Below, piece by piece: positions 1 through 64,000 of a stretch of 64,000 bases of DNA (position 1 is the stretch's first letter; each line of letters begins with the position of its first letter). The notes under the pieces are model-generated. The model did not search any database. It worked only from the letters and a program-made list of their open reading frames with translations, and was not told the origin of the DNA. The stretch is from Pseudomonas sp. SCB32 (lineage in GTDB: Bacteria; Pseudomonadota; Gammaproteobacteria; Pseudomonadales; Pseudomonadaceae), in NCBI RefSeq assembly GCF_009189165.1, contig NZ_CP045118.1:496001-560000 (forward strand), given 5' to 3'. The position numbers and the translations under genes are program-made.

Positions 1-54
1 GGGCGTCGCCCATTCATCCGCCGCGACGCCCGCCGGCTATGGCCAGGAGGCGCC

Positions 55-1398
55 ATGCTGAGGCTGCTCCGTCGACTCGCCTGTTTCCTGCTGCTTGGCG
101 CAGGCGGAGCGCTGGCGTCCCCGACGGCAGTGGTGCTCGACCTGGACGGCGCCATCGGCCCGGCCAGCGCCGACTATGTGGTGCGCGGCATCAGTCGCGC
201 TGCCGATGAGGGCGCGGCGCTGGTGGTGCTGCGCATGGACACCCCCGGCGGGCTGGACAGCGCGATGCGCAGCATCGTCAAGGCGATCCTGGTCAGCCCG
301 GTGCCGGTGGCGGGCTACGTCGCCCCTGGCGGTGCGCGGGCCGCCAGTGCCGGGACCTACATTCTCTACGCCTGCCACATTGCGGCGATGGCGCCGGGCA
401 CCAACCTGGGGGCGGCAACGCCGATCCAGATCGGCATGCCCAATCCCGACCGCTCGCCGGACAAGTCCGGCGACAAGCCCGATAGCAACGCCAGCACCCT
501 CGAACGCAAGCAGATCAATGATGCATCGGCCTACATCCGGGGCCTGGCGCAGTTGCGCGGGCGCAACGCGGACTGGGCCGAACGCGCGGTGCGCGAGGCG
601 GTCAGCCTGTCGGCGGATGAGGCGCTGAAGCAGAAAGTGGTGGATGTGGTGGCGCCGGACGTGCCGATGCTGCTGGCGATGATCGACGGCCGCAGCGTCA
701 GCGTCGACGGCCGCGACCTGCGCCTGCAGGTGGCCGGCGCGGCGCTGGTGGAGCGTCAGGCTGACTGGCGGACCAGGCTGCTGGCGGTGATTACCGATCC
801 CAGCGTGGCGCTGATCCTGATGATGATCGGCATCTATGGGCTGATCTTCGAGTTCGCCAACCCCGGCATGACCCTGCCCGGCGTGCTGGGCGCGATCTGC
901 CTGCTGCTGGGGCTGTACGCGTTGCAGATGCTGCCGGTGAGTTATGCCGGCGCAGCGCTGATCCTGCTCGGCCTGGCCTTCATGGTTGCCGAGGCCTTCA
1001 TGCCCAGCTTCGGCGCCCTTGGCTTGGGCGGCATTGCCGCCTTTGTGGTCGGCGCGCTGATCCTGGTCGACACTGATGCACCGGGGTTCGGCATTCCCCT
1101 GGCGCTGGTGATCGCCCTGGCGACCGTCAGTGCCCTGTTCATCGCCGGTGTACTCGGGGTCGCGCTCAAGGCCCGGCGTCGCGCCGTGGTCAGTGGTCCG
1201 GCGGGCTTGGTGGGCAGCCTGGCGACCATCCAGTGGGTGGCCGACGACGATCCCTGCGCCGGCTGGGTGCTGCTGCAGGGCGAGCAGTGGCAGGTTCACG
1301 CCAGCCGACCGCTGCACAACGGCCAGCGGGTACGGGTGATGGCGCGTAACGGCCTGAGCCTGGAAGTGGCGGCCAACGACGATTCAGGAGGTGTGTAA
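55..1398 (+). CDS. NfeD-like membrane serine protease (ClpP-class)
   Basis: 447-aa membrane-bound protease of the long NfeD type, expected to cleave hydrophobic stretches of stomatin-like partners at the inner membrane. It has an N-terminal signal segment (residues 1-21), then a ClpP-like domain with the probable catalytic Ser98 in [12 protein letters not shown] and Lys152 in [10 protein letters not shown] cluster of four or five membrane helices follows (about 250-375), then a small C-terminal OB-like NfeD domain. An AGGAGG ribosome site lies just before the ATG. Its stop overlaps the start of the slipin gene by one base, the usual nfeD-slipin pairing. Family and catalytic dyad are clear; the substrate is inferred from the archaeal homologue. 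Confidence 0.93.
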
Positions 1399-2168
1399 TG
1401 GGCTTTCCCTTCGGGCTCTTGGTGGCGCTGATCCTGCTGCTGTTCCTGGTGCTCAGTGCGCTGCGGATCCTGCGCGAATACGAGCGCGGGGTGGTATTCC
1501 AGCTGGGTCGTTTCTGGAAGGTGAAAGGGCCGGGGCTGGTGCTGGTGATCCCGGTGGTGCAGCAGATGGTCCGGGTCGACCTGCGCACGGTGGTGCTCGA
1601 CGTGCCGCCGCAGGACGTGATCTCCCGCGACAACGTCTCGGTGAAGGTCAATGCCGTGGTGTACTTCCGCGTGCTCGATCCGCAGAAGGCGATCATCCAG
1701 GTGGAGAACTTCCTCGCCGCTACCAGCCAGCTGGCGCAGACCACCCTGCGCGCGGTGCTGGGCAAGCACGAGCTGGACGAGATGCTGGCCGAGCGCGAGC
1801 GGCTCAACATGGATATCCAGAAGGTCCTCGACGCGCAGACCGACGCCTGGGGCATCAAGGTCGCCAACGTCGAGATCAAGCACGTCGACCTCAACGAATC
1901 GATGATCCGCGCCATTGCACGCCAAGCCGAAGCGGAGCGCGAACGGCGGGCCAAGGTCATCCACGCCGAGGGCGAGCTGCAGGCGTCCGAGAAACTGATG
2001 CAGGCCGCCGAGATGCTCAGCCGCCAGTCCGGCGCCATGCAATTGCGCTACATGCAGACGCTGAGTGCGATCGCCAGTGACAAGAACTCCACCATCGTAT
2101 TCCCCATGCCCATCGAGTTGCTCAAGGGCCTGCTCGAGTCGAGCGGCAAGTCGACCAAGCCTGACTGA
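1398..2168 (+). CDS. slipin / stomatin-like SPFH protein
   Basis: 256-aa SPFH-domain protein. One N-terminal membrane segment (residues 4-22) is followed by the SPFH domain ([13 protein letters not shown], then [20 protein letters not shown]). An alpha-helical charged region (about 185-215, rich in [17 protein letters not shown]) would drive oligomerisation. The C-terminal hydrophobic stretch [16 protein letters not shown] resembles the site cut by NfeD-type proteases in this family. The gene starts in the TAATG overlap with the protease gene, so translation is probably coupled. The role in membrane microdomains is inferred from the family. Confidence 0.94.
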
Positions 2169-2260
2169 AGGCAAAGTCCCTCAGATAGCCAGCGTCTATA
2201 GTTGCCGGCTCATGCATTGACGCGCTCATGCCAGGACGACATGGGCGCCCTGGGGGAACG

Positions 2261-3034
2261 ATGAAACCTACCCTGCTTGCGGCCGTGACGCTGGCCGTTA
2301 CCACCGGCCTGCTCGGTTGTGCCGGTGCGCCGCAGATGAGTTGGTCGCGCGTGGGTGATTCCGCGCAGCGCGCGGTGGTCAGTCCGGATGTCTGGGGGCC
2401 GGTGGCCGGCGCGGCGGTGATCGCCGCCGGCAACTGGGATCACAAGTGGCAGCGTTCGGCGAGCGATCACGGCTGGGTCTTCGGTGACGATGCCAACCAG
2501 GCTGCCGACCGCATGCTCAACCTCGCCACCGGGGCGAGTGTGGTCAGCGCGCTGGTTGCCGCGCCGAAACAGGCGGACAGCGAGGAAAAATGGAGCTGGC
2601 GCGGGCGCAACCTGGCGCTGCTGACGGCGGACCGCTACGCCGTGACCGGGTTCGTCGAGCAGGCCAAGGACTGGTCCGGGCGCGAGCGGCCCGACGGCGT
2701 TCCGGACGACTCCTTCCCGTCCAAGCACACTGCGGTCACCGCCGTGCACACCAGCTTCACCCGGCGCAACCTGGACTACATCGAGATGGACCCGACCCTG
2801 CGCTACACCGCCAAGGCCGGGCTCTACACGCTTGACGGGCTGACCGCGCTGGCGCGGGTCGAGGGCGACAAGCACTATCCGACCGATGTGCTGGTGGGCA
2901 TGGCGGTGGGCAACTTCTTCGCCAACTTCACCTACAACCTGTTCCTCGAAGAGCCCGAGCGCGACCGCTACAACCTCGCGGTGATCCCCGAGACCGGTGG
3001 AGGCATGAGCCTGCGCGCAGCGATGCTGTTCTGA
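2261..3034 (+). CDS. PAP2-family phosphatase, lipoprotein
   Basis: 257-aa PAP2 (type 2 phosphatidic acid phosphatase) protein. The ATG at 2261 sits behind GGGGGA and gives a lipoprotein signal with lipobox LLGC, so the mature protein should be lipid-anchored; an in-frame ATG at 2228 would bury this signal and is rejected. PAP2 motifs are present: a KDWSGRERP-type first motif, PSKHTA in place of PSGH, and ARVEGDKHYPTD for the third. Ser-Lys-His instead of Ser-Gly-His in motif 2 is a mild departure. The substrate is unknown; phosphatidic acid or undecaprenyl pyrophosphate are family possibilities. Confidence 0.88.
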   Translation: MKPTLLAAVTLAVTTGLLGCAGAPQMSWSRVGDSAQRAVVSPDVWGPVAGAAVIAAGNWDHKWQRSASDHGWVFGDDANQAADRMLNLATGASVVSALVAAPKQADSEEKWSWRGRNLALLTADRYAVTGFVEQAKDWSGRERPDGVPDDSFPSKHTAVTAVHTSFTRRNLDYIEMDPTLRYTAKAGLYTLDGLTALARVEGDKHYPTDVLVGMAVGNFFANFTYNLFLEEPERDRYNLAVIPETGGGMSLRAAMLF

Positions 3035-3088
3035 TCGGGTTGGCGTGTCGTGGGGGGCTGCGGCTAGTCTTGCCTGATCATTTTCCGA

Positions 3089-3832
3089 ATGAGTAAGTCG
3101 ATGCCGCTGCGCCTCCTGTTGTTGCTGTTGTGCCTGGTCAGTGTCGCCCCGCGTGCCGATGAGGTACTGCGCATGGCGGCGGACCGCTGGCCACCCTATG
3201 CCGACATCCGCCTGCCGGGCGGTGGCGTGGCGGTGCATCTTGTACGCGCGGCCCTGCAGCGCGCCGGCTATGCCAGCGAGTACGTCGAAGTGCCCTGGCC
3301 GCGCGTGCTGTATGGCGTACGCGGCGGCGAATACGACCTGGTGGTGGATGCCTGGTACAGCCCGGACCGGGAGACCTTCGGCGAATACTCCGAACCCTAC
3401 CTGACCAATCGCGTGCGCCTGATCAAGCGCCAGGGCTCGCCGATCACCTTCGCTCATCTCGCCGACCTCTATCCCTACCGGATCGCCGTGGTGCGGGGCT
3501 ACAGCTATTCCCCCGAATTCGACCGAGACCCGCAGTTGCAGCGGGTGAAGGTGCTCAGTTTCGCCAACGCCGCGATGATGCTGCAGGCCGGGCGGGTGGA
3601 CCTCACCCTGGAAGACGAGGTGACCGCTCGCTATCAATTCGCCGGAGAGCTGACGGCGATCAGGGACCAGTTGGAGTTCCTGCCGGTGCCGCTGGCGGAA
3701 AAGGGGCTGCACATCCTGGTCAGCCTGCGCAATCCGAAGCATGCGCAGATCGTGGCGGCGTTCAATGAGGCCATCCGCACGATGCGCGCGGATGGCAGCT
3801 ATGACGCATTGATGCGGAAGCATGGGTTGTAA
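3089..3832 (+). CDS. periplasmic solute-binding protein (SBP_bac_3 type)
   Basis: 247-aa secreted protein of the amino-acid ABC transporter binding-protein fold (PF00497). It has a leucine-rich signal peptide (about residues 1-22) and the family pattern LRMAADRWPPYADI at the mature N-terminus, with YDLVVDAWYSPDRETFGEYSEPY in the first lobe. No permease or ATPase gene is next to it, so it is an orphan binding protein; many such Pseudomonas proteins are of unknown ligand. The start could be ATG 3089 or ATG 3101; neither has a strong ribosome site. It is followed by a palindromic repeat, then a convergent gene. Confidence 0.85.
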   Translation: MSKSMPLRLLLLLLCLVSVAPRADEVLRMAADRWPPYADIRLPGGGVAVHLVRAALQRAGYASEYVEVPWPRVLYGVRGGEYDLVVDAWYSPDRETFGEYSEPYLTNRVRLIKRQGSPITFAHLADLYPYRIAVVRGYSYSPEFDRDPQLQRVKVLSFANAAMMLQAGRVDLTLEDEVTARYQFAGELTAIRDQLEFLPVPLAEKGLHILVSLRNPKHAQIVAAFNEAIRTMRADGSYDALMRKHGL

Positions 3833-3862
3833 CGGGTGGGGAGTGTCAGAACGGTGCTCTTT

Positions 3863-3940
3863 GCAGGAGCGAGCTTGCTCGCGAATAGACTCTCCCGGTG
3901 GCAGCGGTGCTGTGCGGTTCGCGAGCAAGCTCGCTCCTAC
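3863..3940. repeat. REP-type inverted pair (GAGCGAGCTTGCTCGCGAA family)
   Basis: Two copies of the palindrome GAGCGAGCTTGCTCGCGAA stand in inverted orientation about 33 bases apart between two convergent genes. This is a typical Pseudomonas repetitive extragenic palindrome and may end both transcripts. Another copy of the same type lies near 59212. Confidence 0.85.
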
Positions 3941-3944
3941 AGGA

Positions 3945-6140
3945 TCAGGCCGTCTCGGCCTGCTCCGCGGCAATCTCCTTCTTCAGCAGGTGCGCCGCCA
4001 GCGTCCGCAGCGGTGTGAGCTGCCGGCAGATCAGCGCCAGCTGGGTCTGCACCAGTCGATGCGCGTCGTCCTCGTCCTCGGGCAGCTCTTCCAGGCGCTT
4101 GGCCAGCGCGTCTTCCTCGTCGCTGTAGATTTCCACCGGACGCTGCTCAGTTAGGCGCGCGGCGATGTCATCGAGGCTGGCGGTGAGGCGTTCGGCGGCT
4201 TCGCTAATCAGCGTGTCGCTCGGCGCCGGGGGCAGGCGGTCGCGGTGCGCGCCGAGGGCGGAGAGGTAGCTGAGCAGGGTGTGGGAGAGCACCAGGAAGC
4301 GGAAGCCGATCTCCGCGTCCTTCCGGAAGTGGCCGGGCTCCAGCAGCATGTTCGACAGCGTGGTGGAGAGCGTGGCGTCGGCGTTGTGCGCGTTGCGCCG
4401 GGCGGTGCGGTAGGCCAGGTCGTCGCGCTTGCCGTTGGCGTACTGCTGCATGATCTCGCGCAGGTAGCGGCTGTTGCAGGCCAGGGTGCCGCCCACCAGC
4501 CGGTGCAGGCTGCGGCCGTGCCAGTCGGGCAGGACCAGCATCACCGCGGCGCCGGCGATCAGTGCGCCGAGCAGGGTATCGATCAGTCGCGGCAGGATCA
4601 GCCCGTAGCCGTCGCCCACCTGGTTGAAGCAGAACAGCACCAGCAGGGTGATCGCCGCCGTGGCGAGGGTGTAGCGCGTGCTGCGGCTGGCGAAGAAGGC
4701 GACCCCGGCGATCACGGCCAGCAGCGACTGGATCAGTGGGTTGGGGAACAGGTCGATCAGCGCCCAGCCGGCCACCAGGCCGATCAGGGTGCCGAGAATC
4801 CGCTGCACCAGGCGGATGCGCGTGGCGCCGTAGTTCGGCTGGCAGACGAACACGGTGGTCAGCATGATCCAGTAACCCTGGGTCGGGTGGATCAGGTGCA
4901 GCACGCCGTAACCGGCGGCCAGCGCCAGGGACAGGCGCAGGGCGTGGCGGAACAGCAGCGAGGTGGGCGAGACCTGCAGGCGGATGCGCTCCAGCGCCTC
5001 CTTCAGGGAGTGTGGCGAGCGGTCCAGCAGAGTGCTGTCCTGCTCGTCGTCCAGCGTGTCCGGGTTGCTCGCGCCGCTGAGCTTGCGGTCCAGCGTGGTG
5101 AGGTTGGCCGCCAGGGCGCCGAGGGAGCGCAGCAGTCCGCGCCAGGCCGGATTACCCTGCTGGCGCAGGTACTCGAGCGAGGCATTGAGGTCGGCCAGGG
5201 CCAGCTCACTGTCGTTGTAGTCGAATGGCTGGCGTAGCTGGATGGCCTTGGCCAGCGCCTTGCACGCCTTGCCCTGCTGGTTGAGCAGGCGCTGGCAGCG
5301 GAACAGCACGTCGCTGTGGAAGAAGGCTTCGGCCAGCTGGTTGTACGGATGGTGCGAGGAGCTGGCGCGCTCGTGGACGTCCTGGGCGATGAAGTAGAGC
5401 TTCAGGTAGCGGCTGATCTTCGGGCTCGGTCGGCCATGGGACAGGCGCGCGAGGATGGTTTCCTTGGCCTGGTTCAGCGCCACCACCACCCGGCCGTTCT
5501 GCCGCGCCAGGGCCAGGCGCTTGGCCTCCACGTCGAGCTGGCGCAGGGGTTCGAGCAGGCTCGACTTGATCTTCAGGTACTCGCCCAGTTCGAGGAACAG
5601 CTTCGCCAGGCTCTGCTGTACCGGCTGGTTGGCGAACAGCGCGTTCCACAGCACCGACAGCAGGCCGTACCAGCCGGCGCCGATCACCAGTAGCGCCGGC
5701 TCGCGCCAGAAGTCGGTGGGCGTGCCGCCGCGCTGGTCGACGCCGATCATGGTGTAGATCGACAGGATCAACGTTGCCGACGCGATGGCCGCGTAGCGCT
5801 CGCCCAGCGCGCCGAGCAGGGTCATGGCGAAGGTCGACAGCGCAAGGCCGGCAACGAAGACGAGTGGGTAGGGGAACAGCAGCTCCACCGCCAGCGATGC
5901 GATGGTGAAGCAGGCCAGGGTCACCAGCAGCGCCTGCAGGCGGCCCAGCCAGTGGTCGTCGGTTTCCGCCAGGGCACTGGCGATGACCCCGAGGAACAGC
6001 GGGATCACGAGCTCCGGCCGACCCTGCAGCCAGCACGCGAGCATGACCCCGCTGAGGGCGACGAACACCCGCAGGCTGTAGGCGAACTTGTCCAGCGCCC
6101 AGAGGCGCCGCAGGGACTGGAGCAGCGGGGAGGAAAACAT
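3945..6140 (-). CDS. yccS: YccS-family inner membrane protein (FUSC superfamily)
   Basis: 731-aa protein of the YccS/YhfK group (TIGR01666). It has two six-helix membrane bundles (about residues 15-145 and 395-535), each followed by a large cytoplasmic alpha-helical region, matching the usual length of about 720 aa. The N-terminus LLQSLRRLWALDKFAYSLRV and the segment ESVMPLFL-like before LAETDDHWLGRLQAL are characteristic. The C-terminal tail is acidic. FUSC proteins are thought to be exporters related to AaeB aromatic-acid efflux, but the substrate of YccS is unknown. It is a single gene bounded by palindromic repeats on both sides. Confidence 0.9.
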   Translation of the reverse strand: MFSSPLLQSLRRLWALDKFAYSLRVFVALSGVMLACWLQGRPELVIPLFLGVIASALAETDDHWLGRLQALLVTLACFTIASLAVELLFPYPLVFVAGLALSTFAMTLLGALGERYAAIASATLILSIYTMIGVDQRGGTPTDFWREPALLVIGAGWYGLLSVLWNALFANQPVQQSLAKLFLELGEYLKIKSSLLEPLRQLDVEAKRLALARQNGRVVVALNQAKETILARLSHGRPSPKISRYLKLYFIAQDVHERASSSHHPYNQLAEAFFHSDVLFRCQRLLNQQGKACKALAKAIQLRQPFDYNDSELALADLNASLEYLRQQGNPAWRGLLRSLGALAANLTTLDRKLSGASNPDTLDDEQDSTLLDRSPHSLKEALERIRLQVSPTSLLFRHALRLSLALAAGYGVLHLIHPTQGYWIMLTTVFVCQPNYGATRIRLVQRILGTLIGLVAGWALIDLFPNPLIQSLLAVIAGVAFFASRSTRYTLATAAITLLVLFCFNQVGDGYGLILPRLIDTLLGALIAGAAVMLVLPDWHGRSLHRLVGGTLACNSRYLREIMQQYANGKRDDLAYRTARRNAHNADATLSTTLSNMLLEPGHFRKDAEIGFRFLVLSHTLLSYLSALGAHRDRLPPAPSDTLISEAAERLTASLDDIAARLTEQRPVEIYSDEEDALAKRLEELPEDEDDAHRLVQTQLALICRQLTPLRTLAAHLLKKEIAAEQAETA

Positions 6141-6260
6141 CGAATCGGGGGTTTCCGGGTGTCTGCCGCCCAGACTAGCGGAACGTCTGCAGCGCTGCTA
6201 TCGCAGGGGCGCCAGCGCGTCGTGTTGGCCGCGTCGTCCGCTTCAACCCGATGCGCTCCC

Positions 6261-6308
6261 TGTAGGAGCGCGCCATGCGCGCGATCGCGGGCATGGCCCG
6301 CTCCTACA
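6261..6308. repeat. REP element (GTAGGAGCGGGCCATGCCCGCGA family)
   Basis: A 48-bp near-palindrome with ends TGTAGGAGCG and CGCTCCTACA and an inner GATCGCG centre. It lies between the divergent-side upstream region of yccS and the 3' end of dbpA. The same family recurs at 15561, 27577, 32874, 49589 and 53791. Confidence 0.85.
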
Positions 6309-6323
6309 GGGTGAACGGTGGTG

Positions 6324-7700
6324 TCAGAGAATGCGCGCCTTGAACGAGCGCCCCTTGATCTTGCCTTCGTTGAAGTGCTTGAGCGCCTGCTTGGCGCTGT
6401 CGCGCTCCACGGCGACGAAAGCCTGGAAATCGAAGATGGCGATCTTGCCGACCTGGGTGCCCTTGAGCCCGGCATCGCCGGTCAGCGCGCCGAGGATGTC
6501 GCCGGGGCGCAGCTTGTCCTTGCGTCCGCCGGCAATCGACAGGGTGGTCATCGGCGGCAGCAGCGGGGTGTCGTTGGCCTTGAGGAAGTCGATGCGCTCC
6601 CAGTTCAGCGGCGCGCCCTGCAGGTCCTCGATGGCCTGGGCGCGGCTGGCCTCGGCAGGGGTGACCAGCGACAGCGCCAGGCCCTTCTCGCCGGCGCGGC
6701 CGCTGCGGCCGATGCGGTGCACGTGGACCTGCGCATCGCGCGACAGCTCGACGTTGATCACCGCTTCCAGGGCGGCGATGTCCAACCCGCGCGCGGCCAC
6801 GTCGGTGGCCACCAGAACGCTGCAGCTGCGGTTGGCGAACATGGTCAGCACCTGGTCGCGCTCGCGCTGCTCCAGGTCGCCGTGCAGGGCCAGGGCGGAA
6901 ATCTTCCGGGCATTGAGCTGCTCCACCACTTCCATGCACTGCTGGCGGGTATGGCAGAAGGCGACGCAGGACTGCGGGCGGAAATGCTGCAGCAGGCGCA
7001 CCACGGCATCCAGGCGCTGCTTCGGATCGATCTCGTAGAAGTGCTGTTCGATCTGGCTGTCGTCGTGCAGCGCTTCCACTTCCACGCGCTCGGGGTTCTT
7101 CAGGAACTTCGCCGCCAGTTGGCCGATGCCTTCGGGGTAGGTGGCGGAGAACAGCAGCGTCTGCCGGCGCGCCGGCAGCTGGCCGATGATGTCGGCGATG
7201 CTGTCGTAGAAGCCCATGTCGAGCATGCGGTCGGCTTCGTCCAGCACCAGGGTGTTCAGGCCGTCGAGCTTCAGTGTGCCGCGGCGCAGGTGCTCCTGCA
7301 CCCGGCCCGGGGTGCCGACCACCACATGGGCGCCGTGCTCCAGGGAGCCGATCTGCGGGCCGAAGGGCACGCCGCCGCAGAGGGTCAGCACCTTGATGTT
7401 GTCGGCGGCGCGGGCCAAGCGGCGGATTTCCTTGGCCACCTGGTCGGCCAGCTCGCGGGTCGGGCACAGCACCAGCGCCTGGCAGCCGAAGTAGCGCGGA
7501 TTCAGCGGGCTGAGCAGGCCGATGCCGAAGGCGGCGGTCTTGCCGCTGCCGGTCTTGGCCTGGGCGATCAGGTCGCGCCCCTTGAGGATCACCGGCAGGC
7601 TGGCGGCCTGGATCGGAGTCATCTCGCGGTAGCCGAGGGAATCGAGGTTGGCCAGCAGGTCGGCCGACAGGGGAAGGCTGGAGAAGGCGGAGGTGGTCAC
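6324..7700 (-). CDS. dbpA: ATP-dependent RNA helicase DbpA
   Basis: 458-aa DEAD-box helicase acting in large ribosomal subunit assembly at 23S rRNA hairpin 92. Helicase motifs in order: AKTGSGKT (motif I), PTRELADQ (Ia), DEAD as VLDEADRML (II), FSATYP (III), then VATDVAARGLD (V) and HRIGRSGRAG (VI). The C-terminal RNA-binding domain of the DbpA/CsdA type (about residues 380-458, with GGRKDKLRPGDILGAL) gives rRNA specificity. The start chosen is GTG 7700 (VTTSAFSSLPLS), which matches the E. coli length of 457 aa; upstream codons to 7796 give a non-homologous extension. It is divergent from the cold-shock gene. Confidence 0.94.
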   Translation of the reverse strand: MTTSAFSSLPLSADLLANLDSLGYREMTPIQAASLPVILKGRDLIAQAKTGSGKTAAFGIGLLSPLNPRYFGCQALVLCPTRELADQVAKEIRRLARAADNIKVLTLCGGVPFGPQIGSLEHGAHVVVGTPGRVQEHLRRGTLKLDGLNTLVLDEADRMLDMGFYDSIADIIGQLPARRQTLLFSATYPEGIGQLAAKFLKNPERVEVEALHDDSQIEQHFYEIDPKQRLDAVVRLLQHFRPQSCVAFCHTRQQCMEVVEQLNARKISALALHGDLEQRERDQVLTMFANRSCSVLVATDVAARGLDIAALEAVINVELSRDAQVHVHRIGRSGRAGEKGLALSLVTPAEASRAQAIEDLQGAPLNWERIDFLKANDTPLLPPMTTLSIAGGRKDKLRPGDILGALTGDAGLKGTQVGKIAIFDFQAFVAVERDSAKQALKHFNEGKIKGRSFKARIL

Positions 7701-8021
7701 GAAAGAGGCCCGGGTGAATCCATATGGCCGCGCAGTGTAGCAGGAGGGCGCCCTCCAGCGGGCCAGGATACCGGCCGCGCAGGGCTTTGCGGCCACTCGT
7801 CAGAAATCGCGCGACCGCGCTCATATGGTTTTTTATACAGATTCGCTTTCCGCAGATTTTTGTCGTAGAGTGCCTGAACTGTGTTTGCATGGGTCGCCGT
7901 CGATCGTGACCTGATGCGGTCGGTTATTCCACCCCGTCCTGCTCGACTCCTTGTAACTCCTTGCAACTCAGTTCCTGGCCACTCGCGTGGCTAATTTCCA
8001 ATTCGTTCCAAGGAGAACACC
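7701..8021 (+). promoter_or_regulatory. cold-shock gene leader with two anti-Shine-Dalgarno copies
   Basis: This 321-bp gap between dbpA and the cold-shock gene holds no gene. It is AT-rich near 7825-7870, where a promoter is likely, leaving a leader of roughly 150 nt as in cspA-type genes. Within it, ACTCCTTG occurs twice (7946-7953 and 7956-7963). The heptamer CTCCTTG in each copy is the exact reverse complement of CAAGGAG (8009-8015), the ribosome site of the cold-shock gene. The leader can therefore fold to hide that site in two alternative ways. The pairing is seen directly; a thermoswitch function is inferred. Confidence 0.55.
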
Positions 8022-8234
8022 ATGTCGAATCGTCAGAACGGCACCGTCAAGTGGTTCAACGAGACCAAAGGCTACGGCTTCATTACCCCGGAAAGCGGCC
8101 CGGACGTATTCGTTCACTTCCGCGCTATCGAAGGTAACGGCTTCAAGACCCTGGCCGAAGGCCAGAAAGTCAGCTTCGAAGTCGTGCAGGGCCAGAAAGG
8201 CATGCAGGCCGAGCGCGTTCAGGTGATCAACTAA
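8022..8234 (+). CDS. cold-shock protein (CspA family)
   Basis: 70-aa single cold-shock domain that binds single-stranded nucleic acid and acts as an RNA chaperone. RNP1 is KGYGFITP and RNP2 is VFVHF, both intact; the N-terminus [15 protein letters not shown] is diagnostic. The length is normal for the family. A strong AAGGAG precedes the ATG, after a long leader with complementary copies of that site. A rho-independent terminator follows at 8257. It matches the PAO1 neighbour of dbpA; the exact paralogue name cannot be fixed from sequence. Confidence 0.96.
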
Positions 8235-8256
8235 GATCCCCTGGCGTCAGCCAAAG

Positions 8257-8287
8257 AACCCCGGGTGGAAACATCCGGGGTTTTTTA
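8257..8287 (+). terminator. rho-independent terminator of the cold-shock gene
   Basis: Stem CCCCGGGTG / CATCCGGGG with a GAAA loop, followed by TTTTTT. It starts 22 bases after the cold-shock stop codon. Confidence 0.92.
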
Positions 8288-8324
8288 TTGCCTGAAGCTG
8301 CCATCCCGTCCGGAGTTTTGATCC

Positions 8325-8852
8325 ATGTCGTCGCCCGTCTTCCGCCTGCTGGCCCTTGGTCTGTTCGCCGTCACCGGCACCTGCGCCGTTGCGGCCGACG
8401 AACCGGCTCAGCCCGCCCAGCCCACGAACTGGGGATGGGTCGAAACGATCAAGTTGATGCCCGAGGAAGCCGCCTTCAAGGCCCGGCTGGATACCGGCGC
8501 GCAGACGTCCACGATGGACGCGCGCAACATCGTCCGGATCAAGAAGAACAACGAGCGCTGGGTGCAGTACGACGTGATGGTCACCGACCCCTCGACCGGC
8601 AAGGAACTGCGCCTGCCCTTCGAGCGCAAGATCGAACGTGTGCTGAAGTTCCACAACGCCAGCGGCGTTGAGCGCAGCCCGGTGGTGCTCATGGACGTGT
8701 GCCTGGGCAACAAGGTCTACCGCGAGCAGTTCTCCCTGCGCGACCGCCAGGGCCAGGACTACCCGGTGCTGCTCGGCCGTCGCAGCCTGGAGCACATGGG
8801 ATCGGTGGACTCGTCGAAGACCCAGACCCTGGCCCCCACCTGCAAGCCCTGA
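8325..8852 (+). CDS. secreted retropepsin-like protease, RimB/PF05618 family (copy 1)
   Basis: 175-aa protein of the family long called ATP-dependent zinc protease (PF05618) but related to retropepsin-like aspartic peptidases. A signal peptide (residues 1-23, ending AVAA) places it in the periplasm. The catalytic signature is ARLDTGAQTSTMDA (Asp in LDTGA), and the flap-distal motif is YPVLLGRRSLEHMG. It has the same length as a second copy at 12844, with which it shares the order of motifs. Its TGA is directly followed by the stop of the convergent efflux gene. The substrate is unknown. Confidence 0.88.
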   Translation: MSSPVFRLLALGLFAVTGTCAVAADEPAQPAQPTNWGWVETIKLMPEEAAFKARLDTGAQTSTMDARNIVRIKKNNERWVQYDVMVTDPSTGKELRLPFERKIERVLKFHNASGVERSPVVLMDVCLGNKVYREQFSLRDRQGQDYPVLLGRRSLEHMGSVDSSKTQTLAPTCKP

Positions 8853-10289
8853 TCAGTGCTCGCTGACGTTGTTCTCCGGATCGACCCGGCGCGGCGCGGT
8901 GCGGCCATCCTCGGCATTGAGCTGGAAGAAGATCGCCGCCGCCAGCATCGACAGTAGTCCGACGCTCATATAGGTCGCGTGGAAGGCCGACAGCACGTCG
9001 CCCTGCGCACTCTCCATATCGCCATTGAAGCCCCCCAGCAGCGCTGCCGCGCACGCCACGCCCAGGCCAATAGACAACTGCATCACCACCGAGAGCAGGC
9101 TGTTGCCGGCGCTGGCGTTGTCGTCGCGCAGGTCGATCAGGGTCAGGGTATTCATGGCTGTGAACTGCAGCGAGTTGATCCCGCCCAGCACCGCCAGTTG
9201 CGCCAGCAGCAGGGGGTATGACGTGCCATGGTCCACCAGGCCGAGGCTGGCGATCATGGCGCCCAGCAGCAGCGTGTTGCCCACCAGCAGCTGGCGGTAG
9301 CCGAACAGCTCCAGCAGCGGCTTGGCCAGCGACTTGATCAGCATGGCGGCCAGGGCCATCGGGATCATGGTCATCCCCGCCTTGGCCGGCGAGTAGCCCA
9401 GCCCGACCTGCAGCAGCAGGGGCGTCAGGAATGGCAGCGAGCCGCTGCCCAGGCGGGCGAACAGGTTACCCAGCACGCCCACGGCGAAGGTGCGGGTACG
9501 GAACAGCGACGGATGGAACAGCGGCGCCTCGACGCGCAGCGCGCGTAGCCAGTATGCCGCCAGCAGGACCAGGCCGCCCACCAGCAGGAGCACCACGCGC
9601 ACATGGGGCATGTGCAGCTCGCCCAGGCCTTCCAGGGCGATGGTGATCAGCACCATGGCGCCGCCGAAGAGCAGGAAGCCGACGCTGTCGAAGCGCGTGG
9701 CGCGCGCGCCGCGCAGGTCCGGCATCAGGCGCAGGGCGATGATGAAACCGATCAGCCCCACCGGCAGGTTGATCAGGAAGATCCAGTGCCAGCTGGCGTA
9801 CTCCACCAGCCAGCCGCCCATGGTCGGGCCGGCGAGCGGGCCGAGCAGGCCGGGGATGGTGACGAAACTGAGGATCCGCACCAGCTCGCTGCGCGGGTAG
9901 ACCCGCAGGATCACCAGGCGCCCTACCGGCATCATCAGTGCGCCGCCGATGCCCTGGACCACCCGTGCGCCGACCAGGATGCCGAGGGTGGGCGACAGCG
10001 CGCAGAACAGCGAGCCAAGGCTGAACAGGAAGATCGCGAAGAGGAACACCCGGCGCGTGCCGAAACGGTCGGAAATCCAGCCGGAGGAGGGGATCAGCAG
10101 CGCCACCGTGAGCAGGTAGGCGATCACCACGCCCTGCATGCGCAGCGGGTCCTCGTTGAGCGAGCGGGCCATGCTCGGCAGCGCGGTGTTGAGGATGGTG
10201 CCGTCCAGGGCCTGCATGAAGAAGGCGATGGCCACCAGCCAGGGCAGCAGGCGGGCCACGCGGGGCGTCAGGGTGAAGGGTTCGCTCAT
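8853..10289 (-). CDS. MFS drug transporter, DHA2 (EmrB/QacA, MdtD-like)
   Basis: 478-aa inner-membrane major-facilitator protein with about 14 hydrophobic segments, typical of proton-driven DHA2 multidrug exporters. Family marks: the N-terminal LDGTILNTALPSMA, motif A as GWISDRFGTRRVF, and motif C as GPLAGPTMGGWLVE. It is close in length and N-terminal pattern to MdtD. No membrane-fusion or outer-membrane partner gene is adjacent, so it probably works alone. Its last codon abuts the stop of the opposite-strand gene with no spacer. The substrate cannot be read from sequence. Confidence 0.9.
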   Translation of the reverse strand: MSEPFTLTPRVARLLPWLVAIAFFMQALDGTILNTALPSMARSLNEDPLRMQGVVIAYLLTVALLIPSSGWISDRFGTRRVFLFAIFLFSLGSLFCALSPTLGILVGARVVQGIGGALMMPVGRLVILRVYPRSELVRILSFVTIPGLLGPLAGPTMGGWLVEYASWHWIFLINLPVGLIGFIIALRLMPDLRGARATRFDSVGFLLFGGAMVLITIALEGLGELHMPHVRVVLLLVGGLVLLAAYWLRALRVEAPLFHPSLFRTRTFAVGVLGNLFARLGSGSLPFLTPLLLQVGLGYSPAKAGMTMIPMALAAMLIKSLAKPLLELFGYRQLLVGNTLLLGAMIASLGLVDHGTSYPLLLAQLAVLGGINSLQFTAMNTLTLIDLRDDNASAGNSLLSVVMQLSIGLGVACAAALLGGFNGDMESAQGDVLSAFHATYMSVGLLSMLAAAIFFQLNAEDGRTAPRRVDPENNVSEH

Positions 10290-10594
10290 GATCGATCCAT
10301 CGGTCAGGGATGGCTCTAGCTTAGGGAATGTTCGGCACTGGTGGGGAGTTTCAAGGGTGTGCCGTGCCTTGCCCTCATCGGAAGAGGCTCTGCATGCGCG
10401 CCTGCTGCGGTCATCCGGCGGGACCTTCTATGTGTTTGGAAATGCCTGTGCTAGACCTTTACCGGCCATCTTTTTCCGTCGTTGTGATGCAGCGCCGCGT
10501 TTCACCGAGGCCACCGATCATGGCGGAACGATGTCACTGCCGACCGGTCGATATGGCGTCCGGTCGCTTGCCGGAATTCCCAAAGGAGACAGCG
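10290..10594. other. intergenic region, divergent promoters only
   Basis: 305 bp between two divergent genes. It must carry promoters for the efflux gene and for the first DUF2780 gene. I see no convincing -35/-10 pair, operator, terminator or small gene in it. Confidence 0.4.
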
Positions 10595-11128
10595 ATGTCC
10601 GTCAAACCCAGTGCCACCCTCGCCCTTGCCGCCCTGCTGGCGGCCTCTTCCGCATTTGCCTTCAACCTTGGCGACGCCGCCAAGGCGGTATCCGGCGCCA
10701 CCGGTGGCAGCACCGCACAGGTCGCCGCCACGCCGCAGGCCAGTGGTCTGCTCAGCGCTCTGACCGGCCAGCTCGGGGTCAACGAAGAACAGGCCGTGGG
10801 CGGTACCGGCGCGTTGCTGGGCCTGGCGAAGAACCAGCTCAGCGGCGGCGACTACTCGCAGCTGCTCAAGGCCGTTCCCGGCCTCGACAAATTGTCCGGC
10901 GCGAGCGCGCTCAGTGGCCTGGGTGGCCAGCTTGGCAACTCGGCGGCCAGCAGCATGCTGGGCAACGTCAGCAGTATGGGCGATGTGAACAAGGCCTTCG
11001 GCGCGTTGGGCATGGATCAGAGCATGACCGGCAAGTTCGCTGGTGTGCTGCTGGACTACTTCGGCAAGCAGGGCGTGAACAGCCAGCTGCTGAGCAGCTT
11101 GAGCGGTCTCTGGGGCGCTGGCGCCTGA
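10595..11128 (+). CDS. DUF2780 (VcgC/VcgE-like) secreted protein, copy 1
   Basis: 177-aa protein with a clear signal peptide (residues 1-22, ASSAFAF) and a DUF2780 domain (about 50-177). It is rich in Gly, Ala, Ser and Leu, with the recurring pattern LTGQLGVNEEQAVGGTGALLGLA and a C-terminal GMDQSMTGKFAGVLLDYF. AAAGGAGA precedes the ATG. A paralogue follows 101 bp downstream on the same strand. The function is unknown; the predicted location is the periplasm or outside the cell. Confidence 0.87.
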   Translation: MSVKPSATLALAALLAASSAFAFNLGDAAKAVSGATGGSTAQVAATPQASGLLSALTGQLGVNEEQAVGGTGALLGLAKNQLSGGDYSQLLKAVPGLDKLSGASALSGLGGQLGNSAASSMLGNVSSMGDVNKAFGALGMDQSMTGKFAGVLLDYFGKQGVNSQLLSSLSGLWGAGA

Positions 11129-11229
11129 GTTGACAGGCCGTCGGACGGCGTGGAACCGCCGGCGGCCCGCTTTGTCATATCGACGACCCGGTCCCTGTTC
11201 GGGGCCGGGCATCCTCTCCGGAGCCGTCG

Positions 11230-11784
11230 ATGTTCGCCAAATCCGCCGCTGTCCTGGCCGCCGCCTGGCTGGCCGTATCTCCCGTGTTCGCTGCCACCTT
11301 CACCGAGACCGCGGAACCTGCGCCGTCGGCTGAGGCTCCTGCGCAGACGGCCAATGCCCTGTTGAGCAACCTGACCCGCCAACTGGGCGTCAGCGAGCAA
11401 CAGGCCATCGGCGGCACTGGCGCTTTGCTTGGGCTGGCCCTGAACACCCTGAAGGAAAACGACAGCACCCAGCTGCAGAAGGCCATGCCGAACATGCAGC
11501 AACTCTCCGGCAACGAGTCCATGGGCGACCTGGGCGGCGTGCTGGGTGGCCTGGGCGGAGCCGCGGCGCTGCTCGGCGGGATCAACAACCTGCAGGATGT
11601 CGACCAGATCTTCGGCGTGCTGGGCATGGACCAGTCGATGATCGGTCGCTTTGCCGGGGTGATCCTCGACTACTTCACCGAACAGGGCCTGAGCAGCCAG
11701 TTGCTCGGCACGCTCGGCGGCCTCTGGGGCATGCCCGCATCGCCGGCGTTGAAGGTGCCGCCGGTTACCGGGCGCGGGGTATAG
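11230..11784 (+). CDS. DUF2780 secreted protein, copy 2
   Basis: 184-aa tandem paralogue of the preceding gene. It has a signal peptide (residues 1-21) and the same core, with LTRQLGVSEQQAIGGTGALLGLA and LGMDQSMIGRFAGVILDYF. The middle, which in copy 1 is Ser/Gly rich, is shorter and Gly rich here. The pair looks like a local duplication that has since diverged. The function is unknown. The gap between the copies (11129-11229) has no terminator that I can see, so they may be co-transcribed. Confidence 0.86.
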   Translation: MFAKSAAVLAAAWLAVSPVFAATFTETAEPAPSAEAPAQTANALLSNLTRQLGVSEQQAIGGTGALLGLALNTLKENDSTQLQKAMPNMQQLSGNESMGDLGGVLGGLGGAAALLGGINNLQDVDQIFGVLGMDQSMIGRFAGVILDYFTEQGLSSQLLGTLGGLWGMPASPALKVPPVTGRGV

Positions 11785-11792
11785 AGCCCGCG

Positions 11793-12707
11793 TCAGAACT
11801 CCTGGCGCAGTGCCTCGATACGCGCGTCCTTCTCTTCCCACAGGCGCGAAACCCAGGCCTGCACGTACTGACGGAATTCCGCGTCGTTCTCGTAGTCGCC
11901 CTGCCACAGCGCGGGGTCGATTTCGCGCGCCTGGATATCCACGATCACCCGTGGCACGCGTCCGCACAGCAGGTCCCAGAAGCCCGGTCGTGGGCCCTTG
12001 GGGTAGACCAGGGTGATGTCCAACAGGGTATCGAGCTGTTCGCCCAGTGCTGCCAGGACGAAGGCGACGCCGCCAGCCTTGGGGCGCAGCAGGTTCTTGT
12101 AGGGTGACTGCTGATTGGCCTGCTTGGCCGGGGTGAAGCGGGTGCCCTCGAGGTAGTTCACCACGGTCACGGGCATGCGCTTGAACTTCTCGCAGGCGGC
12201 CTTGGTGATCTCCAGGTCCTTGCCCTTGAGTTCCGGGTGCTTATCCAGGAAGGCCTTGCTGTAGCGCTTCATGAAGGGGTAATCCAGCGCCCAGAAGGCC
12301 AGGCCGAGGAAGGGCACCCAGATCAGCTCCTTTTTCAGGAAGAACTTGAAGTAGGGCGTCTTGCGGTTGAACGCCTGCACCAGCGCCGGGATGTCGACCC
12401 AGGACTGGTGGTTGCTGATCACCAGGTAGGAGGTGTCGCCGCGCAGCTGGCTGGCGCCGCGGATGTCCCAGACGGTCGGGGTCATCAGCGCGAAGATGGC
12501 CTTGTCGATTTCCGCCCAGGTCTCGGCGATCCACATCACCCCGCGTGAGCAGGCGTCCTTGGCCGCATGGCCGGGGAGGACCAGCTTGAGCAGGGCGATC
12601 AGCAGCATCGGGCCGATCAGGACCAGGGTGTTGAGCAGCAACAGGAGGCTGGCGATGATGCCGGCCAGTGCTTGCATGGAGAGTGCCCGCGTGGAGAGTG
12701 CCTGCAT
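11793..12707 (-). CDS. PlsC-type acyltransferase (YihG-like)
   Basis: 304-aa inner-membrane acyltransferase of the 1-acyl-glycerol-3-phosphate acyltransferase superfamily. Two hydrophobic segments lie at the N-terminus (about residues 12-40). The catalytic NHQSWVD matches the NHx4D motif, and the substrate motif is YLEGTRFTP. Length and features fit YihG, reported to act as a lysophosphatidic acid acyltransferase in E. coli. ATG 12707 has AAGGAA upstream; ATG 12677 would remove a short repeat (MQALSTRALSMQAL) and is a possible alternative start. It is convergent with the DUF2780 pair. Confidence 0.88.
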   Translation of the reverse strand: MQALSTRALSMQALAGIIASLLLLLNTLVLIGPMLLIALLKLVLPGHAAKDACSRGVMWIAETWAEIDKAIFALMTPTVWDIRGASQLRGDTSYLVISNHQSWVDIPALVQAFNRKTPYFKFFLKKELIWVPFLGLAFWALDYPFMKRYSKAFLDKHPELKGKDLEITKAACEKFKRMPVTVVNYLEGTRFTPAKQANQQSPYKNLLRPKAGGVAFVLAALGEQLDTLLDITLVYPKGPRPGFWDLLCGRVPRVIVDIQAREIDPALWQGDYENDAEFRQYVQAWVSRLWEEKDARIEALRQEF

Positions 12708-12843
12708 GGCGATCCGGTTCCTTGTGCGACGGTGGCGCGGCCATGATACGCAGACAATTCCCCTGGCCCAAGCGGGACGCTATGGCGAACCAAGGGCCGT
12801 CGTGCTAGTCCTATGCGCACATGTCCCACCCCGGAGATTCTGC

Positions 12844-13371
12844 GTGAAACGCGCCCTCGCCCTGCTATCCCTGTTCGCTCTGCCCAGCCTGGTGCTGGCC
12901 GCCCAACCCAAGCTCTACGGCCGCTACGAATGGGTCAGCCTGCCCGAGCTCAACCAGACGCTGCAGGCGAAGATGGATACTGGCGCCTACACCTCGTCGC
13001 TGTCGGCCAAGGACATCCAGATCTTCCAGCGCGACGGCGAGGACTGGGTGCGCTTCAAGCTGGCCACCAAGGACGGCGGTGACTCGGTGTACGAGCACAA
13101 GCTGCTGCGCATCTCCAAGATCAAGAACCGCGCCGACGGTGCCGCCGAGGACGAAGAGGAAGACCGCAACCCCGGCCTCAGCCAGCGCCCGGTGATCGAG
13201 CTACCGGTGTGCCTGGGCGGTGACCAGCGCACCATCGAGGTCAACCTGACCGACCGCAGCCACTTCAACTACCCGTTCCTGATGGGCACCAAGGGCCTGC
13301 GCAAATTCCACGTCGCGGTCGACCCCGGTGAGCGCTTCACCGCCGGAAAACCGAACTGCTCTGGCGGCTGA
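12844..13371 (+). CDS. secreted retropepsin-like protease, RimB/PF05618 family (copy 2)
   Basis: 175-aa paralogue of the protein at 8325. The start is GTG 12844 (CGGAG upstream), giving a signal peptide ending VLAA. The active-site motif is KMDTGAYTSSLSA and the C-terminal motif YPFLMGTKGLRKF. An acidic insertion (AEDEEEDRNPG, about residues 101-111) is absent from copy 1. It lies 66 bp upstream of creB on the same strand, the position PA0462 holds in PAO1, so it may be read together with creBC. The substrate is unknown. Confidence 0.87.
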   Translation: MKRALALLSLFALPSLVLAAQPKLYGRYEWVSLPELNQTLQAKMDTGAYTSSLSAKDIQIFQRDGEDWVRFKLATKDGGDSVYEHKLLRISKIKNRADGAAEDEEEDRNPGLSQRPVIELPVCLGGDQRTIEVNLTDRSHFNYPFLMGTKGLRKFHVAVDPGERFTAGKPNCSGG

Positions 13372-13437
13372 GGCCCCGATTGACGCGGTGCCGGGCTTGC
13401 GGCACCGTGCCGGCAGATTCCACGGAGCCGGAACCCC

Positions 13438-14124
13438 ATGCCGCACATCCTCATCGTCGAAGATGAAGCCGCCATTGCCGACACGCTGCTTTACGCGCTG
13501 CAGGCGGAGGGCTTCGAGACTACCTGGCTGAGCCTGGCTGGCGCTGCGCTGGAGCGGCTGCAACGCGAGGGCTTCGACCTGGTCATCCTCGATGTCGGCC
13601 TGCCGGACATCAGCGGCTTCGAAGCGTGCAAGCGGCTGCGGCGCTTCTCCGAGGTGCCGGTGATTTTCCTCACTGCCCGCGACGCCGAGATCGACCGGGT
13701 GGTGGGGCTGGAAATCGGCGCCGACGACTACGTGGTCAAACCCTTCAGCCCGCGCGAAGTCGCCGCGAGGGTGAGGGCGATCCTCAAACGTACCGCGCCG
13801 CGCGAGACGCCCGTTGCAAGCAATGGCAGCGGTCCCTTCGAGGTGGACGAGGCGCGTGCGCAGATCCGCTTTCACGGCCAGCCGCTGGCGCTGACCCGCC
13901 ATGAATTCCGTCTGTTGCAGACCCTGCTGGCGCGTCCGGAACGGGTGTTCAGCCGCGAGCAATTGCTCGATGCACTGGGCGTCTCCGCTGACGCCGGCTA
14001 CGAGCGCAATGTCGACAGCCACATCAAGAGCCTGCGCGCCAAGCTGCGCCAGGTCGCCGCCACCGCCGAACCCATCCAGACCCATCGTGGCCTGGGCTAC
14101 AGCTACGCGCCGGACAAGAGCTGA
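13438..14124 (+). CDS. creB: two-component response regulator CreB
   Basis: 228-aa OmpR-type regulator. The receiver domain has the acidic pair in VEDE, phospho-acceptor Asp52 in LVILDVGLPD and Lys101 in VVKPFS. The winged helix (about 130-225) ends with the signature THRGLGYSY. In Pseudomonas, CreBC responds to inhibition of penicillin-binding protein 4 and to growth signals, and controls creD and beta-lactam tolerance. Its stop overlaps the creC start by one base. A candidate CreB site lies before creD at 15808. Confidence 0.94.
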   Translation: MPHILIVEDEAAIADTLLYALQAEGFETTWLSLAGAALERLQREGFDLVILDVGLPDISGFEACKRLRRFSEVPVIFLTARDAEIDRVVGLEIGADDYVVKPFSPREVAARVRAILKRTAPRETPVASNGSGPFEVDEARAQIRFHGQPLALTRHEFRLLQTLLARPERVFSREQLLDALGVSADAGYERNVDSHIKSLRAKLRQVAATAEPIQTHRGLGYSYAPDKS

Positions 14125-15542
14125 TGCGCCTGTCGCTGCGGATCTTCCTGGTCTACTTCTTTTTCGTCGGGCTGACCGGCTGGTTCGTCCTGCGCACGGT
14201 GATGGACGAGATTCGCCCCGGCGTGCGCCAGTCCAGCGAAGAGACCCTGGTGGACACCGCCAACCTGCTGGCCGAGGTGCTGCAGGCCGACGTGAAGAGC
14301 GGCACCCTCAGCCAGAGCCGGCTGCCCGAGATGCTCCGCGCCTACGGTGCGCGCAGTCCGCAGGCGGATATCTGGGGAGTGAACAAGACAGCGGTGAGCC
14401 ACCGCATTTACGTCACCGATGCACGCGGCATCGTCCTGCTGGATTCCCTCGGGCAGGCGGTGGGCCAGGACTATTCGCGCTGGAACGACGTCTACCTGAC
14501 CCTGCGCGGACAGTACGGGGCGCGCTCCAGTCGTGAGTCGGCGGACGATCCGGAGTCCTCGGTGATGTATGTCGCCGAGCCCATCCGCGATGGCGAGAAG
14601 ATCATCGGCGTGGTCTCGGTGTCCAAGCCCAACCGGACCCTGCAGCCCTACATCGACCGCTCCCAGCGTCGCCTCGCCTGGCTCGGCGCCGGGCTGATCG
14701 TCCTTGGCCTGCTGGTCGGCGCGCTGTTGTCCTGGTGGCTCAGCCGCTCGCTGGGGCGCCTGACCCGCTACGCCCAGGCGGTCAGCGAAGGACGGCGCGC
14801 GGAACTGCCGCGCTACCGGGGTGGCGAGATGGCGCAGCTGGCCGCCGCAGTCGAGCGCATGCGCGTGCAGCTGGAGGGCAAGGCCTATGTCGAGCGCTAC
14901 GTGCATACCCTGACCCACGAACTGAAGAGCCCGCTGGCGGCGATCCGTGGCGCGGCGGAACTGCTCGACGGCGAGATGCCGGCCGAGCAGCGCGCGCGTT
15001 TCGTCGGCAACATCGCCGGGGAAAGCGAGCGGCTGCAGCAGTTGATCGAACGTCTGCTGAACCTGGCCCAGGTGGAGCAGCGCCAGGGGCTGGAAGAGCG
15101 CGAGCCGGTGGCCCTGCACGGGCTGGTCGATGAACTGATCGACGAGCGTCTGGCGCGTGGGCAGGGCGTGCAACTGGCGAACGATATCCCCCTGGAGGTG
15201 ACTGTGCTGGGCGAGCGCTTCCTGCTGCGCCAGGCGCTGGGCAACCTGCTGGACAATGCGCTGGATTTCACGCCGCCCGGTGGCACGGTGCGCTTTTGCG
15301 CTGAGCCGGAAGGCAACGGCTGGCGCGTCGAGCTGTTCAACCAGGGCGAGGCGATTCCCGACTTCGCCCTGGCGCGCCTGACCGAGCGCTTCTACTCCCT
15401 GCCGCGTCCGTCCAGTGGGCGCAAGAGCACCGGGCTTGGGCTCAACTTCGTCGCCGAGGTGGCGGCGCTGCATGGCGGTGGGCTGAGTGTCGAGAACGTC
15501 GATGGCGGGGTGCGGGCGAGTTTGTCGCTGCCGGAGTCATAG
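14124..15542 (+). CDS. creC: sensor histidine kinase CreC
   Basis: 472-aa inner-membrane kinase partner of CreB. A first membrane helix (about 5-25), a periplasmic sensor region (about 26-185) and a second helix (about 186-207) are followed by a HAMP linker. The H-box is HTLTHELKSP with His265, and the ATP-binding domain carries NLLDNALDF (N-box) and STGLGLNFV (G2 box). It starts inside the creB stop (TGATG), so translation is coupled. The length agrees with E. coli CreC (474 aa). Confidence 0.95.
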   Translation: MRLSLRIFLVYFFFVGLTGWFVLRTVMDEIRPGVRQSSEETLVDTANLLAEVLQADVKSGTLSQSRLPEMLRAYGARSPQADIWGVNKTAVSHRIYVTDARGIVLLDSLGQAVGQDYSRWNDVYLTLRGQYGARSSRESADDPESSVMYVAEPIRDGEKIIGVVSVSKPNRTLQPYIDRSQRRLAWLGAGLIVLGLLVGALLSWWLSRSLGRLTRYAQAVSEGRRAELPRYRGGEMAQLAAAVERMRVQLEGKAYVERYVHTLTHELKSPLAAIRGAAELLDGEMPAEQRARFVGNIAGESERLQQLIERLLNLAQVEQRQGLEEREPVALHGLVDELIDERLARGQGVQLANDIPLEVTVLGERFLLRQALGNLLDNALDFTPPGGTVRFCAEPEGNGWRVELFNQGEAIPDFALARLTERFYSLPRPSSGRKSTGLGLNFVAEVAALHGGGLSVENVDGGVRASLSLPES

Positions 15543-15560
15543 CGCGCCTATCGGCGCTGT

Positions 15561-15628
15561 TCGCGGGCATGGCCCGCTCCTACAGGGAGCGGCGGGGCTG
15601 TTTCCGTAGGAGCGGACCTTGTCCGCGA
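15561..15628. repeat. REP elements between creC and creD
   Basis: Two elements of the TAGGAGCGG family: TCGCGGGCATGGCCCGCTCC (15561-15580, plus TAC) and GTAGGAGCGGACCTTGTCCG (15606-15625, plus CGA). They separate creBC from creD, which therefore probably has its own promoter. The rest of the 352-bp gap to 15894 holds the candidate CreB site. Confidence 0.8.
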
Positions 15629-15807
15629 AATCCATCGCGGCGGCGCTCGTTCCAACCGGGAAATACTTGCGTATTGGGCCCGCGTAAACGACCCCTGTCC
15701 GAGGCTGGTTTGCGGTTCAGAAAGAGCATCGCGGAGAAGGGCTAGGCGCCCCCCTCGCTCCTACGAGAGCGTTGCGCCGGTAGGGGGACTGCCTTCGCCA
15801 CAAAAAC

Positions 15808-15823
15808 TCCACACAGTCTCCAC
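15808..15823 (+). promoter_or_regulatory. candidate CreB-binding direct repeat upstream of creD
   Basis: TCCAC-N6-TCCAC lies 71 bases before the creD start. The E. coli cre tag is TTCAC-N6-TTCAC, so spacing is exact and 8 of 10 bases agree. The wider direct repeat is CTCCACA-CAGT-CTCCACA with an 11-bp period, as expected for an OmpR-type regulator dimer. CreD is the best-known CreB target. Sequence match seen; binding inferred. Confidence 0.55.
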
Positions 15824-15894
15824 ATTCACTCCCCGGCGCCACCATGTCCGCGCCCCAAGCTCTCTTCGTCGTCCACCCACGGAGAGCCCTCCCC

Positions 15895-17340
15895 ATGAAT
15901 CGCCAACTCGGCATCAAGCTCGGCGCCATCGCCCTGCTGATCGTCCTCCTGCTGATCCCCCTGCTGATGATCGACGGCCTGGTCGACGAGCGTCAGAACT
16001 ACCGCGACGGGGTGCTGCAGGACATCGCCCGCAGCGCCAGCTACAGCCAGCAGCTCACCGGCCCGCTGGTGATCGTGCCCTACAGCCGCACCGTGCGTGT
16101 CTGGCGCCTCGACAAGGCCAGCCAGCAGCGCGTGCTGCAGGAGCGCGAGATGCGCGGCCGCCTGTACTTCCTGCCGGAGACCTTCCTGCTCGACGGGCAG
16201 ATGCGCACCGAGCTGCGCCACCGGGGCATCTACGAGGCGCGCCTGTATCACGCGGACAGCAAGGTCAGCGGCAGCTTCGTGCTCCCGGCCAACTACGGCA
16301 TCGCCAGCGACCTGGACAGCTATCGCTTCGATGCCCCTCTGCTGGCAGTGGGCATCAGCGATGTGCGCGGCATCGAGAACGCACCGAAGCTGAAGGTGGG
16401 CGACGAACTGCGCGATTTCCAGCCCGGTACCCAGAGCCAGTTTCTCGGCAATGGCGTGCACGCCGTCCTGCCGCTCAAGGCCAGCGACCGCGAACAGCGC
16501 TTTGACTACGCCTTCGAGCTGTCGCTGCTGGGCAGCAGTCGCCTGGACATCACCCCGGTGGGCCGCGACAGCCAGGTCAACCTGCTGTCGGACTGGCCGC
16601 ACCCCAGCTTCGGCGGCGAGTTCCTGCCCACCGAGCGCAGCGTGAGCGACCAGGGCTTCAGCGCACGCTGGCGCACCAGCTTCTTCGCCACCAACCTGGA
16701 AGACCAGCTGCGTGCGTGCACCGCACCGGCCCAGACTGATGTCGCCCGCGCCGTTACGGAGGAAGACCCCGATGCATCGCGCGCCGCTCCCGCCGTGTGC
16801 AATGAGTTCGGCAATCACCGCTTCGGTGTGGCGCTGGTGGACCCGGTGGACCAGTACCTGAAGACCGACCGCGCGGTGAAGTACGCGCTGCTGTTCATCG
16901 TCCTCACCTTCGCCGGCTTCTTCCTCTTCGAGGTGCTCAAGCGCCTGGCCGTGCACCCGGTGCAGTACGCCCTGGTGGGCATGGCGCTGGCGCTGTTCTA
17001 CCTGCTGCTGTTGTCGCTTTCCGAGCACCTCGGCTTCGAGCTGGCCTACCTGATTTCCGCCAGTGCCTGCGTCGGCCTGATCGGTTTCTACCTCTGCCAC
17101 GTGCTGCACAGCCTGTGGCGCGGGGCCGGTTTCAGCGCCGGGCTCGCCGGGCTCTACGGGATGCTCTACGCACTGCTCAGCGCCGAGGATTACGCGCTGC
17201 TGATGGGCTCGCTGCTGCTGTTCGGCGTGCTCGGTGGCGTGATGGTGCTGACCCGCCGGCTGGACTGGTACGGCATCGGCAAACCGGCACGCGACGACGA
17301 GTTGTCCTTTTCCCTGAGTGAAGTGCGCGTCGAGCGCTGA
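15895..17340 (+). CDS. creD: inner membrane protein CreD
   Basis: 481-aa CreD. A single N-terminal helix (about 8-25) precedes a large periplasmic domain (about 26-320, with two cysteines near 277 and 303 that could pair), then five to six C-terminal helices (about 325-465). ATG 15895 has GGAGAG upstream and starts MNRQLGIKLG; an in-frame ATG at 15844 gives a non-membrane leader and is rejected. CreD is the main output of CreBC and affects beta-lactam tolerance and envelope integrity. The length is slightly above E. coli CreD (450). Confidence 0.92.
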   Translation: MNRQLGIKLGAIALLIVLLLIPLLMIDGLVDERQNYRDGVLQDIARSASYSQQLTGPLVIVPYSRTVRVWRLDKASQQRVLQEREMRGRLYFLPETFLLDGQMRTELRHRGIYEARLYHADSKVSGSFVLPANYGIASDLDSYRFDAPLLAVGISDVRGIENAPKLKVGDELRDFQPGTQSQFLGNGVHAVLPLKASDREQRFDYAFELSLLGSSRLDITPVGRDSQVNLLSDWPHPSFGGEFLPTERSVSDQGFSARWRTSFFATNLEDQLRACTAPAQTDVARAVTEEDPDASRAAPAVCNEFGNHRFGVALVDPVDQYLKTDRAVKYALLFIVLTFAGFFLFEVLKRLAVHPVQYALVGMALALFYLLLLSLSEHLGFELAYLISASACVGLIGFYLCHVLHSLWRGAGFSAGLAGLYGMLYALLSAEDYALLMGSLLLFGVLGGVMVLTRRLDWYGIGKPARDDELSFSLSEVRVER

Positions 17341-17351
17341 GGAGCATGGCC

Positions 17352-17651
17352 ATGCCGAATCTGCTGCGTCTTTTCCTCTGCCTGCTGGCCGGTCTGCTGC
17401 TCGCCGGACTCTGCCTGCCAGTGCTGATGCTGATCGGTCGCTTCGACTGGATTGCGCTGTTGATTGCCGCCGGCAAGCCGCTGGCGCATCTCGCCCTGCT
17501 GTTGCCCGGTGGGTTGTGGGAGCAGCTCACCGGCGTGGAGGACGCGGCGCACAACCCCCATGTGCGCTCCTTCCTCGAACTGTGCGCTGGCGTTGGCCAG
17601 ATGGGCTTGCTGCTGGCGCTGCCGCTCTACCGGCTGGGGAGAGCGTCATGA
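17352..17651 (+). CDS. small membrane protein downstream of creD
   Basis: 99-aa hydrophobic protein with two or three predicted helices (about 5-30, 38-58, 78-95). GGAG lies seven bases before ATG 17352; ATG 17346 is also possible. It follows creD by 11 bases, so it is probably in the creD transcript. In PAO1 a small hypothetical gene also follows creD. I recognise no domain. Confidence 0.7.
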   Translation: MPNLLRLFLCLLAGLLLAGLCLPVLMLIGRFDWIALLIAAGKPLAHLALLLPGGLWEQLTGVEDAAHNPHVRSFLELCAGVGQMGLLLALPLYRLGRAS

Positions 17652-17980
17652 GTGCCTGGCGCGGGTTGCGCGAGGAGCGCGATGCCGGAGGCCGGCTGGC
17701 GCGACGCATCGCCGGGTTGTTCGGGCAGGTGATGGGCAAGCGGGTGGTGCGCGATGAGCGGTTTCAGCGGCGGGTGGTGAGGCACGCTCAGTCCGTGGTG
17801 ATGACCTGGCGCACGGGCCTTGCCCTCTCCCCAACTGCGGAGAGGGTACTGGGCGGTGCGGGCTGGCGGGTGTGGAGCACGCCGGCCCGACTCTCAGGCT
17901 CTGCAGGATGGGGGGAGCGCAGCGATACCCACCAGGCTGTCAGGTCGGCACGGTCGCCTGCAGCGATGGCCGCTGGCTGA
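17648..17980 (+). CDS. possible small basic protein, ATGA-coupled to the previous gene
   Basis: The ATG overlaps the previous stop as ATGA, and the first 55 residues are strongly basic and helical (MSAWRGLREERDAGGRLARR and on). After residue 60 the sequence looks like random translation and runs 40 bp into the 3' end of the opposite GST gene. It may be a real short gene whose end is degraded, or chance. No homology is recognised. Confidence 0.3.
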   Translation: MSAWRGLREERDAGGRLARRIAGLFGQVMGKRVVRDERFQRRVVRHAQSVVMTWRTGLALSPTAERVLGGAGWRVWSTPARLSGSAGWGERSDTHQAVRSARSPAAMAAG

Positions 17981-18563
17981 CCTCGGCGAACCACGTCGCC
18001 AGCTGCGGGAACTCGGCGCGCCAGTCCCAGTGCGGCTGGCGGAAGTCCAGGTAGCCCAGGGCACAGGCCACGCCGATGGCGGCGACGTCGAAGCGCTCGG
18101 CCAGTTCGGCGTGGGCCGGGCCGTCGAAGTAGGCGAGGGTACGGACGATCTTCAGTTGCTGGTTGTCGAGCCAGGTGTCCCAGTGCTTTTCCTGCGGGCG
18201 CATGGCGGTCTCGTAGCGAATCAGCACGGCGGCATCCATCACCGCGTCTGCCAGCGAGGCCAGGGTCAGGCGCCGCCAGCGCGCCGGGCCGTCGCGCGGG
18301 ATCAGTGGCTCGCCCGCGTGTTGCTGGTCGAGGTATTCGAAGATCACCCGGCTGTCGTGCAGGGTCTGGCCATCGGCCAGGCGCAGGGCGGGAATCTTGC
18401 CGGCGGGGTTGTCCTGGACCACGCCGGCATCCGGCGAGATGGGGGTGTGGACGGCGGCGTAGAGTTCGACCTGGTCGAGCTGGCCGGTCTCGTGCAGCAG
18501 GACCATGAGCTTGCGCACGAAGGGCGAGGCGGCGGCGTGGAACAGGATGGGACGGACGCTCAT
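17940..18563 (-). CDS. glutathione S-transferase family protein
   Basis: 207-aa cytosolic GST. The N-terminal thioredoxin-like domain starts MSVRPILFHAAASPFVRKLM (Ser at the usual activating position) and carries GKIPALRLADGQTLHDSRVI, where the cis-Pro and the D-S pair bind glutathione. An all-helical C-terminal domain follows. ATG 18563 has AGGAGAA upstream, so an in-frame ATG at 18623 is rejected. It sits 16 bases downstream of the lyase-like gene on the same strand, suggesting co-transcription. The substrate is not predictable. Confidence 0.9.
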   Translation of the reverse strand: MSVRPILFHAAASPFVRKLMVLLHETGQLDQVELYAAVHTPISPDAGVVQDNPAGKIPALRLADGQTLHDSRVIFEYLDQQHAGEPLIPRDGPARWRRLTLASLADAVMDAAVLIRYETAMRPQEKHWDTWLDNQQLKIVRTLAYFDGPAHAELAERFDVAAIGVACALGYLDFRQPHWDWRAEFPQLATWFAEVSQRPSLQATVPT

Positions 18564-18579
18564 GGATTCTCCTCGGCGT

Positions 18580-19539
18580 TCATTCGTGGATGACCACCAG
18601 GCGGTCGGTGCCGGATTCGGCACCCCAGACCTCGCCCGGTCGGCCCAGCAACTGGCGCACGTTGGCGTGCTCGCGGTCGCTCGGATAGGCGGTGAAGCGT
18701 TCGCTCTGCGGGTCGAAGCTCAGGATGGCGTTGCCGGCGAAATCGCTCAGCCACACCTGGTCCATGGCGTCGACGAAGAGGGCGTAGGGTTGCGGATGAT
18801 CGCCCGGCAGCTTCCAGGTTTTCCACTGGTTGTTGTCCGGATCGAAGCGTGCCAACTGGCCGGCTTTCCACTGACTGATCCACAGCCGCCCGACCGAATC
18901 GGACCACAGCCGGCGCGGGCCGCTGCTGGCGGTCGGCGAATCGATGCGGGTGACCTTGTCGCCGACCGGGTCGATATGGCCGATGTAGTCGCCGGCCAGT
19001 GAGGCGTACCAGAGCTCGCCGTCAGGCGTCACGGCGATGCCGTACGGGCCCTTGCCCTTGGGCGCCGACCAGACCTTGAGTTCGCGGGTGGTCGGGTCGA
19101 GGCGGCCGTAGAAACCGTTCTGGCCGGTGAACCACAGGATGCCATCGTCATCGAAGACACCAGTATTGAGGTTGGCCTTGGCCGCCTCCTTGGGCAGCGG
19201 AATGACCTCCACGCCCAGGCGTTCGCTGTCGACATGGACGATGGCATTGAGCCCGCCGTCGGTGATCCAGGCGTCGCCATTGGGCGCGGCCACTACGCCG
19301 TGGGGTGCGGAGTCCTTGCCCAGGTCGACCTGCTCGGTGGCGCCGGTCTGCGGGTCGAGCCGGCCGAGTGCGTGGGCGTGCTGTGCGGTGTACCAGACCT
19401 TGCCGTCCGCCGTGGGTGCGACGTCGTGCGGGCCGGAGCCCTTGGGCACGTCGAAGTACTTCACGCTGGCGGCATCGGCGCTGCCGGCCAGCAGCAGGCC
19501 GACGAGCAGCAGGGGCAGGGCGCGCAGGGTGGTGGACAT
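18580..19539 (-). CDS. secreted streptogramin-lyase-like beta-propeller (Vgb/SMP-30 fold)
   Basis: 319-aa protein with a signal peptide (residues 1-23, ending GSADA) and a seven-bladed propeller built from repeats of the type GPHDVAPTADGKVWYTAQHA and GIAVTPDGELWYASLAGDYI. This is the virginiamycin B lyase (Vgb) fold. Vgb enzymes are cytoplasmic antibiotic lyases, but this one is exported, so another activity or a binding role is as likely. ATG 19539 has AAGGAGAG upstream. It is divergent from the PP2C-like gene with only 80 bp between starts. Confidence 0.82.
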   Translation of the reverse strand: MSTTLRALPLLLVGLLLAGSADAASVKYFDVPKGSGPHDVAPTADGKVWYTAQHAHALGRLDPQTGATEQVDLGKDSAPHGVVAAPNGDAWITDGGLNAIVHVDSERLGVEVIPLPKEAAKANLNTGVFDDDGILWFTGQNGFYGRLDPTTRELKVWSAPKGKGPYGIAVTPDGELWYASLAGDYIGHIDPVGDKVTRIDSPTASSGPRRLWSDSVGRLWISQWKAGQLARFDPDNNQWKTWKLPGDHPQPYALFVDAMDQVWLSDFAGNAILSFDPQSERFTAYPSDREHANVRQLLGRPGEVWGAESGTDRLVVIHE

Positions 19540-19619
19540 GGGGCTCTCCTTGGCGGGTCCGGAATTGGCTGAGACTGTACGCCGAGCTCGGCGTTCAGCG
19601 ATATGCAGGAGTGAAGCGC

Positions 19620-20477
19620 GTGACAACGATACAACTACTGGGGGCGGCTTGCCGCCAGGGTTCGCCGGTCAACGACGATGCCATCGGCTACACCGCGGGT
19701 GCGGCCTGGGTGCTTGACGGCGCCACCAGCCTGGGGCCGGGTCTGGTGGATACGCAGAGCGATGCGCGCTGGCTGGCGCAGTGCGCCAATGGCCATCTGC
19801 AGCGGTTGCTGGAAGCGCAGCCTGGGCTGCCGGCCAAGGACTTGCTGCGGGCCTTGCAGCAGGGCATTGCCGAGGACTTCCGGCGTGACGCCGGTGTCGA
19901 CGCCACGCCAGAGCTGGACCTGCCCACCGCGTGCCTGAGCCTGCTGCGTGTGCTGGACGACGGTTCGCTGGAACTGCTCAACCTGTGCGACAGCCGTATC
20001 CACCTGGCCTGGGACGATGGCCACGTGGAGAGCTTCGGCGACACGCCGCTGGAGGCGCTGGACCGGCAGTCGGTGGAGCGCCTGCTGGACCTGCGCGAGA
20101 TGCACCCGGACTGGAGCCACGCCCAGCTGTTCCAGGCCAGCCGCGAGTGGGTGCGGCGCAACCGAAAGCTGGCCAACACCGCGCAGGGTTACTGGGTGCT
20201 CGACCCGACCGATCGCTGGCTGCCGCAGGTGCAAAGACGGGTGCTCGATCCTGCGCGGCTGAAGGCATTCATGCTGGTGACCGACGGCTTCGACCGCCTG
20301 CTGGAGTTCCGCCGCTACGGACTTGCCGCGCTGTTCGAGGCGCTGCCGGAGCGTGGGGTGGTGGCGCTGATCGACGAGTTGCGGGCACTGGAGTCCGCCG
20401 ATGGCCAGGCGCTGGAGCATCCGCGCCTGAAAATTCATGACGATGCCAGTGTGGTCTGGGGAGCGTTGCGCCGCTGA
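19620..20477 (+). CDS. PP2C-type protein phosphatase-like protein
   Basis: 285-aa cytoplasmic protein with PPM/PP2C marks: NDDAIG near the N-terminus, WVLDGATSLGP for the metal-binding DG motif, LCDSRIHLAWDDG for the GDSR-like strand, and MLVTDGFDRLLEF for the late DG motif. A closing DDASVVWGALRR supplies the last aspartates. GTG 19620 has CAGGAG eight bases upstream; GTG 19611 is too close to it. The start lies 80 bp from the divergent lyase-like gene. Its partner kinase or substrate is not evident nearby. Confidence 0.75.
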   Translation: MTTIQLLGAACRQGSPVNDDAIGYTAGAAWVLDGATSLGPGLVDTQSDARWLAQCANGHLQRLLEAQPGLPAKDLLRALQQGIAEDFRRDAGVDATPELDLPTACLSLLRVLDDGSLELLNLCDSRIHLAWDDGHVESFGDTPLEALDRQSVERLLDLREMHPDWSHAQLFQASREWVRRNRKLANTAQGYWVLDPTDRWLPQVQRRVLDPARLKAFMLVTDGFDRLLEFRRYGLAALFEALPERGVVALIDELRALESADGQALEHPRLKIHDDASVVWGALRR

Positions 20478-20511
20478 GGGTTACCCGGCAGCAGGGCAGG
20501 CTGGTGATTGC

Positions 20512-20639
20512 GTAGGCGCGGACTCCGTCCGCGATGCTTTCCTACGACGTCTTCTGGGCTCCCGCGTGCGCGGGAGTGACGGTGCAAGGTATAGCCCTCC
20601 TGTAAACGTCATCCCCGCGAACGCGGGGACCCAGAAGAC
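20512..20639. repeat. REP half element plus bipartite palindrome (CCCGCGnnCGCGGG family)
   Basis: A half element with GCGGACTCCGTCCGCGA lies at 20512-20535. At 20549-20639 is a 91-bp element with inverted ends GTCTTCTGGG and CCCAGAAGAC, each end carrying a small hairpin (CCCGCGTGCGCGGG and CCCCGCGAACGCGGGG). It has the form of a small MITE-like unit. Relatives occur at 23219, 37759, 49690 and 63847. Confidence 0.8.
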
Positions 20640-20717
20640 AACCCTTAGGACGTGCCAGAGACAGTCGCTCCAGTAAGAGCCCCCGAAATCATCCGGCAGT
20701 CGAATCCGCCCCTCTCA

Positions 20718-23114
20718 TCACCACTTGTAGGTCAGGCTCGCCACCACCTTGCGCTGGTCGCCGTAGTAGCAGTAGTAGCCGTCGCAGGTGGAGATGTAGT
20801 CCTTGTTGAACAGGTTGGTCGCGTTGACCGCCACCGAGGTGCCGTTGAGGCCGCTGGACAGCTTGCCCAGGTCGTAGTGCACCGCGGCGTCGTACAGGGT
20901 GTACGAGCCCGCGTAGCCGTCGTAGGTGTTGGCCTGATCGCCGTAGGTGTCGCCCACGTAGCGCACGCCGTAGCCGACGCCGAAGCCGTCGAGGGTGCCG
21001 GCGTGCCAGGTGTAGTCGGCCCACAGCGCGGCCTGGTTGCGCGGGATCAGCTGCAGGCGGTTGCCGGCGTAGATGCCCTTCTTCACCTCGGTGTCGGTGT
21101 AGCTGTAGCCGCCGACCAGCTTGAGGTTCTCGGTCAGGTTGGAATTGGCTTCCAGCTCCAGGCCGGTGACCTTCACCTCGCCGGTCTGGCTGGTGACGGA
21201 GACGCCACCGATGTTGTCGGTCACGCTCACGTTCTTCTGCCGCAGGTCGTAGACGGCGGCGGTGAGCAGGGTGTCGCTGCCCAGCGGCTGGTACTTCACC
21301 CCCAGTTCCCACTGCTTGCCTTCGGTGGGCTTGAACGACTCGGTGGCGGAGACGTCGGCGCCACTGGCCGGCTGGAACGACTCGGCGTACGACAGGTACG
21401 GCGCCACGCCGTTGTCGAACAGGTAGCTCAATGCGGCGTTGCCGCTGAACTTGCTGTCGGACTCGGAGTTGGTGGCATTGCCCTTGTTGTGGAACCGGGT
21501 GCCGGTGTGCACCCAGTCCTGGCGGCCGCCGAGGGTCAGGCGCCAGTTGTCCAGGGCGATCTGGTCCTGCACGTAGGCGCCAGTCTGGAAGATGTCCTGG
21601 TCATAGTCGTAGGTTGCATCCGAGCGCGGCGGACGGACGATGGGCTGGCCGTAGATCGGGTCGTTCACGCTGGTCGGCGGCACGTTGTAGCCGTAGATCG
21701 CCAGGTAGCTGGTGTCAGTGCGGTTGTGGTCCAGGCCCAGCAGCACGGTGTGGCCGAGCGCGCCGGTCTGGAAGTCGGCCTGGAAGTTGTTGTCCACCAC
21801 GAACTGGGTGACGTCCTCGTCCACCGAGGTGCTGACGCGGCTGAGGGTGCCGTCGTCGCTGACGGTGTCCAGATAGCCACCGGGGGTGAGGGCGTCGAAG
21901 CTCAGGTCGTTCTTCATGTAGCGCAGGTTCTGGCGGAACTGCCAGACGTCGTTCAGCCGGTGCTCGAAGCTGTAGCCCAGCCACCAGGTGGTGCGGTCGT
22001 AGTTTTCCCAGTCCGGGTCGCCCAGGTTCTTGTGGTGCGAGATGTCGCCGAAGGGGGCGTCGTACTTGGTGCCCTTGAGCGGCAGGAACTGGGTGGTGAT
22101 GCCGGTATCGTCGCGGGTGAACTGGCTGAGGAAGGTCAGCCTGGTGTCGTCGTCGGCATTCCAGGTCAGGCTCGGCGCGAGGTTGTAGCGCTTGTCCGGG
22201 ATGTGGTCGATCTGCGTGTTGCTGTCGCGCGCCACGCCGCTGACGCGGTAGAGCAGGCGGCCTTCGCCGTCCACGGGGCCGGTGCTATCGAAGTTGATCT
22301 GCTTGTGGTTGTAGTTGCCGCCCTGCAGCTGGACGGCGCTGGCCTGCTCGGCCTGTGGGCGCAGGCTGGTCATGTCCAGCAGGCCGCCGGGCGGGGTCTG
22401 GCCGTAGACCGAGGAGGCCGGCCCGCGCAGCGCGGCGACGCGCTCCAGGTCCCAGGTTTCCAGCTTCGGGTTGGCGTAGATGCCGGTGGCCATCGGCAGG
22501 CCGTCGAGGAACTGGGTTGGCTCGAAGCCGCGGATGCGCAGCCAGTCGGAGCGGGTATCGCTGCCGAAGCTGCTGGCGACGGTGCCGGGCATGTAGCGCA
22601 CGGCGTCGTCGATGTTCTGCACCGCACGGTCCTGCATCTGCTCGCGGGTCACCACGGAGATCGACTTGGGGGTTTCCAGGATCGGCGTATCGGTCTTGGT
22701 GCCGATGCGCGAGCGGGTGGCGACGTAGCCGACCGCCGGGCCGTCCGGGTCTTCCTGGGCGGCGCTGATGGTGGTGGCGGACATCGACAGGGTGTCGCCC
22801 GGTTCCGGGCGCAGGCTGTAGCTGCCCGAGCCGCTTTCCACCAGCTCAAGCCCGGTGCCCTGCAGCGCCTGGCGCAGCGCTCCGACGGTATCGAAACGGC
22901 CCTGCACGGCGTGGGCATTGCGGCTCTGGGCCAGCGCCGGGTCCAGGCTGAGACTCAGGCCGCCTTCGGCGGCGATGCGGTTGAGCGTGCTGGACAGCGG
23001 GCCAGCCGGCAGCTGGTAGTCACGCTGGGCATCGGCGGCGAAAGCCGGGGAGCCCAACAGGATGGCGGTCGCCAGCAGGCAGGGGCGGAGCGAAAGGTCG
23101 AACGGGCGGCGCAT
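20718..23114 (-). CDS. TonB-dependent siderophore receptor with signalling domain (FiuA/FhuA-like)
   Basis: 798-aa outer-membrane receptor, probably for a hydroxamate such as ferrichrome, by resemblance to FiuA and gene context. A signal peptide (to about residue 25) is followed by an STN signalling domain (DAQRDYQLPAGPLSSTLNRI, about 28-110), a plug domain (ETPKSISVVTREQMQD to GPASSVYGQTPPGG) and a 22-strand barrel ending in LTYKW. ATG 23114 and TTG 23120 both fit the AGGAG site. The FecR and ECF sigma genes lie upstream on the same strand, so the receptor should signal ligand binding to them. The ligand is inferred. Confidence 0.87.
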   Translation of the reverse strand: MRRPFDLSLRPCLLATAILLGSPAFAADAQRDYQLPAGPLSSTLNRIAAEGGLSLSLDPALAQSRNAHAVQGRFDTVGALRQALQGTGLELVESGSGSYSLRPEPGDTLSMSATTISAAQEDPDGPAVGYVATRSRIGTKTDTPILETPKSISVVTREQMQDRAVQNIDDAVRYMPGTVASSFGSDTRSDWLRIRGFEPTQFLDGLPMATGIYANPKLETWDLERVAALRGPASSVYGQTPPGGLLDMTSLRPQAEQASAVQLQGGNYNHKQINFDSTGPVDGEGRLLYRVSGVARDSNTQIDHIPDKRYNLAPSLTWNADDDTRLTFLSQFTRDDTGITTQFLPLKGTKYDAPFGDISHHKNLGDPDWENYDRTTWWLGYSFEHRLNDVWQFRQNLRYMKNDLSFDALTPGGYLDTVSDDGTLSRVSTSVDEDVTQFVVDNNFQADFQTGALGHTVLLGLDHNRTDTSYLAIYGYNVPPTSVNDPIYGQPIVRPPRSDATYDYDQDIFQTGAYVQDQIALDNWRLTLGGRQDWVHTGTRFHNKGNATNSESDSKFSGNAALSYLFDNGVAPYLSYAESFQPASGADVSATESFKPTEGKQWELGVKYQPLGSDTLLTAAVYDLRQKNVSVTDNIGGVSVTSQTGEVKVTGLELEANSNLTENLKLVGGYSYTDTEVKKGIYAGNRLQLIPRNQAALWADYTWHAGTLDGFGVGYGVRYVGDTYGDQANTYDGYAGSYTLYDAAVHYDLGKLSSGLNGTSVAVNATNLFNKDYISTCDGYYCYYGDQRKVVASLTYKW

Positions 23115-23218
23115 GGACAACGACTCCTGAATAAAACGTTCTCGATGCCTCCTTGCCGAACGAGAAATGAAAAGTGATAGGGCTGGGTGAAGATTTTTTT
23201 CGCGGGGTGTTCCGAAGG

Positions 23219-23287
23219 GTTCGCGGGAGCGACGGTCTCATGCCCATTCCCGCACACGTCATCCCCGCGAACGCGGGGATCCAGATA
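23219..23287. repeat. bipartite palindrome (partial copy) between receptor and fecR-like gene
   Basis: The right half GTCATCCCCGCGAACGCGGG (from 23258) is intact with GATCCAG; the left half TTCGCGGGAGCGACGG is shortened. It sits just after the stop of the FecR-like gene and so divides it from the receptor gene, which needs its own promoter. Confidence 0.75.
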
Positions 23288-23291
23288 AGCA

Positions 23292-24254
23292 TCAACTACG
23301 CGGCACCACGCGCGCCCACCAGGGGCCATGCCGCTCGATCCGCACCGGCAGACTCGGCTCCAGCGAGCTCAGCGCCAAGCCGATGTTGTGCAGAGGGAAG
23401 CTGCCGGTGATGCGCAGGTCGGCCACCGCCGGGTCGACGGCGAGGTAGCCCGGACTTTCCCGCGACAGCCGCTCGACCAGATCGGCCAGGCGCACGTTGT
23501 CCACTACCAGCATGCCGTGGGTCCAGGCGTCGGCGGTGGCGCTGTTGGCTTCCACCGGGCCGAGGCCGTCGGGCCTTACGCGCACGTGCCGACCCTGGGG
23601 AATGACCTTTTCTTCCGTCAGTGCTCCGGGGCGCGCGGCAACGGCCGATTGCAGGACGCTGAGCAGGGTGCCGTCATCGCCTTCGCGTTCCACCAGGAAG
23701 CGCGTGCCCAGCGCGCGCAGGCGGCCGTCGCGGGTCTCGACGATGAAGGGGCGGCTGTCGCCGTGTGCGGTTTCCACCATGATCTCGCCGCTGAGCAGGA
23801 CGATGCGCCGCTGCTCGGCATCGAAGCGCACGTCCACGGCGGTACGGCTGTTGAGGTGCAGCAGGGTGTTGTCGGGCAAGCGCAGCTCGCGCTGTTCGCC
23901 GGTGCCGGTGAGCAGGTCGGAGAAGGCGTACTGCACCGGCAGGTAACGATTGCCCACGCCGAGTGCCAGTGCACCGACCAGCAGCAGTGACAGACCGCTT
24001 CCCGCCAGCCGGCGGACCTTCTGCTGTGCCTCCCGCGGCGAGCGCAGCAAGGCATTGCGCGCCGCCTTGGGCGCGGCGCCGGCAAGGCTGCGGTCGAGCA
24101 TGCCCAACTGGCTCCAGGCGCGCGCGTGCTCGCTGTGTTCGGCATGCCAGCGAGTGAAGGCGGCCTCGTCATCGGGCCGGCTTTCGCCTGAGCCCAGGCG
24201 CAGCTGCCAGCTGATGGCCTCGTCGAGCACGCGCAGGGATACCGGGCCGTTCAC
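23292..24254 (-). CDS. FecR-family anti-sigma / sigma regulator
   Basis: 320-aa inner-membrane protein. The N-terminal cytoplasmic part (DEAISWQLRLGSGESRPDDE, with RWHAEHSEHARAW) binds the sigma factor. One membrane helix lies at about residues 83-101 and the periplasmic FecR domain follows (LPDNTLLHLNSRTAVDVRF). It starts with GTG inside the sigma-factor stop (GTGA overlap), so the two are translationally coupled. It would relay the state of the receptor STN domain to the sigma factor. In PAO1 the matching genes are fiuR and fiuI. Confidence 0.88.
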   Translation of the reverse strand: MNGPVSLRVLDEAISWQLRLGSGESRPDDEAAFTRWHAEHSEHARAWSQLGMLDRSLAGAAPKAARNALLRSPREAQQKVRRLAGSGLSLLLVGALALGVGNRYLPVQYAFSDLLTGTGEQRELRLPDNTLLHLNSRTAVDVRFDAEQRRIVLLSGEIMVETAHGDSRPFIVETRDGRLRALGTRFLVEREGDDGTLLSVLQSAVAARPGALTEEKVIPQGRHVRVRPDGLGPVEANSATADAWTHGMLVVDNVRLADLVERLSRESPGYLAVDPAVADLRITGSFPLHNIGLALSSLEPSLPVRIERHGPWWARVVPRS

Positions 24255-24784
24255 GTTGGCGCTCCGTACAGCGCGATGTAGCACTGGCGCAGGCCCTGTG
24301 CGATGTACTGGCGCACGCGCGGCACGGAGACGCCAAGTTGTTCGGCGATCTCAGCGTGGCCCAGGCCGTCCAGGCGGTTGAGCAGGAAGGCGCTGCGCGC
24401 GCGGGCCGACAGGCTGCCGAGCAGGCGGTCGATTTCGCGCAGGTCGGCAAGGATGAGGCAGTGCTCTTCCACCGAAGGCTGCACGGCTTCGGGCAGGTGG
24501 TGCAGTTCTTCCAGGTAGGCCTGCTCCAGCGCCACGCGGCGCCAGTGGTCCACCAGCAGGCCCTTGGCGACGGTCACCAGGAAGGCGCGGGGTTCGCGCA
24601 GGGACGGCAGCTCGCGGCGGCCGAGCACGCGGACGAAAGTGTCCTGACTCAGGTCTTCGGCACGCTGCACGCAGCCCAGGCTGCGATTGAGCCAGGCGGT
24701 CAGCCAGTCGCGATGATCGCGGTACAGCACAGCCACGCGTTCGCCATTGCCAATCTGGACGGCCGACACCCGTTGCTCCCCCAT
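24251..24784 (-). CDS. ECF sigma factor, FecI/FiuI type
   Basis: 177-aa extracytoplasmic-function sigma factor. Region 2 carries AEDLSQDTFVRVLGRR and region 4 LGHAEIAEQLGVSVPRVRQY, the normal helix-turn-helix. It should direct transcription of the receptor gene when ligand is bound. ATG 24784 is used; TTG 24790 is also in frame. A Fur-box-like sequence lies 23 bases upstream (24807-24825), so iron should repress the whole signalling unit. The target promoter before the receptor gene could not be located with confidence. Confidence 0.9.
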   Translation of the reverse strand: MGEQRVSAVQIGNGERVAVLYRDHRDWLTAWLNRSLGCVQRAEDLSQDTFVRVLGRRELPSLREPRAFLVTVAKGLLVDHWRRVALEQAYLEELHHLPEAVQPSVEEHCLILADLREIDRLLGSLSARARSAFLLNRLDGLGHAEIAEQLGVSVPRVRQYIAQGLRQCYIALYGAPT

Positions 24785-24806
24785 GCCCAATATTGGGAAG
24801 TAATTT

Positions 24807-24825
24807 AATAACGAGAACTATTCGC
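24807..24825 (-). promoter_or_regulatory. candidate Fur box upstream of the ECF sigma gene
   Basis: Read on the minus strand the site is GCGAATAGTTCTCGTTATT, matching the 19-bp Fur consensus GATAATGATAATCATTATC at 11 positions, with the TCTCGTTA core common in pseudomonad Fur sites. It lies in an AT-rich stretch directly before the sigma gene. Confidence 0.6.
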
Positions 24826-24942
24826 AAATGATCGCAGACTGCCGCTATCGCTGCAATCACGCCCGTCGGCTTTTATCGGCCAATCGCCGGTAGATCGACG
24901 GCGTTCTACAATCGATCCTCTGCATTCCACCGGATATCCGAT

Positions 24943-25695
24943 ATGCGCGAACCCCTGCTGATCATTGGCTCCTATCTCTCGCCCTACGTGCGCAAGGCTC
25001 TGGTCATGCTCGAACTCAAGGGCGTGGATTACCGTATCGACTCCGTCGTGCCCTTCTACGGCAACGACGAATTCGAGCGCCTGAGCCCGCTGCGCCAGGT
25101 GCCGGTGCTGGTGGACGGCGAGCTGGTGCTCAACGATTCGTCGGTGATCTGCCAGTACCTGGAAGAGCGTTATCCACAGCCCGTGCTATACCCGGCGGAC
25201 ATCGCCCAGCGTGCCCGCGCGCGCTGGATCGAGGAGTTCGCCGACGCCCGCATGGGGCAGGTAGTGATCTGGCAGTTGTTCGACCAGTTGGTGATCGGCC
25301 GTGGCGTCTGGGGCCGCGAGCCGGATGCGGCGTTGCTGGAGAAGACCTACCAGCATGACCTGCCGGCGGTATTCAATTATCTGGAAGCGCAGTTGCCGGC
25401 CAACGGTTGGCTGTTCGGCGAGCTGTCCATCGCCGACATCAGCATCGCCTGCTTCATGCGCAACGCGCAGTTCGCCCGCTACGAACTGGATGCCCAGCGC
25501 TGGCCGAAACTGGCGGCGATGCTCGCGGCGGCCTTCGCGCTGCCGGCGTTCCAGAAGCTCAACACGTTCGAGCGCGCCATCGCCCGCACGCCGATCCTTC
25601 AGCAACGCGAGGCGCTGATCGCCGCTGGCGCGCCGGTCAGCGAGGTCAGCCACATGCGCGAACAGCCGGTGCGCGGACCGATGAGCCGCAGCTGA
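24943..25695 (+). CDS. glutathione S-transferase family protein
   Basis: 250-aa GST. The N-terminal domain starts PLLIIGSYLSPYVRKALVML with the usual S-x-x-V/Y-R segment, then RQVPVLVDGELVLNDSSVI holding the cis-Pro and the glutathione-binding D-S pair (residues about 53-70). The helical C-terminal domain has LFGELSIADISIACFM, the normal N-capping box of GST helix 6. It is followed by a strong palindromic terminator and the convergent NCS1 permease. It resembles PA0473 of PAO1 in position. The substrate is unknown. Confidence 0.9.
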   Translation: MREPLLIIGSYLSPYVRKALVMLELKGVDYRIDSVVPFYGNDEFERLSPLRQVPVLVDGELVLNDSSVICQYLEERYPQPVLYPADIAQRARARWIEEFADARMGQVVIWQLFDQLVIGRGVWGREPDAALLEKTYQHDLPAVFNYLEAQLPANGWLFGELSIADISIACFMRNAQFARYELDAQRWPKLAAMLAAAFALPAFQKLNTFERAIARTPILQQREALIAAGAPVSEVSHMREQPVRGPMSRS

Positions 25696-25706
25696 CGCGT
25701 TGAACG

Positions 25707-25740
25707 AACAAGGCCGCCCATGGGCGGCCTTGTTGCTTTT
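25707..25740. terminator. bidirectional terminator between GST and NCS1 permease
   Basis: A perfect 13-bp inverted repeat AACAAGGCCGCCC / GGGCGGCCTTGTT around AT, followed by GCTTTT. It lies 12 bases after the GST stop and just before the 3' end of the permease gene on the other strand. Confidence 0.9.
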
Positions 25741-25748
25741 GCACAGTC

Positions 25749-27278
25749 TTAGTGGTGCGCGGCATCCACCGCGATGGACTCGCCGGAAACGTCCGCATGG
25801 AAGCGCTTGCGGTCCGCCAGGGTGTAGTGGATCAGCGCGCCGAGGCCGGCGCCGAAGAACCAGGAGAACTGCGACAGCGCATCGAACGCCGGCACCAGCG
25901 CCAGCACGATGGCGATCAGCGCCGCCGGAATGAAGGCCGCCACGGCACGCAGGTTGATTCCGCCGCTGTAGTGGTAGGCGGCTTCGCGGCATTCGCTGTA
26001 GAGCTCCGGCAGGTTCACCCGGCCACGGCGCACCAGGTAGTAGTCGGTGACGATGATCCCGTACAGCGGGCCGAGCAGGGCGCCCAGGCCGCCGAGGAAG
26101 TACACGATCACCGCCGGGCTGTTGTACAGGTGCCAGGGCAGGATCAGCACCGCGATGGTGGCGCTGAGCAGGCCGGCGCGTCGGAAGTTCAGCAGGTTCG
26201 GCGCGAGGTTGGTGAGCACGTAGGCCGGGGCGACGAAGTTGGCCATGATGTTCACCGCCACGGTGACGATCAGGAAGGCCAGGCAGGCCAGTACCAGGCC
26301 GGTGGTGTCGGGGATGGCGGCGACGATCTCGGTCGGGCCCTGCACCAGCTTGCCGTCGATGCTGAATTGCGCCCCGGCGAGCACCACGGCGATCAGCGCG
26401 AAACCCAGCATGTTCACCGGCAGGCCCCAGAAGTTGCCCACGCTGATGGTGCGGCGGTCCGGGCAGTTGCGGGTGAAGTCGCAGAAGTTGAGGATCATGG
26501 TGCCGTACAGCGAGACCCACAGCGCGGCGGCGCCGAACACTTTCAGCCACATCGCCGAGCCGGTCGGCGCATTGCCGCTGGACCAGGAAATCGACAGGCC
26601 GCTGCGCCAGTACATCCAGCCGGCGAGGGAGGCAAAGGCGACCAGGATGATTGGGCCGGCGAAGGATTCGTAGCGCCGCACCATTTCCATGCCGTAGGCG
26701 AAGATCACCAGCTGCACGCACCAGATACCGAGGAAGGTGATCCAGCCGAGGGTCGACAGGCCGAGGATCGAGTTCTGGTCGTAGGGCTTGAGGTCCGGGG
26801 CGATGGCGGTGAGCAGCACGCGCAGGACCACCGAGGCGAGGTAGGTCTGGATGCCGAACCAGGCGATGGCGATCACCGCGCGGATCAGCGCCGGAACCTG
26901 TGCGCCGTGGATGCCGAAGCTGATCCGGCACATCACCGGGTAGGGCAGGCCGGTCTTCTGGCCCATGTAGCCGGAGAGGTTCATCAGGCCGTAGATCACC
27001 AGCGCGCCGAGGGCGAAGGCGACGAGGATCTGCGCGCCGCTCATGCCGAGGGCGAAGAGGCCGATGGCGAAGGAGTAGTTGGCGATGTTGTGCACATCGT
27101 TGGTCCACAGCGCGAACAGGCTGTAGCGCCCCCAGCTGCGGCCTTCGGCCTTGGTCGGCGCGAGGTCGGCGCTGTACAGGCGCGGGCTCAGGGTCGGCGC
27201 GGCGCCGCTGATCGGGGCCGCGCTGTCGACAGGTTGGATGGGGGAAACTCCGGACAGATGAGAGGGACTGGAATTCAT
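25749..27278 (-). CDS. NCS1-family nucleobase/allantoin-type permease
   Basis: 509-aa inner-membrane symporter of the nucleobase:cation symporter-1 family, with about 12 helices. Family marks include the N-terminal SADLAPTKAEGRSWGRYSLFALW and ANYSFAIGLFALGMSG, and FCDFTRNCPDRRTI in the middle. Candidate substrates are uracil, cytosine, allantoin, hydantoins or thiamine precursors; sequence alone does not decide. ATG 27278 is preferred over ATG 27302, which lies inside an operator-like repeat. The same position in PAO1 has a permease (PA0476). No catabolic gene is adjacent. Confidence 0.88.
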   Translation of the reverse strand: MNSSPSHLSGVSPIQPVDSAAPISGAAPTLSPRLYSADLAPTKAEGRSWGRYSLFALWTNDVHNIANYSFAIGLFALGMSGAQILVAFALGALVIYGLMNLSGYMGQKTGLPYPVMCRISFGIHGAQVPALIRAVIAIAWFGIQTYLASVVLRVLLTAIAPDLKPYDQNSILGLSTLGWITFLGIWCVQLVIFAYGMEMVRRYESFAGPIILVAFASLAGWMYWRSGLSISWSSGNAPTGSAMWLKVFGAAALWVSLYGTMILNFCDFTRNCPDRRTISVGNFWGLPVNMLGFALIAVVLAGAQFSIDGKLVQGPTEIVAAIPDTTGLVLACLAFLIVTVAVNIMANFVAPAYVLTNLAPNLLNFRRAGLLSATIAVLILPWHLYNSPAVIVYFLGGLGALLGPLYGIIVTDYYLVRRGRVNLPELYSECREAAYHYSGGINLRAVAAFIPAALIAIVLALVPAFDALSQFSWFFGAGLGALIHYTLADRKRFHADVSGESIAVDAAHH

Positions 27279-27291
27279 GGGCTGCTCGGTT

Positions 27292-27323
27292 TTTGTATGC
27301 ACGGCTTTTTAGGTTTGTATGCA
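27292..27323 (-). promoter_or_regulatory. tandem decamer repeat at the NCS1 permease start
   Basis: TTTGTATGCA occurs exactly twice, at 27292-27301 and 27314-27323, spaced 22 bp (two helical turns) just upstream of the permease start. This is the pattern of a two-site operator. The regulator is not known. Confidence 0.45.
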
Positions 27324-27515
27324 AAAGCCAATTCCATGCCAGGGTGCATGGAGCGATTCCCGATGCGCTGCTGATCGCGACAACGGATCATGGTGAAGCC
27401 CCGATTTGGTGCGGTCTGAGAGACTGTCTAATCGGTCAGGAAATTATTTTCCAAGATATATCATTGACTTACAGATCAAGTTTTGTGGCTTGCGTCGAAT
27501 GCGCGATTGGGGATT

Positions 27516-27538
27516 TTGTACACAAAAATTGTGCACAA
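27516..27538. promoter_or_regulatory. double palindromic operator-like site upstream of NCS1 permease
   Basis: TTGTACACAA and TTGTGCACAA stand side by side with AAA between them. The second is a perfect palindrome and the first nearly so. GntR- or LacI-type regulators bind such sites. The rest of the 27279-27745 gap holds a REP element (27577) and the glcB terminator; I see no gene in it. Confidence 0.4.
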
Positions 27539-27576
27539 GCGTTACGCCCCCGCCTGGGACGCACAGGTTCTCCCTC

Positions 27577-27623
27577 GTAGGAGCGGGCCATGCCCGCGAT
27601 CGCGCGCATGGCGCGCTCCTACA
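27577..27623. repeat. REP element (GTAGGAGCGGGCCATGCCCGCGA family)
   Basis: A 47-bp near-palindrome with GTAGGAGCGGGCCATGCCCG at the left and CATGGCGCGCTCCTAC at the right, centred on GATCGCG. It lies between the permease upstream region and the glcB terminator. Confidence 0.85.
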
Positions 27624-27697
27624 GGCCGAATCCGATGCGGGGAATGGACTCTGAACGCGATGGGTCGGGGTATCGGGCTAATCCCAACCTGCGCCCA

Positions 27698-27727
27698 TAA
27701 AAAAACCGCCCCGAAGGGCGGTTTTTT
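27698..27727. terminator. bidirectional terminator of glcB
   Basis: CCGCCC-CGAA-GGGCGG flanked by seven A residues and six T residues, 18 bp past the glcB stop. The symmetric A and T runs let it act on both strands. Confidence 0.93.
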
Positions 27728-27745
27728 AATCGCGGCGCGAAGTTC

Positions 27746-29923
27746 TTACAGACCGTTCTTGGCCTTGAACTCGCGACGACGGCGGTGCAGGACCGGTTCG
27801 GTGTAGCCGTTGGGCTGCTTGGTGCCCTCGATGACCAGTTCCAGTGCGGCCTGGAAGGCCACGTTGTCATCGAAGTTCGGCGCCATCGGGCGGTACAGCG
27901 GGTCGCTGGCGTTCTGGCGGTCAACCACCGAAGCCATGCGCTTGAGGCTTTCCAGCACCTGCTCCTGGGTCACCACGCCATGGCGCAGCCAGTTGGCCAG
28001 CAGCTGGCTGGAGATACGCAGGGTGGCGCGGTCTTCCATCAGGCCCACGTCGTTGATGTCCGGCACCTTGGAGCAGCCGACGCCCTGGTCGATCCAGCGG
28101 ACCACGTAGCCGAGGATGCCCTGGGCGTTGTTGTCCAGCTCGTTCTTGATCTCTTCCGCACTCCAGTTGGTGTTCGGCGCCAGCGGAATGGTCAGGATGT
28201 CGTCCACCGAAGCCGGTGCGCGCTTGGCCAGCTCGGCCTGGCGGGCATACACGTCGACCTTGTGGTAGTGCAGCGCGTGCAGGGTGGCGGCGGTCGGCGA
28301 CGGAACCCAGGCGGTGTTGGCGCCGGCCAGCGGGTGAGCGATCTTCTGCTCGAGCATGGCGGCCATCAGGTCGGGCATGGCCCACATGCCCTTGCCGATC
28401 TGTGCCTTGCCCTGCAGGCCGGTGGCCAGGCCGATGTCCACGTTGCTGTTCTCGTAGGCGCCGATCCACTTCTCGTTCTTCATGGCGCCCTTGCGCACTA
28501 CGGCGCCGGCTTCCATGGAGGTGTGGATCTCGTCACCGGTGCGGTCGAGGAAGCCGGTGTTGATGAACACCACGCGCTCGGCGGCCGCCTTGATGCAGGA
28601 CTTCAGGTTGATAGTGGTGCGGCGCTCTTCGTCCATGATGCCGACCTTCATGGTGTTGCGCGGCATGCCCAGCACGTCTTCGACGCGGCTGAAGATCTCG
28701 GCGGCGAAGGCCACTTCTTCCGGGCCGTGCATCTTCGGCTTGACCACGTACATCGAGCCGGTGCGGCTGTTCTTGCGGCTGTTGTTGCCGTTGAGGTTGT
28801 GCAGCGCGATCAGGCCGGTGAAGAGGCCGTCCTGGATGCCTTCGGGCACTTCGTTGCCCTGGGCGTCGAGGATCGCCGGGTTGGTCATCAGGTGGCCAAC
28901 GTTACGCACGAACAGCAGGGAGCGGCCGTGCAGGGTGATCTCGGAGCCGTCGGCCTTGGAGTAGACGCGGTCCGGGTTCATGGTACGGGTGAAGGTGCTG
29001 CCGCCCTTGGTCACGGACTCGGCCAGGTCGCCTTTCATCAGGCCCAGCCAGTTGCGGTAGACCACGACCTTGTCGTCGGCGTCGACGGCAGCGACCGAGT
29101 CTTCGCAGTCCATGATGGTGGTCAGCGCGGACTCCATCAGGACGTCTTTCACGCCAGCGGCGTCTGTCTGACCAACCGGGGTGGTCGGGTCGATCTGGAT
29201 TTCGAAGTGCAGGCCGTTGTGCTTGAGCAGCACGGCTGCAGGCTTGGCGGCGTCGCCCTGGAAGCCGATGAACTGCGCGGCGTTCTTCAGGCCGGTGTCG
29301 CTGCCGCTCTTCAGGGTCACGACCAGCGCGCCGTGCTTCACGGCGTAGGCGGTGGCGTCGACGTGGGAGCCGGATTCCAGCGCGGCGGCTTCATCGAGGA
29401 AGGCGCGGGCGAAGGCGATCACCTTGTCGCCACGGACCTTGTTGTAGCCCTTGCCCTTCTCGGCGCCATTCTCTTCGCTGATCACGTCGGTGCCGTACAG
29501 TGCGTCGTACAGCGAGCCCCAGCGGGCGTTCGAGGCGTTCAGGGCGAAGCGCGCATTCATCACCGGCACGACCAGCTGCGGGCCGGCCATGCGAGCGATT
29601 TCTTCGTCGACATTCTGGGTGCTGGCCTGGAAGTCAGTCGCTTCCGGCAGCAGGTAACCGATTTCCTGCAGGAAGGCCTTGTAGGCGACCGCATCGTGCG
29701 GCTGACCGGCGCGGGCCTGGTGCCAGCCGTCGATCTTCGCCTGGAGGTCGTCGCGCTTGGCGAGCAGGGCTTTGTTCTTGGGGGCCAGATCGTTGATCAC
29801 GGCTTCCACACCTGCCCAGAACTTGCCGGCGTCGACGCCGGTGCCGGGAATGGCTTCGTTGTTTACGAAGTCGAACAGGACTTTGGCGACCTGCAGGCCA
29901 CCGACTTGAACGCGTTCAGTCAT
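27746..29923 (-). CDS. glcB: malate synthase G
   Basis: 725-aa monomeric malate synthase of the glyoxylate shunt (glyoxylate + acetyl-CoA to malate) in the cytosol. The length equals that of P. aeruginosa GlcB. Diagnostic segments include [16 protein letters not shown] (Glu and Asp for Mg binding), [31 protein letters not shown] and [16 protein letters not shown] near the C-terminus. ATG 29923 has GAGG seven bases upstream; an upstream in-frame start at 29935 is rejected. It is a single gene with a terminator, working with isocitrate lyase, which is not in this window, during growth on acetate or fatty acids. Confidence 0.97.
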
Positions 29924-30217
29924 TGCTTGCCTCACTCTGCTCAGGACCAGCTCGCGACACAGGCAAAACGCCTTGTAGTCCGAGCCGCGGAATACTACAT
30001 GATGCCATGGGAAAAATCAGTGGGCTTGCGTCGCGGTTAGACCAAAGTACGCATCTCAGTCACGTAGCACGTAATATGTTCGCAAAGTTTTTATGGGTTG
30101 TTCCAGATAAATCTTCAAACTGTATACGAATGACTTGACGCGGTATCTGTGGCACCCCGTCGCAGCCAGCTCCGCGAGCCCCGCCTATACTGCTTTCTCC
30201 CTCCTGGAGAATCCCGC
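29924..30217. other. divergent promoter region glcB / GNAT
   Basis: 294 bp between divergent genes, AT-richer at 30040-30130. It should hold both promoters. I see no clear operator, small gene or repeat. Confidence 0.4.
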
Positions 30218-30667
30218 ATGTCCGTGACACTTGCCACCCCCGCCGATCTCGATGCCCTGGTACCGCTGTTTTCCGGCTATCTCGACTTCTACGAAGTGCC
30301 TGCGCCTCACGCGACGATTCGTGGCTTCCTCCAGGCGCGCATCGAGCAGCGCCAGTCCACCGTATTCATCGCTCGCAGTCTCGATGGTCTGGCGGTGGGG
30401 TTCGTCCAGCTCTACCCGTTCTTCGCTTCGTTGATGCTGCAGCCGGCCTGGCTGGTCAGCGACCTTTACGTGGTACCGGCTGCGCGCCGCGACGGCTACG
30501 GCGAGGCGCTGATGAATGCCGGCCGCGCCCATGCAGAAGCCACGGGCGCCTGTGGCCTGATGCTGGAGACGGCCAAGACCAACCGCGCCGGCCAGTCGCT
30601 CTACGAGCGTCTGGGCTACCAGCGCGACGAGAAGTTCTACACCTATTGGCTGGATCTTTCCGCCTGA
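30218..30667 (+). CDS. GNAT-family N-acetyltransferase
   Basis: 149-aa GNAT protein. The acetyl-CoA loop is VVPAARRDGYGEALM, matching R-x-x-G-x-G/A; the strand before it is WLVSDLYV and the C-terminal motif is AGQSLYERLGYQRDEKF. ATG 30218 follows a good ribosome site (TGGAGAA). The acceptor is unknown. An ACT-domain gene follows after 13 bases, so they are probably one transcript, the same pair as PA0483-PA0484 in PAO1. Confidence 0.9.
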   Translation: MSVTLATPADLDALVPLFSGYLDFYEVPAPHATIRGFLQARIEQRQSTVFIARSLDGLAVGFVQLYPFFASLMLQPAWLVSDLYVVPAARRDGYGEALMNAGRAHAEATGACGLMLETAKTNRAGQSLYERLGYQRDEKFYTYWLDLSA

Positions 30668-30680
30668 CGGAGGTTGCCCC

Positions 30681-31199
30681 ATGGATCACCTCGTTCTCAC
30701 GGTCATCGCCCCGGACCAGCCCGGCCTGGTGGAGCGCATCGCCCAGTGCATCGCCGCCCACGGCGGCAACTGGCTGGAAAGCCGCATGTCGCGCATGGCC
30801 GGGCAGTTCGCCGGCATCCTGCGGGTGGCGGTTCCCGCCGAGGGCTACGACGAGCTGGTCGAGGGGCTGCAAGCGCTGTCTGCCCACGGCATTCGCGTGC
30901 TGCTGGCGGAAAGTGGCATCGAGCCGGCATGCAACTGGAAACCGATCCTTCTGGATCTGGTCGGCAACGATCGTCCAGGGATCGTCCGCGATATCACGCG
31001 TTTGCTCACCGAGCATGGCGTTAACCTGGAGCGCCTGACCACCGAGGTCCTGCCGGCGCCGATGAGCAGTGAGCCACTGTTCCATGCCGAGGCGCTGCTG
31101 GCGGTGCCGCTGACACTGTCGCTGGAAACCTTGCAGGCGCGTCTGGAGGAACTGGCGGACGACCTGATGGTGGAAATGAGTTTCCACAGCGGGGAATGA
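30681..31199 (+). CDS. double ACT-domain protein (GcvR-like)
   Basis: 172-aa protein of two ACT domains: HLVLTVIAPDQPGLVERIAQ (about 3-75) and ILLDLVGNDRPGIVRDITRL (about 90-168). This is the build of GcvR, the glycine-cleavage repressor accessory protein, which works by binding GcvA. No gcv gene is nearby, so a direct GcvR role is only possible. The GNAT gene upstream is 13 bases away. After it the 650-bp gene-free region begins. Confidence 0.88.
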   Translation: MDHLVLTVIAPDQPGLVERIAQCIAAHGGNWLESRMSRMAGQFAGILRVAVPAEGYDELVEGLQALSAHGIRVLLAESGIEPACNWKPILLDLVGNDRPGIVRDITRLLTEHGVNLERLTTEVLPAPMSSEPLFHAEALLAVPLTLSLETLQARLEELADDLMVEMSFHSGE

Positions 31200-31848
31200 T
31201 CCTCCGCCACCTCTATCCCATTTTGTGCATAAGTCTGTGGGCTCTCTGTGATTGGATTTACAGAGGGCCCATTCTTATTGGGATGTAGCCATCATTGTTT
31301 ATCCATGATCGGCAGCGGCGCTGTGCACAGATCGCGTGGATCGCTCCGTGAGCTTTCTGTTGATAACTTCCTCTAGGCCAATAGTGACGAGGCCTGGATG
31401 GGCTTGATCGTTTTCTGAGCGGCTTTTTCATTCCCGCCTTGGTGGCAGGTGAGCCGGTTCGCGGCTGTGCACAAAACCTCTGGATGAGTCTGTGGAAAGG
31501 CCGTTGGTCGATGGCTGCAAGCCTTTTTCTGCAAGGCTTTCAGTAAGTTGTCCATGTACTGATCAGTAAGCGTCGCGAGATTCACAGCTCTCGGGGATTA
31601 GCCTGTGGAAAAGCGCTGGGAATATTGCTGTATCCCAGGAATCCCGAGGCTTTGCGAGAGTTGATCGAAAAGTGATCGAAAGACGTTCTGGCGAACCGCT
31701 CGATCAAGGCTGAAGCGGAAGGGTTGGGGATAAAGGCTTGGGTCAGGCGCTTATCCCCGTTTGTACGGGATGGGGCTGTGGATAGTCTGGTAGTTGCTTG
31801 CTGGAAGACCCGACTACCGGGGCTTCCAGCGATGCGCTCAAAAACTGA
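31200..31848. other. gene-free region with DnaA-box-like cluster
   Basis: 649 bp with no credible gene, AT-richer than its surroundings. It holds two 9-mers that fit the DnaA consensus TTWTNCACA exactly on the reverse strand (TGTGCATAA 31224-31232, TGTGGAAAA 31604-31612). Words with one or two mismatches lie at 31299 (TTATCCATG), 31358 (TGTTGATAA), 31466 (TGTGCACAA), 31491 (TGTGGAAAG), 31751 (TTATCCCCG) and 31777 (TGTGGATAG). About eight GATC sites are scattered through it. No replication gene is adjacent. A minus-strand frame of 70 codons here has codon use unlike the genome. Confidence 0.5.
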
Positions 31849-32736
31849 TCAATTGCCGCGGGACAGGCGATACCAGATGTCCACGCTATACACCACCAGC
31901 GCCAGCCAGATGCAGCCAAAGGACAGCAGGCGGGTGCTGTCCAGGTGCTCGCCGAACAGGAAGATGGCCTGCAGCAGCACCAGGGTCGGTGCCAGGTATT
32001 GCAGGAAGCCCAGGGTGGCGTAGGGTAGGTGGCGGGCGGCGGCGTTGAAGCACACCAGCGGCACCAGGGTGATCGGGCCGGCGGCGGCGAGCCAGAGGGC
32101 GTCCTTGGTGCTCCAGAAGTCCGCGTGCACGCTCGGGCCGTTGGCGAACAGCACGAGATAACCGATCGCCAGCGGCAGCAGGATCCAGGTTTCCACCACC
32201 AGCCCCGGCAGCGCGGCCACCGGCGCCTGCTTGCGGATCAGTCCGTAGAATCCGAAGGTCAGCGCCAGGGCCAGCGATACCCAGGGCAGGCTGCCCAGTT
32301 GCCAGAGCTGTTGGGCCACACCGAGCGCGGCAAGGCCCACGGCGACCCACTGCAGCGGGCGCAGGCGTTCGCGCAGGATCACCATGCCCAGCAGCACGTT
32401 GATCAGCGGGTTGATGTAGTACCCCAGGCTGGCCTCGATCATGTGGCCGTTGTTCACCGCCCAGACGTAGACCAGCCAGTTGCTGGCGATCAGCAGGCCG
32501 CTGGCGGTGAGCACGGCGATGCGTTTGGGGTTCTCGCGCAGCTCGCGCCACCAGCCGGGATGCTTCCACACCAGCAGGAGCAGGGCGCCGAACACCGCGG
32601 ACCAGATGGCCCGGTGGGTGATGATTTCCAGGGCGGGAATGCGTTCGAGCAGTTTGAAGTAGATCGGGAAGAGCCCCCAGATGACGTAGGCGGTCAAGCC
32701 CAGGGCATAGCCCTGGCGGGGATTGGCGGTGGCCAT
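31849..32736 (-). CDS. rarD: RarD, EamA-type transporter
   Basis: 295-aa inner-membrane protein with ten predicted helices in two EamA repeats, matching the RarD family (TIGR00688) in length and in the N-terminus GYALGLTAYVIWGLFPIYFK. The central WLVYVWAVNNGHMIEASLGY and YYINPLINVLLG are characteristic. RarD is linked to chloramphenicol sensitivity, but its transported substrate is not established. AAGGAT precedes ATG 32736. It is a single gene. Confidence 0.93.
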   Translation of the reverse strand: MATANPRQGYALGLTAYVIWGLFPIYFKLLERIPALEIITHRAIWSAVFGALLLLVWKHPGWWRELRENPKRIAVLTASGLLIASNWLVYVWAVNNGHMIEASLGYYINPLINVLLGMVILRERLRPLQWVAVGLAALGVAQQLWQLGSLPWVSLALALTFGFYGLIRKQAPVAALPGLVVETWILLPLAIGYLVLFANGPSVHADFWSTKDALWLAAAGPITLVPLVCFNAAARHLPYATLGFLQYLAPTLVLLQAIFLFGEHLDSTRLLSFGCIWLALVVYSVDIWYRLSRGN

Positions 32737-32873
32737 GGAACATCCTTGGTTAGGCAGCTAATGAGTGGCTGGCTAATTCTAGGGTGCGCGCGGGGGCTTG
32801 TCTGTGTCGCGGAGGTCGCCGATGCAGTGCCGTTGGCGAATGAGCGTAACGTTGTCGTTACGGCATGGGCCAT

Positions 32874-32920
32874 TGTAGGAGCGCCCCATGGGCGCGATCG
32901 CGGGCATGGCCCGCTCCTAC
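32874..32920. repeat. REP element (GTAGGAGCG...CGCTCCTAC family)
   Basis: A 47-bp near-palindrome with TGTAGGAGCGCCCCATGGGC to the left and GGGCATGGCCCGCTCCTAC to the right. It lies between rarD and srkA. Confidence 0.83.
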
Positions 32921-32969
32921 CGTCATCGGGAGCATCGCGGGCGTCAGGCCGGTAATTGGATACCGGTGA

Positions 32970-33944
32970 TCAGAACAACCGCAGCGGCTCCTCATCCAGC
33001 GCCGCCAGCTGCTCGCGCAGCACCAGCACCTGGTCGCCCCAATAGCGTTCGCTGCCGAACCAGGGGAAGCTCGGCGGGAACGCCGGGTCGTCCCAACGGC
33101 GCGCCAGCCAGGCGCTGTAGTGCATCAGGCGCAGGGCGCGCAGGCCTTCGATCAGCGGCAGTTCGCGCGGGTCGAAATCGTGGAACTCCTGGTAGCCGTC
33201 GACCAGCTCGGAGAGCTGCCCGAGGCGATCCTGGCGCTCGCCGGCGAGCATCATCCACAGGTCCTGTACGGCAGGGCCCATGCGGCAGTCGTCGAGGTCC
33301 ACGACGTGGAAGGTGTCGTCACGGCACAGCAGGTTGCCGGGGTGGCAGTCGCCGTGCATGCGGATGGGGGTGTAGCTCACCCGTGCGTACAGCTCGTCGA
33401 TCTTCTTCAGCAGGTCGCGGGCCACGGACTCGTAGGCCGGCAGCAGGCTTCTGGGGATGAAGTTGCCTTCCAGCAAGGTGGCCAGGGACTGGTGGCCGAA
33501 GTTCTCCGGCGTCAGCGCTTCTCGGTGCTCGAAGGGGCGGTTGGCGCCCACGGCATGCAGGCGGCCGAGCAACTGGCCCAGGCGGTACAACTGGTCGAGG
33601 TTGCCGGGCTCCGGCGCGCGGCCGCCACGGCGGGGGAACAGGGTGAAGCGGAACCCCGCGTGCTCGAACAGGGTCTTGCCTTCGTGCACCAGTGGCGCCA
33701 CGAGCGGGACTTCGCACTCGGCCAGTTCGGCGGAGTAGGCATGCTCTTCGAGGATTGCCTCGTTGCTCCAGCGCCCCGGGCGGTAGAACTTGGCGATCAG
33801 CGGCTCGCTGCCCTCGATGCCTACCTGGTAGACGCGGTTCTCGTAGCTGTTGAGTGCGAGCACGCGGGCGTCACTCAGGAAACCGATGCTTTCCACCGCA
33901 TCCAGAACCAGGTCGGGCGTGAGGTCGGAGAAGGGATGGGACAT
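32970..33944 (-). CDS. srkA: stress response kinase A (SrkA/YihE)
   Basis: 324-aa protein Ser/Thr kinase of the aminoglycoside-phosphotransferase fold. Catalytic loop MHGDCHPGNLLC (H-G-D-x-H-x-x-N) and metal loop HVVDLDDCRMGP are intact. The N-terminal lobe has LNSYENRVYQVGIEGSEPLIAKFYRPGRW (shown in parts: NSYENRVYQVGI and KFYRPGRW). The length is normal (E. coli 328). In E. coli it counters MazEF-linked death under envelope stress. It corresponds to PA0486. Confidence 0.94.
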   Translation of the reverse strand: MSHPFSDLTPDLVLDAVESIGFLSDARVLALNSYENRVYQVGIEGSEPLIAKFYRPGRWSNEAILEEHAYSAELAECEVPLVAPLVHEGKTLFEHAGFRFTLFPRRGGRAPEPGNLDQLYRLGQLLGRLHAVGANRPFEHREALTPENFGHQSLATLLEGNFIPRSLLPAYESVARDLLKKIDELYARVSYTPIRMHGDCHPGNLLCRDDTFHVVDLDDCRMGPAVQDLWMMLAGERQDRLGQLSELVDGYQEFHDFDPRELPLIEGLRALRLMHYSAWLARRWDDPAFPPSFPWFGSERYWGDQVLVLREQLAALDEEPLRLF

Positions 33945-34000
33945 GGCGACGATCCGGGCAGTGTGCAGGCCGCCTAGTGTACCCCCGCCAGCGTTTTGCC

Positions 34001-34411
34001 TCAGCGTCCGATGCAGTCCTGTTGTTTCAGGTAGTCGAGGAAGTGCGTGGCCAACCCGTGCCGTTCGCCGCGCACGAGGGTCAGCTCCTGCATCGGCTGG
34101 GCCTGGCAGCCGACCGGGCGGGGTTTCTCACCGTGGCCCTGGTGGTGCAGGTGGGTCAGCGGCGCAGGTTGCGCGCTGAGCAGCAGGTCATAGGGCGTGC
34201 CCTGGCGCACCTGCTCGCCGAGCTCTTCGTCACCGCCGCCGATCAGCAGCACCTTGTTGTGGGTGTCGACCTGGTAGCGGTCCACCAGCGGCTCCAGTGT
34301 CGCCATCAACGCGTGGCTGGCGCCGACACGCAGTACGTCAGGGCCGGCATGGCCGACCAGGGGCAGGGACAGCAGCAGGGGCAGGGCGCAGAGACTGGGC
34401 AGGCGGCGCAT
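34001..34411 (-). CDS. short ModA-like periplasmic protein (internally reduced)
   Basis: 136-aa exported protein (signal peptide about 1-22, VGHA) that resembles molybdate-binding ModA. VLRVGASHALMATLEPLVDR matches the first strand and helix, QVRQGTPYDLLLSAQ the second, and HGLATHFLDYLKQQDCIGR the C-terminal end. Normal ModA is about 230-250 aa; the middle lobe seems absent. It lies 111 bases after modE on the same strand, with a GC hairpin between. No permease or ATPase gene is adjacent, so transport is doubtful; a ligand sensor or buffer is possible. Confidence 0.68.
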   Translation of the reverse strand: MRRLPSLCALPLLLSLPLVGHAGPDVLRVGASHALMATLEPLVDRYQVDTHNKVLLIGGGDEELGEQVRQGTPYDLLLSAQPAPLTHLHHQGHGEKPRPVGCQAQPMQELTLVRGERHGLATHFLDYLKQQDCIGR

Positions 34412-34522
34412 GGTGGGGCTCCGGAATGGCTGAACCGCAGGACCCGCCCCGGAAGGGCGGGAGTCGCTGACGGTTATTGGAGCGCGGAGCGGCGGCGCGG
34501 AGCTTGATATGCGGCAGGGAAA

Positions 34523-35287
34523 CTACAGCGGCGTGCCGAGGATCACCTGGGCCGGGGAGAACTGCGCACGCACCTGGGTACCGGGCGTAAGGCGCAGGAT
34601 TTCGATGCGCTCGGGGTCGGTCAGGGCGCAGAGCATCTGCCCGCTGGGCAGTTGGATACGCACCTCGCTGGGGCCGTCGTCGGCTTCGCGGATGTCATCG
34701 ATATGGCCTTCCAGTGCGTTCAACCCTTCCGGGCAGGGGATCTGCGGCAGGTCGACGTAGATCCAGCCGGCCTTCATCAGCGCCACCACCGGCTGGCCGT
34801 CGCGCAGCTCCAGCTTCTCGGTGCTTTCGCGGGTGACCCGCGCCTGGATGCGCGCGCCGCCGGGCAACTCGATGCACACCAGGTCGTTGAGCCCGGCGCG
34901 CTCGATGGCGCAGATGTGTCCGTGCAGCTGGTTGCGCGCGCTGGTGCGCATCATCAGACGGCCGATCAGCTCCAGGTCGGCCTGGTGTTCGACGTGCTCG
35001 ACGATGTGTTCGCGCAGGGCTTCCAGGCGTTGGTAGAGCGCCAGCAGGCGTTCGCCGTCGGCGGTCAGGCGTGCGCCGCCACCGCCCTTGCCGCCGACGC
35101 TGCGTTCCACCAGCGGGCGGTCGGAGAGGTTGTTCAGTTCATCGATGGCGTCCCAGGCGGTCTTGTAGCTCATCCCGGCCGCTTTGGCGGCGTGGGTGAT
35201 CGAGCCGAGCTGGGCGATCTGCGCGAGCAGGGCGATGCGTTGCGGGCGGCGGGTGACGTGCTGGGTCAGCAGGCTGAGGGTTGTCAT
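34523..35287 (-). CDS. modE: molybdate-responsive regulator ModE
   Basis: 254-aa ModE. The N-terminal winged helix (GSITHAAKAAGMSYKTAWDA, about 30-50; then GGKGGGGARLT) is followed by two TOBE/MOP molybdate-binding domains (about 125-190 and 195-254, each with R-x-Q and S-x-x-x-x-L patterns such as TRESTEKLELRDGQPVVALM). The length agrees with E. coli ModE (262). ModE bound to molybdate normally represses modABC; here only a ModA-like fragment is near, as in PAO1 (PA0487-PA0488). Confidence 0.93.
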   Translation of the reverse strand: MTTLSLLTQHVTRRPQRIALLAQIAQLGSITHAAKAAGMSYKTAWDAIDELNNLSDRPLVERSVGGKGGGGARLTADGERLLALYQRLEALREHIVEHVEHQADLELIGRLMMRTSARNQLHGHICAIERAGLNDLVCIELPGGARIQARVTRESTEKLELRDGQPVVALMKAGWIYVDLPQIPCPEGLNALEGHIDDIREADDGPSEVRIQLPSGQMLCALTDPERIEILRLTPGTQVRAQFSPAQVILGTPL

Positions 35288-35380
35288 GGGTTCGCAGGTG
35301 CTTATTGGTATTGGGCGAGGCTCCGTCGCTTGCCGACAAAACGCAAGGGGAAGTTGCCGGGAATGTGGACGAGCGGTCGT

Positions 35381-36103
35381 CTATTCCGGGGCCGGCGTGC
35401 GCGCCAGGCAGTAGACGTCGACCCGCCTCGCACCGGCTTTGTGCAGCGCGCGGGCAATGAACTGGGCGGTGGCGCCGGTGGTCAGCACGTCGTCCACCAG
35501 CGCCAGGTGGCGGCCTTCCACCTGTGCGCCATCGGCCACGGCAAAGGCGTGGCGCAGATTGCGTTTGCGCGTGGCGGCGTCCAGTCCCTGCTGCGCCGGG
35601 GTGTCCTGGACGCGTCGCAACAGCCGGTTATCCACAGGCAGGCCGAGCGGATCGGCCAGCCAGCCGGCCAGCAGGGCGGCCTGGTTGAAGCCGCGCAGGC
35701 GTTCTCGTTGGCGCGACAGGGGCACCGGTATCAGGACGTCCGGACGTTCTAGTCTCTCATCGAAGGCATGTCTCAGGTGGCGTGCCAGCAGCTGTGCGAG
35801 CAGCCGGCCGAAGGGCGCGCTGGACTGGTGCTTGAAGCGGGTGATCAGCGCATCGACGGGAAAGCCGTAACGCAGGGGTGTTTCGACACGGTGAAAGGCG
35901 GGCGCACGGTGCAGGCATTGCCCGCAGGTGAGGCCGGCGACCGGCAGGGGCAGGGCACAGATCGCGCAATGCCCGGCGAGCCAGGGGAGGTCGTCATCGC
36001 ACCCCGGGCACAGTGGCAGATCGGCCTGATCCGCCATTGCCCCACACAACAGACACTGCACGCGTGGGCGCCACCAGACAGGACGCCATCGAGGTAACCG
36101 CAT
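35381..36103 (-). CDS. ComF-family phosphoribosyltransferase-like protein
   Basis: 240-aa ComF/GntX family protein. Cysteine pairs for zinc stand at the N-terminus (CLLCGAM, LCPGC, CAIC, CGQC), followed by the family segment RFKHQSSAPFGRLLAQLL and a type I PRT fold with the PRPP motif LALVDDVLTTGATA. ComF is linked to DNA uptake in transformable species and GntX to use of DNA as nutrient. It stands directly before the biotin genes on the opposite strand, as in many pseudomonads. Confidence 0.9.
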   Translation of the reverse strand: MRLPRWRPVWWRPRVQCLLCGAMADQADLPLCPGCDDDLPWLAGHCAICALPLPVAGLTCGQCLHRAPAFHRVETPLRYGFPVDALITRFKHQSSAPFGRLLAQLLARHLRHAFDERLERPDVLIPVPLSRQRERLRGFNQAALLAGWLADPLGLPVDNRLLRRVQDTPAQQGLDAATRKRNLRHAFAVADGAQVEGRHLALVDDVLTTGATAQFIARALHKAGARRVDVYCLARTPAPE

Positions 36104-36128
36104 TCCGCCCCTCCCTGGGCGGCGGGTT

Positions 36129-36422
36129 TCAATGGATCAGCCAACTCAGCACCAGCAGCCCGAGCACCGTCCAGATCAGCCCGCCGAAGATAGAGCGCCG
36201 CAGGAAGGCGCGGATGCCACTGTAGAGCAGCAGCAGGCCGAGGAAGAGCAGGACGAAGCTGAAGATCGAGACGTCGATTCCGACGGCACGCGCCAGACCG
36301 TGGAAAAAGTCGTCCATGGCACGCCAAAGGCCGCCGAGCAATCCTGACAAAAGGTCGACGATGAAGCGGATGGCCTTGCCGACCATCTGGCCGAGGTTGT
36401 CGAAGAATCCTTGTGTTCCCAT
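36129..36422 (-). CDS. small membrane protein, function unknown
   Basis: 97-aa protein with an amphipathic N-terminal half (FFDNLGQMVGKAIRFIVDLL) and two helices near the C-terminus (about 53-70 and 75-95). It lies 25 bases upstream of comF on the same strand. I recognise no domain; similarly placed small genes occur before comF in other pseudomonads. Confidence 0.65.
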   Translation of the reverse strand: MGTQGFFDNLGQMVGKAIRFIVDLLSGLLGGLWRAMDDFFHGLARAVGIDVSIFSFVLLFLGLLLLYSGIRAFLRRSIFGGLIWTVLGLLVLSWLIH

Positions 36423-36527
36423 CTGCGGGGTGACTCCTGAATGTACTGCTGGATTGGAGAGGTGTCTGGGGCGCCGGGTTCAGCGGATTGCGGCGCGTGA
36501 AAATCGATTTGTATAGAAATTGATCAC

Positions 36528-36580
36528 TTGTCGACCTGTGTCGCGTTACTGGTTGACAGCGTCTCAGCTCCCAATATGAT
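36528..36580 (+). promoter_or_regulatory. bioB promoter overlapped by a BirA-type operator
   Basis: Promoter: TTGACA (36553-36558), 16-bp spacer, TATGAT (36575-36580). Operator: TTGTCGACC (36528-36536), 14-bp spacer, GGTTGACAG (36551-36559), fitting the known BirA consensus TTGTAAACC-N14/15-GGTTTACAA in spacing and in most arm positions. The right arm contains the -35 box, so bound BirA with biotinyl-AMP would block the polymerase. It stands about 80 bp before the bioB start. Confidence 0.75.
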
Positions 36581-36661
36581 GCCTTTAGCCTGAATCCCGG
36601 TGGCGTGCTGCCGGCTCACTAGACAAAAAGGCGCCCCCGACAGCGTCGAAAGGAAATGCCC

Positions 36662-37720
36662 ATGAGTGCCACTGCAGCCCAGGTTACCCGCCACGACTGG
36701 ACTCTCGCGGAAGTCCGCGCCCTGTTCGAACAACCCTTCAACGACCTGTTGTTCCAGGCGCAGACCATGCACCGCGCGCACTTCGACCCGAACCGCGTAC
36801 AGGTTTCCACCCTGCTGTCGATCAAGACCGGCGCCTGCCCGGAAGACTGCAAATATTGCCCGCAGTCCGGCCACTACAACACTGGCCTGGACAAGGAAAA
36901 GCTCATGGAAGTGCAGAAGGTGCTGGAGGCCGCGGCGGAAGCCAAGGCCATCGGCTCCACCCGCTTCTGCATGGGCGCGGCGTGGAAGCACCCGTCGGCC
37001 AAGGACATGCCCTACGTGCTGGAAATGGTGAAGGGCGTGAAGAAGCTCGGCCTGGAGACCTGCATGACCCTCGGTCGTCTGGACCAGGAGCAGACCAAGG
37101 CCCTCGCCGACGCGGGCCTGGACTACTACAACCACAACCTGGATACCTCGCCGGAGTTCTACGGCAACATCATCACCACCCGTACCTACGGCGAGCGTCT
37201 GCAGACCCTGGCCTACGTGCGCGAAGCGGGGATGAAGATCTGCTCCGGCGGCATCCTCGGCATGGGCGAGTCGGTGGACGACCGCGCCGGCCTGCTGATC
37301 CAACTGGCCAACCTGCCCGAGCATCCGGAGTCGGTGCCGATCAACATGCTGGTGAAGGTCAAGGGCACCCCGCTGGCCGAGGAGAAGGACGTCGATCCGT
37401 TCGACTTCATCCGCACCCTGGCCGTGGCCCGCATCCTCATGCCGAAATCCCACGTGCGCCTGTCCGCCGGCCGCGAGCAGATGAACGAGCAGATGCAGGC
37501 CCTGGCCTTCATGGCCGGCGCCAACTCGATCTTCTACGGCGAGAAGCTGCTGACCACCAAGAACCCGCAGGCCGAGAAGGACATGCAGCTGTTCGCGCGG
37601 TTAGGCATCAAGCCCGAAGAGCGCGAGGAGCACGCCGACGAAGTGCACCAGGCCGCCATCGAGCAGGCCCTGGTGGAGCAACGCGACTCCCAGCTGTTCT
37701 ACGACGCGGCTTCGGCCTGA
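36662..37720 (+). CDS. bioB: biotin synthase
   Basis: 352-aa radical-SAM enzyme that inserts sulfur into dethiobiotin. The [4Fe-4S] motif is CPEDCKYC (C-x3-C-x2-C), and the [2Fe-2S] ligands include Cys in RFCMGAAW, in GLETCMTLG and the Arg in [10 protein letters not shown]. The start ATG 36662 lies six bases after AGGAA; ATG 36656 overlaps that site and is rejected. The length equals the P. aeruginosa protein. It is the first gene of the biotin cluster, with a probable BirA-controlled promoter. Confidence 0.97.
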
Positions 37721-37732
37721 TCTGCTTCTCTG

Positions 37733-37835
37733 TGTAGGAGCGGGCCGATTCGCGAAGGTTTTTCTGGATCCCCGCGTTCGCGGGGAAGACGCTCGATTCA
37801 GAACGTCGTTCCCGCGAACGCGGGAACCCGGAAAC
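37733..37835. repeat. REP half element and bipartite palindrome between bioB and bioF
   Basis: A GTAGGAGCGGGCC half element (37733-37755) is followed by a 77-bp bipartite palindrome (37759-37835) with hairpins CCCCGCGTTCGCGGGG and CCCGCGAACGCGGG and outer TTTTTCTGGA / ACCCGGAAAC. It may weaken read-through from bioB into bioF. Confidence 0.78.
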
Positions 37836-37916
37836 GGTACTTGCCGACAGCAATCGACCTCCTGCATGCATGAGGGCTGACGGGTCTCGGCCCGTTACCG
37901 CCGAGAGGGGTTGCGT

Positions 37917-39122
37917 ATGTCTTTCGATCTCACCGCCCGCCTTGCCCAGCGCAAGGCGGACGACCTCTACCGCCAGCGTCCGCTGCTGGAGAGCCCGCAG
38001 GGGCCCGACGTGGTCATCGATGGCCGGCCGATGCTGGCCTTCTGTTCCAACGACTACCTGGGCCTGGCCAGTCACCCTGAGGTAATTGCCGCCCTGCGTG
38101 CCGGCGCGCAGCGCTGGGGCGTGGGCGGTGGCGCTTCGCATCTGGTCAACGGCCATTGTGGCCCGCACCATGAGCTGGAGCTGGCGCTGGCCGAGTTCAC
38201 CGGCCGCCCGCGCGCGCTGCTGTTCTCCACCGGCTACATGGCCAATCTCGGCACCGTCACCGCCCTGGTGGGCAAGGGCGACAGCGTGCTGGAAGACCGC
38301 CTCAACCACGCCTCGTTGCTGGATGCCGGCCTGCTCTCCGGGGCGCGCTTCTCGCGCTACCTGCACAACGACGCCGCGAGCCTCGCTGCGCGTCTGGCTA
38401 AAACCGAAGGCAGCACCCTGGTGGTGACCGATGGCGTGTTCAGCATGGACGGTGACCTGGCCGACCTGCCGGCGCTGTGCGTCGAGGCTCGCAAGAAGGG
38501 CGCCTGGATGATGGTCGATGACGCCCACGGCTTCGGCTCGCTGGGTGCCAGTGGCGGCGGCATCGTCGAACATTTCGGTCTGGGCATGGACGATGTCCCG
38601 GTGCTGGTCGGAACCCTCGGCAAGGCCTTTGGCACCGCCGGCGCTTTCGTCGCCGGCAGCGAAGAGCTGATCGAGACGCTGATCCAGTTCGCCCGGCCCT
38701 ACATCTACACCACCAGCCAGCCGCCAGCGGTGGCCTGCGCCACGCTGAAAAGCCTGGAGCTGCTGCGCGCCGAGAACTGGCGCCGCGAGCACCTGAACAC
38801 CCTGATAGCGCGCTTCCGCGCGGGTGCCCAGGCCATTGGCCTGGGCCTGATGGACAGCCCCACGCCGATCCAGCCGATCCTCATCGGCGGCAGCCGCCAG
38901 GCCATGGCCCTGTCGGCGGAGCTGCGCGAGCGCGGCATCCTGGTCGGCGCGATCCGCCCGCCGACCGTGCCGGCCGGCACCGCGCGCCTGCGCGTGACGT
39001 TGTCCGCGCTGCACAGCGAGGCCCAGGTCGACCGCCTGCTGGTGGCGCTGGCCGAGGGCTGGCAGCGGGTCTCGTCTAGCCTTCTGGCGGAGATCGATGC
39101 CGAGGAGGGCGACGATGCGTGA
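37917..39122 (+). CDS. bioF: 8-amino-7-oxononanoate synthase
   Basis: 401-aa PLP enzyme that joins pimeloyl-ACP and alanine in biotin synthesis. PLP lysine in [15 protein letters not shown]; substrate loops [13 protein letters not shown] and [11 protein letters not shown]; metal-side [13 protein letters not shown] 37917 has GAGAGGGG upstream; TTG 37911 is also in frame but poorer. Its end overlaps bioH by eight bases. The length is normal. Confidence 0.97.
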
Positions 39123-39840
39123 CCAACTGATCCTGCTGCCGGGCTGGGGCTTGGGCAGCGCGCCGCTGGAGCCGCTGCGCGATGCGCTGCTGGAACAGGC
39201 GCCGCACCTGAACGTGCAGATCGAGCCGTTGCCGACCGATGCCGACCCGAATGTATGGCTCGACGAGCTGGACGACAACGTCCGCCATGACGCCTGGATC
39301 GCCGGCTGGTCGCTGGGCGGCATGCTCGCCGCCGAGCTGGCTGCGCGCCGGGGCGAATCCTGCCGAGGGCTGGTCACGCTGGCGAGCAACCCCTGCTTCC
39401 GCCGCCGCGAGGATTGGCCCGAGGCCATGGCGGGTGAGGTATTCGAGGACTTCTTCGAGGCCTTCCTGCTGGAACCGCAACTGGTGCGCAAGCGCTTCAC
39501 CCTGCTGGTCAGCCAGGGCGCACGTGATCCGCGCACGCTCGCGCGGCAACTGCAGGTGGCCCTGCCGCAACTGGACAGCGCTGGTCTGACCGCCGGCCTG
39601 CAGTTGCTCGGTCAGCTCGATACCCGTGCCGCCCTGGGCCGCTATCCCGGCCCGCAACTGCACCTGTTCGCCGGCAACGACGCCCTGGTGCCGGCCTCCG
39701 CCGCCGACGCCCTGCTGGAGTGGCTGCCGGACGTCGAGGTCAGCCTGATCGCCGACGCCAGCCACGGGCTGCCGCTGGAGCAGCCGGACGAAACGGCCGC
39801 CGCCATCCTGAGATTCATCCACGAGGGCGACGATGCCTGA
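39115..39840 (+). CDS. bioH: pimeloyl-ACP methyl ester esterase BioH
   Basis: 241-aa alpha/beta hydrolase that removes the methyl group from pimeloyl-ACP methyl ester, ending the BioC-BioH route. The nucleophile is Ser66 in AGWSLGGM, the oxyanion side is [14 protein letters not shown], the acid lies in [10 protein letters not shown] and the base in [13 protein letters not shown]. It overlaps bioF and bioC by eight bases each, and both junctions have the same sequence. The bioF-bioH-bioC order is the usual Pseudomonas layout. Confidence 0.95.
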
Positions 39841-40635
39841 ACGCAGTACTGCCGGCCTGCCTGACAAACGCCAGGTGGCCGCTTCCTTCTCCCGGGCCGC
39901 AGAGACCTACGATGCGGTGGCAGACCTGCAACGCGCGGTTGGCTCGCAGCTCTTGCAGCGGTTGCCGGGCGAGCTGGCGCCACAGCGCTGGATCGACCTG
40001 GGCAGCGGCACCGGCTATTTCACCCGTGCACTGGCGGGGCGTTATCCGCAGGCCCACGGCCTGGCCGTCGATATCGCCGAAGGCATGCTGCGCCATGCCC
40101 GTGAACTGGGCGGCGCGGAGCATTTCGTCGGCGGCGACGCCGAGCATCTGCCGCTGCGTGACGGCGCCTGCGACCTGCTGTTCTCCAGCCTGGCGCTGCA
40201 ATGGTGCGCAGACCTGCCGTCAGTGCTGAGAGAGGCGCGCCGGGTGCTGCGTCCCAATGGCGTGCTGGCGTTCAGCAGTCTGTGCATCGGCACCCTGGGC
40301 GAACTGCGCAGTGCCTGGGAGGCGGTGGACGGTTTCGTCCATGTGAACCGCTTCCGCGCCTTCGAGGACTACCAGCGGCACTGCGCCGACAGTGGGCTGG
40401 AGGTGCTGGAGCTGCGCACCGAGGACCGCGTCCTGCACTTCCCCGACCTGCGCAGCCTGACCCATGAGCTCAAGGCGCTTGGCGCGCACAACCTCAACCC
40501 CGGCCGGCCCGACGGCCTGACCGGGCGCGAGCGGGTGCGCGCGCTGATCGCCGCCTACGAACAATTCCGCCAGACCCAGGGGCTGCCGGCCACCTACCGG
40601 GTGGTCTACGCAGTCCTGCGCAAAATCTATTCTTA

Positions 40636-40636
<1 letters not shown>
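39833..40636 (+). CDS. bioC: malonyl-ACP O-methyltransferase BioC
   Basis: 267-aa SAM-dependent methyltransferase that starts pimelate synthesis by methylating malonyl-ACP. SAM-binding motif [15 protein letters not shown], followed by AVDIAEGML and the acidic [17 protein letters not shown]. The N-terminus [22 protein letters not shown] is characteristic of BioC. Translation is coupled to bioH by an eight-base overlap. The length is normal. Confidence 0.95.
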
Positions 40637-41407
<771 letters not shown>

Positions 41408-41481
41408 CAACGCCTGGCCGGGCGGGCGGAAGTCTGCTTGAATGGTGGCCACTGGCTGCCTATGTCCTGGGAGACGCGCCG

Positions 41482-41712
41482 ATGGAAATCTCCGGTAATG
41501 CATTTGCCGCGGGCCTGAGCTCGGTTCAGAGCGGCCAGAGCCGCCTCGACCAGGCCGGCGCCGGGATCGCCAGCGGCCGCAACGGGTCCAGCGAGGCCCT
41601 GGCCGATCACCTGGTGGACCTGCGCCGCGGCCAGCATGAGGTCGAAGCCGGCGCCAAGGTCATCCAGGCCGCTGACGAAACGCTCGGCACCCTCATCGAT
41701 ATCCGCGCCTGA
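41482..41712 (+). CDS. small conserved Pseudomonas protein
   Basis: 76-aa protein, MEISGNAFAAGLSSVQSGQS then a Glu/Asp-rich second half ending ADETLGTLIDIRA. The pattern is like short pseudomonad proteins often labelled flagellar without proof. Position matches PA0505. Clean ribosome region (GGGAGA). The function is unknown; it could form two helices. Confidence 0.72.
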   Translation: MEISGNAFAAGLSSVQSGQSRLDQAGAGIASGRNGSSEALADHLVDLRRGQHEVEAGAKVIQAADETLGTLIDIRA

Positions 41713-41867
41713 CGGTCACTGTCCCTCCGTATCTTCTTTCTGCCCCGCCGGCTGTCCTCGCGACACGCCGGCCGCTCTGCCATGGGCTTTAATCAATGTC
41801 AGGACGGCGGCGCAAAGGCGCTCCGGCGGTAGCCCTGCGAGCGTGACCGGGCGGTCGGTCTGCATGC

Positions 41868-41911
41868 TTGACAAGGGTATGGCGTAAACGTATGTTTCAA
41901 ACGCCTGTTTG
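41868..41911 (+). promoter_or_regulatory. acyl-CoA dehydrogenase promoter with two PsrA-type boxes
   Basis: Promoter TTGACA (41868-41873), 17-bp spacer, TATGTT (41891-41896). Two overlapping-helix-face boxes of the PsrA form (G/C)AAAC-N2-4-GTTT(G/C) follow: AAACGTATGTTT (41886-41897) and CAAACGCCTGTTTG (41898-41911). They cover the -10 and start region, so a repressor there would block transcription until long-chain fatty acids are present. The rest of the 41713-42020 gap shows nothing else. Confidence 0.7.
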
Positions 41912-42020
41912 ACTGTCGGGATGCGTGCGCGCACCGACTGGGCGGCCGGGAACGATCCCGCACTGCGACCGCAACTACCGGTCGCCCATTAACCAGAACC
42001 CTTCGTAGAGGTTTACCGCT

Positions 42021-43826
42021 ATGCCTGATTACAAGGCCCCCTTGCGTGATATCCGTTTCGTTCGCGACGAGCTGCTGGGCTACGAAGCGCACTACCAGAA
42101 CCTGCCGGGCGCCCAAGACGCCACCCCGGACATGGTCAATGCCATCCTCGAAGAGGGTGCGAAGTTCTGCGAACAGGTAATCGCTCCGCTGAACCGTACT
42201 GGCGATATGGAAGGCTGCAAGTGGAGCCCGGAAGGCGTTAAGACCCCGACTGGCTTCAAAGAGGCCTACCAGCAGTTCGTCGAAGGCGGCTGGCCGAGCC
42301 TGGCCCATGACGTCGAGCACGGCGGCCAGGGCCTGCCCGAATCCCTCGGCATGGCCATCAGCGAGATGGTCGGCCAGGCCAACTGGTCCTGGGGCATGTA
42401 CCCCGGCCTGTCCCATGGCGCCATGAACACCCTGCACGCGCACGGCACCCCGGAGCAGCAGCACACCTACCTGACCAAGCTGGTCTCCGGCGAGTGGACC
42501 GGCACCATGTGCCTGACCGAGCCGCATTGCGGCACCGACCTGGGCATGCTGCGCACCAAGGCCGAGCCGCAGGCTGACGGCACCTACAAGGTCACCGGCA
42601 CCAAGATCTTCATTTCCGCTGGCGAACACGATATGGCCGACAACATCGTCCACATCGTGCTGGCCCGCCTGCCCGACGCCCCGCAGGGCACCAAGGGCAT
42701 CTCGCTGTTCATCGTGCCGAAGTTCCTGCCCAACGCCGAAGGCGGCGTAGGCGAGCGCAACGCCGTTTCCTGTGGCTCCATCGAGCACAAGATGGGCATC
42801 CACGGCAACGCCACCTGCGTGATGAACTTCGACGCCGCCACCGGCTTCCTGATCGGCCCGCCGAACAAGGGCCTGAACTGCATGTTCACCTTCATGAACA
42901 CCGCTCGCCTGGGTACCGCGCTGCAAGGCCTGGCCCACGCCGAGATCGGTTTCCAGGGTGGCATCGCCTACGCTCGCGAGCGTCTGCAGATGCGTTCGCT
43001 GACCGGCCCGAAAGCTCCGGAAAAAGCCGCTGACCCGATCATCGTGCACCCGGACGTACGCCGCATGCTGCTGACCGCCAAGGCGTTCGCCGAAGGCAAC
43101 CGCGCCATGCTGTACTTCGCCGCCAAGCAGGTCGACATCGTCCAGCGCAGCCAGGACGAAGAAGAGAAGAAAGCCGCTGACGCGATGCTGGCCTTCCTCA
43201 CTCCGATCGCCAAGGCGTTCATGACCGAAGTGGGCTTCGAAGCCGCCAACCACGGCGTGCAGATCTATGGCGGCCACGGCTTCATCGCCGAGCACGGCAT
43301 GGAACAGAACGTCCGCGACAGCCGTATCTCCATGCTGTACGAAGGCACCACCGGCGTTCAGGCTCTCGACCTGCTGGGCCGCAAGATCCTGATGACCCAG
43401 GGTGAAGCGCTCAAGGGCTTCACCAAGATCGTGCACAAGTTCTGCCAGGCCAACGAAGCCAACGAAGCCGTGAAGGAATTCGTTGCCCCGCTGGCCGCGC
43501 TGAACAAGGAGTGGGGCGAGCTGACCATGAAGGTCGGCATGGCTGCCATGAAGGACCGCGAGGAAGTCGGTGCCGCTTCGGTGGATTACCTGATGTATTC
43601 CGGCTACGCGGCCCTGGCCTACTTCTGGGCCGACATGGCTCGCCTGGCTGCCGAGAAGCTGGCTGCCGGTACCAGCGAAGAGGCCTTCTACCAGGCCAAG
43701 CTGAAGACCGCGCGCTTCTACTTCCAGCGCATCCTGCCGCGCACCCGCGCGCACGTTGGCTCCATGCTGTCCGGCGCCAGCAACCTGATGGACCTGGCCG
43801 AGGAAGACTTCGCCCTCGGTTACTGA
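42021..43826 (+). CDS. long-form acyl-CoA dehydrogenase (PA0506/FadE1 type)
   Basis: 601-aa FAD enzyme for the first step of fatty-acid beta-oxidation. The core has [20 protein letters not shown] for FAD and substrate contact, [13 protein letters not shown], and the catalytic Glu in [14 protein letters not shown]- and C-terminal extensions (PF12806 type C-terminal domain, from about 470) explain the length over 380 aa. It begins [13 protein letters not shown], like its two paralogues downstream. Its promoter carries PsrA-type boxes. A terminator follows at 43868. In PAO1 the counterpart prefers long-chain substrates, as I recall. Confidence 0.93.
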
Positions 43827-43867
43827 TCACCAGCGGACGCTTTGCCGTCCGTCTGCTGACCACGAAG

Positions 43868-43893
43868 AAGCCCGCCGTCCGGCGGGCTTTTTC
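43868..43893 (+). terminator. terminator of the first acyl-CoA dehydrogenase gene
   Basis: AAGCCCGCC-GTCC-GGCGGGCTTTTT, 42 bases after the stop. Confidence 0.92.
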
Positions 43894-43991
43894 GTATCTG
43901 CGACCACGCAATTATTTCCGGAAAGTGCCATCATTACGCCACTTGCCGGTCCGCTGATCCCGAGTCCGGCGCCAACGCTTCGGAACCCCTT

Positions 43992-45272
43992 GTGCGACCC
44001 ACGGCCCCCTACCGGCTCAGCCACTTCCTCATACCCCTGCTGCTGATTCCGGCCGGCATCGCTGCCGGCTCCCTGGCCGAACTGTCCGACTTCTTCATCT
44101 CGCTGTTCAACGTCCTGCCGACCCTGTTGCTGCTGCTCGGTGGCGGCCTGTGCATGATCTATGGGCGCCAGCGCCAGCTGTTCATGCTGGGCGTGGTGTA
44201 CATCGCCTACTTCCTGCTCGATAACCAGGTCGACTACTACCGCGCCCTGCACACGACACGGCCCGACGCGGCGCTGGTGTTCCACCTGTGTTGCGTGCTG
44301 CTGCCGCTGCTCTACGGCATGTACGGCATCTGGCAGGAGCGCATGCAGCCGCTGCAGGACCTGCTGGCCCGCAGTGCGGCGCTGCTGGCTGTGGCGGCGA
44401 CAGCGACGGCGCTTGCGCAACGCTTCCCGCAGGGCCTGGCCGAGCTGCTCAGCGATGTCTACTGGCCGTCCCTGCACGGGCGCTGGATGAACCTGGCGCA
44501 GTTGTCCTACTTCGGTTTCATCCTCGCCTTCATCGCCCTGATCGCCGCCTACGTGCGGCAGCCGCGTCCATTGCATGCCGCGCAGCTGGTGGGGCTGGTG
44601 GGCCTGCTGTGGATGCTGCCGAAGGTGTTCATCCTGCCCAATGCGCTCACCGTAATGACCAGCCTGGCGATGCTAAACCTGGCCTGCGCGGTGGCCCACG
44701 AGGCGTACCAGATGGCTTTCCGCGACGAGCTCACCGGCCTGCCGGGGCGCCGCGCACTGAACGAGCGCTTCGAGCGCCTTGGCCAGCAGTACGTGCTGGC
44801 GATGGTCGACGTGGATCACTTCAAGAAGTTCAACGACAGCCACGGCCACGACGTCGGCGACCAGGTGTTGCGCATGGTCGCCAGCCAGCTGCGGCGTACC
44901 GGCGGGGGCGGCAAGGCGTACCGATACGGGGGCGAGGAGTTCACCCTGGTGTTCGCCGGCAAGTCGGTGGAGGAGTGCCTGCCGCACCTGGACGCGGTGC
45001 GGCAGGCAATCGAGGGTTATGTGATGCAGCTGCGCGACCGCGGCAACCGGCCCAAGGATGATCGCCAGGGCCGGGGCAAGCGCGGTGGCAAGGAAGCGCA
45101 GAGCGTCTCGGTGACCATCAGTGTCGGCGTCGCGGAGCGCGACGGCGAGCGGCGCAATCCGGAAGAAGTGATAAAGGGTGCGGACGAGGCGCTGTACTCG
45201 GCCAAGAGCGGTGGGCGCAACCGCGTGGCCGTGCACGGGCAGTCGCGTCGCGGAGCGGTGCGCACCGCCTGA
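43992..45272 (+). CDS. membrane GGDEF diguanylate cyclase
   Basis: 426-aa protein with about seven N-terminal helices (about residues 12-235) of a MASE-like sensor, then a GGDEF domain. It has DELTGLPGRRAL, DVDHFKKFNDSHGHDVGDQV and active site YRYGGEEF, so c-di-GMP synthesis is likely. The RxxD inhibitory site is missing five residues before GGEEF (GGGG stands there). A basic insertion (RPKDDRQGRGKRGGKE, about 355-370) interrupts the domain before VTISVGVAE. GTG 43992 start is tentative. It stands between two acyl-CoA dehydrogenase genes that are adjacent in PAO1. Confidence 0.88.
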   Translation: MRPTAPYRLSHFLIPLLLIPAGIAAGSLAELSDFFISLFNVLPTLLLLLGGGLCMIYGRQRQLFMLGVVYIAYFLLDNQVDYYRALHTTRPDAALVFHLCCVLLPLLYGMYGIWQERMQPLQDLLARSAALLAVAATATALAQRFPQGLAELLSDVYWPSLHGRWMNLAQLSYFGFILAFIALIAAYVRQPRPLHAAQLVGLVGLLWMLPKVFILPNALTVMTSLAMLNLACAVAHEAYQMAFRDELTGLPGRRALNERFERLGQQYVLAMVDVDHFKKFNDSHGHDVGDQVLRMVASQLRRTGGGGKAYRYGGEEFTLVFAGKSVEECLPHLDAVRQAIEGYVMQLRDRGNRPKDDRQGRGKRGGKEAQSVSVTISVGVAERDGERRNPEEVIKGADEALYSAKSGGRNRVAVHGQSRRGAVRTA

Positions 45273-45390
45273 ACGGCCTGCGTTATGACCGCGCATTCAG
45301 CGCATGCAGCGTGATTGTCCGGGTGGACACTGGCCGTTAGGTTCGAGGTTTTCGCGCCGCGCCGGCGCACGAACCGAACGGAGATTCGCG

Positions 45391-47187
45391 ATGCCCGAGT
45401 ACAAGGCCCCCCTGCGCGACGTGCGCTTCCTCACCGACGAAGTCTTCGACTTCACCGGCCGCTATGCAGCCCTCGGCGCCACCGACGCCACCGCGGACAT
45501 GTTCGCCGCCATCCTCGAGGAGGGCGCCAAGTTCTGCGAGCAGGTCATCGCCCCGCTGAACCGCTCCGGCGACGAGGAGGGCTGCCACTTCGACAACGGC
45601 GTGGTAACCACGCCCAAGGGCTTCAAGGAAGCCTTCGCGCAGTACGTCGAGGCCGGCTGGAACGGTGTCTCCAGCGATCCAACCTACGGCGGACAGGGCC
45701 TGCCGCCGTCCCTCGGCCTGCTGGTCAGCGAGATGATCGGCGCCTCCAACTGCTCCTGGGGCATGTACCCCGGCCTGACCAAGGGCGCCATGGCCGCTAT
45801 CCACGCCCACGGTACGCAGGAGCAGAAGGACACCTACCTGCCGCGCATGACCAGCGCGGTCTGGACCGGCACCATGTGCCTGACCGAGCCGCACTGCGGC
45901 ACGGACCTGGGCATCATCAAGACCCGCGCCGTGCCCAACGCCGACGGCAGCTACGCGATCACCGGCACCAAGATCTTCATCTCCGCCGGTGAGCACGACA
46001 TGAGCGAGAACATCATCCACCTGGTACTGGCCAAGCTGCCGGACGCCCCGGTCGGCACCAGGGGTATCTCGCTGTTCATCGTGCCCAAGTTCAACCTTGA
46101 CGCGAATGACGAGGCCGGCGCGCGCAACGCCGTGGCCTGCGGCTCCATCGAGCACAAGATGGGCATCAAGGCCTCGGCCACCTGCGTGATGAACTTCGAC
46201 GGCGCCCGCGGCTTCCTGATCGGCGAGGCCAACAAGGGCCTGGCCTGCATGTTCACCATGATGAACCATGCGCGACTGGGCACCGGCATGCAGGGCCTCT
46301 GCCTCGGCGAAACCAGCTACCAGGGTGCCGTGCGCTACGCCCAGGATCGTCTGCAGATGCGTTCGCTGACCGGCCCGAAGGCGCCGGATAAGCCCGCCGA
46401 CCCGATCATCGTCCACCCGGACGTGCGCCGCATGCTGCTGACCATGAAGGCGTTCAACGAAGGTAACCGCGCACTGGCCTACTTCACCGCGCAGCTGCTG
46501 GACATCGAGCATCTCTCCCAGGACGCCGAGGAGCGCGAGCACGCCGCCAACCTGCTGGCCTTCCTCACCCCGATCTGCAAGGCCTTCATGACCGAGACCG
46601 GTCTGGAAGTCACCAACATCGGCATGCAGGTGTTCGGCGGCCATGGCTTCATCCGCGAGTGGGGCATGGAGCAGTTGGTGCGCGACTGCCGCATCGCGCC
46701 GATCTACGAGGGTACCAACGGCATCCAGGCGCTGGACCTGCTGGGCCGCAAGGTCCTCGGCAGCCAGGGCAAGCTGCTGATGGGCTTCACCAGGCGGGTG
46801 CACCAGCTCTGCCAGCAGCACGCCGAGCACCCGCAACTGAAGACGCAGGTCGCCCAGTTGGCGGCGCTGAACACGCAGTGGGGCGAGCTGACCCAGAAGG
46901 TCGGCATGGCCGCCATGAAGAACCCCGACGAAGTCGGCGCCGCCTCGGTGGACTACCTGATGTTCTCCGGCTACGTCACGCTCGGCTACTTCTGGCTGCG
47001 CATGGCGCTCGTTTCCCAGCAGAAGCGGGAGGAGGGCGCTGGCGAGGCCGCCTACTACGAGGCCAAGCTGACGACGGCCGAGTTCTACTTCAGCCGCCTG
47101 CTGCCGCGTGCACAGGCCCATGCGGCGGCGGTGGAGGCCGGTTCCGACGTACTGATGCGTCTGTCGGCGGAGCAGTTCGCCCTGTAA
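45391..47187 (+). CDS. long-form acyl-CoA dehydrogenase (second paralogue)
   Basis: 598-aa paralogue of the enzyme at 42021. It starts MPEYKAPLRDVRFLTDEVFD (ATG 45391, CGGAG upstream; an earlier ATG at 45304 is rejected) and keeps [20 protein letters not shown] and the catalytic Glu in PIYEGTNGIQALD, plus the C-terminal extension. No PsrA-type box or terminator was found in the short gap before it. Substrate chain length is unknown. Confidence 0.93.
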   Translation: MPEYKAPLRDVRFLTDEVFDFTGRYAALGATDATADMFAAILEEGAKFCEQVIAPLNRSGDEEGCHFDNGVVTTPKGFKEAFAQYVEAGWNGVSSDPTYGGQGLPPSLGLLVSEMIGASNCSWGMYPGLTKGAMAAIHAHGTQEQKDTYLPRMTSAVWTGTMCLTEPHCGTDLGIIKTRAVPNADGSYAITGTKIFISAGEHDMSENIIHLVLAKLPDAPVGTRGISLFIVPKFNLDANDEAGARNAVACGSIEHKMGIKASATCVMNFDGARGFLIGEANKGLACMFTMMNHARLGTGMQGLCLGETSYQGAVRYAQDRLQMRSLTGPKAPDKPADPIIVHPDVRRMLLTMKAFNEGNRALAYFTAQLLDIEHLSQDAEEREHAANLLAFLTPICKAFMTETGLEVTNIGMQVFGGHGFIREWGMEQLVRDCRIAPIYEGTNGIQALDLLGRKVLGSQGKLLMGFTRRVHQLCQQHAEHPQLKTQVAQLAALNTQWGELTQKVGMAAMKNPDEVGAASVDYLMFSGYVTLGYFWLRMALVSQQKREEGAGEAAYYEAKLTTAEFYFSRLLPRAQAHAAAVEAGSDVLMRLSAEQFAL

Positions 47188-47191
47188 ATCC

Positions 47192-47289
47192 CGTAGGACT
47201 GCGTAGGACTGCGTAGGGCGGATAAAGCGGAACGCTTTATGCGCCGGCCGGCATGGCGGATAACGCCGTTGGCGTTATCCGCCCTACGC
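47192..47289. repeat. short tandem GTAGGACTGC and GGATAACGCC-type palindrome
   Basis: GTAGGACTGC stands twice in tandem (47193-47212), then begins a third copy that turns into the element GTAGGGCGGATAA...GGCGTTATCCGCCCTAC (47213-47287), a third repeat family in this window, with an inner GATAACGCCGTTGGCGTTAT. It follows the stop of the second dehydrogenase gene closely. Confidence 0.75.
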
Positions 47290-47342
47290 GCTGCAGACGA
47301 GGAGGTCTGGCGCATCCGGACCTTTCACGTCGGCTACATTTA

Positions 47343-47369
47343 GTGACCAATATATAGTTGATTGGTCAC
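47343..47369. promoter_or_regulatory. 27-bp perfect-armed inverted repeat before the third acyl-CoA dehydrogenase
   Basis: GTGACCAAT-N9-ATTGGTCAC with perfect 9-bp arms, 122 bases before the start codon. A weak promoter TTGATT-N17-TAAAGT (47358-47386) overlaps it. The size and symmetry suit a TetR-family operator. It does not match PsrA boxes, so this gene may answer to a different signal. The rest of the 47188-47491 gap shows only the repeat at 47192. Confidence 0.6.
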
Positions 47370-47491
47370 AACATGACGCTTAAAGTCTGAAAAGTTGTTG
47401 GAGTAAACTCCGGCGGCGTACCTTCGCGTACCTCCTATTCTGATACCGCTGGCTGGCTGATCAGCCGTCGTTTTCGTTCGAGGATTTATCC

Positions 47492-49270
47492 ATGGCTGAC
47501 TACAAAGCTCCCCTGCGTGACATGCAATTCGTCCTCAATGAGGTCTTCGAGGTTGCCAAGCTCTGGGCAGAACTGCCGGCGCTGGCCGAGACCGTCGATG
47601 CCGAGACCGCCAGTGCGATCCTTGAAGAGGCCGGCAAGGTCACCGGCGGCGTGATCGCCCCGCTGAACCGCAGCGGCGACGAGGAAGGCTGCAGCTGGAG
47701 CGCCGAGGGCGTGAAGACCCCGGCCGGCTTCCCCGAGGCCTACCGCACCTACGCCGAAGGCGGCTGGGTGGGCGTGGGCGGCGCGCCGGAATTCGGCGGC
47801 ATGGGCATGCCCAAGGTGATCGGCGCCCAGGTCGAGGAAATGGTCAACGCGGCCAACCTGTCCTTCGGCCTCTATCCGATGCTCACCGCCGGCGCCTGTC
47901 TGTCGCTGCTCAACCACGCCAGCGAAGAACTCAAGGCCAAGTTCCTGCCGAACATGTACGCCGGCACCTGGGCCGGTTCCATGTGCCTGACCGAGCCGCA
48001 CGCCGGCACCGACCTGGGCATCATCCGCACCAAGGCAGAGCCCCAGGCCGACGGCAGCTACAAGATTTCCGGCACCAAGATCTTCATCACCGGCGGCGAG
48101 CACGACCTGACCGAGAACATCATCCACCTGGTCCTGGCCAAGCTCCCCGACGCGCCGGCCGGCTCCAAGGGCATCTCGCTGTTCCTGGTGCCGAAGGTGA
48201 TGGTCAACGCAGACGGCTCCCTGGCCGAGCGCAATGCCGTGTCCTGTGGCTCCATCGAGCACAAGATGGGCATCAAGGGCTCCGCCACCTGCGTGATGAA
48301 CTTCGACGGCGCCACCGGTTGGATCGTCGACGCGCCGAACAAGGGCCTGGCCGCCATGTTCACCATGATGAACTACGAGCGCCTGGGCGTTGGCATCCAG
48401 GGCCTGGCCACCGGCGAGCGCTCATACCAGAGCGCCGTGGAATACGCCCGCGAGCGTATCCAGAGCCGCGCGCCGACCGGCCCGGTGGCGAAAGACAAGG
48501 CCGCCGACCCGATCATCGTGCACCCGGACGTGCGTCGCATGCTGCTGACCATGAAGGCGCTCAACGAGGGCGGCCGTGCCTTCTCCAGCTACGTCGCCAT
48601 GCAGCTGGACACCGCCAAGTACAGCGAAGAACCCACCACCCGCAAGCGCGCCGAGGAACTGGTCGCCCTGCTGACCCCGGTGGCCAAGGCCTTCCTCACC
48701 GACATGGGCCTGGAAACCACCATTCACGGCCAGCAGGTCTTCGGCGGCCACGGCTTCATCCGCGAGTGGGGCCAGGAGCAGCTGGTGCGCGATTGCCGCA
48801 TCACCCAGATCTACGAAGGCACCAATGGCATCCAGGCGCTGGACCTGATGGGCCGCAAGATCGTCGGCAGCGGCGGCGCCTACGCCAAGCTGTTCACCGA
48901 CGAGATCCGCACCTTCACCGCTTCGGCGTCCGCCGAGCTGGCCGAATTCACCGGCCCGCTGAACGCCGCCGTGCAGAACCTGGAAGAACTGACCGCCTGG
49001 GTCCTGGACCGCGCCAAGGGCAATCCGAACGAGATCGGCGCCGCGTCGGTCGAGTACCTGCAGGCCTTCGGCTACACCGCCTATGCCTACATGTGGGCGC
49101 TGATGGCGCGCGCCTCGCTGGGCAAGGAAGGCCAGGACGCGTTCTACGCCAGCAAGCTGGGCACCGCGCGCTTCTATTTCGCCCGCCTGCTGCCGCGCAT
49201 CCACTCCCTGAGCGCCTCGGTGAAGGCCGGCAGCGAGTCGCTGTACCTGCTGGACGCCGCGCAGTTCTAA
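47492..49270 (+). CDS. long-form acyl-CoA dehydrogenase (third paralogue, PA0508/FadE2 type)
   Basis: 592-aa paralogue, [23 protein letters not shown] and substrate contacts GSMCLTEPHAGTDLGIIRTK (Ala replaces the Cys of the other two), catalytic Glu in QIYEGTNGIQALDLMG, and the usual C-terminal extension. A separate upstream palindrome suggests separate regulation. A strong terminator follows. In PAO1 the gene at this place is reported for shorter acyl chains, as I recall; this is not visible in the sequence. Confidence 0.93.
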   Translation: MADYKAPLRDMQFVLNEVFEVAKLWAELPALAETVDAETASAILEEAGKVTGGVIAPLNRSGDEEGCSWSAEGVKTPAGFPEAYRTYAEGGWVGVGGAPEFGGMGMPKVIGAQVEEMVNAANLSFGLYPMLTAGACLSLLNHASEELKAKFLPNMYAGTWAGSMCLTEPHAGTDLGIIRTKAEPQADGSYKISGTKIFITGGEHDLTENIIHLVLAKLPDAPAGSKGISLFLVPKVMVNADGSLAERNAVSCGSIEHKMGIKGSATCVMNFDGATGWIVDAPNKGLAAMFTMMNYERLGVGIQGLATGERSYQSAVEYARERIQSRAPTGPVAKDKAADPIIVHPDVRRMLLTMKALNEGGRAFSSYVAMQLDTAKYSEEPTTRKRAEELVALLTPVAKAFLTDMGLETTIHGQQVFGGHGFIREWGQEQLVRDCRITQIYEGTNGIQALDLMGRKIVGSGGAYAKLFTDEIRTFTASASAELAEFTGPLNAAVQNLEELTAWVLDRAKGNPNEIGAASVEYLQAFGYTAYAYMWALMARASLGKEGQDAFYASKLGTARFYFARLLPRIHSLSASVKAGSESLYLLDAAQF

Positions 49271-49280
49271 GCGCTACGCA

Positions 49281-49309
49281 AAAGCCCCGCCTCGGCGGGG
49301 CTTTTTTTT
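49281..49309 (+). terminator. terminator of the third acyl-CoA dehydrogenase gene
   Basis: AAAGCCCCGCC-TC-GGCGGGGCTTTTTTTT, 10 bases after the stop codon. Confidence 0.94.
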
Positions 49310-49349
49310 GCCGGTTATAGAGTTTGGTAACCGAGATATCACGATTGCG

Positions 49350-49367
49350 TGTAAGCCTAGGCTTACA
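49350..49367 (+). promoter_or_regulatory. GacA upstream activating sequence of rsmY
   Basis: TGTAAGCCTAGGCTTACA, a perfect palindrome that fits the known GacA box TGTAAG-N6-CTTACA. It lies 60-77 bases before the likely rsmY start, the usual distance. Confidence 0.92.
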
Positions 49368-49426
49368 AACGCTGGTGGTGATCAGCGTCTGTCTGAAATC
49401 TCCTGGCGCGGTTAATCTTCTCCTCA

Positions 49427-49555
49427 GTCAGGACATTGCGCAGGAAGCGCCAACGACAACACGGAAATATAGGGATTCCACCAAGGATGGTGGCCAGCAC
49501 GGACGTCAGGATATCGGTCTGCAAAACCCCGCTTCGAAAGAGGCGGGGTTTTTTC
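49427..49555 (+). ncRNA. rsmY: small regulatory RNA RsmY
   Basis: About 129-nt RNA that titrates RsmA/RsmE/RsmN (CsrA family). The 5' part GTCAGGACATTGCGCAGGAA continues GCGCC and matches the known start of RsmY. The hairpin GCGC-AGGAA-GCGC shows an A-GGA loop. GGA triplets stand at 49431, 49443, 49463, 49473, 49485, 49501 and 49509. A terminator CCCCGCTTC-GAAA-GAGGCGGGG with six T closes it (49527-49555). A -10-like TAATCT lies at 49413-49418. The LysR and MOSC genes downstream match PA0528-PA0529, the PAO1 neighbours of rsmY. Confidence 0.9.
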
Positions 49556-49588
49556 TTGCCTGGGATTCGGCTATGGCGCGAACTTGTC

Positions 49589-49644
49589 GGTGCGGGCCAT
49601 GGCCGTGATCGCGCGCATGGGCTAGGCGCCCTGCAGCTCCTACA
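49589..49644. repeat. degenerate REP element after rsmY
   Basis: GGTGCGGGCCATGGCCGTGA at the left and CTGCAGCTCCTACAGG at the right around GATCGCGCGCATGG; a worn copy of the TAGGAGCGG family. Confidence 0.65.
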
Positions 49645-49689
49645 GGCGGAATACCGTGCTTGTCGGTAGCTGCTTTTGTAGGAGCAACT

Positions 49690-49875
49690 GTCTTTTGGGC
49701 TCCCGCGTTCGCGGGAGTGACGGGGGTGAGATTCGCGCTCCATTGCGTCATCCCCGCGAACGCGGGGACCCAGAAAACAATGTAGGAGCGGATCTTATCC
49801 GCGAATCCGGCCGGTAGGCCGGCGGTCAGAGGTTGCGCCGCTGTCGCGGTGATCGCGGAGAAGCTCCGCTCCTAC
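49690..49875. repeat. bipartite palindrome plus REP pair before the LysR gene
   Basis: 49690-49778 is an 89-bp bipartite palindrome with ends GTCTTTTGGG and CCCAGAAAAC and two inner hairpins. 49781-49875 holds an inverted pair GTAGGAGCGGATCTTATCCG and CGGAGAAGCTCCGCTCCTAC. No gene is visible from 49556 to 49896. Confidence 0.78.
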
Positions 49876-49896
49876 GAGAGCCAGACTCTTGACCGG

Positions 49897-50775
49897 TCAC
49901 ACAGCGCCGTCGAGCAACGACCGCAGCAACTCCACCGTCGGCTGCTGGCGCTGCGCATCGCGATAGACCAGCCCCACGCTCAACGGAATGCGCGGTTCGC
50001 TCAGCGGCTTCCACAACAGGTTCGGATTACCGTGCATCTGTCGTGCGCGCCCCGGTAGCACAGTGGCGAAGCGGCTCTGCGGCAGGCTGTCGAGGATGCC
50101 GCTCATGTGGTTCAGCTCGGCCTGCACCCGTGGCCGGCGGCCGATGGCGGCCAGTTGCTCCTGCCAGATCTGCCGGGCGCGGAACTCCTCGCCCAGCAAC
50201 AGCATTGGCAGTTCCGCCGCCTGGGCCAGCGAGACTTTCTTGAAGTCTTTCAGCGGATGGTCCGCCGCGATCACCAGTTGCAGCTCGTCCGGGTACAGCT
50301 CCACGCCGTGCAGCGCCGGCTGGCGCGGCGGCAGGAAGCCAATGCCGATGTCGAGCTGGCCGACCAGCAGGCGCCGCTCGATCTCCACGCCCGACAGCTC
50401 GTAGATGCGCACCTGCACGTGCGGTTGCGCGGTATGCAGGCGCTCCACCAGGTGTGGCACCAGGTTGGCATTGACCGTCTGCAACACGCCGATGCTCAGG
50501 CTGCGCGCATTCTGGCCACGGAAGCCGCGCAACGATTCGCGGGCTCGCTCCAGGCCGTCGAGCAGAGGCACCGCGTGGTTGTACAGCGTGTGCGAGGCCG
50601 CGGTCGGCAGCAGGCGCTTGCCGCTGCGCTGGAACAGCGCCACGTCGAGGTTCTGCTCCAACTGGCGGATCTGCTGCGAGAGCGCCGGCTGGGAAATCGC
50701 CAGGCGTTCGGCGGCGCGCCCGACGTGGCCTTCCTCGTAAAGCGCAACGAAATAGCGGAGCTGGCGGAAATCCAT
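49897..50775 (-). CDS. LysR-family transcriptional regulator
   Basis: 292-aa LysR regulator. The winged helix MDFRQLRYFVALYEEGHVGR, AAERLAISQPALSQQIRQLE is intact; the substrate-binding domain spans about 90-290 (SIGVLQTVNANLVPHLVERL). It resembles CynR/BenM-type members. It diverges from the MOSC gene with 100 bp between, so that gene is a likely target. The same pair stands beside rsmY in PAO1. Confidence 0.92.
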   Translation of the reverse strand: MDFRQLRYFVALYEEGHVGRAAERLAISQPALSQQIRQLEQNLDVALFQRSGKRLLPTAASHTLYNHAVPLLDGLERARESLRGFRGQNARSLSIGVLQTVNANLVPHLVERLHTAQPHVQVRIYELSGVEIERRLLVGQLDIGIGFLPPRQPALHGVELYPDELQLVIAADHPLKDFKKVSLAQAAELPMLLLGEEFRARQIWQEQLAAIGRRPRVQAELNHMSGILDSLPQSRFATVLPGRARQMHGNPNLLWKPLSEPRIPLSVGLVYRDAQRQQPTVELLRSLLDGAV

Positions 50776-50875
50776 AAGGTCTGCTTATCAACGAAACTGG
50801 AAAATCGAAATGGATAGTCGGCTATCCAGGCCACTACTCTAGCGCTTGTCCGCTGTCTCAGATGGGTAGACAAAG

Positions 50876-51583
50876 GTGGAAAGCATCGTCATCCAGGGCG
50901 TTTTCATAGGCAAAGTCGAAGAAAGCTGGGGAGGTCTGCTCAGCGACATCGACAAGCTGGAAACGCATCAGGAAGTCTGGCTCGGCGCCGAAGGATTGCC
51001 GGGTGACGCCAGGGCCGACCTGCGCCGCGACGGCGGCCTGGACCGCGCACTGCACCACTACCCGGCCGAGCACTACCGCCACTGGCGCAAGCAGCACCCG
51101 CAGACGCGTTGGCGACAGGCGGCCTTCGGCGAGAACCTGTCGACCTTCGGCCTCAATGAACACGAGGTGTGCATTGGCGACCTGTTCCGCTGGGGGGAGG
51201 CGCTGATCGAGGTGAGCCAGCCGCGCTCGCCCAGCTACCGTCTGGCGCGTCGCTGGAACCTGCCCGAGCTGCCTTTCGAGGTGCAGGCGCAGGGTCGCTG
51301 TGGCTGGTTCTACCGGGTGCGCCGTTCCGGCATGGTCGCCGCCGATGCGCCGCTGGAACTGGTGCAGCGGCACTACCCGCAGCTCTCCGTGGCGAGCCTG
51401 CTGGACTGGTACTTCGGCCATCCGCTGGAACGTACCGGGCTGCGCCTGATGATGGCGTGCGACGCGCTTTCCCTGCGCTGGCGCAAGACCGCCGCGCAAC
51501 GCCTCGCCAGTGGCGTGCTGGAAGACTGGACGGCCCGCCTGGCGGGCCCCGAATGTTCGGAGCAGGGCGGCCTGCACAGCTGA
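50876..51583 (+). CDS. MOSC-domain protein, YiiM-like, lacking the usual cysteine
   Basis: 235-aa protein of the YiiM group of MOSC domains, which bind molybdenum cofactor and reduce N-hydroxylated bases. It keeps LGAEGLPGDARADLRRDGG, HYPAEHYRHWRKQHP and AAFGENLSTFGL, and the C-terminal helical part. The expected cysteine of SQPRSPCYKL-type segments is serine here (VSQPRSPSYRLARRW), as I recall the E. coli sequence. This may abolish sulfur ligation of Mo. The start is GTG 50876 with a weak site. It is divergent from a LysR gene. Confidence 0.85.
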   Translation: MESIVIQGVFIGKVEESWGGLLSDIDKLETHQEVWLGAEGLPGDARADLRRDGGLDRALHHYPAEHYRHWRKQHPQTRWRQAAFGENLSTFGLNEHEVCIGDLFRWGEALIEVSQPRSPSYRLARRWNLPELPFEVQAQGRCGWFYRVRRSGMVAADAPLELVQRHYPQLSVASLLDWYFGHPLERTGLRLMMACDALSLRWRKTAAQRLASGVLEDWTARLAGPECSEQGGLHS

Positions 51584-51668
51584 ATAGCTGAGCCGCACTG
51601 TTTCGCAAATGCCCTCGCGCCCGCCCCCGGACGTCGTCTTGGTCCTGTGGGGCGGCTTTTATTCCCGT

Positions 51669-51693
51669 CGCCGGCCCCTCTGCGGGGCCGGCG
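51669..51693. other. GC-rich hairpin before the Pho box
   Basis: CGCCGGCCCC-TCTGC-GGGGCCGGCG, a perfect 10-bp stem without a T run. It could act as a weak terminator for the MOSC gene. Confidence 0.55.
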
Positions 51694-51696
51694 GTC

Positions 51697-51714
51697 CTGT
51701 CATCCCGACGTAAC
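51697..51714 (+). promoter_or_regulatory. candidate Pho box upstream of phoX
   Basis: CTGTCAT-CCCG-ACGTAAC: two seven-base units with an 11-bp period, the first a perfect PhoB half site and the second agreeing with CTGTAAC at five of seven. It lies 83 bp before the start of the phosphatase gene. A TAACCT -10-like element stands 10 bp after it. Confidence 0.6.
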
Positions 51715-51796
51715 ACCCCGTTCCTAACCTTCCGCGCATATCTTTGTCTGACAACCCGAGCCGTCCTGCCGACGGCCGTGCGGAAGGAACCCCTCC

Positions 51797-53770
51797 ATGA
51801 GCGAACGATTCCAGGACTTCCACGATCGACTGGCTGCCTTCGATGACCAGGTGATCAACCCCTCCGGCAATGTGCCGATGAGCGAGTTGATCGACCCGGC
51901 CCGTCGCCGCCTGTTGAAGAGCAGCCTGGTGCTGGGCGCCGTCGGCTTCCTCGGCGGCGGCCTGTTCCCCGGCCGCTCGCTGTTCGCCGCCGATGCTCCG
52001 GCGCTTTCCGCGCTACTGGGCTTCAAAGGCGTGCCGGTGCAACAGGACCCGAAGTTCGACCGCGTGATCGTCGCCGAGGGATATACCGCCCGGCCGTTCT
52101 TCTCCTGGGGCGACCCGGTGGTGGCCGGCTCACCGGCCTGGAAGGGCGACGCCAGCGAAGACTGGAAAGCCCAGGAGCTGCAGGCCGGCGACAACCATGA
52201 CGGCATGCACTACTTCCCCTTCCCGGATGCGCCGGACAGCCATGGCCTGCTGGTGATCAACCACGAGTACATCAACCCGACGCTGCACACCAAGGGCCAG
52301 ACCTTCGAGGATCGCCCCGACGGCACCCGTGGCCGTCCGGAAGCCGAAGTGCGCAAGGAAATCGCGGCCCACGGCCTGAGCGTGATCGAGGTGAAGAAGG
52401 ACGCCAGCGGCCAGTGGCAGCGCGTCGAGGGCTCTCGCTACAACCGCCGCATTACCGGCAGCTCGCCGTTGGACCTATCCGGCCCGTTGGCCGGCCATGA
52501 CCTGCTGCGCACCGCCAGCGATCCGGATGCCAAGCAGGTGCTGGGCACGCTGAACAACTGCTCCATGGGCGTCACGCCCTGGGGCACCTACCTCGCCTGC
52601 GAGGAGAACTGGCACCAGTACTTCGTCAACCGCGACAAGGACGACTACGCCAAGCGCGTTTCACACAAGCGCTACGGCCTGTCCAACGGTCAGTTCAGCA
52701 ACTACTACGCCTGGGAGGCAGTGGACGCGCGCTTCGACGCTACGCCCAAGGCCGATCAGCCCCACGGCGGCCACGTCAACGAGCCGAACCGCTTCGGCTG
52801 GGTGGTGGAGATCGATCCGTTCGACCCCAAGTCGACGCCGAAGAAGCGCACTGCGGTGGGCCGTTTCTGCCGCGAGTGCTCGACCCTGTCGCTGGGCGCC
52901 GACAACCGCATGGCCTTCTACTACGGCGACGACACCAAGGGCGAGTACATCTACAAGTTCGTCCCGGCCGGCAAGTATGACCCGGCCAACCGCGCCGCGA
53001 ACCGCGACCTGCTCGATGAGGGCACGCTCTACGTCGCCCGCTTCAACGCCGATGGCAGCGGTCGGTGGCTGCCGCTGGTGCACGGGCAGAACGGCCTCAC
53101 CGCCGAGAACGGTTTCGCCAGCCAGGCCGAGGTCCTGGTCAACGCCCGCGCCGCCGCCGACCTGCTGGGCGCAACACCGATGGATCGCCCCGAGTGGGTC
53201 GCCGTACAGCAGACCACCCGCGAGGTCTATGTCAGCCTCACCAACAACGATGCTCGCGGCAAGAAGCAGCCGGTGGACGCCGCCAACCCGCGCAAGGAAA
53301 ATCTGCACGGGCAGATCCTGCGCTGGAACGAGATCGGCGCTGATCCGACCGCGACGACCTTCCAGTGGGAGATCTTCCTGCTGGCGGGCGAGCAGAAGGT
53401 GTCCGGCGCGCCGGAGAACCTGGTCGGCACCATCAACGGCGACATCTTCTCCTCGCCAGACGGCCTGTACTTCGACACCGCCGGGCGCCTGTGGATCGAG
53501 ACCGATTACGACGATGCGGAGAAACCCATGCACGCCATGGGTTGCAATCAGCTGCTCTGCGCCGACCCACACAGCCGCGAAGTGCGCCGCTTCCTGGTCG
53601 GCCCGCGCGGCTGCGAGCTGACCGGCATCACCCAGACCCCGGATGGCAAGACGCTGTGGGTGAATATCCAGCACCCGGGCATCAGTTTCCCTGCCAGCGA
53701 TGGCAAGAGCATTCCGCGCTCAACGACGCTGGTGATTACCAAGGATGATGGGGGCGTGATCGGGACCTGA
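51797..53770 (+). CDS. phoX: PhoX-family alkaline phosphatase (Tat-exported)
   Basis: 657-aa DUF839/PhoX protein that releases phosphate from organic esters in the periplasm, using Ca and Fe. A twin-arginine signal lies at about residues 34-60 (ARRRLLKSSLVLGAVGFLGG) after a long N-terminal leader, usual for PhoX. Family segments include LGTLNNCSMGVTPWGTYLACEENWHQYF (in parts: NNCSMGVTPWGTYLACEENW) and AVGRFCRECSTLSLGADNRM with the acidic and cysteine residues near the metal site. It ends VNIQHPGISFPASDGKSIPR. A Pho box lies upstream. Confidence 0.9.
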   Translation: MSERFQDFHDRLAAFDDQVINPSGNVPMSELIDPARRRLLKSSLVLGAVGFLGGGLFPGRSLFAADAPALSALLGFKGVPVQQDPKFDRVIVAEGYTARPFFSWGDPVVAGSPAWKGDASEDWKAQELQAGDNHDGMHYFPFPDAPDSHGLLVINHEYINPTLHTKGQTFEDRPDGTRGRPEAEVRKEIAAHGLSVIEVKKDASGQWQRVEGSRYNRRITGSSPLDLSGPLAGHDLLRTASDPDAKQVLGTLNNCSMGVTPWGTYLACEENWHQYFVNRDKDDYAKRVSHKRYGLSNGQFSNYYAWEAVDARFDATPKADQPHGGHVNEPNRFGWVVEIDPFDPKSTPKKRTAVGRFCRECSTLSLGADNRMAFYYGDDTKGEYIYKFVPAGKYDPANRAANRDLLDEGTLYVARFNADGSGRWLPLVHGQNGLTAENGFASQAEVLVNARAAADLLGATPMDRPEWVAVQQTTREVYVSLTNNDARGKKQPVDAANPRKENLHGQILRWNEIGADPTATTFQWEIFLLAGEQKVSGAPENLVGTINGDIFSSPDGLYFDTAGRLWIETDYDDAEKPMHAMGCNQLLCADPHSREVRRFLVGPRGCELTGITQTPDGKTLWVNIQHPGISFPASDGKSIPRSTTLVITKDDGGVIGT

Positions 53771-53790
53771 TCGTTCGGAAGTGATTCCTT

Positions 53791-53895
53791 GTAAGAGCGG
53801 GCCATGCCCGCGACCAGCCCCGCGCCAGGTCCATCAGGCCGGCGCGGAACGGGTGCCGGCCTGCCGGCCGGTTCGCGGGCATGGCCCGCTCCTAC
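53791..53895. repeat. inverted REP pair between phoX and the FNR-like gene
   Basis: GTAAGAGCGGGCCATGCCCG (53791) and GGGCATGGCCCGCTCCTAC (to 53895) in inverted orientation about 58 bases apart, between convergent genes. It may end both transcripts. Confidence 0.83.
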
Positions 53896-53920
53896 GGGTG
53901 ACGCTCGGAGCGGCTGAATC

Positions 53921-54631
53921 TCAAAGCTCGACCTCACCCCCGGCCAGCGCACACAGTTCGGTGAAATCGACGATCTCCGTCTCCCGCCCATCCACCCGCA
54001 CCAATCCATGCTTTTGCAGACGGGTGAAGCTGCGCGAAACGGTTTCCACCGCCAGCCCCAGGTAATCGCCGATCTCGTTGCGCGACATGCTCAGGCGGAA
54101 GCGCGTGGCCGAGAAGCCGCGATCGCGGAAGTGCGCGGAGATATTGAGCAGGAAGGCGGCGATTCGCGAGTCCGAATTCAGCCGCGAAAGCAGCAGCTTC
54201 ATCTGCTGATCTTCGCGGATCTTGCGGCTCATCATCAGCATGATCTGGTGCGACAGGCCGGGGATCTGGTTCGATAGCTCTTCCAGCTGATTGAACGGAA
54301 TCTCGCTGCACAGCGTGCTTTCCAGCGCCTGCGCCGACACCGGGTAGCTGCCTTCGCCCATGCCGGAAAAGCCGAAGATCTCGGTGGCGAAATAGAACCC
54401 GGTGATCTTCTCCAGGCCCTGCTCGTTGGTGGTGAAGGTCTTGATCGAGCCGGAGCGGACCAGATAGACGTTGTGGAACGGGTCGCCCTGGCGGAACACG
54501 AAGTCACCCTTGTGCAGCAGGCGGCCCGGCTTGATGATCGCCTCCAGTTCCTCGATCTTGTCGTCGCTCAGAGTCGGCGGCGCCAGCCGGCAGTTCTTGC
54601 AGTACGGTTGCGGTTTGATCATCTGATTCAT
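53921..54631 (-). CDS. Crp/FNR-family regulator, Anr-like, with three of four cluster cysteines
   Basis: 236-aa regulator similar to Anr/FNR. The cysteine region reads YCKNCRLAPPTLSDDK: C-x2-C is present, but the third cysteine (C-x5 later in FNR and Anr) is Thr. The fourth is kept in STLCSEIPF. The cNMP-like fold and dimer helix MSRKIREDQQMKLLLSRL follow, and the recognition helix AVETVSRSFTRLQ has the E-x2-SR pattern for TTGAT-N4-ATCAA sites. GGGGA before ATG 54631 decides the start. Oxygen sensing by a normal [4Fe-4S] is doubtful. It is not Dnr. Confidence 0.87.
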   Translation of the reverse strand: MNQMIKPQPYCKNCRLAPPTLSDDKIEELEAIIKPGRLLHKGDFVFRQGDPFHNVYLVRSGSIKTFTTNEQGLEKITGFYFATEIFGFSGMGEGSYPVSAQALESTLCSEIPFNQLEELSNQIPGLSHQIMLMMSRKIREDQQMKLLLSRLNSDSRIAAFLLNISAHFRDRGFSATRFRLSMSRNEIGDYLGLAVETVSRSFTRLQKHGLVRVDGRETEIVDFTELCALAGGEVEL

Positions 54632-54916
54632 CCATTTCCCCATGGGCCGGCTATCGCGCGCAGCACAGCGTTCCTCGGGCGCATCGCCCCCCTGAAACCA
54701 TAGCAATAGACAGCCATCTGTCACTTGCCGGGCGCCAGGAGAAGCCTGCGCCGAATGGATTTTTCATTCCAGCTTGACCCTTTCTTCACTGCGCCGACGG
54801 CAGTCTTCGCCGCCGCGCACCATGGGGTCATGGGGGAGCCCACAAGAACTCCAGGTGCCGTGACGCACCCGACGGAAGGGAACGCGTCTATCCCGCTTAT
54901 TTCCGGAGTCCTGTTC

Positions 54917-55675
54917 GTGAACAAACTGCCACAGATCACCCTGGCTTTCTGGGTGATGAAGATCTGCGCCACCACCCTGGGGGAAACCGCCGGCGACCTG
55001 CTGTCGATGACACTGAACGTCGGCTACGCCGTCAGCTCGCTGATCCTCATCAGCCTCTTCCTCGTCACCCTGGTCGGCCAGCTCGCCAGCAAGCGCTACG
55101 TGCCCTGGCTGTACTGGCTGGTGATCCTTTCCACCAGCACCGCCGGCACCACCATGTCGGACTTCATGGACCGTACCCTGGGCCTGGGCTATGCGACTGG
55201 CTCGGCGATCCTGATCAGCATCCTGGTGGCGATCTTCGCCCTGTGGCGCTTCAGCGGCACCTCGCTGTCGGTGGACAACATCCGCAGCTTCAAGGGCGAG
55301 ATGTTCTACTGGATCGCGATCCTCTTCTCCAACACCCTGGGCACCGCGCTGGGCGACTTCCTCGCCGACGACTCGGGCCTGGGCTTTGCCGGCGGCGCGC
55401 TGCTGGTCGGTAGCCTGATCGCGGTCGTGGTGCTGCTGCACTACTTCACCAAGCTGTCCTCGGTGCTGCTGTTCTGGATCGCCTTCGTCCTGACCCGCCC
55501 GTTCGGCGCAACCCTGGGCGACGTGCTGACCAAATCCCACGAGAAGGGTGGCCTGGACTTCGGCACCATCGGCTCTTCCGCCATCCTGGCCGGCATCCTG
55601 GTGGTACTGGTGATCGCGGTCAGTGTGCGGCAAAAGCGCGACGAGGAATCCAGCACGGCGGTGCTGGCGTCCTGA
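54917..55675 (+). CDS. COG4705-type membrane protein with four internal repeats
   Basis: 252-aa inner-membrane protein with eight helices in four repeats: LGETAGDLLSMTLNVGY, TAGTTMSDFMDRTLGLGY, LGTALGDFLADDSGLGF and FGATLGDVLTKSHEKGG. Each repeat pairs a G-x-T-x-x-D/G-D motif with the following helix. Start GTG 54917 has CGGAG upstream; ATG 54755 and 54725 add a non-homologous leader. No function is established for the family that I know; conserved Asp residues in helices suggest cation transport. It is divergent from the FNR-like gene. Confidence 0.8.
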   Translation: MNKLPQITLAFWVMKICATTLGETAGDLLSMTLNVGYAVSSLILISLFLVTLVGQLASKRYVPWLYWLVILSTSTAGTTMSDFMDRTLGLGYATGSAILISILVAIFALWRFSGTSLSVDNIRSFKGEMFYWIAILFSNTLGTALGDFLADDSGLGFAGGALLVGSLIAVVVLLHYFTKLSSVLLFWIAFVLTRPFGATLGDVLTKSHEKGGLDFGTIGSSAILAGILVVLVIAVSVRQKRDEESSTAVLAS

Positions 55676-55686
55676 CCCTCTGACAC

Positions 55687-55710
55687 CGCTTCCCGTCGCT
55701 ACGGGAAGCG
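55687..55710. terminator. hairpin after the COG4705 gene
   Basis: CGCTTCCCGT-CGCT-ACGGGAAGCG, a perfect 10-bp stem 11 bases after the stop, with no T run. Possibly a terminator. Confidence 0.55.
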
Positions 55711-55723
55711 AAGGGCTAGCCTT

Positions 55724-55773
55724 GTGAAATTTGTTCTGTTATTTTTCATGAAAAATAAACAAAACAATTTCAC
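55724..55773. promoter_or_regulatory. 50-bp near-palindrome before the polyamine oxidase gene
   Basis: The 50 bases from GTGAAAT (55724) to ATTTCAC (55773) form an inverted repeat matching at 20 of 25 positions, centred on TTTTTCATGAAAAA. It is AT-rich and ends one base before the GAGG ribosome site. The PuuR-like regulator encoded next in the operon is the natural candidate to bind it. It may also hold the promoter. Confidence 0.7.
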
Positions 55774-55782
55774 GAGGTGGCC

Positions 55783-57072
55783 ATGTTCCTGCGTTCGACC
55801 GAGCCGGTCGGCACTTACTATGCCGGCGCCAACCCCGAGCTGATCCAGCCGCGCGAGGCGCTGCGCGAGCCGCTGGAGTGTGACGTGCTGGTGATCGGTG
55901 CCGGTTTCAGCGGCCTGCATACGGCCCTGCAACTCGCCGAGGGCGGACGCCAGGTCTGCATGATCGAAGCCAGCCGCATCGCCTGGGCCGCGTCCGGGCG
56001 CAATGGCGGCCAGGCCCTGCCGGGCTGGTCCAGCGACCTGGGCCCGATCGAGGCCGACCTCGGCCATGAAGGCGCGCTGCGTCTCTGGCAAGGCATGCTC
56101 TGGGCCGCCCACGAACTGCGCGACCTGCCGCAACGCCACGGCTTCGATTGCGACTACCGCATCGGCCACCTGTGGACCGCCGTGCTGCCGCGCCGCGTCG
56201 GCATGCTCTACGACTGGCAGGCCGAGGCCAATCGTCGCTGGGGCTATGAAGGCCTGCGCTTCGTACCCCGCGAGGAGCTGCCGGAGTGGATCGCCAGCGA
56301 TCGCTACCAGGCCGGCCTCTACGACCCCAATTCCGCGCACCTGAACCCGCTGAAGCTGGCCTACGGCCTGGCCGGTGCCTTCGAACGCGCCGGTGGCCGC
56401 ATCTTCGAGCAGACCCGCGCAATGAGCTTCCGCGAGAGCGGCAGCGGCTACGAAGTGACGACGGAGCATGGCAGCGTGCGCTGCGCCTCCCTGGTGCTGG
56501 CCTGTAACGCCTATATCGACGGGCTCGACCGCGACGTTTCCGAACGCATGCTGCCGGTGGGCACCTACCAGGTCGCCACAGTGCCGCTGGGCGAGGAACT
56601 GGCCCGCTCGCTGCTGCCGAAGAACTGCTGCGTCACCGACAACCAGTTCGTCCTCGACTACTTCCGCCTGACCCCCGACCACCGCCTGCTGTTCGGCGGC
56701 GGTTGCACCTACCTGGGCGGCATGCCCAGCGACATCCGCGCGGCAACGCGCCCTTATGTCGAGCGGGTGTTCCCGCAGCTCAAGGGCGTGGAGCTGGAAT
56801 ATGCCTGGGGCGGCCACATCGACTGCACCATGCGTCGCACCCCGGACATCGGCCGGCGCGGCGAGCTGTACTGGCTGCAGGGCTATTCCGGCCACGGCGT
56901 ACTGCCGAGCCTGGCCGCCGCCCGCGCGGTAAGCGAGGCGATGCTGGGTCGCAGCGACGAGCTTGATCTCTATCAACGCATCCGCAATCCCGGGTTCCCC
57001 GGCGGTCAGCGATTCGCTGCACCACTGGAAGCCGCCGGTAAAGCTTGGTATCGATTGCGCGACTTTTTCTGA
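55783..57072 (+). CDS. pauB: gamma-glutamylpolyamine oxidase (PuuB/PauB-type FAD oxidoreductase)
   Basis: 429-aa FAD-dependent amine oxidase of the DAO fold. FAD-binding motif CDVLVIGAGFSGLHTALQLA (about 38-57), then ASRIAWAASGRNGGQALPGW typical of PuuB and PauB, and C-terminal QGYSGHGVLPSLAAARAV. It oxidises gamma-glutamyl-putrescine or related compounds to the aldehyde. ATG 55783 follows GAGG by five bases; GTG 55777 overlaps it. A regulator and a glutamylpolyamine synthetase follow. It matches PA0534 in context. Confidence 0.88.
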   Translation: MFLRSTEPVGTYYAGANPELIQPREALREPLECDVLVIGAGFSGLHTALQLAEGGRQVCMIEASRIAWAASGRNGGQALPGWSSDLGPIEADLGHEGALRLWQGMLWAAHELRDLPQRHGFDCDYRIGHLWTAVLPRRVGMLYDWQAEANRRWGYEGLRFVPREELPEWIASDRYQAGLYDPNSAHLNPLKLAYGLAGAFERAGGRIFEQTRAMSFRESGSGYEVTTEHGSVRCASLVLACNAYIDGLDRDVSERMLPVGTYQVATVPLGEELARSLLPKNCCVTDNQFVLDYFRLTPDHRLLFGGGCTYLGGMPSDIRAATRPYVERVFPQLKGVELEYAWGGHIDCTMRRTPDIGRRGELYWLQGYSGHGVLPSLAAARAVSEAMLGRSDELDLYQRIRNPGFPGGQRFAAPLEAAGKAWYRLRDFF

Positions 57073-57085
57073 ATCGGATTTCGCC

Positions 57086-57637
57086 ATGACCCAGACGGTC
57101 ACCAACGAACACCTTGCCACGCTGATCCGCGACCTGCGCAAGCACAAGAACCTCACCCTGGGCGCGCTGGCCGAACAGATCGGCCGCTCGGTGGGGTTCC
57201 TCTCCCAGGTCGAGCGCGGCCTGTCGCAGCCAACCGTGGCCGACCTCACCGCCATCAGCGAAGCGCTGGGCGTGCCGACCACCTATTTCTACGCCGGCGA
57301 CACCCGTCGCGAGCTCGACTGGGTCACCCGCCCGGCCGACCGCCGCACCCTGTACTACGCCGGTGGCGTAACCGACATCCTCGCGTCGCCGAACATGTCC
57401 GGCGGCTTCTCCATGCTCGACAGCATCCTCGCCCCTGGCGCCACCAGCGGCGAGGGGCACCTGAACGACAGCTCCGAGCAGGGCGGCTTCGTCCTCGAAG
57501 GCGAGCTGACCATATGGTACGAGGGCGACACCGTCACCCTGCAGACCAACGACAGTTTCCAGTTGCCGCCGCACAGCCAGTTCCGCTACGGCAACCTCAC
57601 CGACAAACCCACTCGGGTGCTCTGGATCTTCACCTGA
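57086..57637 (+). CDS. PuuR/PauR-type regulator (HTH-cupin)
   Basis: 183-aa regulator with an XRE helix-turn-helix (about 9-63, LTLGALAEQIGRSVGFLSQV and ERGLSQPTVADL) and a C-terminal cupin (about 105-180, GATSGEGHLNDSSEQGGFVL). This is the build of PuuR, the putrescine-responsive repressor. It lies 13 bases after the oxidase gene, so it probably represses its own operon through the upstream palindrome. The upstream Shine-Dalgarno is weak (CGGA), suggesting coupling. Confidence 0.87.
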   Translation: MTQTVTNEHLATLIRDLRKHKNLTLGALAEQIGRSVGFLSQVERGLSQPTVADLTAISEALGVPTTYFYAGDTRRELDWVTRPADRRTLYYAGGVTDILASPNMSGGFSMLDSILAPGATSGEGHLNDSSEQGGFVLEGELTIWYEGDTVTLQTNDSFQLPPHSQFRYGNLTDKPTRVLWIFT

Positions 57638-57711
57638 TTTCCCAAGCCAGCCCGAAAGGGTTGGTTTAGGAAAACGATCCGGCTGCGCCCGCTAAACAGG
57701 CCCCAAGCACA

Positions 57712-59061
57712 ATGAACCGCTCGACCTATCCCGATCTGCTCAGTGAAGTCCGCGCTTTCCGTCAGCAATACCCTGACGTCCGCTACGTCGACCTGATCTG
57801 CCTGGACATCCCCGGCCACTTCTACGGCAAGCGCTACCCCGTCGACATGCTGGAAAAAGTCGCCGCCGGCAGCCCGCTGAAACTGCCGCAGAACTGCGTG
57901 CTGCTGGGCGTGCAGGGTGGTCTGCACCCGATCGGCGACTACTGCTTCAACGACGGCGACCCGGACGCGCCGCGCCGCCTGATCCCCGGCTCGCTCAAGC
58001 CGGTGCGCTGGGAGAACCAGCCGCTGGGGCAGATGCTGATCAGCTCCGACGGCACCCACGCGCCCATCGAGTTCGAACCGCGCGAAGTGCTCGCCCGCGT
58101 CATGCAGCGCCTGGAGTCCAAGGGCATCCGTCCGGTGGTGGCCTTCGAACTGGAGTTCTACCTGTTCGACAAGAAGCTCGACGCCGGCCTGCCGCAATAC
58201 CCGCGCGACCCGCTGTGCGACGACGAGGATGACCAGCCGAACATGCACATCGAGCGCCTGTCGCGCTTCTCCGACGTGCTCCATGAGATCGTCGAAGCCT
58301 CCCGCGAGCAGGGCGTGGATGCCAACGTGATCACCGCCGAGATCGGCCCGGGCCAGTTCGAGATCAACTTCGCCCACTGCGAAGATGGCCTGCACGCCGC
58401 CGACCAGGCCGCACTGTTCGCCCGCGCCACCCGTGGCGTGGCGCTCAAGCACGGCTTCCGCGCCAGCTTTATGAGCAAGCCCTACCTGCACGCGCCGGGC
58501 AGCGGCATGCACGTCCACGTCAGCCTGTATGACCGTGATGGCAACAACCTGCTCGAGAGCAACGACCAGCAGGCCCTGCGCCACGCCGTGGCCGGCTGCC
58601 TGGAGCTGCTGCCGCACTGCATGCCGATCTTCGCCGCCAACCACAACGCCTACCGCCGCTACGGCTCCCGCGTGAATGCGGCGAGCAAGGCCAGCTGGGG
58701 CTTCGAGGACCGCGATGCGTGCATCCGCATTCCCGAGTCCGACGGCAAGAACCTGCGCATCGAGCACCGCCTGGCCGGCGCCGACGCCAACCCGTATCTG
58801 GTGCTGGCGGCCATCCTCACCGGCATGGAGCACGGGCTGGAAGCCAAGCTCGAACCCATCGCACCACTCAACGAAGACCGCTCCAGCGGCATCGACTTCC
58901 CCCGTGACATGCTCGGTGCCGTCGCCGCCATGGAAGACCATCCGGTGGTTAAGGACGGCCTGGGCAGCGAGTTCGTCTTCGTCTACTGCGAGAACAAGCG
59001 CCACGACCATCTGGACTTCATGAACGAAGTCAGCGCGCGGGAGTACCGCTGGTTCCTCTGA
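57712..59061 (+). CDS. pauA: glutamylpolyamine synthetase (PuuA/PauA-type glutamine synthetase)
   Basis: 449-aa glutamine-synthetase-family enzyme that attaches glutamate to putrescine or other polyamines. Metal and ATP sites: AFELEFYLFDKK, ITAEIGPGQFEINF, GSGMHVHVSLYDRDG, then RIEHRLAGADANPYLVLAAI. It lacks the Tyr-adenylylation region of GlnA, as PuuA types do. A 74-bp gap from the regulator contains a weak hairpin CCAGCCC-GAAA-GGGTTGG. Which of the several pauA paralogues it matches cannot be said. Confidence 0.88.
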   Translation: MNRSTYPDLLSEVRAFRQQYPDVRYVDLICLDIPGHFYGKRYPVDMLEKVAAGSPLKLPQNCVLLGVQGGLHPIGDYCFNDGDPDAPRRLIPGSLKPVRWENQPLGQMLISSDGTHAPIEFEPREVLARVMQRLESKGIRPVVAFELEFYLFDKKLDAGLPQYPRDPLCDDEDDQPNMHIERLSRFSDVLHEIVEASREQGVDANVITAEIGPGQFEINFAHCEDGLHAADQAALFARATRGVALKHGFRASFMSKPYLHAPGSGMHVHVSLYDRDGNNLLESNDQQALRHAVAGCLELLPHCMPIFAANHNAYRRYGSRVNAASKASWGFEDRDACIRIPESDGKNLRIEHRLAGADANPYLVLAAILTGMEHGLEAKLEPIAPLNEDRSSGIDFPRDMLGAVAAMEDHPVVKDGLGSEFVFVYCENKRHDHLDFMNEVSAREYRWFL

Positions 59062-59075
59062 GACCGGTGAACTCC

Positions 59076-59399
59076 GTAGGGCGTACAACCGTTCGCGGTT
59101 GTACGCCGATACACCGCGCTTAGCCGCTGGTGCCCGGGGTGGGCTCCGAGTGCGCTGGGACCAAGGTCAATCGGCGGATAACGGCTCATGGATATCCTTC
59201 TCCGCGGGTGGGCCAGCGAGCTTGCTCGCGAACCTGGCCTCGCAGCGGAGTTGGTTCGCGAGCAAGGACTGGGCGCCCCCACGCTCCCCACAAAATACCT
59301 GAACCCACCCTGTAGCCCGTAGGATGGGTAGAGCGCAGCGAAACCCATGCTGTCGTCGCACCGGGTCGATGGGTTTCGCGTTGCTATACCCATCCTACG
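59076..59399. repeat. cluster of three repeat types after pauA
   Basis: The 387-bp gap 59062-59448 has no gene. It contains GTAGGGCGTACAACCGTTCG with CGGTTGTACGCC (59076-59107), a broken GAGCGAGCTTGCTCGCGAA pair (59212-59265), and a long element GTAGGATGGGTAGAGCGCAG ... CTATACCCATCCTAC (59319-59398). Confidence 0.75.
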
Positions 59400-59448
59400 A
59401 AAGCCTGCGCTGCGGCTATCCGCCGGTCAGCCGTCCCCCCGCCATGCG

Positions 59449-61017
59449 CTAGGCGCTGCGGCTCCCCTCCCAGAAATGCTCCGCCAGCAATCGCAGCTCC
59501 GCCGCCAGCTCCGCCATGCGCGCCGCACTGCGCTGGCAGGTGCCGGCGTTGGCCGCATTGCTGTCGGCGGACCCGCGGATCGCCTGCAGGCTACGCTGCA
59601 CTTCCTCGCTGGCCGCGCCCTGCTGCTCGATGGCGGTGGCGATCTCCAGGCTCATGCGCTGGATCGACGACACCTGTTCGCTGATCCGTTCCAGCGTGCC
59701 GGTAGCCTGGCCGGCCTGATCGAGGCTGGCCAGCGCCTGCTCGCAGCAGAGCCACAGTGCGCGTACCGAATCCTCGGCGCCGCGCTGCAGGTTGCCGACC
59801 AGCCCCTGGATGTCCCGCGCGGATTCCTCGGTCCGCGAGGCGAGGGCGCGTACCTCGTCGGCGACCACCGCGAAGCCGCGTCCGCTCTCGCCGGCCCGCG
59901 CCGCCTCGATGGCGGCGTTGAGCGCTAGCAGGTTGGTCTGCCCGGCCACATCGCGGATCACATCCAGCATCCGCGAGATCGCCTCGCTGTGCGTCTGCTG
60001 CTCCTCGACGGCGGCGCAGGCCTGACGCACGCCGGCTTCCAGCTCGGCGAGCTGGCCACGGGTGCTGCGCACGTCGTCATGCCCGGACTGGGTGATGCGG
60101 TCGCTGCACTGCGCGGCCACGGCACTGTGCTGCGCGTGGCGCGCCACCTCTTGCACGCTCTGCGCGAGTTCGTGCATGGCGTTGGCCACCTGCTCGGTCT
60201 CGCGTTGCTGCAACTGCGTGGCCGCGCTGCCGCCGGCCATGGCATCGGCCAGCGCCGTGGCGTGCTCGGCCAGCTGCTGCGAGGCATCGGCCATGCGCCC
60301 GACCACCGCGGCGGTCTCCGCCTCCAGCATGCGCAGGGCGAAATCCAGTTCGCCGAACTCATCGTCACGGCCCGAGTACAGGCGTTGGCTCAGCGGGTTG
60401 TCGGCAATCGTCCGGGCGCGCCTGAACAAGGCATCGAGCGGACGAAGGCGTAGCCATAACCAGCCGCTGGCGAGCCCCAGCGAGAGAAGGAAACCCGGCA
60501 GCAGCAGAGCCGGAGCGACGAGCGCAAGCAAGGCTCCACCGCCCTGAGCCAGGGCCAGCCCGATCAGCAGCTGGACCCTCACAGGCAGGCGCGGCCGGGA
60601 CAATCTCGCGCCTTCCCGCAGCCGCGCATACAAGCGCTCGGCCGCCTCGACCTGCTCGGTGCTGGGGCGGGTGCGCACCGACTGGTACTCCACCACCCGG
60701 CCGTCGCGACGGATCGGCGTGACGAAGGCGCTGACCCAGTAGTGATCGCCATTCTTGCAGCGGTTCTTCACCAGCCCCATCCAGCTGCGCCCGACCTGCA
60801 GCGTCCGCCACAGGTGAGCGAAGGCGGCCGGCGGCATGTCCGGGTGACGCACGCGATTGTGGTTGAATCCCAGCAGCTCCTCGGCGGTGAAGCCGCTGAT
60901 GGCGATGAAGTCCGGATTGACGTGGCTGACCGCGCCTTTCAGGTCGGTGGTGGAGAGAATGTTGGCGCTTTCCGGGACCTCGACCTGGCGTCCGGTGACC
61001 GGCAGGTTCAGCTTCAT
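59449..61017 (-). CDS. Aer-type PAS methyl-accepting chemotaxis protein
   Basis: 522-aa chemoreceptor with an N-terminal PAS domain (about 15-125: [20 protein letters not shown] and [19 protein letters not shown]), a membrane hairpin (about 150-195), a HAMP-like part and the signalling domain with the kinase tip [20 protein letters not shown]. This is the Aer aerotaxis design, where PAS holds FAD. There is no large periplasmic domain and no C-terminal CheR pentapeptide. The ATG overlaps the stop of the globin-coupled gene (ATGA), so the two are made together. Confidence 0.9.
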
Positions 61018-63194
61018 CGCGGCTGCTCCGGGTTGTTATCGAACAGCTTTTCCGGCGGCTGCGGCCGGCTGAACAGGAAGCCCTGGGCGTAGCGGCAGTT
61101 CTCCTGGTGGAGGAAGTCCAGGTGTTCCTGGCGCTCGACGCCCTCGGCCACCACCTCCAGCCCAAGGCTATGGCCGAGGCCGATGATCGCCCGGCAGATG
61201 GCGCTCAGTTCCGGATCGTCCGGCGCGCGGGTGATGAAGCTGCGGTCCACCTTCAGGATGTGCAGCGGATAGCGCTTGAGATAACCCAGCGAGGAATAAC
61301 CGGTACCGAAATCATCCAGCGCCAGGCGCACGCCCTGGGCGGCCAGCTCGCGCAGGCAGGCGAGGGTCTCCGCACCGTCCTGCATCAGCAGGCTTTCGGT
61401 GATCTCCAGCACCAGGCTGCACGGCGACAGGCCGCTTTCCGCGAGAATCTGCCGGACCCGTGCGGCGAAACCCGGCTGCTGCAATTGGCGGCTCGACAGG
61501 TTTACCGAGCAGTACAAATCCTTGCGCCCCTCGCGTTGCCAGAGCGCCGTCTGCCGACAGGCCTGACGCAGCACCCAGTCACCGACTCGGACGATCTCCC
61601 CGGACTCCTCCAGCGCCGGGATGAACTGCAGCGGCGACACCGACTCGCCGTTGCGACTCCAGCGCAGCAGTACCTCCACCGCCACCCAGCGTGCCTGGTT
61701 GCCCTCCAGGCGCACGATGGGCTGGTAATTCAGGCTGAACTCATCGTTGCGCAGCGCCTGGGCCAGCGCGCTCTCCAGATCGAGACGGCGTTGCGCCTCC
61801 GCCTGCAGCTCCTGGCTGAAGCGCGCGTATTGCGCCTTGCCGGCCTCCTTGGCGCGGTACAGCGCCAGGTCCGCGGCCTGCAGCGTGTCGATGGCCTGGC
61901 CTTCGGTGATCAGGCCGGTGATGCCGATGCTGGCGCTGACCACCAGTGTCCGGCCATCCACATGCAGCGGCAGGTGCAGGTAATCGAGCATGCGCTGGGC
62001 GACCTGTTCGGCATCGTTGAGGCTGGCCAGGTCATCGAGCAGCACCACGAACTCGTCGCCGCCGAAGCGCGCCAGGTGATCGCCCAGGCGCAGGCAACGC
62101 AGCAGACGTTGGGCGACTTCCACCAGCACCCGGTCGCCCACCGCGTGGCCGAGGCTGTCGTTGATCAGCTTGAAGCGATCCAGGTCGATGAACAGCAGGG
62201 CGGACTCGCGCGCACCGGGGCGGCGCTGGCGCATCAGTGCCTGCTGCAGCAGCTCGTCCAGGCGCAGGCGGTTGGCCAGGCCGGTCAGTGGGTCGTGCCG
62301 CGCTGCGTGGTTGAGCTGGTGCTCGCTGGCCTTGCGCTGGCTGATGTCGGTCTGCGAGCCGGCCATGCGCCCGTCGGTGATCACCCCGCGCGCCTGCACC
62401 CAGAGGTAGCCGCCGTCGCGCTGGCGGATGCGGTACTCGTGATTGAGCAGCGGGCTGCTGCCGCGCAGGTGCGCATCGATGGCCTGGCGCAGGCCGGGCA
62501 GGTCGTCCGGGTGCACGCGGGTGAACCAGCTGGTACTGCTCTCGCCCAGATTGTCGCGGGAGAGGCCGAGCATGCGCGACCAGCGTTCGGAGACGTAGAG
62601 GCGATCGTTGCCCAGGTCCCAGTCCCAGATGCCATCGTTCGCCCCACGCAGGGCTCGGGCGAAGCGCGCCTCGCTGTCTTCCAGCGCCTGGCGCTGCGCC
62701 GCGCCGTAGGTGTCGATGGCCAGCGACATGTCGAAGAACACCCGCTTGAGCAGGCTGCTGAAGGCCGGGGCTTCCGGCGCATCGCCGAGCAGCTCGTCGA
62801 GCATGTGCTCCAGGTACAAGCGGTAGGCGCCCAGGTACCACTTCAGCTCCACGCCCACATGCTGGTGCACCAGCCCGATGCGCAGGCGATCACGCACATA
62901 ATCGGCGCTCTGCGGGGCGTCCCAGAGTTGGCGGTAGTACTCGAACTGGCTGCGCTTGAGCCGCTCCAGCGTGGCGGGGTCGGCGAGGATCGCCGCCAGG
63001 TGCGGGTAATGGCGCAGGTGGTCGTAGAGTCGCTCGATGAACTGCCGGTGGCACAGATCGAGTTCGCTGGCGCGTCCGTTCAACTGACGGGCATCGTCCT
63101 CGCCCCAGTTCAGATACTCCAGGCGCTGATCGATTTCCGTCATCGACAGGCCGATGCGCTCGAGCACGCTATCGAGCTTCGGTCCCAGGCCCAT
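61014..63194 (-). CDS. globin-coupled sensor with PAS, GGDEF and EAL domains
   Basis: 726-aa c-di-GMP enzyme. An N-terminal globin domain (about 1-170) has the proximal His110 in [27 protein letters not shown] unit follows (about 175-300, [14 protein letters not shown]), then GGDEF (about 305-460) with intact [11 protein letters not shown] and inhibitory site RLGD five residues before it. EAL (about 480-720) has EVLLRW in place of EALLRW and intact [18 protein letters not shown]. Heme-based O2 control of synthesis or breakdown is likely. ATG 63194 has AAGGAG upstream. It overlaps the Aer-type gene by ATGA. Confidence 0.92.
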
Positions 63195-63355
63195 GCTTGG
63201 CTCCTTGCGGGTGGCTGGTTTTTGTTCGGGCATGAAAAAAGCGCCGGTTCGTCAGCCGAATGAACGGCGACAAACACGGCGCTTTGTCTTGCAGGCCCAC
63301 AAGTCCTGCCCGGCAAAGCCAGCTTCCGCAGCGGCGGAACGCGGGTCGGAGAGTT

Positions 63356-63679
63356 TTACACCAGTGCCCGCGGCGCCGACAACTCTTCCAGCGCAATACT
63401 GAGCCGCCGCCGCAATTCCCCCAGCTCACGAGAGCGGAAGGCATGGCGGCTGCGTTCCAGCACGCCGATGGCGTCGGCCAGCAATGCATGCAACTGCGCC
63501 GTCTCGCTCAGGGGCGCATCCTTGAACCAGCGGCACAGCGGCGCCTGCACGCAATCCTGGGGGCCTTCGAGCACCGCACAGGGGAGACTGTAGGCAGCCA
63601 GCAGGGCACGCACCTGACGGGCCTGCGCCGGGTCCTGGGAAGCGACCAGCAGCTGCACCGGGAACCGGTGGAGAGTCAT
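63356..63679 (-). CDS. small conserved protein, function unknown
   Basis: 107-aa cytosolic protein with an alpha/beta start (VQLLVASQDPAQARQVRALL) and a helical C-terminal half (LHALLADAIGVLERSRHAFR). The first 40 residues resemble the start of a receiver domain but the phospho-acceptor is not seen. ATG 63679 is uncertain; ATG 63691 is also in frame. It lies upstream of the globin-coupled gene on the same strand, 161 bp away. Confidence 0.55.
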   Translation of the reverse strand: MTLHRFPVQLLVASQDPAQARQVRALLAAYSLPCAVLEGPQDCVQAPLCRWFKDAPLSETAQLHALLADAIGVLERSRHAFRSRELGELRRRLSIALEELSAPRALV

Positions 63680-63846
63680 GACAAAGCTCATTGGTGGCAA
63701 AAGGACATCAATGTATCCCTGTATGGGTATTGAGCATTGATCCCTGTCATGCCTGAGCGCGTCCCGTTGGGGGTTGGTGTGATGTGGCTCGCATTGTGGG
63801 CGAGAGGGGCGGTGGCGCTACGCCAGACTCGCCCGTAATAGCAACT

Positions 63847-63960
63847 GCCTTCTGGGTCCCCGCGTTCGCGGGGATGACGGCGCAGCGAGTGGTCAAGTCC
63901 TGTCACTCCCGCGCACGCGGGAGCCCAGAAGACAGCGTAGGAGCGGACCTTGTCCGCGAT
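63847..63960. repeat. bipartite palindrome and REP half element at the window end
   Basis: 63847-63933 is a bipartite palindrome (CCTTCTGGG ... CCCAGAAGAC, hairpins CCCCGCGTTCGCGGGG and CCCGCGCACGCGGG). 63937-63960 is the half element GTAGGAGCGGACCTTGTCCG (plus CGA). No complete gene is visible from 63692 to the end. Confidence 0.8.
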
Positions 63961-64000
63961 TCCCAACGCCCCGAAGAATCAACGCAGGGTGCGCAGATCC

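Follow-up and report, generated by a model that had tools for sequence, protein, structure and literature searches.

The window analysed here is a stretch of 64,000 nucleotides (64 kb) from Pseudomonas sp. SCB32. It contains an rsmY small RNA gene at 49427..49555 (+), placed by an Rfam model match at 49429-49552 with the ends inferred from an alignment of relatives. The upstream neighbour (47492..49270, +) encodes a 592-aa acyl-CoA dehydrogenase family protein, which matched several curated models, all below cut-off. The convergent downstream neighbour (49897..50775, -) is a LysR-type regulator whose best-scoring curated model, CynR, was also below its cut-off. A terminator-like hairpin after the acyl-CoA dehydrogenase gene (49278..49308, +; a stem at 49289-49301 and then a T run, the wider limits being set by eye) separates that gene from rsmY.

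Identification of the rsmY RNA and its GacA box

The covariance model of the RsmY family (RF00195) matched 49429-49552 (+) with 98.3 bits against a gathering score of 57 (E 2.2e-22), and the match is full-length, spanning model positions 1-121 of 121. This bears out the RsmY identity, which the original prediction had left to be decided by this very score. It is the sole Rfam match reaching a gathering score in the 64-kb window, and the only one of six RF00195 matches in the genome over the cut-off. At the locus RsmY is also the best family of its clan, the search keeping only the best family per clan. All seven GGA motifs predicted for the 129-nt RNA stretch were counted within 49427-49555 (at 49431, 49443, 49463, 49473, 49485, 49501, and 49509); among 99-nt stretches of the window, 0.17% on the + strand and 0.04% on the - strand contain that number. 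Protein-gene annotation would indeed miss the RNA, but this matters little, as Rfam detects RsmY. No match was found in the plasmid collection.

The five weaker RF00195 matches in the genome, considered as a second rsmY, were rejected as all lying far below the cut-off of 57. The match at 4551408 (32.1 bits) has a terminator hairpin and no GGA by eye and was taken for a gene end with its terminator. At 3797820 the match (30.9 bits) sits on the 3' end of a cspA match that falls slightly short of the cspA gathering score (75.6 versus 78). A Leu_leader match, also short of its gathering score (37.5 versus 50), overlaps the one at 5650872 (26.6 bits), and no other family coincides with that at 2047640 (25.5 bits). 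The fifth, at 3620217, is limited to model positions 95-121 and overlaps an rsmX match that is itself sub-threshold.

Upstream of the RNA, at 49350..49367 (+), is the GacA box (upstream activating sequence), identified by a motif scan and by its conservation upstream of rsmY in relatives. Its sequence, TGTAAGCCTAGGCTTACA, is a perfect TGTAAG-N6-CTTACA palindrome beginning at the predicted position. It was the sole match when the window was scanned with up to one mismatch allowed, 0.02 matches being expected from shuffles. The exact pattern occurs at one place in the 6,311,241-base genome, on both strands since it is palindromic, where about 0.05 sites are expected from the base composition of the window. 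With up to one mismatch there are five places genome-wide versus three for a reversed-pattern control; one-mismatch sites as a class are thus near chance, though one of them is upstream of rsmZ. The box lies ∼68 bp ahead of the inferred rsmY start, a distance correctly judged in the original prediction, and this spacing is kept in relatives. Both the RsmY gene and its GacA box are confirmed. Between box and RNA, the alignment of relatives points to a likely -10 element, TAATCT, at 49413..49418 (+); TAAYCT was counted by eye at this position in 28 of 29 aligned loci, the window's copy included.

RNA structure

Folding of 49427-49555 gave a z-score of -2.92, and 2 of 200 shuffled sequences folded as well. 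The fold comprises a GCGC-AGGAA-GCGC hairpin, a second hairpin with GGA in its loop, a weak three-pair helix, and a terminator. The first hairpin (49438..49450, +), supported by the Rfam match and the fold, presents GGA in its loop and is the expected RsmA site; the second, CCACCA-AGGA-TGGTGG (49478..49493, +), likewise has GGA in its loop and is supported by the fold and the alignment. In the centroid fold, the loops of these two upstream hairpins account for two GGA motifs and that of the three-pair helix for another. The rho-independent terminator (49523..49552, +) was found by the Rfam match, the fold, a terminator scan, and the alignment. Hairpin and terminator are both present as predicted.

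The structure derived from the window pairs in 97.2% of cells over 28 distinct aligned sequences versus 37.8-50.1% for slid versions, a comparison that favours it from the outset as it was folded from one of the aligned sequences. Its covariation score was reached by none of 500 shuffles, which related sequences can beat without any structure. The stem of the first hairpin is invariant in all 28 distinct rows and, since it never varies, gives no covariation evidence. In the second hairpin, two of the six pairs are changed on both sides in some relative, and the innermost pair is unpaired in 13 of the 28 rows. Over the whole structure, three pairs (six cells) are changed on both sides; because the structure slid by -3 yields three pairs and seven cells, this count alone does not favour the structure. 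The length of the terminator loop (49531-49545) varies by up to 7 bases among the 30 aligned relatives (L016 versus the longest), and the terminator stem is largely kept despite this variation.

Conservation of the locus

RsmY was over the cut-off in 31 of the 56 genomes searched, as counted from a search table whose stricter filters lose some weak matches. By rank, these are all 25 genomes of the genus, counting this one, 6 of the 10 further members of the family, and none of the 21 further members of the order. None of 14 control genomes had a match over the RsmY cut-off, and two of them gave matches below it. Identity of the RNA with those of relatives reaches 98% (L015) and is 95% for two more (L018 and L027). 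Among 30 fetched rsmY loci, own copy included, the GacA box is exact in 27 and has one mismatch in two (L004 and L016). The spacing from box to hairpin is 66-70 bases in the 29 loci with the exact hairpin, and the aligned RNAs carry seven GGA motifs in 28 cases, eight in one, and five in one.

Named genomes scanned jointly for box and hairpin gave at least 119 stretches. This set overlaps the 30 fetched loci and, having been selected by the pattern itself, gives no measure of the frequency of missing boxes. The 80 stretches listed from it are all from Pseudomonas or Stutzerimonas. Across the set of at least 119, the spacing is 65-70 and the number of GGA motifs is eight in 62, seven in 45, six in 9, ten in 2, and nine in 1.

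The neighbouring genes recur as well, a supporting feature outside the Rfam definition of RsmY. An acyl-CoA dehydrogenase homologue is near upstream of rsmY in 26 of the 30 loci, and a LysR homologue follows closely downstream, on the other strand, in 27, own copy included in both counts. In the named-genome set (at least 119 loci), the corresponding figures are 94/119 and 83/119, these loci being at most 8 kb so that some may end before the neighbour. Immediately upstream of rsmY, loci L002, L003, and L004 encode a protein that is distantly related (28.8-29.7% identity) to the Fnr-family protein of the window (53921-54724); the legend of an rsmY-region figure names pqqH/cynR3/dnr regulators (PMC4353343).

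In four genomes (G005, G007, G009, and G024), RsmY-like matches just upstream of rsmY were considered as tandem copies and rejected. Three of them are confined to the terminator part of the model (positions 92 or 93 to 121), and the one in G009, at 29.4 bits, extends over the full model. They probably represent the terminator of the upstream gene, by analogy with the hairpin at 49278-49308 in the window.

Partner genes of the Gac/Rsm system

The genome also encodes rsmZ (PrrB/RsmZ, RF00166; G000:C1:4572531-4572649(-), 100.6 bits), with a one-mismatch GacA box, TGTAAGCATTCGCTTACG, 162 bases upstream. The rsmZ box published for P. fluorescens SS101 (PMC4353343) differs from it at one base. RsmZ belongs to the same clan as RsmY and has the same expected job, but is a separate gene elsewhere with another sequence and hairpin layout. 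The model of rsmX (RF02144), of the same clan (CL00106), gave no match over its cut-off of 56 among the 150 of 1607 first-look candidates scored genome-wide, the best being 33.8 and 32.8 bits and away from rsmY.

One protein is over the cut-off of NF007018, which we take to be the UvrY/GacA model (320.8 versus 280 bits), and constitutes the GacA homologue. NF008318, presumably the BarA model, is best matched by an open frame of 963 aa; its 831.3 bits are under the cut-off of 890, which counts against the rsmY/Gac reading, and the frame was taken for a candidate GacS. Four CsrA/RsmA-family proteins are all over their curated cut-offs (L045-L048; G000:C1:1870048, 586672(-), 6152361(-), and 3643434). 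The gene at 586672 is ∼41 kb from rsmY, outside the window. L047 and L048 (59 aa) appear by eye from the ORF lists to be near-duplicates with similar flanks.

Interpretation

The observed sequence and family membership (the full-length RF00195 match), the conservation of orthologs, of the box with its spacing, and of the structure, and the presence of the partner genes together make it almost certain that the window carries the Pseudomonas rsmY, an RNA expected to be GacA-activated and to titrate RsmA/CsrA-family proteins. The reading of the locus in the original prediction, as an RsmY control RNA of the Gac/Rsm switch, is supported. The steps from GacA binding and transcription to RsmA binding and the effect on the mRNA targets are modelled here on published work on Pseudomonas orthologs. 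For P. aeruginosa, PMC9159945 reports GacA peaks only upstream of rsmY and rsmZ, and PMC2904497 describes both RNAs as acting by titrating RsmA. GacS would phosphorylate GacA, and phosphorylated GacA would bind the palindrome at 49350-49367 and activate a promoter whose -10 element is probably near 49413-49418. An RNA of ∼125-130 nt would then be made from about 49427 and end at the terminator near 49552. Through its seven GGA motifs, of which two or more are in hairpin loops, the RNA would bind RsmA/CsrA-family proteins and remove them from target mRNAs, by which translational repression would be relieved.

A sigma-70 scan found no promoter-like site, which counts against the rsmY reading and would suit an rsmY relic that has lost its transcription or its control by GacA. 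The rsmY of G033, with its four-mismatch box and five GGA motifs, shows that such genes can decay or diverge within the family. The negative scan might be what is expected for an activator-dependent promoter. The window's box, however, is perfect, its GGA motifs and helices are intact, and its RNA reaches 98% identity with that of a relative (L015), so that a relic is very improbable.

It is scarcely credible that the stretch is instead part of a protein-coding gene, either the 94-aa ORF at 49324-49608 (+) or the 126-aa ORF at 49363-49743 (-), even though both cross the RNA and the latter ends inside the GacA box: only 14 of the 30 aligned RNAs, window included, have a length from the first hairpin to GTCTGCAA that preserves the frame of the window, and because the distance between these two conserved RNA blocks shifts the frame while hairpins and GGA motifs are kept, coding is disfavoured. 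A count of stop codons did not settle the matter, at least one stop-free frame from box to terminator being found in 94 of 149 loci on the + strand and 39 of 149 on the - strand (the 149 including the named-genome set of at least 119).

The locus is an ordinary rsmY, a further ortholog of a well-known gene with nothing new in type. It resembles other members of the RsmY family (RF00195) such as the SS101 rsmY in its full-length model match, upstream GacA box, GGA-loop hairpins, and terminator. For the SS101 RNA, PMC4353343 gives an upstream GacA box, a size predicted at 118, and eight GGA motifs, whereas the window RNA has seven; the core of the box is CCTAGG in the window and CATTCT in SS101. 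Relative to the Rfam consensus, the window RNA has six extra bases in the terminator loop. The literature search found no paper joining rsmY, rsmZ, and GacA with nitroreducens. The window's rsmY does not change knowledge of the Gac/Rsm system; that the genome has both usual Gac/Rsm RNAs, each with a recognisable GacA site, helps annotation and predictions of Gac-controlled traits.

The presence of four RsmA-family proteins versus two detected Gac-type RNAs (RsmY and RsmZ) is a mild point of interest. The two RNAs differ in sequence and hairpin layout, which leaves room for the speculative and rather unlikely idea that they divide the four proteins between them, RsmY preferentially titrating some paralogs and not all.

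Divergent Rsm loci and a repeat near rsmY

In G033, the rsmY at G033:C4:255532-255651 (L030/L179) has a degenerate box with four mismatches and five GGA motifs, and GCGCTGGAAGCGC replaces the usual exact hairpin. G033 also carries another RsmY-like RNA (L178, G033:C3:205617-205729) that scores 54.2 bits, just below the cut-off. Among nine further Rsm-like loci in other genera of the family, five (L178 and L179 in G033, L180 in G025, L181 in G027, and L185 in G029) have a kept right half-site, CTTACA (CCTACA in L180), and a changed left half. These sites lie 56-64 bases before the RNA with four mismatches each, taken at the best position within 300 bases, and are perhaps a variant GacA site. 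As for the other four loci, L184 has an exact box, L183 a box with one mismatch at 101 bases, L182 one with two mismatches, and L186 none.

The window also contains five copies, with up to three mismatches, of a palindrome, GTAGGAGCGGA(C/T/G)CTT(G/A/C)TCCGCGA, that occurred in none of 100 shuffles and that we presume to be a REP-type repeat. Three copies are at 15606-15628, 40636-40658, and 63937-63959, and the other two (49782-49804 and 49853-49875(-)), which face opposite ways, are located between rsmY and the LysR gene.
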